Made by a program: the position numbers and the translations under genes
NCBI RefSeq assembly: GCF_000568255.1
Contig: NZ_KK037166.1
Span: 5,972,089-6,012,184 of the forward strand
Reading direction: 5' to 3'
Origin: Kutzneria sp. 744
GTDB lineage: Bacteria > Actinomycetota > Actinomycetes > Mycobacteriales > Pseudonocardiaceae
Length of the DNA stretch: 40,096 bases
Notes under the pieces: generated by a model
The model's input: only the letters and a program-made list of their open reading frames with translations
The model's database searches: none
Told to the model about the DNA's origin: nothing
Part shown: piece by piece, positions 1-40,096 of the stretch
Layout: each line of letters starts with the position of its first letter
Numbering within the stretch: the first letter of the stretch is position 1

Positions 1-222
1 GGCGTCGGTGTCGACGGGACCGGCGGAGCCGATGCCGACGGCACTGGGCACAGCGCCGTCCAACACCTCGGTGACCAGGTCGGCGACGGCCTGCCAGGCC
101 AACTCGGCGTCGTGCGCGGGAGTGGGCCGGACGGCCCGGCGCACCACGGAGCCCTGCGCGTCGACGAGCCCGGCGGCGATCTTGGTGCCGCCCACGTCGA
201 GCGCCAGCACGTGGTCGGTCAC
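1..222 (-). CDS. ROK-family sugar kinase, N-terminal part (runs off window)
   Basis: The 74 codons visible read VTDHVLALDVGGTKIAAGLV at the start, which is the ATP-binding phosphate-1 motif (DVGGTK) of ROK kinases. These proteins phosphorylate glucose, N-acetylmannosamine or similar sugars in the cytoplasm; some are repressors, but there is no N-terminal helix-turn-helix here, which favours a kinase. The GTG start (222-220) overlaps the TGA of the preceding mini-ORF as GTGA. A GAGG ribosome site lies about 8 nt upstream, inside the repeat. It is the last visible gene of the sugar importer operon, so it probably phosphorylates the imported or hydrolysed sugar. The C-terminal three quarters lie outside the window. 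Confidence 0.85.
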   Translation of the reverse strand, partial: MTDHVLALDVGGTKIAAGLVDAQGSVVRRAVRPTPAHDAELAWQAVADLVTEVLDGAVPSAVGIGSAGPVDTDA

Positions 223-299
223 AGGCCCACCTCGCTAGCGCTCGGCGGGTCTGCGACCCAGGTCCCTGCGCATATTGGTGCCCTCGCAAGCTCGGTCAC
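219..299 (-). CDS. Mini-ORF C, 26 residues, coupled to the ROK kinase start
   Basis: GTG at 299-297 overlaps the stop of mini-ORF B. The product reads VTELARAPICAGTW then VADPPSASEVGL. Its TGA at 221-219 overlaps the kinase GTG at 222-220. Like the others it has one Cys and no recognisable domain or signal. Its end carries the GAGG ribosome site used by the kinase gene. Confidence 0.5.
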   Translation of the reverse strand: MTELARAPICAGTWVADPPSASEVGL

Positions 300-376
300 C
301 GGCCCACCTCGCTAGCGCTCGGCGGGTCTGCGACCCAGGTCCCTGCGCATATTGGTGCCCTCGCAAGCTCGGTCAC
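296..376 (-). CDS. Mini-ORF B, 26 residues, second unit of the coupled repeat chain
   Basis: GTG at 376-374 overlaps the stop of mini-ORF A. GAGG lies about 8 nt upstream in the preceding repeat. The product reads VTELARAPICAGTW then VADPPSASEVGR; the last residue is Arg instead of Leu because of one base change next to the stop. TGA at 298-296 overlaps the next GTG. The unit is 77 bp, one base short of 26 codons, and that is what keeps every stop and start in the GTGA overlap. Confidence 0.5.
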   Translation of the reverse strand: MTELARAPICAGTWVADPPSASEVGR

Positions 377-453
377 AGGCCCACCTCGCTAGCGCTCGGC
401 GCGTCTGTGACCCAGGTCCCTGCGCATATCGGTGCCCTCGCAAGCTCGGTCAC
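373..453 (-). CDS. Mini-ORF A, 26 residues, first unit of the coupled repeat chain
   Basis: GTG at 453-451 sits 7 nt after a GGGAGG ribosome site that follows the permease stop codon (468-466). The frame reads VTELARAPICAGTW then VTDAPSASEVGL and ends in TGA at 375-373, which overlaps the next GTG as GTGA. It differs from the other two copies at residues 16 (Thr for Ala) and 18 (Ala for Pro). No family is recognised. It may be a translated spacer that hands ribosomes to the kinase gene rather than a functional peptide. The frame is certain; translation is inferred. Confidence 0.5.
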   Translation of the reverse strand: MTELARAPICAGTWVTDAPSASEVGL

Positions 454-465
454 CGGGATCCTCCC

Positions 466-1281
466 TCAGGCCTTGACTGCTCCCGCCATGCTAAAGCCGC
501 CGCCGAGCCACCGGGACACCACCAGATACAGCCCCAGCACGGGCGCGGTGTACAGGATCGAATAGGCCGCCAGCTGCCCGTAGGCCACGAGCCCGTTCTG
601 GCCGAAGAAGGAGAAGATGCCCACCGAGGCCGGCATCTTGTCCGGGTCGAGCAGCAGCACGAACGGCACGAAGAAGTTGCCCCAGGCCGTGATGAACGTG
701 AAGATCCCGACCACGGCCACGCCCGGGGCCATCAGCGGCAGCACGATCGAGCGCAGCGCCTGCAACGACGAGGCGCCGTCGACCCAGGCCGCCTCCTCCA
801 GGCTGATCGGGATGCCGTCCATGAAGTTCTTGCACATCCAGATGGCCATCGGCAGCGCGGTGGCGGCCAGGAACACCGTGGTCCCCCACAGCGAGTCGAC
901 CAGGGACAGCCGGACGAACAGGCCGTACACCGGCACCATGATCGCCGTCACCGGCAGGCCGGTGGTGAACAGGATCGTGTACAGGAACGGCCGCCGGAAC
1001 CGCAGCTGGAAGCGGGACAGCGGATACGCCGCCAGCACCGCCACCACCACGGCGATGATCGCCGTGCCGGAGCTGATCAACAGGCCGTTGACCAGCGGCC
1101 GGCCGCCGACCTCCCAGTTGAGGATCTGGCCGAAGTTGCCCAGGGTGGCCTCCCCCGGCACCTTCGCGGCCAGGCCGCCGTGCGTGTCGAAGGACGCCGT
1201 CACCAGCCACAGCAGCGGCGCCACGAACAGCACCGCGACGACCAGCAGAACCAGGTTGACCACCAAGCGGGGGCCGCGCAT
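466..1281 (-). CDS. Carbohydrate ABC transporter permease, MalG type
   Basis: The 271-residue protein has about six membrane segments and, around residues 160-190, the EAA loop (LEEAAWVDGASSLQALRS ... LPLMAPG) with which such permeases contact the ATPase in the cytoplasm. It is the MalG-like half of a CUT1 sugar importer. The ATG lies directly after the stop of the MalF-like gene with no gap, and GGAGG within that gene's last codons is its ribosome site, so the two are co-translated. No ATPase gene is in this operon. CUT1 importers often share an MsiK-type ATPase encoded elsewhere, which is the likely arrangement here. Confidence 0.93.
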   Translation of the reverse strand: MRGPRLVVNLVLLVVAVLFVAPLLWLVTASFDTHGGLAAKVPGEATLGNFGQILNWEVGGRPLVNGLLISSGTAIIAVVVAVLAAYPLSRFQLRFRRPFLYTILFTTGLPVTAIMVPVYGLFVRLSLVDSLWGTTVFLAATALPMAIWMCKNFMDGIPISLEEAAWVDGASSLQALRSIVLPLMAPGVAVVGIFTFITAWGNFFVPFVLLLDPDKMPASVGIFSFFGQNGLVAYGQLAAYSILYTAPVLGLYLVVSRWLGGGFSMAGAVKA

Positions 1282-2151
1282 TCAGACCTCCGCCTTGAGG
1301 CTGCGGATGTAGACCAGGGAGAACACCGCGCCGAGCACCAGCAGCACCAGGGCGATCGCGGTGCCGTAGCCGATCTGCCCGAACTTGAAGGCCTGCTCGT
1401 ACATCAGCAGCGGCAACGTCCGGGTCTTGTTGTCGGGCCCGCCCGCGGTCAGCACGTAGATCAGCCCGAAGACGCCCAGCGTCTGCAGCGTGATCAGCAT
1501 CAGGTTGGTGACCACGGTCCGGCGGATCACCGGCAGCACCACGTGCCAGAACCGCCGCAGCGGCCCGGCCCCGTCCACCTGCGCCGCCTCGACCAGATCG
1601 CTGGGCACCTCGCTCAGCGCCGCCTGGTAGACGAGCATGGAGAACGCGGTGCCGCGCCAGATGTTGGCCAGCACCACGGCCAGCATCGGCGCGGTGTAGA
1701 GCCAGTTCTGGCCCATTCCGAACCAGCCGAGCACTTCGTTGAGCGTACCCTGGGCGTTGAGGAAGGCGTAGATGGCAAACGCCGCAACGACTTCCGGCAG
1801 CACCCAGGCCGCGACCACCACCGTGCCGACGATGCCCCGCAGCAGCTTTCCGCGCTGCTGAAGGAAAACCGCCAGCAGGATGCCGAGCCCGTTCTGCCCG
1901 ACCACGGCCGACAGCAGCACGAAGACCACCGTCAGCCACAGCGACGAGGCGACGTCGGAACTGGTGAACGCCGTGGTGAAGTTGTCGATGCCGACGAACT
2001 TGGGCCGCCGGGCCGAGATCCCGCTCAGCGCGGAGTTGGTGAAGGCCGCGTAGAAGCACCACAGGATCGGGCCGGCGACGAACAGTCCCAACAGGACGAT
2101 CGACGGGGCGAGCGGCGGCAGCCACACCCCGAGCCGGGGAGAGCGCCTCAA
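1282..2151 (-). CDS. Carbohydrate ABC transporter permease, MalF type
   Basis: The protein has 289 residues from the TTG start chosen here. That TTG (2151-2149) overlaps the TGA of the binding-protein gene as TTGA, has AAGGTGAAG upstream, and gives a basic cytoplasmic N-terminus (RRSPRLG) before the first membrane segment. A GTG at 2127 is the alternative. The EAA loop is DLVEAAQVDGAGPLRRFW near residues 185-205. It pairs with the downstream MalG-like permease to form the membrane pore of a CUT1 importer. Confidence 0.9.
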   Translation of the reverse strand: MRRSPRLGVWLPPLAPSIVLLGLFVAGPILWCFYAAFTNSALSGISARRPKFVGIDNFTTAFTSSDVASSLWLTVVFVLLSAVVGQNGLGILLAVFLQQRGKLLRGIVGTVVVAAWVLPEVVAAFAIYAFLNAQGTLNEVLGWFGMGQNWLYTAPMLAVVLANIWRGTAFSMLVYQAALSEVPSDLVEAAQVDGAGPLRRFWHVVLPVIRRTVVTNLMLITLQTLGVFGLIYVLTAGGPDNKTRTLPLLMYEQAFKFGQIGYGTAIALVLLVLGAVFSLVYIRSLKAEV

Positions 2152-3506
2152 CCGGTCTTCACCTTGTCCGCGCCGACCGCCTTGGACACGTCCTGCGCGA
2201 ACTGCTGGGCCGCCTTGGCCGGCTCGCCGCCGTTGACCACGGAGTCGCCGGCCACGTCCATGGCGTTGGACACCTGCGGGTACTCGGGCAGCGTCGGCCG
2301 GTACCGGGTGAACGACACCAGGCTGCTCCAGAACGGCTCGGTCGGGTCCTTCTGCGCCAGCCGTGAATCGGCCTTCACGTCCTCGCGCACCGGCAGCCAC
2401 GAGCAGGCCACGTCGATGGCCGCCGAGTTCTCCTTGTTCAGCGCGGTCTGGATGAACTTGACGGAGGCGTCGGCGTTGCCGGTGCTCGCGCCGACCGCCA
2501 GCGTCCAGCCGCCGGACAGCGTCACGTTGCCGGGGGCCTGGCCGTTCTGGGTGGGGAACTTGGTGGTGCCCAGGGTCTTGGACCAGTCCGCCCACGGCGC
2601 GACGCCGCCGGGCTCCCAGTACCGGGCGTACCAGCCGCCGTCCATCATGAAGCCGATCTTGCCCTGGGACATCAGCAGCGGCATCTGGGTCTGCGCCCAC
2701 TGCGTGTCCTCGGCCTGCGCGGCCGTCTGGGCCAGGTTCTCCTTCATCACCGTCTGCACGTAGCCGAGCGCGTCCTCGAAGCCCTTGCTGGGCGCGACCC
2801 ACTTGCCGGCCTTCTCGTCGTACAGGTCCTTGGTCGGCGTGCCGTAGAGCAGCATCTCCAGCGACTGCATGGACATCGCCTCGGCCGCGGGCTTGCCCAG
2901 CGGCATGTACATGGGCTCGACGTCCGGCTGCGTCTGCTTGATCTTGCGGGCCGCGTCCAGCACGTCGTTCCAGGTCCTGGGCTGCCAGTCGGTCGGCAGG
3001 CCCGCCTTGGCGAAGACGTCCTTGTTGAACCACAGGCCGCGGGAGTCGGTGCCCATCGGCACCGCGTAGGTCTTGCCGTCCACCGCCCGGCCGGCCTGCT
3101 TGGTGGTGGGGATGAACTGGCTGTTCCAGTCCGGCCACTTGTTCAGGTAGTCGTCGATCGGCAGCAGGTAGCCGGCGGCGGCGTCCGCGTTGACGTTGAA
3201 GCTGTCCTCGAACAGCACGTCCGGCGCGGTCGACGGGGACCGCTGCATCAGCTGGACCTTGGCCAGGTAGTCGCTGTCCAGACTGGACACCGGGGTCAGC
3301 TGGGCGGTGATGCCGGGATTGGCCGCCTCGAACTCCTTCTTCACCGACTTCATGAAGGTGTCCATCTGCGGGAAGTCGCTGTAGTTCCGGTAGACGATCT
3401 TGATCGTCTTGGCGTCGCCGCTCGCGGCGTCCCCGCCGCCGCAGGCGGCCAGCGGCAGGGTCAGCGCGGCGACGGCCAGGCCGGCGGCGATGGTGCGTGC
3501 CCGCAT
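2148..3506 (-). CDS. Sugar-binding lipoprotein of the CUT1 importer
   Basis: The 452-residue protein starts MRARTIAAGLAVAALTLPLA and has a lipobox ending at Cys22, so it is exported and lipid-anchored. The body is a family 1 extracellular solute-binding protein (conserved stretch GKIGFMMDGGWY, C-terminal AQQFAQDV). It captures a sugar and delivers it to the two permeases encoded downstream. ATG at 3506 is preceded by AAGGGGAG at good spacing; a longer in-frame reading upstream lacks a ribosome site and would bury the signal peptide. The substrate cannot be read from sequence. Confidence 0.93.
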   Translation of the reverse strand: MRARTIAAGLAVAALTLPLAACGGGDAASGDAKTIKIVYRNYSDFPQMDTFMKSVKKEFEAANPGITAQLTPVSSLDSDYLAKVQLMQRSPSTAPDVLFEDSFNVNADAAAGYLLPIDDYLNKWPDWNSQFIPTTKQAGRAVDGKTYAVPMGTDSRGLWFNKDVFAKAGLPTDWQPRTWNDVLDAARKIKQTQPDVEPMYMPLGKPAAEAMSMQSLEMLLYGTPTKDLYDEKAGKWVAPSKGFEDALGYVQTVMKENLAQTAAQAEDTQWAQTQMPLLMSQGKIGFMMDGGWYARYWEPGGVAPWADWSKTLGTTKFPTQNGQAPGNVTLSGGWTLAVGASTGNADASVKFIQTALNKENSAAIDVACSWLPVREDVKADSRLAQKDPTEPFWSSLVSFTRYRPTLPEYPQVSNAMDVAGDSVVNGGEPAKAAQQFAQDVSKAVGADKVKTG

Positions 3507-3553
3507 GGGCGTCTCCCCTTGGTCGACTGCGATGTGGACCACGACAGGGGGCG

Positions 3554-3583
3554 ACCGTAAATCCGGTGCTCGAACAAAGTCAA
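3554..3583 (-). promoter_or_regulatory. Promoter of the sugar importer operon
   Basis: On the minus strand TTGACT (3583-3578) and TACGGT (3559-3554) are separated by 18 bp and lie about 50 bp before the ATG of the binding protein. A dyad GTTCttgtcacGAAC lies just upstream near 3610-3624 and could be an operator for a local repressor; that part is inference. Confidence 0.6.
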
Positions 3584-3629
3584 CGCACTGTCGCCAGTTA
3601 GGCGCTGTTCGTGACAAGAACGGACATGA

Positions 3630-4379
3630 TCACGGGTTGTCACCGGTCGGGTTGAGCACCCGGGCCAGGAACGTCCGCGTCCGCTCCTGCGTCGGCGCCC
3701 CGATGACCTGGGCCGGCGGGCCCTGCTCGACGACAACGCCGCCGTCCATGAACAGCACCTTGTCCGCCACCTCGCGGGCGAACTGCATCTCGTGCGTCAC
3801 GACGAGCATGGTCATGCCCTCGCCGGCCAGCGTGCGCATCACGCCCAGCACGTCCCCGACCAGCTCCGGGTCCAGCGCCGAGGTCGGCTCGTCGAACAGC
3901 ATCACCTGCGGGTCCATGGACAGCGCCCGGGCGATGGCCGCCCGCTGCTGCTGGCCGCCGGACAGCTGCGAGGGCAGCGACCGCTCGCGGCCGGCCAGGC
4001 CCACCTTCTCCAGGTTCTGCCCGGCGATCCGCTCAGCCTCGTCCCGGTTGCGCCCCAACACCTTGCGCTGCGCGATGGTCAGGTTGTCCAGGACGTTGAG
4101 GTGGTTGAACAGGTTGAAGCTCTGGAACACCATGCCCAGCCGGCGCCGGGCCCGGTCGATGTCCACGTCCGGGTCGGTCAGCTCGGTGCCGTCGACCACG
4201 ACCCGGCCGGAGTCGGGCTGCTCCAACAGGTTCACGCAGCGCAGCAGCGTCGACTTGCCCGAGCCGGACGGCCCGATGATGCAGACGACGTCACCGCGCT
4301 CGACGGTCAGGTCGATGCCCTTGAGCACCTGGAGCGAGCCGAAAGACTTGTGCAGCCCGGAAATCTCAATGACACTCAT
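3630..4379 (-). CDS. Polar amino acid ABC transporter ATPase, GlnQ type (importer 1)
   Basis: The 249-residue protein has Walker [10 protein letters not shown] (36-44), Q-loop VFQSFNLF, signature LSGGQQQR (139-146) and Walker [13 protein letters not shown] (159-170), and is short enough to be a single ATPase domain. The start [14 protein letters not shown] is typical for GlnQ/HisP-like proteins. ATG (4379) overlaps the permease TGA as ATGA, so the two are translationally coupled. It energises uptake by the permease and binding protein encoded upstream. Confidence 0.95.
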
Positions 4380-5185
4380 GACAACACCTCAAGGCCCTGC
4401 TTCGACTCGCCGCTGGTCCGCCGCTCCAGGTAGCGCGACAGATAGGACAGCGGAATGGTGATGATCAGGTAGCACAGGCCGGCCACGATCAGCGGCGTCA
4501 TCGACTGCACGGTGTTCATGGCGTCCCGGCCGAACTTGGTCAGCTCGTACTCGGATCCGGTCAGGCCGAGCAGGTAGATCAGCGAGGAGTCCTTGGCCAG
4601 CAGGATCAACTCGTTGGTCAGCGGCGGCAGCACGATCCGGAAGGCCTGCGGGATGATGATCGACACCATGGCCCGGAGCTGGGACATGCCCAGCGAGCGC
4701 GCCGCCTCCATCTGTCCCTTGGGCACGGCCTGGATGCCGGCGCGGATCGTCTCCGCCATGTACGCGGCGCCGACCAGACCCAACGCCACCACCACCGTGC
4801 TCAGGGTGGTGAACCGGATGTGGAACGCGATCGGCACGCCGAAGCCGAAGGCCAGGAACACCAGAAGGGCCGGCACACCACGGAAGAACTCGATGTAGAC
4901 GGTGGCGATCCAGCGGTAGGGCGGCACCGAGGACAGTCGCATCAGCGCCAGGATCAGGCCCAGCACCAGGCCGAACACGAAGCCCAGCACCGTGTACTTG
5001 ACGGTGTTGACCAGCGCGGTGCTCAACACGTCCGGGAACAGCTGCCGGGCGGCGTCCAGGTCGAAGAAGCCGCGCTGGATGTCACGCCAGTTGGCGGCGA
5101 AGGCCACCACCAGGACGACGACCACCAGCACGCCGTACTGCGTGCCGCGGATCGCCGTCCGGCGCTGCCGACGGGTCAGCGCCAC
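4376..5185 (-). CDS. Polar amino acid ABC transporter permease (importer 1)
   Basis: The 269-residue HisM/GlnP-like membrane protein has a basic N-terminus, about five hydrophobic segments and an EAA loop ([17 protein letters not shown], about 157-175, followed by IIPQAFR). GTG at 5185 follows the binding-protein stop by 4 nt. Such permeases usually work as homodimers when only one is encoded, as here. Uptake of glutamate, glutamine or a similar amino acid is inferred from family and operon. Confidence 0.93.
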
Positions 5186-5189
5186 CGAT

Positions 5190-6047
5190 TCAGCCCTTGC
5201 TCGTGGTGGTCGGCGTGGCCGAGGTCGAGTCGCCCGGCTGCCACGACGGCCGCTTGCCGAACCACTTCTGGTAGGCCTTGGCGTAGCTGCCGTCCGCGGC
5301 CGAGGCCTTGATGGCGTCGTTGAGCACCTTCAACAGCGCCGCGTTGCCCTTCTTCACGCCGAAGCCGTACTGCTCGTTGGTGTTGAACTCGGCGCTGACC
5401 TGCGTGTCCGGGTTCTTCTTGGCGTAGTCGTAGAGAATGCCGTTGTCGTTGATGGACGCGTCGACCTGGCCGGTCTTGACCGCCGTCTCCAGCAGCGCCG
5501 AGTCCTCGAAGGCCACCGCGGTGATCACGCCGCCGTTCTTGGCGTTCCAGCCCTTGATGTAGGCCTCGCCGGTGGTGTCCGACTGCACGCCGACCTTCTT
5601 GCCGGCCAGCGACTCCAGCGTCTTGAAGTCGTTGCCGGTCTTGGTCAGCAGCGCCTGGGTGGCCTGGAAGTACGGGATGGTGAAGTCGAAGTTCTGGGCC
5701 CGCGTGTCGTTGATGGTGATCGCGCCGGCCACCACGTCGCACTGGTTGGAGTTGAGGTCGGCGCCGGACTTGATGCCGTCGAACGGCGTGTCCACGATCT
5801 GCTGCGGCACGTTGAGCTTCTTGGCCGCGAAGTCGACCACGTCCACGTCGAAACCGACCACCTGGTCGCCGTCCTTGTACTGGAACGGCACGTACGGCAG
5901 GTGGGCGCAAGTGAGCAGCTTGCCCGACTGGACCAGCTGCACGCCGTCGGCGCCGGGGGCGGACGTGGACGTCGACTCGACGCACCCGCCGGCGACCAGC
6001 GCAACGGCGACCGCCGGGATCACGGTCAACACTTTGAGGCGGCCCAC
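5190..6047 (-). CDS. Amino acid-binding lipoprotein (importer 1)
   Basis: The 285-residue protein starts VGRLKVLTVIPAVAVALVAG with the lipobox cysteine at 22. The fold is a family 3 solute-binding protein (VGFDVDVVDFAAKKL, CDVVAGAITINDTRAQNFDFTIPYF, VGVQSDTTGEAYI). It scavenges an amino acid outside the membrane for the following permease and ATPase. GTG at 6047 has GAGGGAG at suitable spacing. The gene is divergent from the hydrolase gene, with 108 bp between them. Confidence 0.94.
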   Translation of the reverse strand: MGRLKVLTVIPAVAVALVAGGCVESTSTSAPGADGVQLVQSGKLLTCAHLPYVPFQYKDGDQVVGFDVDVVDFAAKKLNVPQQIVDTPFDGIKSGADLNSNQCDVVAGAITINDTRAQNFDFTIPYFQATQALLTKTGNDFKTLESLAGKKVGVQSDTTGEAYIKGWNAKNGGVITAVAFEDSALLETAVKTGQVDASINDNGILYDYAKKNPDTQVSAEFNTNEQYGFGVKKGNAALLKVLNDAIKASAADGSYAKAYQKWFGKRPSWQPGDSTSATPTTTSKG

Positions 6048-6155
6048 GGCGTTCTCCCTCGTCCGGGTACTGGTTGATCGGCAATCCTGCCACCGGACGG
6101 GCCCGCTGCCTATTTGAGCGGACAGCCGACCAGCATCCGGAATACGGTTCCGGGC

Positions 6156-7256
6156 ATGAGGGGACTTGCCATACTCGCCGCCGCCGGCCTGGTGCTGGGC
6201 GGCGCGACCACCGCGCAGGCGGCGCCGGCCGCCGTCGCGCACGAGCAGTTCACGTTCCAGTTCGGCGACTTCGCCGGGGGCGGCCAGCTGGACTACCCGA
6301 CCAATGTCGGGCACGCGCCGGTCGTGGTGCTGATCCCGGGCTCCGGGCCGGAGAACCGGGACGCCGACATCCAGGGCAAGTCGACGATCTTCGCCGACCT
6401 GTCGGCCGCGCTGACCGCCCGCGGCTTCGCCGTGATGCGCTACGACAAGCGGTACGTCAACCCGGACGGCACGGCCGACTACGCCAGCTTCTACACCAAG
6501 CTGGACCTGCCCAAGATGCTCGACGACGCCGGCACCGTGCTGGCCGCCGCCGAGGCCGACGAGCACGTCGACAAGCACAAGGTGTTCCTGTACGGCTGGA
6601 GCGAGGGCAGCACCGTCGCCGCCGCGCTGGCCGTGAAGCACCCCGAGCTGGCCGGCGTGGTGTTCCAGGGCCCGGTGACGCAGGACTGGCGGAGCCTGTT
6701 CACCGACCAGGCCACCCGCGTCGTCCAGCCCTACCTGCGGACGTTCGGCACGGCGCTGGCGCCGGACGACCTGAAACGGGCCAACACCGGTGGCGGCGGC
6801 CTGGTGGCCACGGAGTACATCAGCCTCATCGCGCCCAAGGCGTACCAGGGTGACTTCACCGTCGACCCGAACGTCGACACCAATGGCAACGGCAAGCTGG
6901 ACGTGGACACCGAGTTCCCGCCCGGCCTGCAGAAGGCGTTCGACGTGCAGTTCGCGCCCGGCGGCTTCTTCAACATCTACGCCCCGGACCGGGCCCTGCC
7001 GTCGGTGCTGGACCAGGCCAAGGCCCTGCGCAAGTTCCCGACGCTGATCCTGCAGGGCGGCCGCGACGCCAACGTGCCGCCGACGGGAGCGTTCAGGCTG
7101 AACGCCGCCCTGCACGGCTCGTTGCGCTTCTATCCGACGCTGGGGCACTCGCTGGGCCGGACGCCGTCGATGTTCGCCGACGACTTCCAGCCCATCGACC
7201 AGCAGCCGCTGACCGACCTGGCCTGCTGGCTGTCAGAGCACCTTCGCCAGAAATGA
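6156..7256 (+). CDS. Secreted alpha/beta hydrolase (esterase-like)
   Basis: The 366-residue protein has a signal peptide ([20 protein letters not shown], cleavage after AQA near 23). The nucleophile elbow is GWSEGS with Ser149; Asp304 (GGRDANVPP) and His331 (LGHSLG) complete a likely triad, and [10 protein letters not shown] supplies the oxyanion loop. An inserted loop DTNGNGKLD (241-249) looks like a calcium-binding loop. The substrate is unknown. ATG at 6156 is chosen because the signal peptide begins there and TACGGT (6143-6148) lies 7 nt upstream, so the mRNA is probably leaderless. The gene lies between two amino acid importers on the other strand, and its last 24 bp overlap the convergent ATPase gene. 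Confidence 0.88.
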
Positions 7257-7997
7257 CCTGGTCCGCTCGTGTTGCGGGGCGGCGATCACTTCCCGGGGCG
7301 AGCCCTGCTCGACCACCACACCGCCGTCCATGAACACGAGCGAGTCGCCGACCTCGCGCGCGAAGCCCATCTCGTGCGTGACCACGACCATGGTCATGCC
7401 GTCGGCGGCGAGCTGGCGCATCACCGCCAGCACGTCGCCGACGAGCTCCGGGTCCAGCGCCGAGGTCGGCTCGTCGAACAGCATCAGCTTGGGCCGCATG
7501 GCCAGCGCACGGGCGATCGCCACCCGCTGCTGCTGGCCGCCCGAGAGCTGGCTCGGGTAGGAGCCGGTCTTGTCGGCCAGCCCCACCTGCGTCAGCAGCC
7601 GCATGGCGTGGTCGCGGGCCTCCGCCCTGGACTCCCGCTTGACCTGGACCGGCGCCTCCATCACGTTCTCCACCGCCGTCATGTGGGGAAACAGGTTGAA
7701 GCGCTGGAAGACCATGCCGATCTCCTGCCGCTTGCGGGCCACCTCCCGGTCGCGCAGCTCGTAGAGCTTGTCGCCCTTCTGGGTGTAGCCGACCAGCTCG
7801 CCGTCGACCCACAGCCGGCCCGCGTTGATCTTCTCCAGGTGGTTGACGCAGCGCAGCAGCGTGGACTTGCCCGAGCCGGACGGCCCGATCACGCACATCA
7901 CCTCGCCCGGACGGACCTCCAGATCGATGCCCTTGAGCACCTCGGTCCGCCCGAAGCTCTTGTGCACCCCCTCGGCCTTGACCATCAGCTCGGTCAT
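7233..7997 (-). CDS. Polar amino acid ABC transporter ATPase, GlnQ type (importer 2)
   Basis: The 254-residue protein has Walker [10 protein letters not shown] (38-46), signature LSGGQQQR and Walker [13 protein letters not shown]. It is close to the importer 1 ATPase but has an insert after the Walker A region ([20 protein letters not shown]), typical of the glutamate/cystine subgroup. ATG (7997) overlaps the permease stop as ATGA. The 3' end overlaps the convergent hydrolase gene by 24 bp, so no terminator can lie between them. Confidence 0.95.
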
Positions 7998-8827
7998 CGG
8001 GTCGCCACCCCTCGGGCGAAGTGCTTCTCGATCCGGCCCTGGACCACCGTCAGGATCGAGGTCAGCAGCAGGTACCAGATCGCCGCCACGATGAGCAGCG
8101 GGATGGTCTGGAAGTTGCGGGAGTAGATCTGCTGCACGGCCGTCATCAGCTCGAAGTAGGCGATCACGATCACCAGCGAGGTCGTCTTCAGCATGGAGAT
8201 CGTCTCGTTGCCGGTGGGCGGGATGATCACCCGCATGGCCTGCGGCAGCACGATCCGGCGAAGGATCTTGGCCCGGCTCATGCCCAGCGCCTCGGCCGCC
8301 TCGGTCTGCCCGTGGTCCACCGACAGGATGCCGCCGCGCACGATCTCCGCCATGTAGGCCGCCTCGTTCAGGCCGAGACCCAGCAGGGCCGCGGTGAACG
8401 GCGCGATCAGCGAGTTGGTGTCCACCGACAGGAACGTCGGCCCGAACGGGATGCCCAGGCCCAGCCGCGGATACAGCGCCGCCAGGAAGAACCAGAACAG
8501 CAGCTGGGTGATCACCGGCGTGCCGCGGAACAGCCAGATGTAGGCCGCGGCCGTCCAGGACAGCAGCGGATTGGCCGACAGCCGCATCACCGCCAGCAGG
8601 ATGCCGCCCACGATGCCGATGGCCATCGACAGCACGGTCAGGATCAGGGTGTTCTTCAGCCCGTTGAGGACGTTGGACGCGGTCAGGTACTTGCCGACGA
8701 CGTCCCAGTGGAAGTTCTCGTTGGTGACCAGGCTGTGCGCCAGCATCGCGGCCAGCACGAGAATCACCGCGCCGGCCAGCCACCGTCCCGGGTGGCGGAC
8801 CGGCACGGCCTTGATCGGGTTCGACAC
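7994..8827 (-). CDS. Polar amino acid ABC transporter permease (importer 2)
   Basis: The 277-residue HisM/GlnP-type permease has an EAA loop ([18 protein letters not shown] then [13 protein letters not shown]), and the [12 protein letters not shown] stretch is diagnostic for this family. GTG at 8827 lies 10 nt after the binding-protein stop with AGGA before it. It forms the channel of importer 2, with the lipoprotein upstream and the ATPase downstream. Confidence 0.93.
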
Positions 8828-8837
8828 CGTCCTGGCC

Positions 8838-9752
8838 TCAGCCGGAGGTCTGCGGGTTCAGTTCGGACTTGGTGACCGCGCCCGCGCCGACGCCCCACTT
8901 GTCCAGGATCTTCTTGTACGTGCCGTCGTCGATCAGGGCCTGCACCGCGCCCTGCACGGCCTTGGCCAGGTCGCCCTTGTTCTTGGCCACGCCGATGCCG
9001 TACGGGGCGTTGGCGTAGGAGTTGCCGACCTTCTCCAGCTGGCCGGTCTGCTTGATCGCGTAGTCCACCACCGGCGAGTCGGCCAGCATGGCCTCCGCGC
9101 GCTTGGAGGTCAGCGCCAGCGTCACGTCGGTCTGGGCCTGGAACTCGGAGACGGTGATGGCCAGCTTGCCGTCGCCCGTGCACTTGGCCGAGCGGGCGGC
9201 CAGGTCGTCGGCCTGGGTGGTGCCCTTCTGCGCCGACACGGTGTGCCCGCACAGGGTGTCCAGGGTCAGGCCGCCCGGATTGCCCTTGAGCACGGCCATC
9301 GAGGTGCCGGCCGTGAAGTAGCTGACCATGTCCACGGTCTGCAGGCGCTCGGTGTTCACGCTGAAGGAGGACATCGCCAGCTCGAACTTGCCGGCCGAGA
9401 GGCCGGCCAGGATGCCGTCGAAGCTGGCGGTCTGGAAGTCGGCGCTCAGGCCCAGCTCCTTGGCGACCGCGTCGCCGAGGTCGATGTCCATGCCGACGTT
9501 CTTGTTGTTCTCGTCCACGAACTCGCTGGGCGCGTACGTGGTGTCGGTGCCGATGGTCAGTTTGCCGTCCTTGGCCACGTCCGCCGGCACCATCGCGGCC
9601 AGCGCCGCGTTCTTGCCCGGGCCGCTGTCGGCCGTCGTCGAGGAGCCGGCGCTGCCGCTGTCACCGCTGCCGTTGCCGGTGGCGCCACACCCGGCGGCGA
9701 TCAGCAGAACGATGGGCAGGGCCAGCACGGCTCTTCCTGCGGGTCTGAACAA
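8838..9752 (-). CDS. Amino acid-binding lipoprotein (importer 2)
   Basis: The 304-residue protein has a signal sequence and lipobox (LLIAAGC, Cys22), a Gly/Ser-rich linker, then a family 3 binding domain (IGTDTTYAPSEFVDENNK, VGMDIDLGDAVAKELGL). The start is TTG at 9752, supported by GGAGG 6 nt upstream and by the basic residues just before the hydrophobic core. It starts the importer 2 operon and is divergent from the first toxin-antitoxin pair. Confidence 0.93.
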   Translation of the reverse strand: MFRPAGRAVLALPIVLLIAAGCGATGNGSGDSGSAGSSTTADSGPGKNAALAAMVPADVAKDGKLTIGTDTTYAPSEFVDENNKNVGMDIDLGDAVAKELGLSADFQTASFDGILAGLSAGKFELAMSSFSVNTERLQTVDMVSYFTAGTSMAVLKGNPGGLTLDTLCGHTVSAQKGTTQADDLAARSAKCTGDGKLAITVSEFQAQTDVTLALTSKRAEAMLADSPVVDYAIKQTGQLEKVGNSYANAPYGIGVAKNKGDLAKAVQGAVQALIDDGTYKKILDKWGVGAGAVTKSELNPQTSG

Positions 9753-9846
9753 GGCGGCCTCCGCTCACTGTCGGTTTTGCCGCATCCTGTCACCCGATCG
9801 TGTCAGTTGATAGGCCCCCAATGGTTACGTTTTGTCACGACCATGT

Positions 9847-9860
9847 CCGCCAAGTGGCGG
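9847..9860. promoter_or_regulatory. Palindrome in the divergent region before the first VapBC45-like pair
   Basis: CCGCCAAGTGGCGG is a 6+6 dyad with a 2-nt centre, about 44 bp before the -10-like box of the antitoxin gene. Type II antitoxins commonly bind such dyads to autoregulate. Binding here is inference. Confidence 0.35.
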
Positions 9861-9915
9861 AAAAGTCACCGACGGTAGCTGGGTAGGGCAAGATCGCAGC
9901 GGCCATACTGCTGGG

Positions 9916-10650
9916 GTGTCCACGGCAGTGCTCGAGCAGCCCGGAGCGGACGAACTGCGGTTCGACGTCCCGCTGTACACGCAGGTCGACGCCTCACGGG
10001 CGTTGGCCATGCGGGCGAGCACATTTTCCAGTTGGGCTCGTGGTTATCAGCGTCGCCGGGTGGAGCGACCGCCGGTTGTCGGCCGACCGCTGATCACCTC
10101 TGTGCCGCCTGCTCGGGCCGGCGACCCGTCCGTTCCCTTCGTCGGACTCGCGGAAGCGGCGTTCTTGGCGTCCCTACGGGCCGCCGGAGTTCCGCTGCAA
10201 CGGATCCGGCCGGCGCTGGAACTCGTGCGGGATCGGCTCGGCGTCGAACACGCGCTGGCCTCCCAGCAGCTTTACACCGATGGTGCCGACCTGTTGTGGG
10301 AAGTGACGGACCGGGACGAGAACACACGGGCCGAGGCGAAGAAACTGGTGGTACTCCGCAACGGCCAGTACGTGTTTCGCAAGGTCGTGCAGGATCGGTT
10401 GCGGGGTATCCACTACGCGGCGGACGGGTTCGCCGATGTGCTGGTGCTTCCCGACTACGAGATCGCGAAGGTGATCGCCGACCCGAACATCAACTTCGGT
10501 CGGCCCAGTTTCGCCGGCAACGGCGTGCCGGTGGACGCGGTTGTCGGACAGGTTCACGCGGGCGACCCGATCGAGGACGTCGCTGCGGACTTCCGACTCA
10601 GCGTGGACGAAGTGACCGAAGCCGTGTTCAGGGCCGAGCGGGTCGGCTGA
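9916..10650 (+). CDS. VapB45-like antitoxin with C-terminal DUF433 (pair 1)
   Basis: The 244-residue protein has a helix-turn-helix-like N-terminus (ALAMRASTFSSWARGY, about 30-45), a middle PSVPFVGLAEAAFLASLR segment shared with the second antitoxin in this window, and a C-terminal DUF433 domain (about 185-240: INFGRPSFAGNGVPVDAVVG, GDPIEDVAADFRLSVDEVTEAV). This architecture matches M. tuberculosis VapB45 (Rv2018). It should neutralise the PIN toxin encoded 26 nt downstream and repress the operon. GTG at 9916 is chosen because CATACT (9904-9909) ends 6 nt upstream, indicating a leaderless mRNA; upstream in-frame sequence looks non-coding. Confidence 0.8.
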   Translation: MSTAVLEQPGADELRFDVPLYTQVDASRALAMRASTFSSWARGYQRRRVERPPVVGRPLITSVPPARAGDPSVPFVGLAEAAFLASLRAAGVPLQRIRPALELVRDRLGVEHALASQQLYTDGADLLWEVTDRDENTRAEAKKLVVLRNGQYVFRKVVQDRLRGIHYAADGFADVLVLPDYEIAKVIADPNINFGRPSFAGNGVPVDAVVGQVHAGDPIEDVAADFRLSVDEVTEAVFRAERVG

Positions 10651-10676
10651 GAGCTCGGGCGAGGTCGATTTCTGTC

Positions 10677-11078
10677 GTGTCGAAGCTCTTCTGCGACCGC
10701 AGCATCAGCTGGCGCATCGCGACTGCTGTCCGTGAGCTCGGGTTCGAGGTGCAGACGCTGGCAGAGCGCTACGGGGAGCAGCAGGGACAGCTCGTCGCCG
10801 ACGTGCGATGGATCGCCGAGGCGGCCCGGGACGGCTACGTGTTGCTCGGTGCGGACGGGCGCATTCGACGCAATCCGGCCGAGCGTCGGATGTTGTGCCT
10901 GTCCGCCGCGCGTTATCTCGTCTATCCCAATAACAACATCAGCACGGTCGAGAAGTTGGCGCGGATCCAGGATCACCGGGCGGCGATCGAAGCCGCCGCG
11001 GAGATCCCGGGCCCCTGGGTGCGTCATCTCACTGCACGGGAACTCACGCCTGTCGCGCTCGATCGTGATTCGGTGTAG
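10677..11078 (+). CDS. VapC45-like PIN-domain toxin (pair 1)
   Basis: The 133-residue protein has acidic residues at the usual PIN positions: Asp7 (LFCDRS), an Asp in LVADVRWIAEAA and one in LLGADGRIRRN. PIN proteins of this type are Mg-dependent RNases held in check by the partner antitoxin. The size and pairing match VapC45 (Rv2019). The start GTG at 10677 follows the antitoxin stop by 26 nt with a rather distant GAGG, so expression may depend on read-through translation. Its 3' end overlaps the convergent glucosidase gene by 35 bp. Confidence 0.75.
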   Translation: MSKLFCDRSISWRIATAVRELGFEVQTLAERYGEQQGQLVADVRWIAEAARDGYVLLGADGRIRRNPAERRMLCLSAARYLVYPNNNISTVEKLARIQDHRAAIEAAAEIPGPWVRHLTARELTPVALDRDSV

Positions 11079-13728
11079 CCAGCAGCCGGGCCACCAGGGC
11101 CGTCCAACCGGTCTGGTGAGTGGCGCCGAGGCCCTCGCCGGTGTCGCCGTCGAAGTACTCGCTGAAGGTGATGTGGGGTCGCCACAAGGGCGAATCCGTC
11201 GCCTCGACCCGCTTGCCGTCGCACGGCCTGCTGCCGTCCCCGGTGGGCAGGAAGATGCTCACCAGCCGGCGGGCCAGCTCGTCGGCGGCCTGACCCGCGG
11301 TGACCGCCTGGCCGGAGCCGGTCGGCAGGTCCACGTGGAACTGGCCGTCGTGGAAGTCGTCCACCTGGCGCAGTGCCTCCACGAGCAGGGCGTTGGTGGG
11401 GAACCAGATCGGCCCGCGCCAGTTGGAGTTGCCGCCGAACATCGGCGTCATCGACTCGCCCGGCTCGTAGCCGATCATGTGGGCCTGGCCGGCGAACTGC
11501 ACGTCCAGCCCGTCCCGGTGGGCCGCCGACAGCGAGCGGATGCCGTGCGGGGACAGGAACTCCCCCTCGTCGAACATGCGGCCCAGCACCCGGCCCAGCT
11601 TCTTGGCGTCCAGCAGCGCCAGGTTGGCCCGGCGCTCGTCGCCGACCTGCTGCCAGGTGATGAACTGGGCGAACTCGGGCTGCTTGCGCAGCAGGTAGTC
11701 CAGCCGGCTGGTGAAACCGTGCAGCTCGGCGAACACCCACGGCTCCAGCACCGCCTGGGCCAGCACCGGCATCAGACCGACCATGGACCGCACGCGGACG
11801 TGCTCGGACTCGACGCTGCCGTCGGGCAGTTGCCGGGACACGATGTCGTAGCAGAAGCCGTCCTCGTCGTGCCACAGTCCACGGGTGCTGGACCCGAACT
11901 GGTTGAAGGCACGGGCGATGTAGAGGAAGTGCTCGACGAACTTCGTGGCCACGTCCTCGTAGGACTCGTCCTCACGGGCCAGCTCCAGCGCGATCTGCAA
12001 CAGGTGCAGGCTGAACGCCGCCATCCAGGACGTGGCGTCCGACTGCTCCAGCCGCCAGTCGCCCAGCATCGGCGTGGACCGGTTGACCGGGCCGATGTTG
12101 TCCATGCCGAGGAAGCCGCCCTCGAACAGGTCGCTGCCGTCGGCGTCCTTGCGGTTGACCCACCACGAGAAGTTCAGCAGCAGCTTGTGGAACACCTTGG
12201 ACAGGAACGTGCGGTCCGGCACGGCCTCCGCCCGATACACCTGCAACGCCGCCCACGCGTGCACCGGCGGGTTGGCGTCGCCGAAGTCCCACTCGTAGGC
12301 CGGCAGCTGGCCGTTGGGGTGCATCATCCACTCGCGGCACAGCAACAGCAGCTGCTCCTTGGCGAAGGCCGGGTCCACCAGCGCGAACGGCACCGCCTGG
12401 AAGGCCAGGTCCCAGGCCGCGAACCAGGGGTACTCCCACTCGTCCGGCATGGAGATCACGTCGGCCACGTCGAAGTGCCGCCAGTGCACGTTGCGGCCGC
12501 CGATGCCGCGGCGCAGGTCCGGGGCCGGCGGCTGGGCCGGGTCGCCGGCCAGCCAGTCCCGCACCTTGAAGCGGTAGTGCTGCTTGGTCCACATCAGACC
12601 GGCCAGCGACCGTCGCAGCACCTGCTTGCGCTCGTCGTCCAGCTCCGGGGCGATGCTGTCGTGGTACTCGTCTGCCTCGCGCTTACGGTCCTGCACCGCC
12701 GTGTGGAAGGTCGCGCCGAACGGGTCGACGTGGCCGTTGCCGGCGATCAGTCGCAACCGGATGATCACCGTCTCGCCGGGGGCCACCGAGTCGAAGCGGT
12801 ACCAGGCCGCTGCCTTCGTGCCCGGGCGCGACGCGCTGCCGTCGTGGATCACCTGGCACGTGCCGCTCTCGCCCCGCACCACGTGGGCGTCGATGCCGCA
12901 CTTCGTGTACCGGGTCTCGTTGTTGGCGCTGCCGAACAGCTCCACGTCGTTCGTCTCGTTGTCCGTCACCAGCAGCGTCGGCGCGCCGTCCAGGTGCAGC
13001 GTGTACCGGCCCAGCGACGAGTGCTCCGCCACCACCGCGCACCTGCCGTGTACCCGGATCGCCTCCAGCGCCGGCCTCCTGGCATCCCTGCCCCACGCCC
13101 AGGTGTTGCGGAACCACAACTGCGGCAACAGATGCAGCGGCGCCGCGTCCGGCCCCTGGTTCGTCGCCGAGATCTCCACGCAGATGTCGTGCGGGCCCGC
13201 CTTGGCGTACGTCGTCACCACATCGAAGAACCGGTCCTCCGCCAGCACCCCCGTGTCCGCCAGCTCCGGCTCCCGCCCCTGCCTCCCCGCCGCCTTGGCC
13301 ATCTCCCGCAGCTGTTGGTACGGGTACTCCGCCTGCGGGTACCGGTAGAGCACGCTCATCCAGGAGTGCGTGGGCGTGCCGTCCTGGATCCACCAGTGCT
13401 CCTTGACGTCCTCCCCGTGGTTGCCCTCCTCGTTGGCCAGGCCGAACCACCGTTCCTTGAGGATCGGGTCCTTGCCGTTCCACAGCGCCAGCGCCAGGTT
13501 CAGGAAGCCGTGCCGATCGCAGATGCCCGAGATGCCGTCCTCGCCCCACCGGTAGGCGCGCGAGCGGGCGTGGTCGAACGGAAAGAACGACCAGGCGTCC
13601 CCACTGGCCGAGTAGTCCTCGCGAACCGTGCCCCACTGCCGCCCGGACAGGTAGGGACCCCAGTGCCGCCACGGGCTGTCCATCTCGTCCGCCTCGGCCA
13701 GCCGCGCCCACTCGATCTGCTCGCTCAC
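11044..13728 (-). CDS. Large GH63/MGH1-like glucosidase
   Basis: The 894-residue cytoplasmic protein (no signal peptide) has an N-terminal beta domain (WGPYLSGRQWGTVREDYSAS, FPFDHARSRAYRWGEDGISG) and a C-terminal (alpha/alpha)6 barrel of the GH63/MGH1 type (PAYEWDFGDANPPVHAWAAL, FLGMDNIGPVNRS, MFGGNSNWRGPIWFPTNALL). Length and motifs match the actinobacterial proteins usually named glucosidase; the true substrate is not proven. GTG at 13728 has a GGAGGG too close to serve as ribosome site but CACACT 6 nt upstream, so it is probably leaderless. Two toxin-antitoxin pairs flank it, and its 3' end overlaps the first toxin gene. Confidence 0.88.
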   Translation of the reverse strand: MSEQIEWARLAEADEMDSPWRHWGPYLSGRQWGTVREDYSASGDAWSFFPFDHARSRAYRWGEDGISGICDRHGFLNLALALWNGKDPILKERWFGLANEEGNHGEDVKEHWWIQDGTPTHSWMSVLYRYPQAEYPYQQLREMAKAAGRQGREPELADTGVLAEDRFFDVVTTYAKAGPHDICVEISATNQGPDAAPLHLLPQLWFRNTWAWGRDARRPALEAIRVHGRCAVVAEHSSLGRYTLHLDGAPTLLVTDNETNDVELFGSANNETRYTKCGIDAHVVRGESGTCQVIHDGSASRPGTKAAAWYRFDSVAPGETVIIRLRLIAGNGHVDPFGATFHTAVQDRKREADEYHDSIAPELDDERKQVLRRSLAGLMWTKQHYRFKVRDWLAGDPAQPPAPDLRRGIGGRNVHWRHFDVADVISMPDEWEYPWFAAWDLAFQAVPFALVDPAFAKEQLLLLCREWMMHPNGQLPAYEWDFGDANPPVHAWAALQVYRAEAVPDRTFLSKVFHKLLLNFSWWVNRKDADGSDLFEGGFLGMDNIGPVNRSTPMLGDWRLEQSDATSWMAAFSLHLLQIALELAREDESYEDVATKFVEHFLYIARAFNQFGSSTRGLWHDEDGFCYDIVSRQLPDGSVESEHVRVRSMVGLMPVLAQAVLEPWVFAELHGFTSRLDYLLRKQPEFAQFITWQQVGDERRANLALLDAKKLGRVLGRMFDEGEFLSPHGIRSLSAAHRDGLDVQFAGQAHMIGYEPGESMTPMFGGNSNWRGPIWFPTNALLVEALRQVDDFHDGQFHVDLPTGSGQAVTAGQAADELARRLVSIFLPTGDGSRPCDGKRVEATDSPLWRPHITFSEYFDGDTGEGLGATHQTGWTALVARLLATPNHDRARQA

Positions 13729-13841
13729 CCCTCCAGTGTGGGGCACGCCGACTGGCCTTCGGCGGGTTGTCCTCCCGCCCTTGCCCCAGCTCCCGCCCAC
13801 AAGCAGCGCCGCCGCACGAATATCCCCTCCCACATGCGGGA

Positions 13842-14315
13842 TCACGCACGCAGGCGCTTCGTCAAGTCGGCCCGTGAGATAGGTGGGTCGGGCGGCTCGG
13901 AGATCAGGGCCCAGCGCCGCTCGATCCGGTCCTTGTACGCCAGATACAGCGCGACTGCGTCGGAACCGGCGACCCGATGGATGGCTTCGCGTTGCCCCTC
14001 GAAGTAGTCGACCCTGTCCTGGATCATGAGATTTCCGCTGGACCGGCAGAACATCGTGCCGCCGCCGTCGGCGAGCGCGCCGATCTCCGCCGATCGGTAT
14101 CGGATCCGTTTGTCCTGGGTGAGTAACGACCAACCCAGCCGCAGGCCATGCGAAATCCAGTCCGGGTCGGACACGTCCTGGCCATCGTTGGGATAGATCT
14201 CGCTGACCATGTGGACCCGCCAACCCAGATTGAGTAGCCGCAGGCCGGTGGTACGGCCGAGGCAGCGGTCCAGGAAGAACTCAGGCTGCGAGTCGGCAGA
14301 TTGCTTCGACTGCAT
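13842..14315 (-). CDS. VapC45-like PIN-domain toxin (pair 2)
   Basis: The protein has 157 residues from the ATG at 14315, which lies inside the antitoxin gene (35-bp overlap), so translation is probably coupled. The reading aligns with the pair 1 toxin: FFLDRCLGR for LFCDRSISW, DPDWISHGLR for DVRWIAEAAR, LLTQDKRIRYR for LLGADGRIRRN, which keeps the presumed catalytic acids. The tail (EPPDPPISRADLTKRLRA) is longer than in pair 1. The exact start is uncertain because no ribosome site is evident; a start nearer the stop of the antitoxin gene would need an unusual codon. Confidence 0.72.
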   Translation of the reverse strand: MQSKQSADSQPEFFLDRCLGRTTGLRLLNLGWRVHMVSEIYPNDGQDVSDPDWISHGLRLGWSLLTQDKRIRYRSAEIGALADGGGTMFCRSSGNLMIQDRVDYFEGQREAIHRVAGSDAVALYLAYKDRIERRWALISEPPDPPISRADLTKRLRA

Positions 14316-14925
14316 CACGGGTGAGGCCGTACTCCTCGGCGACGACTTCGAGCGGTTCGCCGGCCCGCCACAGCGCCACGACGGTGTCCACGGAAACCTT
14401 GGTGCTGGCAAGCACCGGCGCTCCCCAGCCGAATCGGGGGTCGATGATCACCGGCGCGACGTCCGGGTACTGCCGCAGGCGCAACGTGGCCGGGAAATCG
14501 TCGGTGACGTCCCACGAGATGTAGCGCAGATAGCCGTCGATGATCTCGCGTGCCGGTATCTGGCCGTCGTGAGCGCGTGCGAGTTCGTCATTCGCGTACT
14601 GCACAAAAATATCAACGCCGTCCGTGGCTATCCGCTTGGTCGCCAATCCGTACGGAGTCTCGAACTCGTGACGCACCGACGCGGCGGCCTTGCGAATCGT
14701 TTCCTTGGTCAGTCCGAGCTCACGCAGCGACCGGAGCACGTACGCCTCGACGACGGCGACGAACGGCACTGACGGCCAGCCGTGACGCTGCGGTTCGATG
14801 CGGTGCACCAGCGGTGTGCCCGCAGCGTCCTCAGCCAACCAGGAGTACATCGTCGACTCGGGAATCTGCAGGTAGCGAGCCGTCTCCTTGGGGGTGAGCA
14901 GTGGATCGTTGAACTTGTCGACCAC
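14281..14925 (-). CDS. VapB45-like antitoxin with C-terminal DUF433 (pair 2)
   Basis: The 214-residue protein begins with a MerR/excisionase-like helix-turn-helix (LLTPKETARYLQIPESTMYS, about 10-30), has the PSVPFVAVVEAYVLRSLREL segment seen also in pair 1 and ends with a DUF433 domain (GWGAPVLASTKVSVDTVVAL, LEVVAEEYGLTRDAVEAI). GTG at 14925 has GGAGGGGAG at good spacing. It should bind the downstream toxin and its own promoter. Confidence 0.8.
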   Translation of the reverse strand: MVDKFNDPLLTPKETARYLQIPESTMYSWLAEDAAGTPLVHRIEPQRHGWPSVPFVAVVEAYVLRSLRELGLTKETIRKAAASVRHEFETPYGLATKRIATDGVDIFVQYANDELARAHDGQIPAREIIDGYLRYISWDVTDDFPATLRLRQYPDVAPVIIDPRFGWGAPVLASTKVSVDTVVALWRAGEPLEVVAEEYGLTRDAVEAICRLAA

Positions 14926-15001
14926 AGGTGCTCCCCTCCTCTCCTGTCCGGCACGGCTAGATGCTGCGAGCGTGACCCGGTATCGACGGATGCTGCCGGC
15001 G

Positions 15002-15037
15002 TGGCCGCCGTCCGACACTGAGGCCGGACGGCGGCCA
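15002..15037 (-). terminator. Hairpin downstream of the M20 dipeptidase gene
   Basis: Arms 15002-15014 and 15025-15037 (TGGCCGCCGTCCG and its complement) form a perfect 13-bp stem with a 10-nt loop, 13 bp after the M20 stop codon and before the pair 2 promoter. There is no clear U-tract, which is common in high-GC actinobacteria. Confidence 0.7.
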
Positions 15038-15049
15038 GTAGCCCGGAGG

Positions 15050-16469
15050 TCAGTGTTGGGCGTGGGCGTCGAGCACCTTGGCGATGGCCACGGTGATCTT
15101 CTTGGCGTAGTCGATGTGCAGCGACTCGTCCGGCACGTGGGCGTTGCTGCCCCGGGCCGAGCGCGCCGGTGGCGAGGAACTGGGCGTCCGGGTAGATGCC
15201 GTTGAGCAACCCCATGAACGGGATGGAACCGCCGACGCCGAGGGTGCGCCACGGGCCGCCGAAGACCTCCTGGCCGGCGCTGTCCAGCGCGGCACGCAGC
15301 CACGGCGCGAGCTCGGGGGCGTTCCAGCCGTCAGCGTGCTCAGTCCGGGTGAGCTCCACGTGGGCGCCGTAGGGCACGTCGGCGGTGAGCGCCTTGGTGA
15401 CGGCCTCCAGGGCGGCGGCCGAGTCGGCGGTGGGCGGCAGCCGGAAGCTGAGGACGAGGGTGGTGAAGGGCCGCAGCACGTTGCCGGCGTCGGCGGGCAG
15501 GGGCAGCCCGTCGGCGCCGATGATCGACAGGGTGGGGCCCCAGGTGTTGTTGAGGACCTGCTCGACCTCGTCGCCGGTGACCGGCGCGACGCCGTCGGCG
15601 AAGGGGATGCCGGCGCGGGCGAAGCCGGGGGCGGTGGCGACGCTCTCCCGGATCTCGTCCTGCCGCCCGGCGGGCACGTCCACGTGCATCTCGGCGATCT
15701 TGATGTGGCCGGTGGCGGAGTCCTCGATGCGGTCGAGCAGCTGCCGCATCACCCGGAACGAGCTGGGCACGATGCCGCTGACCATGCCGGAGTGCTGCCC
15801 GGAGTTCAGCACCTTGACGGTGACGGTCACCTGGACCATGCCCCGCAGCGTGGTGGTCAGCCACATGCGCTCGTAGTCGGCGGAGCCGGAGTCGAGGCAC
15901 ACCACCAGCGACACCCGGCCCAGACGGTCGGCGAGGTGCCGGACGTACGGCTCCAGGTCGGGGCTGCCGGACTCCTCGCAGGCCTCCAGCATGATCACGC
16001 AGCGGCCGTGCGCGCCGCCGTTGGCCCGCAGGGCCTCGATGGCGGCGATCGCGGCGTAGCCGGCATAACCGTCATCGGCGGCGCCCCGCCCGTACAACCG
16101 GCCGTCCCGGATCACGGGCGTCCACGCGTCGAGGCCGTCGGCCCAGCCGCCGACGGGCGGCTGCTTGTCCAGGTGTCCGTAGAGCAGGGCGGTGCCGGCG
16201 TCCTCGTGGCCGGGCGTGGCGGGGATGTCGACCAGCAGCAGCGGGGTGCGCCCGGGCAGCTGGACGATCTCGAGCTCGGCGCCGGGCAGACCGCGGTCGG
16301 CGATCCAGGCCCTGACGTGCGCGACACCCGCGGCGAGGTGGCCGTTGGCGGCCCAGTCCGGGTCGAACGCGGGCGACACGGCGGGGATCGCGACGAACTC
16401 GGACAGGCTGGGCAGGACGGAGTCGTCCCACAGTGCGGTGACGGTGTTGAACAGTGCTGTTGGCTCCAC
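15050..16469 (-). pseudogene. M20 metallo-dipeptidase with a single-base frameshift
   Basis: The N-terminal frame (about 440 codons from GTG 16469) holds metal ligands in GHLDKQPP, GRGAADDGYAG, EACEESGSPD and CLDSGSAD, and the family motif GVGGSIPFMG. It reaches ATGALGPG, and the family then expects GSNAHVPDE. That continuation (SNAHVPDESLHIDYAKKI, ending DAHAQH) is present one frame over, ending at TGA 15050. One extra C in the run 15150-15153 explains the break. Restored, the protein would be about 472 residues, normal for a CNDP-like M20 peptidase. As given, the last His ligand is lost. The TAGTAT box (16482-16477) 7 nt before the GTG suggests a leaderless mRNA. A sequence error is likely; see findings. 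Confidence 0.85.
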
Positions 16470-16479
16470 CCGGCCGATA

Positions 16480-16770
16480 CTAGGAGGCGGAACGGCCGAG
16501 CGGTTCGGAGTGGCGGCGGCCGGTGCTCGGCGCGTGCGGCATGACCCGCACCTCGTAGGTCTCGCACTCGTGGCAGCCCGAGCACACGCACTTGCGGCGC
16601 TCCAGCGTGGCCGAGTCGGTCTGCGTCACCGCGATCGTGGTGAAGCTGTGCTCGCCCAGCGTGCAGCCGCACTCGGTGACGGCCGAGATGAGCGTGGTCG
16701 GGAAGTCGCGCTTCTGGAACGGGTACTCACTGCCGTCGATGCGGCGCGTGAGTTTGGTGATGATCGGCAT
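16480..16770 (-). CDS. Small cysteine-rich protein of unknown function
   Basis: The 96-residue protein starts MPIITKLTRRIDGSEYPFQK and contains ECGC near residue 33 and CVCSGCHEC near residue 64, a pattern that could bind zinc. I do not recognise a family. ATG at 16770 is preceded by GAAGGG at 8-9 nt, and TATAGT at 16866-16861 is a candidate -10. Its stop codon lies over the -10 box of the following M20 gene. Translation is supported by the ribosome site and by conserved-looking codon bias, not by homology. Confidence 0.6.
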   Translation of the reverse strand: MPIITKLTRRIDGSEYPFQKRDFPTTLISAVTECGCTLGEHSFTTIAVTQTDSATLERRKCVCSGCHECETYEVRVMPHAPSTGRRHSEPLGRSAS

Positions 16771-17175
16771 TGGCGGGCCCTTCGGCAGGTCTGGCTGCGT
16801 GGGTTGCACCCCTCGCACTCGCCGGCTGCCTCCCCAGGTCCCGACGAATCCCCCAAGATCACTATAGCGAACCCCGCTGGACACGGTGTGCGACGAGTAC
16901 TGGGCCGGTGTCGCCGGGTACTGCGGCAGCCGTGCCGGTTAGCCTGGGTGAGTCAGGTGTTTCCGCAGTTCACAGTGGTGTAGGTGGTCACGCTTGGTTG
17001 ACTTTGGTGTGGTGACGCTCACCGGTTCGAGTGAGCCCGTGTCAGGATGGAAGGGAGTTCCGTCAGTGTCGACGGACCACCGTTTCACCCCACCGGGTCG
17101 GCGGTGGCCGGCGACGAAGCCGGATCCGGTCCGCCACAAGCGGCCGGTCGGCGTCGTAGACGAGGAGAAGGCGCA
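16771..17175. other. 405-bp divergent intergenic region
   Basis: It holds the start regions of the small cysteine-rich gene (minus; TATAGT at 16866-16861) and of bkdA (plus). A TTGACT at 16998-17003 is a possible -35 for bkdA, but no good -10 follows at 17-18 bp. A short reading frame in phase with bkdA begins at 17047, but its composition (RRRRRG) does not look like protein. I see no RNA gene or clear operator. Confidence 0.5.
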
Positions 17176-18372
17176 ATGTCGTCCCCAGAACGATGGACGC
17201 AACCGCAGCCGTCGGGAGCCCCAGCCGCCACCGCGGCCCGGCCAACGGCGGAGCAGGTGATCGCGGGTTTGCGGGCCACCAGCGAAGGCGGCCCGGAGCT
17301 GGTCCAGTTGCTCACCCCGGAGGGTGAACGGGTCGACCACCCGGACTTCCACATCGACATCACGCCCGAGGAGCTGCGCGGCCTGTACCGGGACATGGTC
17401 CTGGTCCGCCGGGCCGACCGTGAGGCGAACGCGCTGCAGCGCCAGGGTCAGCTGGGCCTGTGGGTGCCGCTGCTGGGCCAGGAGGCCGCGCAGATCGGCG
17501 CCGGCCGTGCCCTGCGGCCGACCGACATGGCTTTCCCCAGCTATCGCGAGCACGGCGTCGCCTGGTGCCGGGGCATCCACCCCAAGGACATCGTGGGCAT
17601 GTTCCGCGGCGTCGACCACGGCGCGTGGGACCCTGTGGAGACGCGTTTCCACCCCTACACGATCGTCATCGGCAACCAGTGCCTGAACGCGGCCGGCTAC
17701 GCCATGGGCCAGCGTTTCGACGGCAAGGTCGGCGACGACAACGGGGAGGCCACCATGGTCTTCTTCGGTGACGGCGCGACCAGCCAGGGTGATGTGCACG
17801 AGGCCTTCGTGTGGGCCTCGGTCTACGACGCGCCGCTGGTGTTCTTCTGCCAGAACAACCAGTGGGCCATCTCCGAGCCGACCGAGCGCCAGAGCCGGCT
17901 CCCGCTGTACCAGCGGGCCCGCGGCTACGGCTTCCCCGGCATCCGGGTGGACGGCAACGACGTGCTGGCCACGCTGGCCGTCGCCCGCTGGGCCATGGAC
18001 GAGTGCCGGCACGGCAATGGCCCGGTGCTGATCGAGGCCTTCACCTACCGCATGGACTCGCACACCACCTCGGACGACGCCAGCCGCTACCGGCTGTCCA
18101 CCGAGCTGGAGGAGTGGAAGCTCAAGGACCCGATCGAACGGGTCAAGGTGCACCTGAGCCGCAACGGCTTCGCCGACCACGACTTCTTCGATGCCGTCCA
18201 GGCCGAGGCCGACGAGTTGGCGGCGGTGCTGCGCGAGCACTGCGTCAACTTGCCGGAGCCCCCGCCGGGCCGGATGTTCGACAACGTCTACGCCGAGTCC
18301 AGCGCGACCCTTGAGGCGCAGCGGGACGAGTACGAGAACTACCTCGCCGGGTTCGCCGGAGGTGAGCACTGA
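17176..18372 (+). CDS. bkdA: Branched-chain 2-oxoacid dehydrogenase E1 alpha
   Basis: The 398-residue thiamine-diphosphate enzyme subunit has the ThDP/Mg motif GDGATSQGDVHEAF running to the closing NN (FFCQNNQWAIS), and the phosphorylation-loop region YRMDSHTTSDDASRYR is conserved. With E1 beta it decarboxylates a 2-oxoacid and transfers the acyl group to the lipoyl arm of E2. It heads a three-gene operon. The ATG at 17176 has GAGGAGAAGG just before it, and the Gln/Pro/Ala-rich first 30 residues are typical of actinobacterial E1 alpha. Pyruvate rather than branched-chain substrates cannot be excluded; the HisThrThr-containing loop and the operon form favour BCKDH. Confidence 0.9.
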   Translation: MSSPERWTQPQPSGAPAATAARPTAEQVIAGLRATSEGGPELVQLLTPEGERVDHPDFHIDITPEELRGLYRDMVLVRRADREANALQRQGQLGLWVPLLGQEAAQIGAGRALRPTDMAFPSYREHGVAWCRGIHPKDIVGMFRGVDHGAWDPVETRFHPYTIVIGNQCLNAAGYAMGQRFDGKVGDDNGEATMVFFGDGATSQGDVHEAFVWASVYDAPLVFFCQNNQWAISEPTERQSRLPLYQRARGYGFPGIRVDGNDVLATLAVARWAMDECRHGNGPVLIEAFTYRMDSHTTSDDASRYRLSTELEEWKLKDPIERVKVHLSRNGFADHDFFDAVQAEADELAAVLREHCVNLPEPPPGRMFDNVYAESSATLEAQRDEYENYLAGFAGGEH

Positions 18373-19394
18373 TGGCCGCGCCGACCATGGACCGCTCGAC
18401 CGACAAGCAGTCGGCCGCGCCGCAGACGATCACCATGATCAAGGGCCTCAACCAGGCCCTGCGCACCGAGATGGAGCGCGACCCCAAGGTCATCGTCATG
18501 GGCGAGGACGTGGGCAAGCTCGGCGGCGTCTTCCGCGTCACCGACGGACTGCAGAAGGACTTCGGCGAGCAGCGCGTGCTGGACACGCCGCTGTCCGAGT
18601 CCGGCATCATCGGCACCGCGATCGGCCTGGCCATCCGCGGCTACCGGCCGATCTGCGAGATCCAGTTCGACGGCTTCATCTTCCCGGGCTTCGACCAGAT
18701 CGTCAGCCAGCTGGCCAAGCTGCACTACCGGACCCAGGGCCGGATCAAGCTGCCGATCGTCGTGCGGGTGCCCTTCGGCGGCGGCATCGGCGCCGTGGAG
18801 CACCACTCCGAGTCGCCGGAGTCGTACTTCGCCCACACCGCGGGCCTGAAGGTGGTGGCCTGCTCCAACCCGGTCGACGCGTACTGGATGCTGCGCCAGG
18901 CCATCGAGTGCGACGACCCGGTGCTGTTCTTCGAGCCCAAGCGCCGCTACCACGAGAAGGCCGAACTCGACCTGTCCGTGGCCCCGCAGCCGCTGTTCAC
19001 CTCGCGGGTGCTGCGCAAGGGTTCGACGGCGACCATCGCCACCTACGGTCCGATGGTCCGCACCAGCATGGACGCGGCGACCGCCGGCACGGAGGACGGC
19101 CTCGACCTCGAGGTCATCGACCTGCGCTCGCTGTCCCCGCTCGACCTCGGCCCGGTCTACGAGTCGGTGCGGCGCACCGGCCGGCTGATCGTGGTCAGCG
19201 AGGCCCCGAGCGAGGCGTCCATCACCGGCGAGATCGCGGCCAAGGTCCAGCAGGAGTGCTTCTACTCGCTGGAGGCGCCCGTGCTGCGGGTGACCGGCTT
19301 CGACACCCCGTACCCGCCGGCCAAGTTGGAGGAGAACTTCCTGCCCGACCTGGACCGGGTGCTGGCCGCCGTCGACCGCTCGCTCGCCTGGTAA
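18372..19394 (+). CDS. bkdB: Branched-chain 2-oxoacid dehydrogenase E1 beta
   Basis: The 340-residue protein has the transketolase-like beta-chain motifs GEDVGKLGGVFRVTDGL, DTPLSESGIIGTAIGLAIRG and PFGGGIGAVEHHSESPES. It pairs with E1 alpha, and two ThDP sites form at the interface. ATG at 18372 shares one base with the E1 alpha stop (TGATG), and GGAGGTGAG in the end of bkdA is its ribosome site, so subunits are made in a fixed ratio. Confidence 0.94.
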   Translation: MAAPTMDRSTDKQSAAPQTITMIKGLNQALRTEMERDPKVIVMGEDVGKLGGVFRVTDGLQKDFGEQRVLDTPLSESGIIGTAIGLAIRGYRPICEIQFDGFIFPGFDQIVSQLAKLHYRTQGRIKLPIVVRVPFGGGIGAVEHHSESPESYFAHTAGLKVVACSNPVDAYWMLRQAIECDDPVLFFEPKRRYHEKAELDLSVAPQPLFTSRVLRKGSTATIATYGPMVRTSMDAATAGTEDGLDLEVIDLRSLSPLDLGPVYESVRRTGRLIVVSEAPSEASITGEIAAKVQQECFYSLEAPVLRVTGFDTPYPPAKLEENFLPDLDRVLAAVDRSLAW

Positions 19395-19410
19395 GGGGGA
19401 TCTCGCAGCC

Positions 19411-20748
19411 ATGCCGCAGTTCAAGCACTTCCCCCTGCCCGACGTCGGCGAGGGGCTGGTCGAGGCGGAGATCCTCACCTGGCACGTCCAGCCGGGCGAC
19501 ACGGTCACCGTCAACCAGATCATCGTGGAGATCGAGACGGCCAAGGCCGCGGTCGAGCTGCCGTGCCCGTTCGCGGGCGTGGTCTCGGAGCTGCTGGTCG
19601 AGGCGGGCAAGACCGTCGACGTCGGCACGCCGATCATCGTGATCGACACCGATCCGAACGGGGAGGCGGCGCCGGTCAACGGCTCGGTCGAGCCGGAGCG
19701 GGTGCCCAACCTCGTCGGCTACGGCGTCAAGGCGGTCACCGCCAAGCGCCGGGCCCGGGTCGGTGCCCCGGCGGCCGTGCCCGCGTCGGCCGCCGTGTCC
19801 GCGGCGGTCGCGCCGGTCACGGTCGTTCCGACGCCTCCGGTCGTTCCGACGCCGCCCGTCATCGCGCCCGAGCCGGAGACCGCCGGCGGTTACGTGCCGC
19901 TGGCCAAGCCGCCGGTTCGCAAGCTGGCCAAGGACCTGGGCATCGATCTGGCCGCGCTGGCCGGCAGCGGCCCGGGTGGCGTGATCACCCGTGAGGACGT
20001 GGAGCAGGCCGTCGCGCCGGCGGCTGCTCCGGTTGCCGTTGCCGCCAGCCGGGGCGAGCGCCGCGTGCCGGTCAAGGGCGTGCGCAAGGCGACCGCGCAG
20101 GCCATGGTCGACAGCGCCTTCAAGGCCCCGCACGTCACGGAGTTCCTGACCATCGACGTGACGCCGATGATGGAGCTGCGGGCCAAGCTCAAGGACAGCC
20201 CGGAGTTCCGTGGCGTCAAGCTCACCCCGCTCGTGTTCGCCGCCAAGGCGATGTGCCTCGCGGCGCGCCGCACGCCGGACGTGAACGCGACGTGGGACGA
20301 GGCCGCCAACGAGATCGTCTACAAGGACTACGTGCACCTCGGGGTCGCGGCCGCCACGCCGCGGGGCCTGGTCGTGCCCAAGGTCCGTGACGCCGATCAG
20401 CTGTCGTTGCGGGGCCTGGCCGAGGCGTTGGAGCAGCTCACCGTGACCGCCCGGGACGGCAAGACCACGCCCGCGGACATGATGAACGGCACCATCACCA
20501 TCACCAATGTCGGCGTGTTCGGCGTCGACACCGGCACGCCGATCATCAACCCCGGCGAGTCGGCGATCCTGGCCTTCGGCGCCATCCGCGACATGCCGTG
20601 GGTGGTGAACGGCCAGGTCGTGCCGCGCAAGGTGTGCCAGCTGGCGCTGAGCTTCGACCACCGCGTGGTTGACGGACAGCAGGGCTCGCAGTACCTGGCC
20701 GATGTCGGCGCGCTGCTGGCCGACCCGTCCGTGGCGATCACCTACTGA
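19411..20748 (+). CDS. bkdC: 2-oxoacid dehydrogenase E2 (dihydrolipoyl acyltransferase)
   Basis: The 445-residue protein has one lipoyl domain (residues 1-80, PDVGEGLVEAEI and lipoyl lysine in EIETAKAAVE), an Ala/Pro/Val-rich linker, a peripheral subunit-binding domain (about 165-200, VRKLAKDLGIDLAALAGSG) and a catalytic domain ending with the active-site motif HRVVDGQQG. It moves acyl groups to CoA and forms the core of the complex. The ATG is 16 nt after bkdB, with AAGGGGGA before it. No E3 (lipoamide dehydrogenase) gene is in the window. Confidence 0.95.
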   Translation: MPQFKHFPLPDVGEGLVEAEILTWHVQPGDTVTVNQIIVEIETAKAAVELPCPFAGVVSELLVEAGKTVDVGTPIIVIDTDPNGEAAPVNGSVEPERVPNLVGYGVKAVTAKRRARVGAPAAVPASAAVSAAVAPVTVVPTPPVVPTPPVIAPEPETAGGYVPLAKPPVRKLAKDLGIDLAALAGSGPGGVITREDVEQAVAPAAAPVAVAASRGERRVPVKGVRKATAQAMVDSAFKAPHVTEFLTIDVTPMMELRAKLKDSPEFRGVKLTPLVFAAKAMCLAARRTPDVNATWDEAANEIVYKDYVHLGVAAATPRGLVVPKVRDADQLSLRGLAEALEQLTVTARDGKTTPADMMNGTITITNVGVFGVDTGTPIINPGESAILAFGAIRDMPWVVNGQVVPRKVCQLALSFDHRVVDGQQGSQYLADVGALLADPSVAITY

Positions 20749-20753
20749 GGACA

Positions 20754-20786
20754 CCGGCAGGGGCGGAATACGGCCGCCCCTGCCGG
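20754..20786 (+). terminator. Terminator after bkdC
   Basis: Perfect 13-bp stem CCGGCAGGGGCGG / complement (20754-20766, 20774-20786) with a 7-nt loop, followed by cccccttctgtt. It lies between two converging genes and may serve both strands. Confidence 0.85.
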
Positions 20787-20796
20787 CCCCCTTCTG

Positions 20797-21015
20797 TTAA
20801 GCCGTTTCCAGGCTGAACCGCTGCCCGGCGTCGTCGATGGCCAGGATGCGCACCCGCACCCGCTCACCGTCGCTCACGGTCTTGACCTGCGGCAGCAGGC
20901 CGTCGAAGCCGTCCACCCGCACGAAAGCGCCGAACGGCAACACCCTGCTCACCGTGCCGTCGACCACGTCGCCGACCGTGTGGCCGGCCAGGAACTCGTT
21001 CCAGTTCTCGGACAT
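20797..21015 (-). CDS. Small S1-domain RNA-binding protein
   Basis: The 72-residue protein is essentially one S1 OB-fold domain: GDVVDGTVSRVLPFGAFVRV, then GLLPQVKTVSDGERVRVRIL. Such single-S1 proteins bind RNA and may affect translation or decay; the target is unknown. ATG at 21015 is preceded by GGAGGTGAG, a very strong ribosome site. It converges on bkdC and is divergent from the MerR gene. Confidence 0.85.
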   Translation of the reverse strand: MSENWNEFLAGHTVGDVVDGTVSRVLPFGAFVRVDGFDGLLPQVKTVSDGERVRVRILAIDDAGQRFSLETA

Positions 21016-21179
21016 TCGCCACTCACCTCCTCTCCACCGCGCGTGTCCTGTGTGGACTCAGCTGCGTGTGGAGGCGGGCCGCGGGCCCGCGAGGCGGTCA
21101 CACCGCGGCCGGGAACCCGATCCGCTGATGGCTCAAGGCCGACCCGGCAGTCACGACGACGAGCCTAGCCGTAAATGCG

Positions 21180-21210
21180 TTGACCCTCCAGTAGGTGGAG
21201 ACTTCACCGT
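21180..21210 (+). promoter_or_regulatory. MerR-type promoter and operator of the merR gene
   Basis: TTGACC (21180-21185) and CACCGT (21205-21210) are separated by 19 bp, the over-long spacer typical of MerR-controlled promoters. The spacer begins with the dyad CTCCAgtaggTGGAG (21186-21200), exactly where a MerR dimer binds. The downstream gene encodes a MerR protein, so autoregulation is the likely meaning. Confidence 0.8.
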
Positions 21211-21217
21211 TGTGGGC

Positions 21218-22162
21218 GTGAACGGGGACGACGACCTCTACGGAATCGGGGAACTGGCCAGGCTGACCGGCCTGTCCGTGCGGACCATCCGCTTCTACTC
21301 CGACTCCGGTCTGCTGCCCCCGACCGAACGCACCCACGCCGGCTACCGGATGTACGACATCCATGCGCTGACACGGCTGAAGTTCGTTCGCACGCTGCGT
21401 GAGCTCGGTGTCGACCTGCCGACGGTGAACCGGGTGCTCTCCCGCGAGGTGAGCATTCCGGAGTTGGCCGCGGAGCACGCCGAAGCTCTCGACGTCCAGA
21501 TCAGGACGTTGCGGCTGCGACGGTCCGTGTTGCGCGCGGTGGCCAAGCGCGGGTCGAGCCCGAAGGAGCTGGAGATGGTGCACGAACTCGCCCGCATGAC
21601 TGAGGAGGAGCGGCAGGCGATCCTCGACGACTTCTGGGCCGAGGTCGACGCCGGCCTGCCCGCGACGGAGAACGCGGCCTGGATGCGCAAGGTCCGCGCC
21701 GAGCTGCCCGACGACCCGACGCCCGAGCAGGTCGAGGCGTGGATCGAGCTGGTCGAGCTGGTCCGCGATCCCAGCTTCCGCGCCAAGATCCGCACCATGG
21801 CCGTCGAGAACGCCCGGATGGTCTCCGAGGGCACCGCGAACCCCTTGTCCAACGCCTGGAACACCGCCATGGAGCAGGCCCTGACCAAGGTCGCCGACGC
21901 CATGGCCGCCGGCGAGCAGCCGGAGTCCGACGCCGGCCGTCGCATCGTGCTGGAGATGAACGCCGCCGTCGCCCGTGAGCTCGGCCGCGAGGGCGACGCC
22001 GACTTCGACGAGTGGCTCATCAAGCTCAACGACACCTTCGGCGACGACCGGGCCGAGCGGTACTGGAACCTGCTCGGCACGATCAACGGCTGGCCCGCGT
22101 ACCCCAGTCCCAAGCCGGCCCGGGACTGGCTCACCGCCGCCACCCGGGCGGCCCGGGGATAG
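21218..22162 (+). CDS. MerR-family transcriptional regulator
   Basis: The 314-residue protein has an N-terminal winged helix (YGIGELARLTGLSVRTIRFY, then SDSGLLPPTERT and GYRMYDIHALTRLKFVRTLR) and a long, mostly helical C-terminal region of about 230 residues with no cysteine cluster, so a metal ligand is unlikely and the effector is unknown. The start GTG at 21218 lies 7 nt after the -10 box, which suggests a leaderless mRNA; GTG 21212 is the alternative. Its own promoter carries the matching dyad. Confidence 0.88.
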   Translation: MNGDDDLYGIGELARLTGLSVRTIRFYSDSGLLPPTERTHAGYRMYDIHALTRLKFVRTLRELGVDLPTVNRVLSREVSIPELAAEHAEALDVQIRTLRLRRSVLRAVAKRGSSPKELEMVHELARMTEEERQAILDDFWAEVDAGLPATENAAWMRKVRAELPDDPTPEQVEAWIELVELVRDPSFRAKIRTMAVENARMVSEGTANPLSNAWNTAMEQALTKVADAMAAGEQPESDAGRRIVLEMNAAVARELGREGDADFDEWLIKLNDTFGDDRAERYWNLLGTINGWPAYPSPKPARDWLTAATRAARG

Positions 22163-22173
22163 CCGGAACGACT

Positions 22174-22206
22174 TGCCGCCGACCCTGCGAGCGCGGGTCG
22201 GCGGCA
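22174..22206 (+). terminator. Terminator after the merR gene
   Basis: Arms 22174-22185 and 22195-22206 (TGCCGCCGACCC and complement) form a perfect 12-bp stem with a 9-nt loop, 11 bp after the merR stop codon. Confidence 0.75.
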
Positions 22207-22409
22207 CGTCGCACCTACGCTGACCAGCCAATTCCCGGTTGTTCGCGACCCCCGACTTATCCACAGGCACCTCAGTTTCAAGATCACCCTCAACCCCGCC
22301 GCGGTACGATGTCCCAGGGCACGCCACCCCGGGAGCGGTGGGGGATGGAGTGCGACGGCCGCTCAAACGGCGATCGGATTTGTCAGGGGTGGCTGGCAGA
22401 GTCGGCGCC

Positions 22410-22829
22410 ATGGCGACGTGGCGGCAGTTCGAACGGGAAGCCCCGAACTTGGCGGCCGAGGTGCGTCGGGTGTTGACGGCACAGGTGAGTCACGTGCTCG
22501 CCACCGTGCGCCGAGACGGTTCGCCGCGAGTCAGCGGCACGGAGGTCGCGTTCGACGGCGCGGAGTTGACCATCGGCTCGATGCTCGGCGCGATGAAGGC
22601 GCGGGATCTGCTGCGGGACGGCAGGTTCGCGCTGCATTCCTGTCCCGGTCCCGATGGGGACGCCAAACTGTCCGGCATCGCGGTTGCGGATCCGAGCGTC
22701 GAGGAACATCACTCGTTTCGTTTCGACCTGCGCCAAGCCGTGTTCACGGGGATCGGCGACGACCGCGAGCACCTACTGATCCAGGTGTGGCGGCCGGGGC
22801 GGGGAACCGAGCGAATCCGGCGCTACTGA
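22410..22829 (+). CDS. Pyridoxamine 5'-phosphate oxidase-like split-barrel protein
   Basis: The 139-residue protein has the flavin-binding split-barrel pattern: LTAQVSHVLATVRRDGSPRV, then an acidic strand, and ARDLLRDGRFALHS. In actinobacteria such proteins bind FMN or F420 or act in heme handling; the cofactor cannot be told here. ATG at 22410 is chosen because homology begins about 10 residues later and the longer in-frame sequence upstream has non-coding composition. No ribosome site is visible. Confidence 0.8.
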   Translation: MATWRQFEREAPNLAAEVRRVLTAQVSHVLATVRRDGSPRVSGTEVAFDGAELTIGSMLGAMKARDLLRDGRFALHSCPGPDGDAKLSGIAVADPSVEEHHSFRFDLRQAVFTGIGDDREHLLIQVWRPGRGTERIRRY

Positions 22830-22858
22830 GTGCCCCGAGTTCGTGCAGAATCGGTGAC

Positions 22859-23545
22859 ATGAGCGAACCGACGCCGTCCGTCCCGGTGGTCCGACTGCCG
22901 ACCCGACGGGTGGTGGCGGGTGTGGTGCTGCTGCTGGCCGGCCTGCTGGCGATCGGCGGGACCTTTGCCAGCCTGTTCGACCTGAACGTGACGGTGTCGC
23001 TCGGGCTGTCCTCGTTCGACCACACCTTCGCGGTGACGTCGTGGATCACCAACTACCCCACCTACGGCCTGCCGTTCGGCGAGACGAGCCGCACCAACTA
23101 CTTCGGCGTGCCGATCATCGTGGCTGGGGTGCTGGCGATCGTGGCGGCCAACCAGCTGCTGCGAGGCCGCGACCTGGCGCGCCGCCTGACCAGGGTCCGG
23201 ATGTTCGCGGTGGCGGCGACGGCCATGATCGCCGGCTACATCTGGCTCGCTGTCACCAACCTGGTCGACTCGATCGACACGAACTCCGGCGCCACCACCT
23301 TCAACTACTCCGCGGGCGCGGGCCTGTGGCTGCTCGTCGCCGCGGCGCTGGTGGGCGCGCTCGGCTCCGTGCTGCTGCTCGGCCTGACGCCGGACGCCGG
23401 TCCGGTTCCGGTCGCGACGCCGCCGGTGGACGAGGCGATCGCCTACCAGGTCGACGTCGACACACCGCCGATGGGCTTCGAGGTCCCGGTCAACCTGCCG
23501 CCGACCGACACCTACCAGCCGCCGGCCAAGCCCGACCACGACTAG
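22859..23545 (+). CDS. Four-helix membrane protein of unknown function
   Basis: The 228-residue protein has about four hydrophobic segments (VVAGVVLLLAGLLAIGGTFA, FGVPIIVAGVLAIVAANQLL, RMFAVAATAMIAGYIWLAV and GLWLLVAAALVGALGSVLLL), short outside loops and a Pro-rich cytoplasmic tail (PPVDEAIAYQVDVDTPPMGF). It resembles actinobacterial membrane proteins of unknown role. ATG 22859 follows CAGAAT (22846-22851) by 7 nt, so it is probably leaderless. It is 29 bp downstream of the split-barrel gene. Confidence 0.75.
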   Translation: MSEPTPSVPVVRLPTRRVVAGVVLLLAGLLAIGGTFASLFDLNVTVSLGLSSFDHTFAVTSWITNYPTYGLPFGETSRTNYFGVPIIVAGVLAIVAANQLLRGRDLARRLTRVRMFAVAATAMIAGYIWLAVTNLVDSIDTNSGATTFNYSAGAGLWLLVAAALVGALGSVLLLGLTPDAGPVPVATPPVDEAIAYQVDVDTPPMGFEVPVNLPPTDTYQPPAKPDHD

Positions 23546-23558
23546 AACACCGGCAGTG

Positions 23559-24470
23559 CTAGAAGACCGAAAGGCCGCTGGCCGTGGTGAAAGCGTCCAA
23601 CGCGGCGACGGCCGCCACCGAGTTGCCGGCGGAGTCCAGGGCCGGGCTCCAGGCACAGACCGCGCCCCGGCCGGGGATGATCGCCAGCACCCCGCCGCCG
23701 ACGCCGCTCTTGCCCGGCAGCCCCACCCGGTAGGCGAACTCGCCGGCCGCGTCGTAGGTGCCACACGTCAACATGACGGCGTTGATCTGCTTGGCCTCGC
23801 TGCGGGACAACAGGCGTTCGCCGTCGGCCCGAACTCCATGCCGGGCCAGGAAACGGCCGGCCAGCGCGAGATCACGGCAGCTGGCCTCGATCGCGCAGTG
23901 CTCGTAGTACTGCGCCAGCACGGTTTCCACGTCGTTGTCGAGGTTGCCGTGACTGGCGATGAAGTGGGCCAGCGCCGCATTGCGGTGCCCGTGCTCGGCT
24001 TCCGACGCGGCGATCGAGACATTCGTTGCCAGCGCAGGGTTTTCGGACTCGGCCCGGAGGAACTGCCGCACTCGCTCGGCCGCGTCGCCGGTCAGGTCGA
24101 GCAGCCGGTCCGTCACCACGATCGCGCCGGCGTTGATGAACGGGTTGCGCGGGATACCGTGCTCGGTTTCCAGCTGCACCAACGAGTTGAACGGATTGCC
24201 GGACGGTTCGCGGCCCACCCGCCGCCACAGCGCGTCGCCGCCCTCGGCCAGCACCAGCGCGAGCGTGAACAGCTTCGAGATGCTCTGGATCGAGAACGGC
24301 GCCTGCGCGTCGCCGGCCTGGAACACCTCGCCGTCGACCGTTGCCAACGCCATGCCGACCGCGTTCGGATCGGCGCACGCCAACGCCGGAATGTAGTCCG
24401 CGACTCGCCCATGCCCGAGACGCGTGCGGGCCGCCTCGACGGCGTCGTCGATCAGCTGCTGGTAGTTCAC
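23559..24470 (-). CDS. glsA: Glutaminase
   Basis: The 303-residue protein carries the glutaminase A signature: the Ser-x-x-Lys catalytic pair in FSIQSISKLF, then GNPFNSLVQLE, NPFINAGAI, YYEHCAI and SGVGGGVLAI. It hydrolyses glutamine to glutamate and ammonia in the cytoplasm. GTG at 24470 follows CACAAT (24482-24477) by 6 nt, so the gene probably has its own leaderless transcript, while a hairpin separates it from the upstream permease gene. The pairing with an asparagine/glutamine-type permease suggests uptake and use of amides. Confidence 0.95.
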   Translation of the reverse strand: MNYQQLIDDAVEAARTRLGHGRVADYIPALACADPNAVGMALATVDGEVFQAGDAQAPFSIQSISKLFTLALVLAEGGDALWRRVGREPSGNPFNSLVQLETEHGIPRNPFINAGAIVVTDRLLDLTGDAAERVRQFLRAESENPALATNVSIAASEAEHGHRNAALAHFIASHGNLDNDVETVLAQYYEHCAIEASCRDLALAGRFLARHGVRADGERLLSRSEAKQINAVMLTCGTYDAAGEFAYRVGLPGKSGVGGGVLAIIPGRGAVCAWSPALDSAGNSVAAVAALDAFTTASGLSVF

Positions 24471-24481
24471 GTCACCATTGT

Positions 24482-24510
24482 GCTGGTCGGGGCGGATCGC
24501 CCCGACCAGC
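24482..24510 (-). terminator. Hairpin between the permease and glutaminase genes
   Basis: GCTGGTCGGGGCG and its complement (24482-24494, 24498-24510) form a perfect 13-bp stem with a 3-nt loop, 8 bp after the permease stop codon. It should end or attenuate the permease mRNA. The edge of the hairpin touches the -10 box of the glutaminase gene. Confidence 0.75.
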
Positions 24511-24517
24511 GTCAACG

Positions 24518-25933
24518 CTATCGGGCGATGTCGACCAGGACCGGTTCGAGCACCGGCGCCGGCTCGGGCCGGCGGCGGCTGACCAGCCACCAGCCCAGGC
24601 CGAGCACGCCGATGATGCCGGGGATCGCGTAGAAGGCGATCTGCTCGGCCCCGCCGGCGAAGCCCATCATCACGACGATCAGGCCGAGGAAGGCCAGCGC
24701 GATCCAGTTCGTCACCGGTGCGCCCGGCATTCGGTAGCTCGGCCGGACCAGTTCGCCGCGCAGCGCCTTCTTGCGCATCTGCATCTGCGCTATCAGCACC
24801 ATCGCCCACACCGTCACCACGCCCAGCGACGAGATCGCCGCCACGATGTCGAACGCCTCCGACGGCACGAAGTAGTTCAGCACCACGCCACCGACGTAGA
24901 CGACCGAGGTGAACAGGACACCGCCGTAGGGCACGTGGTTGCGGCTCATCTTGCCGGCGAAGGCCGGGGCCTCCTTGCGGTCGGCCAGGGAACGCAGCAC
25001 GCGGCCGGTGGAGTACAGCCCGGAGTTGCAGGAGGACAGGGCCGCGGTCAGCACGATCGCGTTCATCACGTCGGCCACCCACGGCACGCCCAGGTTGGTG
25101 AACACCGTGACGAACGGGCTCACACCGTTGGCGTACACCGAACTCGGCAGCAGCATGGCCAGCAGCAGCACCGAACCCACGTAGAAGACGCCGATCCGCC
25201 AGAGCACGCCGTTGATCGCCTTGGGCATGACCTTGGCCGGATCCTTGGCTTCGCCCGCGGCGATGCCGACCAGCTCGACGCCGGCGTAGGCGAAGACCAC
25301 GGCCTGCATGACGATCAGCGTGATGCCGAAGCCGTGCGGGAAGAAGCTGCCGCCGTCGGCCACCAGGTTGGCCGGGCCGGCCGGGTGGCCGCCGACACTG
25401 GTCGCGCTGATGACCAGGCCGATGCCGACCAGCAGGAACGCGATGATCGCGGTGACCTTGATGACCGAGAACCAGAACTCCAGCTCGCCGAACAGCTTCA
25501 CCGACGCCAGGTTCACGGCCAGCAGCGCGCCGAGCGCGATCAGGGCGGTGATCCACTGCGGCAGGTTCGGCAGCCACCGGTGCACGTAGACGCCGACCGC
25601 GGTGATCTCCGCGATGCCGGCCATGGCCCAGTTCAGCCAGTACATCCAGCCGGCGGCGAAGCCGGCCCACGGCCCGATGAACTCGCGGGCATACGTGATG
25701 AAGCTGCCCGAGGACGGCCGGTAGAGCACCAGCTCACCCAGGGCCCGCATGACAAAAAAGGCGGCGGCGCCGCACAGGGCGTAGGACAGGATCAGGCCGG
25801 GGCCGGCGGCGTGCAGGCGGCCACCGGCGCCGAGAAAGAGGCCGACGCCGATGGCGCCACCCATTGCGATCATCTGAACCTGGCGGTTGCCGAGGGTCTT
25901 CGCGTAGCCCTCGCCGCCGTGGGAAGAATCCAC
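24518..25933 (-). CDS. APC-family amino acid permease, AnsP-like
   Basis: The 471-residue protein has 12 probable membrane segments, beginning with the family motif MIAMGGAIGVGLFLGAG in the first helix and PSSGSFITYAREFIGPWAG in the second, and with FAYAGVELVGIAAGEAKDP in the middle. This matches proton-driven permeases for asparagine, GABA or similar amino acids. GTG at 25933 has GAAGGGAAA upstream. It sits before the glutaminase gene on the same strand. Confidence 0.9.
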   Translation of the reverse strand: MDSSHGGEGYAKTLGNRQVQMIAMGGAIGVGLFLGAGGRLHAAGPGLILSYALCGAAAFFVMRALGELVLYRPSSGSFITYAREFIGPWAGFAAGWMYWLNWAMAGIAEITAVGVYVHRWLPNLPQWITALIALGALLAVNLASVKLFGELEFWFSVIKVTAIIAFLLVGIGLVISATSVGGHPAGPANLVADGGSFFPHGFGITLIVMQAVVFAYAGVELVGIAAGEAKDPAKVMPKAINGVLWRIGVFYVGSVLLLAMLLPSSVYANGVSPFVTVFTNLGVPWVADVMNAIVLTAALSSCNSGLYSTGRVLRSLADRKEAPAFAGKMSRNHVPYGGVLFTSVVYVGGVVLNYFVPSEAFDIVAAISSLGVVTVWAMVLIAQMQMRKKALRGELVRPSYRMPGAPVTNWIALAFLGLIVVMMGFAGGAEQIAFYAIPGIIGVLGLGWWLVSRRRPEPAPVLEPVLVDIAR

Positions 25934-26004
25934 GGAACGGTTTCCCTTCGGTACTGCGAAAGGCGTCGGAACCGCCCCCGGCTCCGGCGCTGGAGAACTC
26001 GACC

Positions 26005-26040
26005 TGGGTGGGCCGACTTACCCACCCGATGATTGGTGGG
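26005..26040 (-). promoter_or_regulatory. GGTGGG/CCCACC repeats in the permease leader
   Basis: In the leader of the permease gene GGTGGG occurs near 26007 and 26035, with CCCACC near 26021 between them. The middle arm can pair with either outer arm, which would give two exclusive hairpins in the 5' untranslated RNA. An attenuation role is speculative. Confidence 0.3.
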
Positions 26041-26161
26041 ACTGTAGTGACGATCTCCGACGCCGTTCCATCACGTTTGATATAGCCTTGACGTGTCGCA
26101 CATCACACCGCTTCTCACCCTAGGAAAACCTTAATTCTCGGTTGTCTCGCGAGTAGCGAAA

Positions 26162-26183
26162 ACGGGCAGCTTTCGCTGCCCGT
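26162..26183 (-). terminator. Rho-independent terminator after the M1 pseudogene
   Basis: Read on the minus strand, ACGGGCAGC-GAAA-GCTGCCCGT is a 9-bp stem closed by a GAAA tetraloop and followed by a short T-run. It is one of few here with a T-run. Confidence 0.8.
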
Positions 26184-26211
26184 CACGTCGCCCCGAGAAG
26201 ATGAAATCGAT

Positions 26212-26928
26212 TCAGTTCGTATTCGACACCCAGTCCGGGCGGCCGGCATCGGCGGCGTGGTGTCCCCGTACACCCAGGCCCTGACGTAGCCGGTGAGGTC
26301 GCGGCCGGACACCCGGTTGGCCACGTCGATGTAGTCCTGCGTGGTGGCCGAGCGCCCGGTGAAGCTGGTGAAGAAGGTCCGCTCGATGTCGCGGAAGGTC
26401 TCCTCGCCTACCGGCTGGCGCAGGCCGTAGGGCATCAGGGCACCCGGATTGTCGGTGTCGAACAGCACGCCGATCGGTATCTTCAGGTGCCCCGGCGGTC
26501 CCGAATCGGTCCGCCTCTTGGCGTCGATCCCATACAGCTCCTTCATTTTCGTGTCGAGGTTTTCGAAGCCGTGGTCGGCCGCGTACACCCTCTCGTAGTA
26601 GCGGGCGTGGCCCTCGCTGATCCACCTGATCCGGGGTTCGCCTTGCCGCATCCGCGACCGCGCTCGGCTGCGCCGCCGACACAAAACTGCGCAGCGGCAG
26701 CCAGTACTGGAACGGCCACACCACGCCCGGCGGCACAGTGGTCCCCGGCGGCGGCGGGTTCAGGCTGCGGTCGGCCACGTAGTCCACCTTGACCGCGAAC
26801 GTCGCTCCCTTGTGGACGTTGGAGTCGACGATCGGCTTCTCTTGCTCCGTAAGGAACTTCGCCGCCCGGCCGTCGACCGTCACCGACGAGTCCATCGTCG
26901 TCACGCCCGGCCGGTAGTCGTAGCTCAC
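26212..26928 (-). pseudogene. Decayed M1-family aminopeptidase
   Basis: Three pieces of one family lie in two frames. The first (from 26928) is SYDYRPGVTTMDSSVTVDG followed by FAVKVDYVADRSLN, an M1 N-terminal beta domain without signal peptide. The second is shifted (about 26680 to 26250): RWISEGHARYYERVY then DYIDVANRVSGRDLTGYVRA and YGDTTPPMP. The third, GRPDWVSNTN, is back in the first frame and ends at TGA 26212. The last shift is explained by one missing G/C at about 26243. The HEXXH zinc motif that should precede SEGHA is absent, so about 150 or more residues were deleted. It cannot encode an active peptidase. Confidence 0.75.
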
Positions 26929-26986
26929 GTCATAGGACTTTCCTTATGAGGCCAACCTCACCGCCGCCATGTCTTTCCCGTCTCAC

Positions 26987-27024
26987 ACGGCGAGGGGGCG
27001 CCCGGGTGGGCGCCCCCTCGCCGT
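26987..27024 (-). terminator. Strong hairpin after the acyl-CoA dehydrogenase gene
   Basis: A 17-bp perfect stem (26987-27003 with 27008-27024) around a 4-nt loop, 10 bp after the stop of the acyl-CoA dehydrogenase gene. Arms read ACGGCGAGGGGGCGCCC and its complement. Confidence 0.85.
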
Positions 27025-27033
27025 CCGAGCTCG

Positions 27034-28248
27034 TCAGGGGATGTGGATCCCCGAGATGGCGCGGGAGATCACCAGGCGCTGGATCTCGCTCGTGCCCTCG
27101 AAAATGGTGAAGATCTTGGCGTCGCGGTGCATGCGCTCCACCGGGTGCTCACGGGTGTAGCCGGCGCCGCCGAGGATCTGGATCGCGCGCTCGGTGGACC
27201 AGACGGCGACCTCGCTGGCCTTGAGCTTGGACATGGAGCCCTCGCCCGCCTCGAACGGCACGTTGTTGCGGCCCATCCAGGCGGCCCGCCACACCAGCAT
27301 GCGGGCGGCGTCGATCTCCATGCGCATGTTGGCCAGGTCGAAGGCGATGGACTGGTTCTCGATGATCTTGCGGCCGAAGGCCTCGCGGTCCTTGGCGTAC
27401 TCCAGCGAGTACTCGTAGGCGGCGCGGGCCACGCCGACGGCCATCGCGCCGACGGTCGGGCGGGTGGTCTCGAACGTCGCCATCGCGGCCTGGCCGCCGG
27501 CCTTCTTGCCCTCGCGGGCCCGCGCCAGCCGGGCCTCGACCCGCTCCTTGCCGCCCAGGATGCAGCGGCCGGGCACCCGCACCTCGTCGAAGAAGACGTC
27601 GGCGGTGTGCGACGCGCGCAGGCCGTGCTTCTTGATCTTGCGGGTGCTGGCCACGCCCGGGGTTCCCGGCGGCACGATGAACCCGGCCTGGCCGCGCGCG
27701 CCCAGCGCGGGGTCGACCACGGCGGTCACCACGTGCACATTGGCGATCCCGCCGTTGGTGGCCCACGCCTTCTGGCCGTTGATCACCCACTCGTCGGTGG
27801 CCTCGTCGTAGCGGGCCCGCGTGCGGTAGCCGCTGACGTCCGAGCCGGCCTGTGGCTCCGAGGCGCAGAAGGCCGCCACCTTCGGGTCGTTCTCGTCGCC
27901 GAAGCACTCCGGAACCCACTCGGCCAGCTGCTCGGGCTCGCCGGAGGCGAAGATGCCGGCCACCGCCAGGCCGGTGCCCATGATCGCCAGCGCGATGCCG
28001 GCGTCACCCCAGAACAGCTCCTCGGTGGCGATGGGCAGGGACAGTCCGATCGGGTCGGCGAACCAGGTGGCCAGCGACTCGAATCCGTACAGGCCGATCT
28101 TGGCGGCCTCCTGGATGACCGGCCACGGGGTCTCTTCGCGCTCGTCCCACTCGGGGGCGGCCGGGCGGATCACGTCCTTGGCGAAGCCGTGCACCCAGTC
28201 ACGCAGGTCGCGCTGGTCCTCGTTGAGTTCGAGGGAGAAGCCGGCCAT
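27034..28248 (-). CDS. Acyl-CoA dehydrogenase
   Basis: The 404-residue FAD enzyme has the N-terminal helical domain (FSLELNEDQRDLRDWVHGFA), substrate/FAD loop CASEPQAGSDVSGYRT, WVINGQKAWATNGG, and the C-terminal IQILGGAGYTREHPVERMHR with catalytic Glu in FTIFEGTSEIQRLVIS. It introduces the 2,3-double bond into an acyl-CoA, the first step of beta-oxidation. ATG at 28248 is 13 nt after the SCP2 gene, with AGAGGA upstream. It lies in an operon controlled from the TACTnnnnAGTA operator region. Chain-length preference cannot be inferred. Confidence 0.95.
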   Translation of the reverse strand: MAGFSLELNEDQRDLRDWVHGFAKDVIRPAAPEWDEREETPWPVIQEAAKIGLYGFESLATWFADPIGLSLPIATEELFWGDAGIALAIMGTGLAVAGIFASGEPEQLAEWVPECFGDENDPKVAAFCASEPQAGSDVSGYRTRARYDEATDEWVINGQKAWATNGGIANVHVVTAVVDPALGARGQAGFIVPPGTPGVASTRKIKKHGLRASHTADVFFDEVRVPGRCILGGKERVEARLARAREGKKAGGQAAMATFETTRPTVGAMAVGVARAAYEYSLEYAKDREAFGRKIIENQSIAFDLANMRMEIDAARMLVWRAAWMGRNNVPFEAGEGSMSKLKASEVAVWSTERAIQILGGAGYTREHPVERMHRDAKIFTIFEGTSEIQRLVISRAISGIHIP

Positions 28249-28261
28249 CGGGAGTTTCCTC

Positions 28262-28801
28262 TCACGCCTTGGGGATGTCGAACAGGCTCATGAAGCCGGC
28301 CGCGAAACCGAGGTCGCCCTTGACCTTCAGCTTCCCGGTCATGAACAGCACGGGGGCCGACGCGTTGCCGGTGGCCAGCTTGAGGAACTCCAGTGGCGGC
28401 AGCGTCACCGTGGCCCGCGGCTCGTCCTGGCCATCCTTGGTGATCTTGCAGGCGCCGTCGTCGATGTGCACCTGGTACCGGTCGAAGTCGTCGCCGTTGG
28501 TCAGGCGGAAGTGCACCACCGCCCGCGTCGAGCCGGCCCGCTCCGTGCGGAAGTGCACCTCCATGCGGTGGAACACCTCGTCCAGGATCGGCCCGCGCAG
28601 CGCCGGCACGGCCATCACGGCCTCGATCTGCTCCTTGGACGCCCTGGAGATGATGCGCGCGAAGTCCTGCGGCGGCATCGTGCTCAGGTCGAGCTGGACG
28701 CCGTCCTGTGCCGCCTCGGTGAAGGAGGACAGCAGCGTGACGAACTCGTCCTTGCTGAGTTTCTTCGGGTCGATCGCTGCCAACTGCTCGATGTCGGCCA
28801 T
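28262..28801 (-). CDS. SCP2 sterol-carrier domain protein
   Basis: The 179-residue protein has a helical N-terminus and then an SCP2-like fold (about 75-175: VVHFRLTNGDDFDRYQVHID, ATVTLPPLEFLKLATGNASA, FMTGKLKVKGDLGFAAGF). The domain binds acyl-CoA or sterols in a tunnel. Being first in the operon with an acyl-CoA dehydrogenase, it may present lipid substrate. ATG at 28801 has GGAGGTGGGG upstream. Confidence 0.9.
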   Translation of the reverse strand: MADIEQLAAIDPKKLSKDEFVTLLSSFTEAAQDGVQLDLSTMPPQDFARIISRASKEQIEAVMAVPALRGPILDEVFHRMEVHFRTERAGSTRAVVHFRLTNGDDFDRYQVHIDDGACKITKDGQDEPRATVTLPPLEFLKLATGNASAPVLFMTGKLKVKGDLGFAAGFMSLFDIPKA

Positions 28802-28815
28802 AACCCCACCTCCAC

Positions 28816-28861
28816 GTACCTACTGGCCAGTAAGCCTACTGTGTAGTAGGTACCTCGGCAA
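28816..28861 (-). promoter_or_regulatory. Operator 1 with SCP2/acyl-CoA dehydrogenase promoter
   Basis: Two dyads lie 16 bp apart, centre to centre: TACTGGCCAGTA (28821-28832) and TACTGTGTAGTA (28837-28848), inside the larger inverted repeat GTACCTACT (28816-28824) / AGTAGGTAC (28845-28853). On the minus strand TTGCCG (28861-28856), 17 bp, TAGGCT (28838-28833) is a good promoter for the SCP2 gene and is covered by the operator. The tetR -35 region (about 28841-28846) falls inside it too. Operator 2 has the same geometry. Confidence 0.75.
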
Positions 28862-28876
28862 GCTAGCCTGCATCGG

Positions 28877-29524
28877 ATGCGGACGAATGACGCGGCCGGC
28901 CGAGTGAGGGCCAAGCGGCTGCCACGCGAAGTGCGTGAGCGGCAGATCCTCGACGCCGCCGTCGAGGTCTTCTCCCAGCGCGGCTACCACGCCGCGTCGA
29001 TGGACGAGATCTCCGAGGTCGCCGACATCTCCAAGCCCATGGTCTACGCCTACCTGGGTTCCAAGGAGGACCTCTTCGCCGCCTGCATCCGGCGCGAGGC
29101 CACCCGCCTCATGGAGGCCATCGCAGCCGGCGTCAGCGAGGCCGGCGACCGTCCCGACGTGCAGCTCTGGCACGGCCTGCGGGCATTCTTCGGCTTCGTC
29201 GGCGAGTACCGCGACAGCTGGCGCGTCCTGCACCGCCAGGCCAGCGCCCAGGGTGGCCCCTTCGCCCAGGAGCTGCTCGACATGCGCCGCCGCGCCATCA
29301 GCCTCGTCGCCGCCCTCCTGCTCAACACCTCCGACAGCGACGCCGCCACCCTCCACGCCGACGCCATGGCCGCCGCCCTCGTCGGCGCCGGCGAGTCTCT
29401 CGCCGACTGGTGGCTCGACCACCCCGAGGAATCCGCCGGCGCCGTCGCCGCCCGCCTCATGAACCTCGTCTGGATGGGCTTCGGCAACCTCGTCGACGGC
29501 CAGATGTGGCAACCGCCTAAGTAG
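28877..29524 (+). CDS. TetR-family regulator, FasR-like
   Basis: The 215-residue protein has a TetR helix-turn-helix near residues 20-66 (RQILDAAVEVFSQRGYHAAS, ISEVADISKPMVYAYLGSKE). The context RLPREVRERQILDAAVEVFS and SKPMVYAYLGSKEDLFAACI recalls mycobacterial FasR, an acyl-CoA-responsive regulator of fatty acid synthesis; that match is from memory. The C-terminal ligand domain ends FGNLVDGQMWQPPK. ATG at 28877 follows TAGCCT (28864-28869) by 7 nt, so probably leaderless. It is divergent from the SCP2 operon and abuts a converging gene. Confidence 0.88.
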   Translation: MRTNDAAGRVRAKRLPREVRERQILDAAVEVFSQRGYHAASMDEISEVADISKPMVYAYLGSKEDLFAACIRREATRLMEAIAAGVSEAGDRPDVQLWHGLRAFFGFVGEYRDSWRVLHRQASAQGGPFAQELLDMRRRAISLVAALLLNTSDSDAATLHADAMAAALVGAGESLADWWLDHPEESAGAVAARLMNLVWMGFGNLVDGQMWQPPK

Positions 29525-29959
29525 TCACCATCCGGCCAGGATGCGCTTGGCCGCGTGGCGGGCGCCTTGGGCAACGTACTTGTCCTCCGCCGCTTGCTCC
29601 AGCGCTTCGCGATACGCGCCCGCCGGGAACCCTGCCTCCAGCCACGCAATGGCCCTCGCCGTCCAGTACGGGCTGGTCTCGAAGGCCGCCTCCAGCATCC
29701 GCTCGACTCCCGCCAGGCCGCCCAGCTCTTCCTTCACGTCCGCCATCGGCCGTTCCAGCAGCGGCATCAGCGCCACGGCCCCGGCCCGTGAATCCGTCGT
29801 CAGCACGTAAACGCCCGGCTCCCCGACCGCCCACCGCCCGTCGTCGGTCGGCCCGGCCCATGTCCTCCCCAGCTCGACAGCGATCGTCGGCCGCCATCGC
29901 ACAACCTCATCGGCATCCCGAACCGAATCTGCTCGCCAGCTGGGTTGTTGGTAGTTCAC
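29525..29959 (-). CDS. Hypothetical protein coupled to the MaoC gene
   Basis: The 144-residue protein begins VNYQQPSWRADSVRDADEVV and contains WAGPTDDGRWAVGEPGVYVL and YREALEQAAEDKYVAQGARH. I do not recognise a family; it has no membrane segment or signal. Its GTG (29959) overlaps the MaoC stop as GTGA, so it is translated with that gene. Its stop codon abuts the stop codon of the converging tetR gene. Confidence 0.65.
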   Translation of the reverse strand: MNYQQPSWRADSVRDADEVVRWRPTIAVELGRTWAGPTDDGRWAVGEPGVYVLTTDSRAGAVALMPLLERPMADVKEELGGLAGVERMLEAAFETSPYWTARAIAWLEAGFPAGAYREALEQAAEDKYVAQGARHAAKRILAGW

Positions 29960-30762
29960 GAGGTCGGGACGAATGCCCCGACGGTGCCCGACAGGTGGGG
30001 GCGGCCGGTGCGGGTGTCGTGGACGGCGAACTCCCAGCCGTCGCCGACGGACGTGGCGCTGAAGCCGACCTTGGCCGGCAACAAGACGGGCAGCTTGAAG
30101 CGGACATCCACGGTGTAGGCCGAAGGCAGGCGTTCCTCCAGGGCGGCCAGGCTGCGGGCCTTGGTCCACATGCCGTGGGCGATGGCGCGGCGGAAGCCGA
30201 AGAGGCGGGCGGCCAAGGGGTTGAGGTGGATGGGGTTGCGGTCGCCGGAGACGGAGGCGTACTGGCGGCCGACGGAGGAGGGCACGGACCAGACGGCGGA
30301 GGGCTCGGGCACCGCCGACGAACCAGAGCCGGCGGAGCCGGAGCCGGAACGGCGGAGGTAGGTGCTGACGTCGGTCCACACGACGGCGGAGTCGACGGAC
30401 AGCTCGCTGACGATGTCGAACTGCTGGCCCCGTTCGTGCGGCCGGAGGTCGACGGCCCGGACGTGGAGGTCGAAGCGCTCGTCGAGGGAAAGGGGGCGGG
30501 CCAAGGAGATGCGGTTGCCCACGTGCACGAGACCGGGCAGGGGGAAGGGAAAGCCGCGCGAGGTCATGAGCCGCATCTGCAAGGGGAAGGCCAACACGTG
30601 CGGATAGGTGGCGGGCAGCTGGGAGCGTAAGCCGAAGCCGCAAACACGGTTGTACGCGGACAAATGCTCCAGCGACACGGCCATGTCCGAGACGGAAAGG
30701 ACGTCGGAGGGCAGGCAGGAGCCGCCCCGACGGAAGCTGGTGAGCGCGGCGCGCAGGTACAT
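29956..30762 (-). CDS. htdX: MaoC-like (R)-specific enoyl-ACP/CoA hydratase, HtdX type
   Basis: The 268-residue double-hotdog protein has the hydratase 2 motif SGDRNPIHLNPLAARLFGF followed by RAIAHGMW (near 180-205), with Asp and His as the catalytic pair. It should hydrate or dehydrate enoyl thioesters in fatty acid synthesis or elongation. ATG at 30762 shares a base with the fabG stop (TGATG). The order MaoC - FabG4 - divergent FadA2 is that of Rv0241c-Rv0242c-Rv0243 of M. tuberculosis, which is the main reason for the symbol. Confidence 0.85.
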   Translation of the reverse strand: MYLRAALTSFRRGGSCLPSDVLSVSDMAVSLEHLSAYNRVCGFGLRSQLPATYPHVLAFPLQMRLMTSRGFPFPLPGLVHVGNRISLARPLSLDERFDLHVRAVDLRPHERGQQFDIVSELSVDSAVVWTDVSTYLRRSGSGSAGSGSSAVPEPSAVWSVPSSVGRQYASVSGDRNPIHLNPLAARLFGFRRAIAHGMWTKARSLAALEERLPSAYTVDVRFKLPVLLPAKVGFSATSVGDGWEFAVHDTRTGRPHLSGTVGAFVPTS

Positions 30763-32063
30763 CAGGCCCCCAGCAGGCTCTGCCCGCACACCCGGACGAT
30801 GTTGCCGTTGACGCCGGACGAGGCGGGATTGGCGTACCAGGCAATGGTTTCCGCGACGTCGACGGGCAGGCCGCCCTGGGACATGCTGTTCATCAGCCGC
30901 CCGGCCTGCCGGATGAACAGCGGCACGGCGGCGGTCATCTTGGTCTCGATGAAACCGGGGGCGACGGCGTTGATGGTGCTGTCCCGGCTGGCCAGTTCGG
31001 GGGCGAGGGATCGGACCATGCCGATGACGCCGGCCTTGCTGGTGGCGTAGTTGGTCTGCCCGACATTGCCGGCGATGCCGGCGATGGAGGACACGCCGAC
31101 GATGCGGCCGTTGCGGCGCAGCGCGCCGGCCTTCAACAACCCGTCGTTGACGCGGAGCTGGCTGGCGAGGTTGACGGAAAGCACGGCATCCCACTGGGAT
31201 TCGGTCATCCGGGCCAGGGTCTTGTCCCGCGTGATGCCGGCGTTGTGCACGACGATGTCCACGCCCTCGTGCCGCAGCTGGAAGTACTCGACCAACCGGG
31301 CGGGGGCGTCGGGCGAGGTGATGTCCATCTGCACGGCGGAGCCGCCGACCCGGTTGGCGACCTCGGACAGCTCGCTGCCCTGGGCGGCGATGTCGAGGCA
31401 CACGACATGCGCGCCGTCACGGGCGAGCACCTCGGCGATGGCGGCGCCGATGCCCCGTGAGGCGCCGGTGACGAGGGCGACCCGGTCGGCGAGCGGGTGC
31501 TCCCAGTCCAGGGGCTCGACGACCTCGGCGGCGCCGACCCGGATGACCTGCCCGGACACGTAGGCGGACTTGGCGCTGAGCAGGAAACGCAGCGTGGACT
31601 CGACGTTGGGCTCGGCGCCCTCGGACACGTAGACGAGCTGGGCGGTGCTGCCGGCGCGGAGCTCCTTGGCGGCGGAGCGGACAAAACCCTCCAACGCCCG
31701 TTGCGCGACAACGGCCGGCACGCTGGTGAGCTCCTCGGGCGGGGTGCCGAGCACCACGACCCGTCCGCACGGCGCGAGCTGCCGGATCACCGGATTGAAG
31801 AAGGAGTGCAGCGCCCGCAGCTGTTCGGGGCTGTCGATGCCGGTGGCGTCGAACACCAGTCCCCCGTACGGCGCGTCCCCGCCGGTGGCGTGCGCCTTGA
31901 GCACGGCGTCGAGCCGGCCGGAGCCGCCGGTCAGCACCGGACCCGCCAGCGCGGGCTGCCCCGGTCGGTGCCGCCGCAGGTGGGCGGGCCGAGGCAGGCC
32001 TAGTCGACCGGTGACGAACCGCCCGAAGCCGGACTGGGCGAACCGGAGGTACGGATCTGACAT
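30762..32063 (-). CDS. fabG4: 3-oxoacyl-ACP/CoA reductase, high-molecular-weight FabG4 type
   Basis: The 433-residue protein has an N-terminal flavodoxin-like domain without cofactor motif (about 1-195) and a C-terminal SDR domain: VALVTGASRGIGAAIAEVLA (NAD(P)-binding), HNAGITRDKTL, catalytic Ser in GVSSIAGIAG, and YATSK with Tyr and Lys. This two-domain build is typical of FabG4. It reduces 3-oxoacyl groups using NAD(P)H. ATG at 32063 has GGAGG 8 nt upstream. Expression is probably set by operator 2. Confidence 0.92.
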   Translation of the reverse strand: MSDPYLRFAQSGFGRFVTGRLGLPRPAHLRRHRPGQPALAGPVLTGGSGRLDAVLKAHATGGDAPYGGLVFDATGIDSPEQLRALHSFFNPVIRQLAPCGRVVVLGTPPEELTSVPAVVAQRALEGFVRSAAKELRAGSTAQLVYVSEGAEPNVESTLRFLLSAKSAYVSGQVIRVGAAEVVEPLDWEHPLADRVALVTGASRGIGAAIAEVLARDGAHVVCLDIAAQGSELSEVANRVGGSAVQMDITSPDAPARLVEYFQLRHEGVDIVVHNAGITRDKTLARMTESQWDAVLSVNLASQLRVNDGLLKAGALRRNGRIVGVSSIAGIAGNVGQTNYATSKAGVIGMVRSLAPELASRDSTINAVAPGFIETKMTAAVPLFIRQAGRLMNSMSQGGLPVDVAETIAWYANPASSGVNGNIVRVCGQSLLGA

Positions 32064-32077
32064 ACGAGACGCCTCCC

Positions 32078-32117
32078 TACTCGCTGGTAAGTCTACTCGT
32101 AAGTAGGTTATTGTCGA
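32078..32117. promoter_or_regulatory. Operator 2 with divergent promoters of fabG4 and fadA2
   Basis: TACTCGCTGGTA (32078-32089) and TACTCGTAAGTA (32094-32105) lie 16 bp apart, as in operator 1, and the whole 34-bp block aligns without gaps. On the minus strand TCGACA (32117-32112), 16 bp, TAGACT (32095-32090) is the likely fabG4 promoter. On the plus strand TATTGT (32109-32114) is the likely fadA2 -10. One regulator could thus set both directions. Confidence 0.75.
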
Positions 32118-32120
32118 GGC

Positions 32121-33359
32121 ATGACCCCGACCGTTCAGCGCGTGGCCGTGCTCGGCGGCAACCGCATCCCGTTCGCCAGGTCCAACGGCCCGTACGCCAT
32201 GGCGTCCAACCAGGACATGCTGACCGCCGCGCTGGACGGCCTGGTCAGCCGGTTCGGGCTGCAGGGCGAACGGGTCGGTGAAGTGGTCGCGGGCGCGGTG
32301 CTCAAACACAGCCGCGATTTCAACCTAGCCAGGGAAGCCGTTCTCGGCAGCCGACTGTCGGCGCAAACACCCGCTTACGACCTCCAGCAGGCCTGTGGCA
32401 CGGGCCTGCAGGCGATCATCGCCGCGGCCAACAAGATCGCGCTGGGCCAGATCGACTCGGCCATCGCCGGCGGCGTCGACACCACCAGCGACGCCCCGAT
32501 CGGCGTGAACGAGGGCCTGCGCCAGGTGTTGCTGGAGTTCAACCGGGCCAAGTCGTTCGGCGCACGGCTGCGCGCGGCGACCAAGCTGCGCCCGACGCAC
32601 GTGGTGCCGAACATCCCGCGCAACGCCGAACCCCGCACCGGCATGTCCATGGGCGAGCACGCGGCGATCACCGCCAAGGAATGGGGCATCGCCCGCGAGG
32701 ACCAGGACGAACTCGCGGCCGCCAGCCACCGCAACCTCGCCGCGGCCTATGAGCGTGGCTTCTTCGACGACCTGGTCACGCCCTACCTCGGCCTCACCCG
32801 GGACCAGAACCTCCGCGCCGACACCAGCGTGGAGAAGCTGGCCAGGCTCAAGCCGGCCTTCGGCGACACGATGACCGCCGGCAACTCGACGCCGCTCACC
32901 GACGGCGCGTCGGTCGTCCTGCTGGCCAGCGAGGAATGGGCCAAGCAGCACCGGATTCCGGTGCTGGCCTACCTGACCTGGACCGAGACCGGCGCGGTCG
33001 ACTACGTGCACGGCGACGACGGCCTGCTCACGGCCCCGGTCTACGCGGTGCCGAAGATGCTGGAGCGCGCCGGCCTCACGCTGGCCGACTTCGACTTCTA
33101 CGAGATCCACGAGGCGTTCGCGTCCCAGGTGCTGGCCACGTTGGCGGCCTGGCGCCGCAACGGCGTCGGCGACATCGACCGGGCCAAGCTCAACGTCAAC
33201 GGCTCCTCGCTCGCCGCGGGCCACCCGTTCGCCGCGACCGGCGGGCGAATCGTGGCCACGCTGGCGAAACTGTTGAACGAGCGGGGTTCCGGTCGCGGTC
33301 TGGTCTCGATCTGTGCCGCCGGCGGCCAAGGCGTCACCGCGATCCTGGAGAAGCCCTAG
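32121..33359 (+). CDS. fadA2: Acetyl-CoA acetyltransferase / thiolase, FadA2 type
   Basis: The 412-residue thiolase has the acyl-binding Cys in LQQACGTGLQAI, ITAKEWGIAREDQDELAAAS, FYEIHEAFASQVLATLAAWR, GSSLAAGHPFAATGGR with the catalytic His, and the C-terminal Cys in SICAAGGQGVTAI. It cleaves or forms 3-oxoacyl-CoA. ATG at 32121 is 6 nt after TATTGT; the GAGG near it is too close to serve as ribosome site, so the mRNA is probably leaderless. It is divergent from fabG4 with a shared operator. Confidence 0.95.
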   Translation: MTPTVQRVAVLGGNRIPFARSNGPYAMASNQDMLTAALDGLVSRFGLQGERVGEVVAGAVLKHSRDFNLAREAVLGSRLSAQTPAYDLQQACGTGLQAIIAAANKIALGQIDSAIAGGVDTTSDAPIGVNEGLRQVLLEFNRAKSFGARLRAATKLRPTHVVPNIPRNAEPRTGMSMGEHAAITAKEWGIAREDQDELAAASHRNLAAAYERGFFDDLVTPYLGLTRDQNLRADTSVEKLARLKPAFGDTMTAGNSTPLTDGASVVLLASEEWAKQHRIPVLAYLTWTETGAVDYVHGDDGLLTAPVYAVPKMLERAGLTLADFDFYEIHEAFASQVLATLAAWRRNGVGDIDRAKLNVNGSSLAAGHPFAATGGRIVATLAKLLNERGSGRGLVSICAAGGQGVTAILEKP

Positions 33360-33370
33360 CTTCTTGCCCC

Positions 33371-34018
33371 GTGACCGAGGGCGACGAGGATGAGAGAGAT
33401 GCCGGCGGCGAGGTCGACCTGGGGCGCGTGCTCGCGCTCTCGGACGGCGTGTTCGCCATCGCGCTGACGCTGTTGGTGCTGGACATCAGGATTCCCGACG
33501 AGGTTCACGGCGCGGACTTCCTGCGAGCGCTGTCCGGCCTGGAACCGGCCATCGCCGGCTACCTGATCAGCTATCTGGTGATCGGGGTGCTGTGGCTGGC
33601 CCACCATCGGCTGTTCCGCGAGCTGCGGGTGCGGCACGCGCGGATCATGTCGCTGAACATGGTGCTGCTGGCCTTGGTGGCGCTGCTGCCGTTCCCGTCC
33701 TCGCTACTGGCCAAGCACGGCGACGAGGCGGTGTCCTACGCCGTCTACGCCGCCAACGTGGTCGCGGTGTTCGCGGTCCAGACGCTGATCATCGCGGTGT
33801 CCCAGCGCAACGGCGACCTCACCCCGAAGCCCGGTCGCTTCCCGCGTTTCGGCTGGTACCTCCAGCCGATCACGGCCAGCTTCGTCTTCGTGGTGTGGGC
33901 CGTCGTCGCGGTCTCCGGCCATCCCGGGCAGGCCAACTACGCCTGGTGGCTGCTGGTGCCGCTGGTGCTCGTCTCGCGCCGTCTCAATCAATCTAAGCAA
34001 GTATTGCCTCAGCACTAG
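33371..34018 (+). CDS. TMEM175-like (DUF1211) potassium channel protein
   Basis: The 215-residue protein has six probable membrane segments. The first carries LALSDGVFAIALTLLVLDI, the (F)SDG motif that lines the pore in TMEM175 proteins. Bacterial members form potassium-conducting tetramers. GTG at 33371 is 11 nt after the fadA2 stop codon. Its stop codon shares the bases CTAG with the stop of the converging permease gene. Confidence 0.85.
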   Translation: MTEGDEDERDAGGEVDLGRVLALSDGVFAIALTLLVLDIRIPDEVHGADFLRALSGLEPAIAGYLISYLVIGVLWLAHHRLFRELRVRHARIMSLNMVLLALVALLPFPSSLLAKHGDEAVSYAVYAANVVAVFAVQTLIIAVSQRNGDLTPKPGRFPRFGWYLQPITASFVFVVWAVVAVSGHPGQANYAWWLLVPLVLVSRRLNQSKQVLPQH

Positions 34019-35815
34019 ACAACGGTAGAGAAGCCCAGACGGAAGCGCAGCCGGCACACGACGGCCGCGGTGTTGCGCCCGACGCACCGGGCCACCACCG
34101 CCCCACGCCGGTTGCGCAGCATGCGTTCCCACAGCGCGGCCGGCTCGATCTCGCCGATCAGCACCACCACGTGCTCGCCGGTCAGCGACTTCACGTAGCG
34201 GGCGATCGGCGGCCCGAGCAGGCGGTGCTCCGAGTCCAGCAGCACGAGCGGCACCTCGGGCCGCCACTCCTGCCAGTCGGCCTGGAACCGCCGGGCCTTC
34301 TCCTGCTCGTCGTCGAACGACACGTGCACGGCCACCACCCGGTCGCCCATGGACAAGGCGGTCGACAGGCACTCCGCGGTCAGCTTGGTGATCGCGACGA
34401 CCGGCACCACCACGACCGAGGCGGTCCGCCGCGGCCGCGCCGGCAGCGTGCCGACGCCGATGTCCCGGCCGATCCGGCCGTAGGCCCGGCGAACCCCGCT
34501 GAACAGCAGCACGAAGATCGGGATCACCAGCACGATCAGCCAGGCGCCCTCCAGGAACTTGGGACGCGGTGACGTCGATCAGCGCGGCGATCGTCAGCGC
34601 CGCGCCGAACCCGTTCAGCACGGCCTTCGGCACCCATCCCCGACCGCGCTCGGCCCGCCAGTGCCGGACCATGCCGATCTGAGCCAACGCGAAGCCGACA
34701 AAAACGCCGATGGCGAACAGCGGCACCAGCACGTCGACCCGGCCCTCGGCGCCGACCAGCAGCGCGCCGGACAGCACGGCCAACACCAGCACGCCGTGCC
34801 GGTGCACGAGCCGGTCGGCCCGCAGCCCGAACACGTGCGGCAGGTAGTCGTCGCGCGCCAGCTTCGCGGCCAGCACCGGCAGGCCGCCGAACGACGTGTT
34901 GGCGGCCAACGCCAGCAGCAGCACCGTGGACAGCTGGATCACCACGTACAGCCAGCCGTCGCCGACCGAGCCCTCGGTGACCAGCGACAGGATCGTGCGG
35001 CCCGCCTCGGGACGCACGTCGGCCCGCTGGATCAGCGCGGCCAGCCCGATCAGCAGCACGCCCAGCACCAGGCCCAGCCCGGCCTCCGCGCGCCGGGCCC
35101 GACGGCGCCGCGGCGTACGGAACGACGGCGTGGCGTTGGCGATGGCTTCCACACCGGTCAGCGCCGAACAGCCGTTGCCGAACGCGGCCAGCACCAGCAA
35201 CACACCCACCCCGCCGACCGTCGTCGACTGCGACGCCGGCGCGGTGACCTCCGGCCGGAACAGCCCGACCACGATCACCACCAGCACCGAGACGACGAAC
35301 ACGGCCGCCGGCAACGCGAACGCCTTGGCGCCGACCACGATGCCGCGCAGGTTCACGCCCGTGACGACCAGCAGCACCAGCACGCACAGCTCGGTCGTCC
35401 ACGGCAGCAGGGTCGGAAACGCTGACGTCAGCGCGGCCACGCCGGCCGCGACCGACACGGCGACGTTGAGCACGTAGTCGACGACCAGCGACGCGCCCGC
35501 GACCAGACCGGCGCGACGGCCCAGGTACCTGGTGGCCACCGTGTAGGCGCCGCCGCCGTCCGGAAAAGCCTGGATGACCTGGCGGTAGCAGGCGATCAGC
35601 ACGCCCAGCAGCACCACGATCGCCACCGTCACCGGCAGCGTCCAACCGAGACCGGCGGAACCGCCCGCGGCCAGCACCAGCACGATCGCCTCCGGCCCGT
35701 AGGCCACCGAGGCGATGGCGTCGAGCCCGAGACCGGCCATCCCGGTCACGGCGGTCAGCCGGTGCCTCTGATCGTCGCCGGCTAATCGAGGCGGCCGGGT
35801 CGCAGTTGTCGTCAC
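34015..35815 (-). pseudogene. APC-superfamily amino acid permease with a single-base frameshift
   Basis: From GTG 35815 the protein has 12 likely membrane segments (LDAIASVAYGPEAIVLVLAA, YRQVIQAFPDGGGAYTVATR, AAFGNGCSALTGVEAIANAT). The frame reaches IDVTAS near 34564 and is then lost. The neighbouring frame continues exactly as expected (KFLEGAWLIVL, IPIFVLLFSGVRRAYGRIG and a soluble tail ending RLRFRLGFSTVV). One extra G in the run 34561-34563 (plus strand) accounts for it. Restored it would have about 599 residues with a C-terminal USP-like domain. CACAGT (35827-35822) lies 6 nt before the GTG. A sequence error is likely; see findings. Confidence 0.85.
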
Positions 35816-35867
35816 GACCGCACTGTGCGACTGCTTTCGCTTGCCGTACAGCGGTTTTGACGCGTTC

Positions 35868-36692
35868 CTAACGTGTGAGCTTGGCCCGCTGCCCGGCGGC
35901 CAGTTGGGGCAGCAACTCCCGGATCACCTCCTCGTCCCCGGTCATCGACACGCACACCAGGTAGCGGGCCACCGCCAGCCAGCAGATCCCCACCTTGCCG
36001 CCGACCTCCCGGTCCAGCAGGAAGCCGCGGTGCGGATCCATGCCGTCGATCCGGAAGTTGGACGGCGCGAGCGCGCTCAGGATGGCGATCGTGCCCTCGG
36101 CGTTGCCCAGCTCCACCAGCATCACGTGCGCGTTCGCGGTCGGCGACGTGAAGCTGCGGAAGTGGCCGCCGAGCAGGCCGTGGCTGCGGAAGGTCAGCGC
36201 CTGGCTGTGGTGGCTGCCCCACTCCGCGGCCGGCATGGACACCAGCTGGTAGTTGCTGTCCACCGCGGACTCCCGGCTCAGCCGGAAGCCCTCGGGCACC
36301 TCGCTGATCACCAGGTCGGCCCGCTCCCGGTCGCGCTCCCTCGGCTCGTCGGCCAGCAACGCGGCGAAGGCCAGCGGGTCCGCGCCGCCGGTCTCGATGG
36401 CGGTCATCATCGAGCGCAGCGCGGCCAGCTCCCCGCGCAACGCCGCCCGGCCGGCCTCGGTGATCGAGATCCAGGTCCGCGGCTTGCGGTCCTCGATCAC
36501 CTTGTCGGTGGCCACCAGGCGCGCGTCCTCCAGCACCCGAAGATGCCGGCTCAGGCCGCTGTCCGGCTGACCGAGCAGGTCGCGCAGCACCGTGAAGGCC
36601 ACCCGGGGCTCGCTGCTGAGCACGGTCAGAATGCCCAGGCGCACCCGCTGGTGGACCACGTCGTCGAGCCGCTGCGCCGGGTGGGCGTCCAT
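35868..36692 (-). CDS. Winged-helix transcriptional regulator with C-terminal sensor-like domain
   Basis: The 274-residue protein has an N-terminal winged helix (LGILTVLSSEPRVAFTVLRD, then GQPDSGLSRHLRVLEDARLV) of the type used by PadR/ArsR-like proteins (HTH_27 style), then an unrecognised domain of about 170 residues. ATG at 36692 has GGGGACAGG just upstream. An upstream in-frame ATG would add 13 residues but lacks a ribosome site. It lies 52 bp before the permease gene on the same strand and is divergent from the AAA ATPase gene, so either could be a target. Confidence 0.8.
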   Translation of the reverse strand: MDAHPAQRLDDVVHQRVRLGILTVLSSEPRVAFTVLRDLLGQPDSGLSRHLRVLEDARLVATDKVIEDRKPRTWISITEAGRAALRGELAALRSMMTAIETGGADPLAFAALLADEPRERDRERADLVISEVPEGFRLSRESAVDSNYQLVSMPAAEWGSHHSQALTFRSHGLLGGHFRSFTSPTANAHVMLVELGNAEGTIAILSALAPSNFRIDGMDPHRGFLLDREVGGKVGICWLAVARYLVCVSMTGDEEVIRELLPQLAAGQRAKLTR

Positions 36693-36813
36693 CCTGTCCC
36701 CTCGACTTGTCGCTTCGTTCGCACTTATCAAAGCGCAAGTACTGTGCAGTCCGCAACCGCTAGTGGCGTCTTCCGGTGTATTGAGCCAGCACTAGACACG
36801 CCGATACGGTCCG

Positions 36814-38010
36814 ATGATGGATCCGGTGCGCAACCCGTTCGCCCCCGGGGCCGGGCAACGTCCGCCCGAGCTGGCCGGCCGGGACCGCGAGCTCGCGGCC
36901 TTCGACGTGGTGCTCGAACGGGTCGCCCGCGGCCGTCCCGAACGCAGCCTCGTGCTCACCGGCCTGCGCGGCGTCGGCAAGACGGTGCTGCTGGGCGAGC
37001 TGCGCTCGATGGCCGTCAAGCGCGGCTGGGGCGCCGGCAAGATCGAGGCCCGGCCGGACGCCGAGCTGCGCCGGCCGCTGTCCGCCGCGCTGCACCGCGC
37101 GATCCGCGACCTCGCCGTGCGCCACCGCGACCCCGAACGGGTGGAGGCGGTGCTCGGTGTGCTCAAGGCGTTCGCGCTGCGTGCCAACCCGCACGGCGCG
37201 AAGCTGCGGGAACGCTGGCAGCCGGGCATCGACGTGCCGGCCGCGCAGGGGCGCGCCGACTCCGGGGACATCGAGATCGACCTGGTCGAGCTGTTCACCG
37301 ACGTCGCCGAGCTGGCCAAGGACGTGGGCACCGGGGTGGCGCTGCTCATCGACGAGATGCAGGACGTGCAGCCGGACGACATCTCCGCGCTGTGCGCCGC
37401 CTGCCACGAGCTGTCCCAGTCCGGCGCGCCCCTGGTGGTGGTCGGCGCCGGCCTGCCGCACCTGCCCGCGCTGCTGTCGGCCAGCAAGTCCTACTCCGAG
37501 CGGCTGTTCCGGTACGTGCTGATCGGGCAGCTCGACCGGGAGGACGCCGACCGCGCGGTGCTCGCGCCGGTGGCCCGTGAGGGCGCGGAGATCAGCGCGC
37601 ACGCCCTGGACGCGCTGTTCGACGCGTCGAGCGGCTATCCCTACTTCGTGCAGGCGTACGCGAAGGCGGCCTGGGACGCGGCGCCGGCGGATCCGATCAC
37701 CCCGGAGGACGTGGCGATGGCCGCACCCGAGGCCGAGACCGAGCTGGCGGTCGGGTTCTTCGGGTCACGGTACGAGCGCGCCACCCCGGCCGAGCGCGAG
37801 TACCTGCGCGCGATGGCCGACCTGACCGAGGGCCGCGACGAGCCGGTGGGCACCACGGATGTGGCCGTCTACCTGGGGAAGAAGCCCTCCTCGCTGTCGC
37901 CGGCGCGGGACAACCTGATCAAGAAGGGGCTCGTCTACTCGGCCGAGCGCGGGCGGATCGCGTTCACCGTGCCCCACTTCGGGCGGTTCCTGCTCGGTCG
38001 GGAGGAGTAG
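36814..38010 (+). CDS. AAA ATPase, Orc1/Cdc6-like
   Basis: The 398-residue protein has Walker A GLRGVGKT (about 49-56), Walker B GVALLIDEMQDV (about 178-189), a sensor region LVVVGAGLPHLPAL and a C-terminal winged-helix-like part (YLGKKPSSLSPARDNLIKKG). Such ATPases are common in actinobacteria next to no fixed partner; the function is unknown. There are two adjacent ATGs (36814, 36817). Its TACGGT-like box a few bases before them suggests a short or absent leader. Confidence 0.85.
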   Translation: MMDPVRNPFAPGAGQRPPELAGRDRELAAFDVVLERVARGRPERSLVLTGLRGVGKTVLLGELRSMAVKRGWGAGKIEARPDAELRRPLSAALHRAIRDLAVRHRDPERVEAVLGVLKAFALRANPHGAKLRERWQPGIDVPAAQGRADSGDIEIDLVELFTDVAELAKDVGTGVALLIDEMQDVQPDDISALCAACHELSQSGAPLVVVGAGLPHLPALLSASKSYSERLFRYVLIGQLDREDADRAVLAPVAREGAEISAHALDALFDASSGYPYFVQAYAKAAWDAAPADPITPEDVAMAAPEAETELAVGFFGSRYERATPAEREYLRAMADLTEGRDEPVGTTDVAVYLGKKPSSLSPARDNLIKKGLVYSAERGRIAFTVPHFGRFLLGREE

Positions 38011-38188
38011 CTCGTTCGGCGTACCGGGGCAGATCGCCGGATGAACTCGGGGTGACGGTGGGGTAGCTGCCGATGATTCGTCGGCGTGTGCCGCACCTCA
38101 CCGGACAAAGTTGTGGTTTACGAGGTCGCGCGGGTGCATACTGGTACTACCGCACCAGAAGACAGACCTTGAGAGGGATGCAAACCCC

Positions 38189-38335
38189 ATGAACATCGCC
38201 GCGAAGATCCGCGCCCGCCGTGCCGAGACTCGTACTCGCAAGGCCGTGAGCAAGGCGATCGACGCTGCTGCCACGCCCGCCATGCGCCACGAGCTGATGC
38301 TGCTCGCCCAGGCGCACATGCAGGGCCTGCGCTGA
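38189..38335 (+). CDS. Conserved-looking 48-residue basic protein
   Basis: The protein reads MNIAAKIRARRAETRTRKAV and ends MLLAQAHMQGLR. It is strongly basic in the first half and helical by composition, so it may bind nucleic acid or a membrane surface. GAGAGGGA lies about 10 nt before the ATG. I believe similar 45-50-residue proteins occur in related actinobacteria but cannot name a family. A 14-bp terminator hairpin follows, which supports a real transcription unit. Confidence 0.6.
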   Translation: MNIAAKIRARRAETRTRKAVSKAIDAAATPAMRHELMLLAQAHMQGLR

Positions 38336-38409
38336 CCCGACTCCTCCAGACCGGCCACCGCAGCCGCGCCCGCTTCGACCCGGGCGTGCCCTCCCAGCTG
38401 CGAGCCAGC

Positions 38410-38446
38410 GCCGGTCGGCGCGGGATGCAGGGCCGCGCCGACCGGC
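38410..38446 (+). terminator. Terminator after the 48-residue protein gene
   Basis: GCCGGTCGGCGCGG (38410-38423) pairs perfectly with 38433-38446 around a 9-nt loop. No T-run follows. Confidence 0.75.
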
Positions 38447-38498
38447 ATCACTTCCCGATGCGACTCCTCCGCACCGGGCGATGAACGGTTCACCCTAA

Positions 38499-38514
38499 CG
38501 TGACCCAGGTCACA
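38499..38514. promoter_or_regulatory. Crp/GlxR-like binding site
   Basis: cGTGAcccaggTCACa matches the TGTGA-N6-TCACA consensus of Crp and GlxR except the first base. It lies between a terminator and a second hairpin, 111 bp before the PAP2-like gene. That is too far for usual activation of that gene. Confidence 0.5.
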
Positions 38515-38563
38515 CCGCCGGTTCGCTGTAACGCGCTCCGTGACGGAAGCGATGAGCCGAATG

Positions 38564-38608
38564 ACCCCGCAGTGCTGTCGGACCCCCGACCTGGCAGCAC
38601 TGCGGGGT
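38564..38608 (+). terminator. Long hairpin before the PAP2-like gene
   Basis: ACCCCGCAGTGCTG (38564-38577) pairs perfectly with 38595-38608 (14 bp) around a 17-nt loop and is followed by TTCCC. It has a terminator-like form but no coding gene lies directly before it, so it may end a short RNA that starts after the Crp-like site. Confidence 0.55.
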
Positions 38609-38624
38609 TTCCCATACTCGGCGA

Positions 38625-39224
38625 GTGACTGCCGAGACTCGTTCGTTCCGCCGACTGGCCGCCCGCGCCGCCACCGAGGCGTTCGCCCCCGCGGTGGTGG
38701 TCGTGGCGATCTGCTTCCTGGTCGGCCTGCACGCCGGCGCCACCATCGGCGCCGGTCTGCTCTGGGGCCTGCTGACCGCGATGTTCGCCAGCGTCCTGCC
38801 GTTCGGCGCGATCCTCATCGGCGTTCGCCGTGGCCGGCTGACCGATCACCACGTAGGCGTGCGCGAGCAACGCCGCATCCCGCTGCTCATCGGCCTCGGC
38901 TCCGTGCTTGTCGGCCTGGCCGTGCTGGCGCTCGTCGGCGCCCCGCGGGAAATGCTGGCCCTCGTCGCCTCCATGTTCGCCTCCCTCTTGGTCACGATGG
39001 CCATCACGCACTGGTGGAAGGTCTCCGCGCACGCGGCCGTGGCCAGCGGCGCCGCCAGCATCGCGGTGTTGTCGCTCGGACTCGGGTGGCTGGCTTCCTT
39101 CGTCGCGGTGGCCATCGTCTGTTGGTCACGGGTGGAGCTGCGCGACCACACGGTGAAGCAGGTTCTTGTCGGAACGCTTCTGGGCGTTGTTGTCGGTGGA
39201 TCGGTGTTCGCCGCACTCCGATGA
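38625..39224 (+). CDS. PAP2-like membrane protein
   Basis: The 199-residue protein has five to six membrane segments. HWWKVSAHAAVASG and SRVELRDHTVKQVLVGTLLG resemble motifs 2 and 3 of PAP2 phosphatases (PSGH and SR-x5-H), with Ser and two His residues retained but the first lysine-arginine motif not evident. It may dephosphorylate a lipid phosphate or be a non-enzymatic relative. GTG 38625 is 6 nt after CATACT (38613-38618), so probably leaderless. Its last 55 codons recur in the duplicated segment at the window end. Confidence 0.75.
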   Translation: MTAETRSFRRLAARAATEAFAPAVVVVAICFLVGLHAGATIGAGLLWGLLTAMFASVLPFGAILIGVRRGRLTDHHVGVREQRRIPLLIGLGSVLVGLAVLALVGAPREMLALVASMFASLLVTMAITHWWKVSAHAAVASGAASIAVLSLGLGWLASFVAVAIVCWSRVELRDHTVKQVLVGTLLGVVVGGSVFAALR

Positions 39225-39359
39225 GCCGCTGTGACCCCCGTCATAGCCGCGCCGTTCCGGGGTTGTTTTAGGGGGGTGCAGGGGGCGCCCACACCGTCCT
39301 GACCTGCGCGGATGGATCTTGGGCCGGAGCGCCAGGGGCCCGATTTGGAGACGCCTTGG
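39058..39359 (+). repeat. Direct repeat, left copy (in PAP2 gene 3' part and rrn upstream region)
   Basis: These 302 bp recur without visible change at 39795-40096, 737 bp away. The left copy is in its natural place: it completes the PAP2-like gene and leads into the rrn promoter region. Confidence 0.95.
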
Positions 39360-39374
39360 ATCGGCTGCTAATGT
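39345..39374 (+). promoter_or_regulatory. rrn promoter P1 (candidate)
   Basis: TTGGAG (39345-39350), 18 bp, TAATGT (39369-39374), the most distal of several promoter-like boxes before the 16S gene. A further TAGAGT (39447-39452) is a candidate -10 for a middle promoter with a poor -35. Confidence 0.5.
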
Positions 39375-39477
39375 TCTCCACGTACCGCAGGGCAGGACGG
39401 AAACGGACGCCAGCGGGTCACCGACAAAGCCACTGAGAAAGTCTGGTAGAGTCAGTGACGCCGGGACGAACCCCAGC

Positions 39478-39529
39478 AAATCGGCAAGAACAAGCCGATT
39501 TGACAGGGAGAATCCGGACCGGATAAGCT
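39478..39529 (+). promoter_or_regulatory. rrn proximal promoter with hairpin over the -35
   Basis: TTGACA (39500-39505), 18 bp, TAAGCT (39524-39529) is the best promoter of the region. The inverted repeat AAATCGGC / GCCGATTT (39478-39485, 39494-39501, loop of 8) ends within the -35 box, so it could bind a regulator or pause an upstream transcript. Confidence 0.65.
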
Positions 39530-39743
39530 TCAAACACAAGCAAACGGAAACACCGCAGTGACATTAACTGCAGCCCCTGAGCGCGGCCTGAATGAGCCAA
39601 GTGACGGTGTGCGTGTGTTCTTTGAGAACTCAACAGCGTACTGTAATAGCCAGTACTTGAATGAATAAACCCCTTAGTGGGTTCCTTTGAGATGGTTAAA
39701 ACTGGATTGATGCCAGTTTGTACTAGTCTCGATCAAACAAAAC
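39530..39743 (+). promoter_or_regulatory. rRNA leader with boxA antitermination site
   Basis: TGTTCTTTGAGA (39616-39627) followed by ACTCAACAG is the actinobacterial boxA/boxC region that recruits the Nus antitermination complex. The leader also has AAACTGG/CCAGTTT near 39698-39719, which could be one arm of the RNase III processing stem. No coding gene lies here. Confidence 0.8.
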
Positions 39744-39794
39744 CTTATTGGAGAGTTTGATCCTGGGCTCAGGACGAACGCTGGCGGCGTGCTT
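39744..39794 (+). rRNA. 16S rRNA, first ~50 nt only, broken
   Basis: TTGGAGAGTTTGATCCTGG and then CAGGACGAACGCTGGCGG plus CGTGCTT are the 5' end of 16S rRNA. The universally conserved CCTGGCTCAG reads CCTGGGCTCAG here, one G too many at 39765-39767. After GCTT the expected AACACATGCAAG is replaced by a copy of 39058 onward. The gene is therefore cut off by the junction and does not continue in the window. Confidence 0.9.
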
Positions 39795-40096
39795 GCATCG
39801 CGGTGTTGTCGCTCGGACTCGGGTGGCTGGCTTCCTTCGTCGCGGTGGCCATCGTCTGTTGGTCACGGGTGGAGCTGCGCGACCACACGGTGAAGCAGGT
39901 TCTTGTCGGAACGCTTCTGGGCGTTGTTGTCGGTGGATCGGTGTTCGCCGCACTCCGATGAGCCGCTGTGACCCCCGTCATAGCCGCGCCGTTCCGGGGT
40001 TGTTTTAGGGGGGTGCAGGGGGCGCCCACACCGTCCTGACCTGCGCGGATGGATCTTGGGCCGGAGCGCCAGGGGCCCGATTTGGAGACGCCTTGG
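39795..40096 (+). repeat. Direct repeat, right copy, fused to the 16S 5' end
   Basis: It starts abruptly at GCATCGCGG right after 16S nucleotide ~50 and stops at the window end, at the base that corresponds to 39359. It holds the last codons of the PAP2-like gene without a start. No transposase, terminal inverted repeat or target duplication is visible. An assembly artefact at an rRNA repeat is the simplest explanation. Confidence 0.9.

Follow-up and report, generated by a model that had tools for sequence, protein, structure and literature searches.

The three tandem 77-bp repeats that separate an ABC permease gene from a ROK-family kinase gene in this Kutzneria genome (G000) very probably descend from a single insertion of a miniature mobile repeat that was later tripled by tandem duplication, the repeat being best understood as a translation-preserving parasite that resembles the MIRUs of mycobacteria. 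In the mechanism that we propose, the 77-bp element would insert between the D and the TGA of a DTGA tetranucleotide, mostly where the stop and start codons of two genes overlap within an operon. The D of the target would be kept on the left and become the start of the element's own 26-codon ORF, and the terminal D brought by the element would join the TGA of the target, giving the downstream gene a new start base together with an SD sequence carried by the element itself. Translation arriving from upstream would then pass through the mini-ORF into the following gene via −4 overlaps at both ends, a coupling that would render the insertion nearly harmless. The element presumably moves rather than having been lost from the other species, and ribosomes would run the relay of mini-ORFs; a mobilising enzyme is presumed, and the amount of kinase may be affected.

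Architecture of the permease-kinase junction

The array occupies positions 453 to 223 on the minus strand of the window (the whole stretch of 40,096 nucleotides analysed here), between the ABC permease and the ROK kinase, and the junction is composed of the following features, all on the minus strand:

466..1281: ABC permease (BPD_transp_1), upstream in the operon (PF00528, E 2.1e-11)
454..465: original 12-nt spacer GGGAGGATCCCG with the SD-like GGAGG, now upstream of unit 1
377..453: unit 1 (77 bp; first translated), mini-ORF 373-453, VTELARAPICAGTWVTDAPSASEVGL, then stop
300..376: unit 2 (77 bp), mini-ORF 296-376, VTELARAPICAGTWVADPPSASEVGR, then stop
223..299: unit 3 (77 bp), mini-ORF 219-299, VTELARAPICAGTWVADPPSASEVGL, then stop, the TGA overlapping the kinase GTG
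432..453 (unit 1), 355-376 (unit 2), 278-299 (unit 3): left-end palindrome, unit positions 1-22, start codon included, which covaries in the family
385..398, 308-321, 231-244 (units 1, 2, 3): right-end hairpin motif CGAGC-NNNN-GCGAG, positions 56-69, just 5' of the SD
380..387, 303-310, 226-233 (units 1, 2, 3): SD-like GAGGTGGG, carried for the next start
1..222: 5' part of the ROK-family kinase, 74 codons in the window, GTG start at 222 (PF00480, E 5.7e-09)

Starting at 453, 376 and 299, each unit contributes a 26-codon ORF (GTG, 25 codons and TGA) whose stop overlaps the following GTG as GTGA, the last TGA overlapping the GTG of the kinase at 222. With a period of 77 (26 x 3 − 1), successive mini-ORFs are shifted by −1, the three starts occupy three frames, and after three such shifts the kinase is read in the frame of the first unit again. 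The initial annotation had recognised the three 77-bp mini-ORF units and their GTGA overlaps, which the coordinates of the repeat and of the ORFs confirm, but it had called the mini-ORFs identical in frame, which the −1 shift of each ORF from the preceding one contradicts. Tandem Repeats Finder reports positions 215-453 with a period of 77, 3.1 copies, 96% match and a score of 450; a single base of the 77 separates unit 2 from unit 3, and unit 1 differs from unit 3 at three positions and from unit 2 at four. The SD-like GGAGG ahead of unit 1 (464-460) is that of the old permease-kinase junction, and the later starts are preceded by GAGGTGGG, beginning at 387, 310 and 233. No Rfam family matched positions 1-2000 of the window at E values up to 1. 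Short tandem repeats also occur at 19769-19811 (18 bp x 2.4) and 23493-23538 (21 bp x 2.2) of the window.

A dispersed family in Kutzneria and other actinobacteria

A BLAST search returned 42 matches in G000, and a profile (R1) trained on 33 distinct units of G000 and run against that same genome returned 84 matches, which fall into 67 arrays (56 single, 7 double, 2 triple and 2 quadruple), the best with an E value of 8.9e-24. Since so many family matches are found in the genome, and with such significance, the array in the window is not a product of chance. By eye (alignment A1), three subfamilies can be told apart in G000, which differ in the middle of the unit and each carry an inverted repeat of their own (GGGTC-GCA-GACCC, GCGAGC-TT-GCTCGC and GTCCGCG-AA-CGCGGAC).

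The family is present in all seven genomes of the genus, with 4 to 83 matches each. A second profile (R2) was trained on 47 rows from the genomes analysed. Searches over more than 40 genomes were run with stricter filters, and for the order, the class and the family f8 (taken for Mycobacteriaceae) 11 to 15 candidates were scored per genome, the copy numbers there being lower bounds; names of families and genera other than Kutzneria are inferred throughout. At E <= 0.001, matches were obtained in 147 of the 397 genomes of the order (36 of 86 genera), and at E <= 1e-4 in 23 of the 394 genomes of the class, and 27 of 301 f8 genomes matched at E <= 0.01, some of them weakly and, on reading, not with units. 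In the genus g26, inferred to be Mycobacterium, matches to R2 were weak (two genomes at E 0.004-0.007), and R2 found nothing convincing over 80 named permease loci (best E 0.063). Most distant loci that were read hold a unit of 77, 80 or 68 bp with RTGA at both ends, the exceptions including one locus with an internal stop (L068) and two that are out of frame (L080 and L201).

Position in gene overlaps

Nearly all copies in G000 begin with RTGA (82 of 84; 65 GTGA and 17 ATGA), and in 74 of the 84 the mini-ORF closes at an RTGA within 90 nt, with periods of 77 (63 copies), 68 (3), 80 (3), 74 (2), 83 (2) and 71 (1). In 52 of the 67 arrays, the TGA of the left RTGA is the stop of an upstream ORF that is 60 codons or longer, as compared with 140 of 467 control RTGAs (p 1e-13), the controls being taken from flanking DNA and any long open frame being counted, annotated or not. 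On the other side, an ORF of the same minimum length starts at the right DTG in 59 of the 67 arrays, and upstream and downstream ORFs are found together at 45 of 67 arrays versus 86 of 467 controls. Ten copies have no closed overlap, owing to a point change in start or stop, a frameshift (3569784, 76 bp; 3970252 and 3970330, 78 bp) or a run-on into the next gene, and the relay is therefore not an absolute requirement. Copies with the period of 77 have it by common descent, so that their in-frame closure does not count as independent evidence of selection.

Two units were seen to be fused in frame to the gene that follows. Both have lost the downstream stop/start and give that gene an N-terminal extension; the one at 8058620 in G000 (L025) runs into an ABC permease-like ORF, and the other is L398 (G001:C12 about 219247-219412).

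Origin of the array and the rule of insertion

At the orthologous permease-kinase junction, none of six congeners (G001-G006) carries a unit. In G001, G002, G005 and G006 the permease stop is followed by a similar 12-nt spacer and GTGACCGACCACG, and G003 and G004 are likewise unit-free, with more divergent spacers. At this place the window carries 231 bp more than its congeners; as none of their junctions holds a unit, and four of these junctions keep the 12-nt register, these bases were gained in the window. The nearest named record is from Kutzneria buriramensis (93% identity over the permease); the K. buriramensis record L087 equals G001 over 1400 bases, is probably of the same species and adds no separate witness. 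Within the array, ATATGCGC is private to the three window units among the 84 matches in the genome. As this stretch is common to the units, and as units 2 and 3 differ at only one base, we read the array as one insertion followed by tandem duplication.

For 21 of the 67 sites in G000, chosen to include the units beginning with ATGA, the two flanks were joined and compared with four congeners. An exact gap-0 empty site was found in at least one congener for 19 of the 21, and two sites (8976751 and 10983083) had no gap-0 congener among the four. Base counts were restricted to gap-0 congeners, gaps of −3 to 12, half matches and filled sites being dropped. Where the unit begins with A and the downstream gene with G, A is the first base at 17 of 22 gap-0 congener sites (10 sites) and G at 5, two of the 17 reading ATGG, not ATGA (1917574a and 8592146); where the unit begins with G, 17 of 21 (8 sites) begin with G and 4 with A. 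From these counts it follows that the left base would be that of the target and that the element would bring the new start base of the downstream gene, and the point of insertion is best read as lying between the D and the TGA of DTGA, with the D of the target staying on the left. Several downstream starts were changed from ATG to GTG by the insertion.

The number of units at a site differs between species, each represented by one genome: 0 or 3 at the window site and 0, 1 or 4 at 5493985. Filled orthologous sites also came up in the flank comparison, for example at site 3911716, with 77 bp in G001 and G006 and 74 bp in G005. At one further site (L297, G000:C1:3565762; L331 in G006 and L382 in G002), the left flank is altered in G000 and G006 and resembles the right end of a unit, which would fit partial loss of one unit there and, in G000, the gain of another.

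The initial annotation had argued that removal of the units would leave the junction in register, which is the state found in the unit-free junctions of G001, G002, G005 and G006, and its view of the units as an insertion at the kinase start codon is borne out by the empty orthologous sites of the congeners. It had also considered a tiny element with translation-preserving ends, in agreement with overlaps that are retained and sites that are empty at the exact base, and had named mostly intergenic copies without conserved frame or overlap as the contrary outcome; with 74 of 84 mini-ORFs closing at RTGA, this was not what we saw. The target that it proposed, GTGACC, has to be replaced by the gap between the D and the TGA of DTGA.

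End palindromes and the pairing of the start codon with base 22

An alignment of 47 units drawn from many families shows a palindrome across columns 1-22, with the start codon inside it. Columns 5 and 18 pair in all 47 rows (G-C 23, C-G 15, U-A 6, A-U 1 and G-U 2), columns 1 and 22 are G-C in 41 rows, A-U in 5 and G-U in 1, and the covariation score of the left palindrome was reached by none of 500 shuffles. A wider scan of 176 motifs gave Watson-Crick pairs at columns 5/18 in 164. Standard pairs are formed by columns 3/20 and 4/19 in 26 and 19 of the 47 rows, respectively, and in the other rows GA frequently faces GA, a combination that would amount to a tandem G.A mismatch. In the right-end hairpin, three pairs are invariant in 47 of 47 rows.

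The pairing of positions 1 and 22 was followed in the wider motif scan, which requires TGA, GAGC and GCGAG and thereby drops degraded copies. Base 22 complements the left base in 142 of 145 first-in-array copies (A-T 35, G-C 107, others 3), and the association of the two bases has a Fisher p of 3e-31 over the four main classes. Two copies in G000 (9531975 and 7313147) are identical over 77 bp save positions 1 and 22. Exceptions are commoner among units inside tandem arrays (6 of 31), which would follow if the neighbouring unit provides their first base. As base 1 belongs to the target and base 22 to the element, either matching targets are chosen, or a mismatch is corrected or selected against later. 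Positions 19-22 (mostly TCAY, GCAY or GAAY) stand opposite DTGA in the left palindrome. It is possible, and we put it forward only tentatively, that a start-codon-targeted element is guided by internal anti-target pairing and moved by an enzyme other than Y1, and that MIRUs may be a derived branch of it.

An RNA hairpin that hides the start codon was considered as well and rejected. In an RNA energy model, only the TCAC form of the left hairpin is stable (−8.4 kcal/mol, z −2.5), and neither the window's own GGCAC form (z 0.28) nor the GAAC and GAAT forms (z −0.11 and 1.21) stand out. Because the TCAC hairpin alone is stable, a role at the DNA level, in insertion, appears to be favoured over an RNA switch.

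Substitutions in the mini-ORF

Substitutions, taken as distinct differences relative to the consensus, were counted in 64 of the 84 G000 units, namely those of 81 nt (grouped ad hoc into A with 20, B/other with 23 and C with 21), and in 43 of the 47 rows of alignment A2. In subfamily A, 30 non-synonymous and 12 synonymous changes were observed where 29.5 and 11.6 are expected under neutrality (binomial p 0.86), and in subfamily C 23 and 12 where 23.6 and 10.3 are expected (p 0.58). The B/other group had 93 and 42 plus one stop versus 98.1, 35.1 and 2.8 (p 0.20), all 64 G000 units together 99 and 47 plus one stop versus 107.0, 38.2 and 1.8 (p 0.11), and the 43 A2 rows 80 and 29 versus 80.2 and 27.1 (p 0.66). 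In each of the five sets, slightly more synonymous changes are seen than neutrality predicts, the excess being largest in the pooled set (p 0.11), and a weak constraint on the peptide is possible on these counts.

Comparison with MIRUs and other small repeats

MIRUs reportedly go back to Supply et al. in 1997. They serve to type tuberculosis strains and are called apparently mobile, the mode of movement not being stated in the excerpts of the literature drawn on here. One such excerpt, from a 2025 review, describes them as apparently mobile repeats that insert at start codons, carry an ORF coupled at −4 nt and are likely to have a small effect on the gene (PMC12548453). Units of 40-100 bp at 41 places in M. 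tuberculosis are given in part of a second paper (PMC2734929) and unit types of 77 bp and 53 bp in part of a third (PMC2453075); a passage of a fourth places three MIRUs of 77 bp in the senX3-regX3 gap of M. tuberculosis H37Rv (PMC4213456). The Kutzneria family is likewise a short dispersed repeat that occurs singly or in tandem (here of 77 bp, with 84 matches in the 67 arrays of G000), it has an internal ORF in the same direction that shares a 4-nt DTGA overlap with both neighbours, and it is inserted at a start codon/DTGA, with exactly empty congener sites for 19 of the 21 queried sites and a unit-free junction in the congeners at the window site. By analogy, we regard the family as working like MIRUs, and we do not claim membership. 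The initial annotation knew of no described family of this kind, whereas the behaviour is known from mycobacterial MIRUs. Among the matches listed in searches of the open-access literature, no MIRU-like units outside mycobacteria were found; as far as those matches go, the family outside Mycobacterium, the insertion rule at the level of single bases and the pairing of the start codon with base 22 are new.

A single unit also lies between senX3 and regX3 in Kutzneria (L022, G000:C1:6450718-6450798), where it overlaps the senX3 stop at its start and regX3 at its stop, the protein encoded downstream matching RegX3 (2oqr_A, 1.9e-117). In the congeners, this gap holds a 77-bp unit in G004, a 74-bp unit in G001 and none in G002, G005 and G006. 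The same gap was read in 50 g26 loci (taken for Mycobacterium), from which 13 distinct units of 50 or 53 bp were collected and taken as MIRUs by place, length and plan, not by published sequence. At two loci taken for Mycobacterium (L277 and L281), at least four near-identical tandem 53-bp units of the MIRU type were seen between senX3 and regX3.

For direct sequence homology to MIRUs, profiles were tested both ways, with neither result significant. On 158 units, the profile of the 13 Mycobacterium units scored no higher than 6.4 bits, the maximum among 3160 shuffles being 14.3; low scores were mildly in excess, with 4 bits or more in 18 of the 158 units and in 72 of the 3160 shuffles. When R2 was applied to 14 of the 50 g26 loci, its best match to a MIRU had an E value of 0.81 and its match to an unrelated stretch one of 0.13. 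Common to the Mycobacterium units and the Kutzneria family is a GAGC-N3/4-GCGA stretch at the right end, followed by a purine-rich SD. The two differ in that the 50/53-bp Mycobacterium units that were read showed no left palindrome with the start codon, and in that the hosts of the family are Kutzneria and other actinobacteria.

Rickettsia palindromic elements are small mobile repeats compatible with translation. The two fused units (8058620 in G000 and L398 in G001) resemble them as in-frame N-terminal extensions, but the Kutzneria element is as a rule a separate coupled ORF and not an in-frame insert. With REP/REPIN sequences and their RAYT transposases, as presented in an excerpt of PMC3116915, it has in common that it is miniature and dispersed and possesses two imperfect palindromes. 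However, REPs are extragenic according to the same excerpt (PMC3116915), whereas the Kutzneria units lie in gene overlaps and contain a coupled ORF, and G000 has no match to Y1/RAYT.

Alternative explanations

Units 1 to 3 might have been inserted independently of one another, each new unit entering the DTGA created by the one before, as every unit end recreates a DTGA target, but with ATATGCGC in all three and in no other of the 84 copies, and with a single base distinguishing units 2 and 3, such an origin is extremely improbable. That the 26-aa peptide is itself functional, and the units a small peptide-coding gene family, also seems highly improbable. The ORF is open in most copies, peptide motifs (V[ST]ELA..., SASE) recur across families, and the small synonymous excess has the same direction in all five sets; yet this excess is not significant in any set (p values from 0.11 to 0.86), a Pfam scan of one of the peptides gave no match, and conservation is concentrated in the two palindromes. 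The features that have clearly been retained are the DNA ends and the overlaps, and a function of the peptide is disfavoured.

As to the mode of movement, a miniature element of the REPIN/IS200-IS605 type, moved in trans by a Y1 (HUH) transposase, is called to mind by the two imperfect end palindromes (the left covarying, the right invariant), by target-specific insertion without a separable duplication and by a target tetranucleotide that pairs with an internal stretch. Y1 matches were indeed obtained in three of 24 other element-rich genomes, all three of one genus, but a search of 31 element-bearing genomes with PF01797 left 27 without a match, G000 among them, and one of the seven genomes of the genus has a single match of 33 residues. 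Because most of these genomes lack a Y1 match, we consider this kind of mobilisation very unlikely. A translational relay or damper, in which the number of units is selected to tune the ROK kinase relative to the permease, is suggested by the SD, start and stop that are kept in all three units, by orthologous sites that vary in unit number (0/3 at the window site, 0/1/4 at 5493985) and by M. tuberculosis, where longer repeat regions upstream of fpg1 were accompanied by higher fpg1 mRNA according to part of PMC2734929, which describes that repeat as complex, with 55- and 79-bp units. However, 67 arrays of the same element stand before many different genes, and the window site is without a unit in six of six congeners, which leaves tuning an unlikely explanation of the units; the three-unit array could have come under selection for altered kinase output.

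Implications

With the array read as a mobile repeat that inserted once and was then duplicated, MIRU-style behaviour is found far outside Mycobacterium, and the empty and filled sites in closely related species allow the insertion rule to be read directly. The pairing between the start codon and base 22 offers a concrete, testable clue to the mechanism of mobility. The repeat rewrites gene starts, by changing ATG to GTG, adding a mini-ORF and occasionally causing an N-terminal fusion, without breaking operons, and for annotators this calls for caution, as many small recurrent ORFs are probably not functional peptides.
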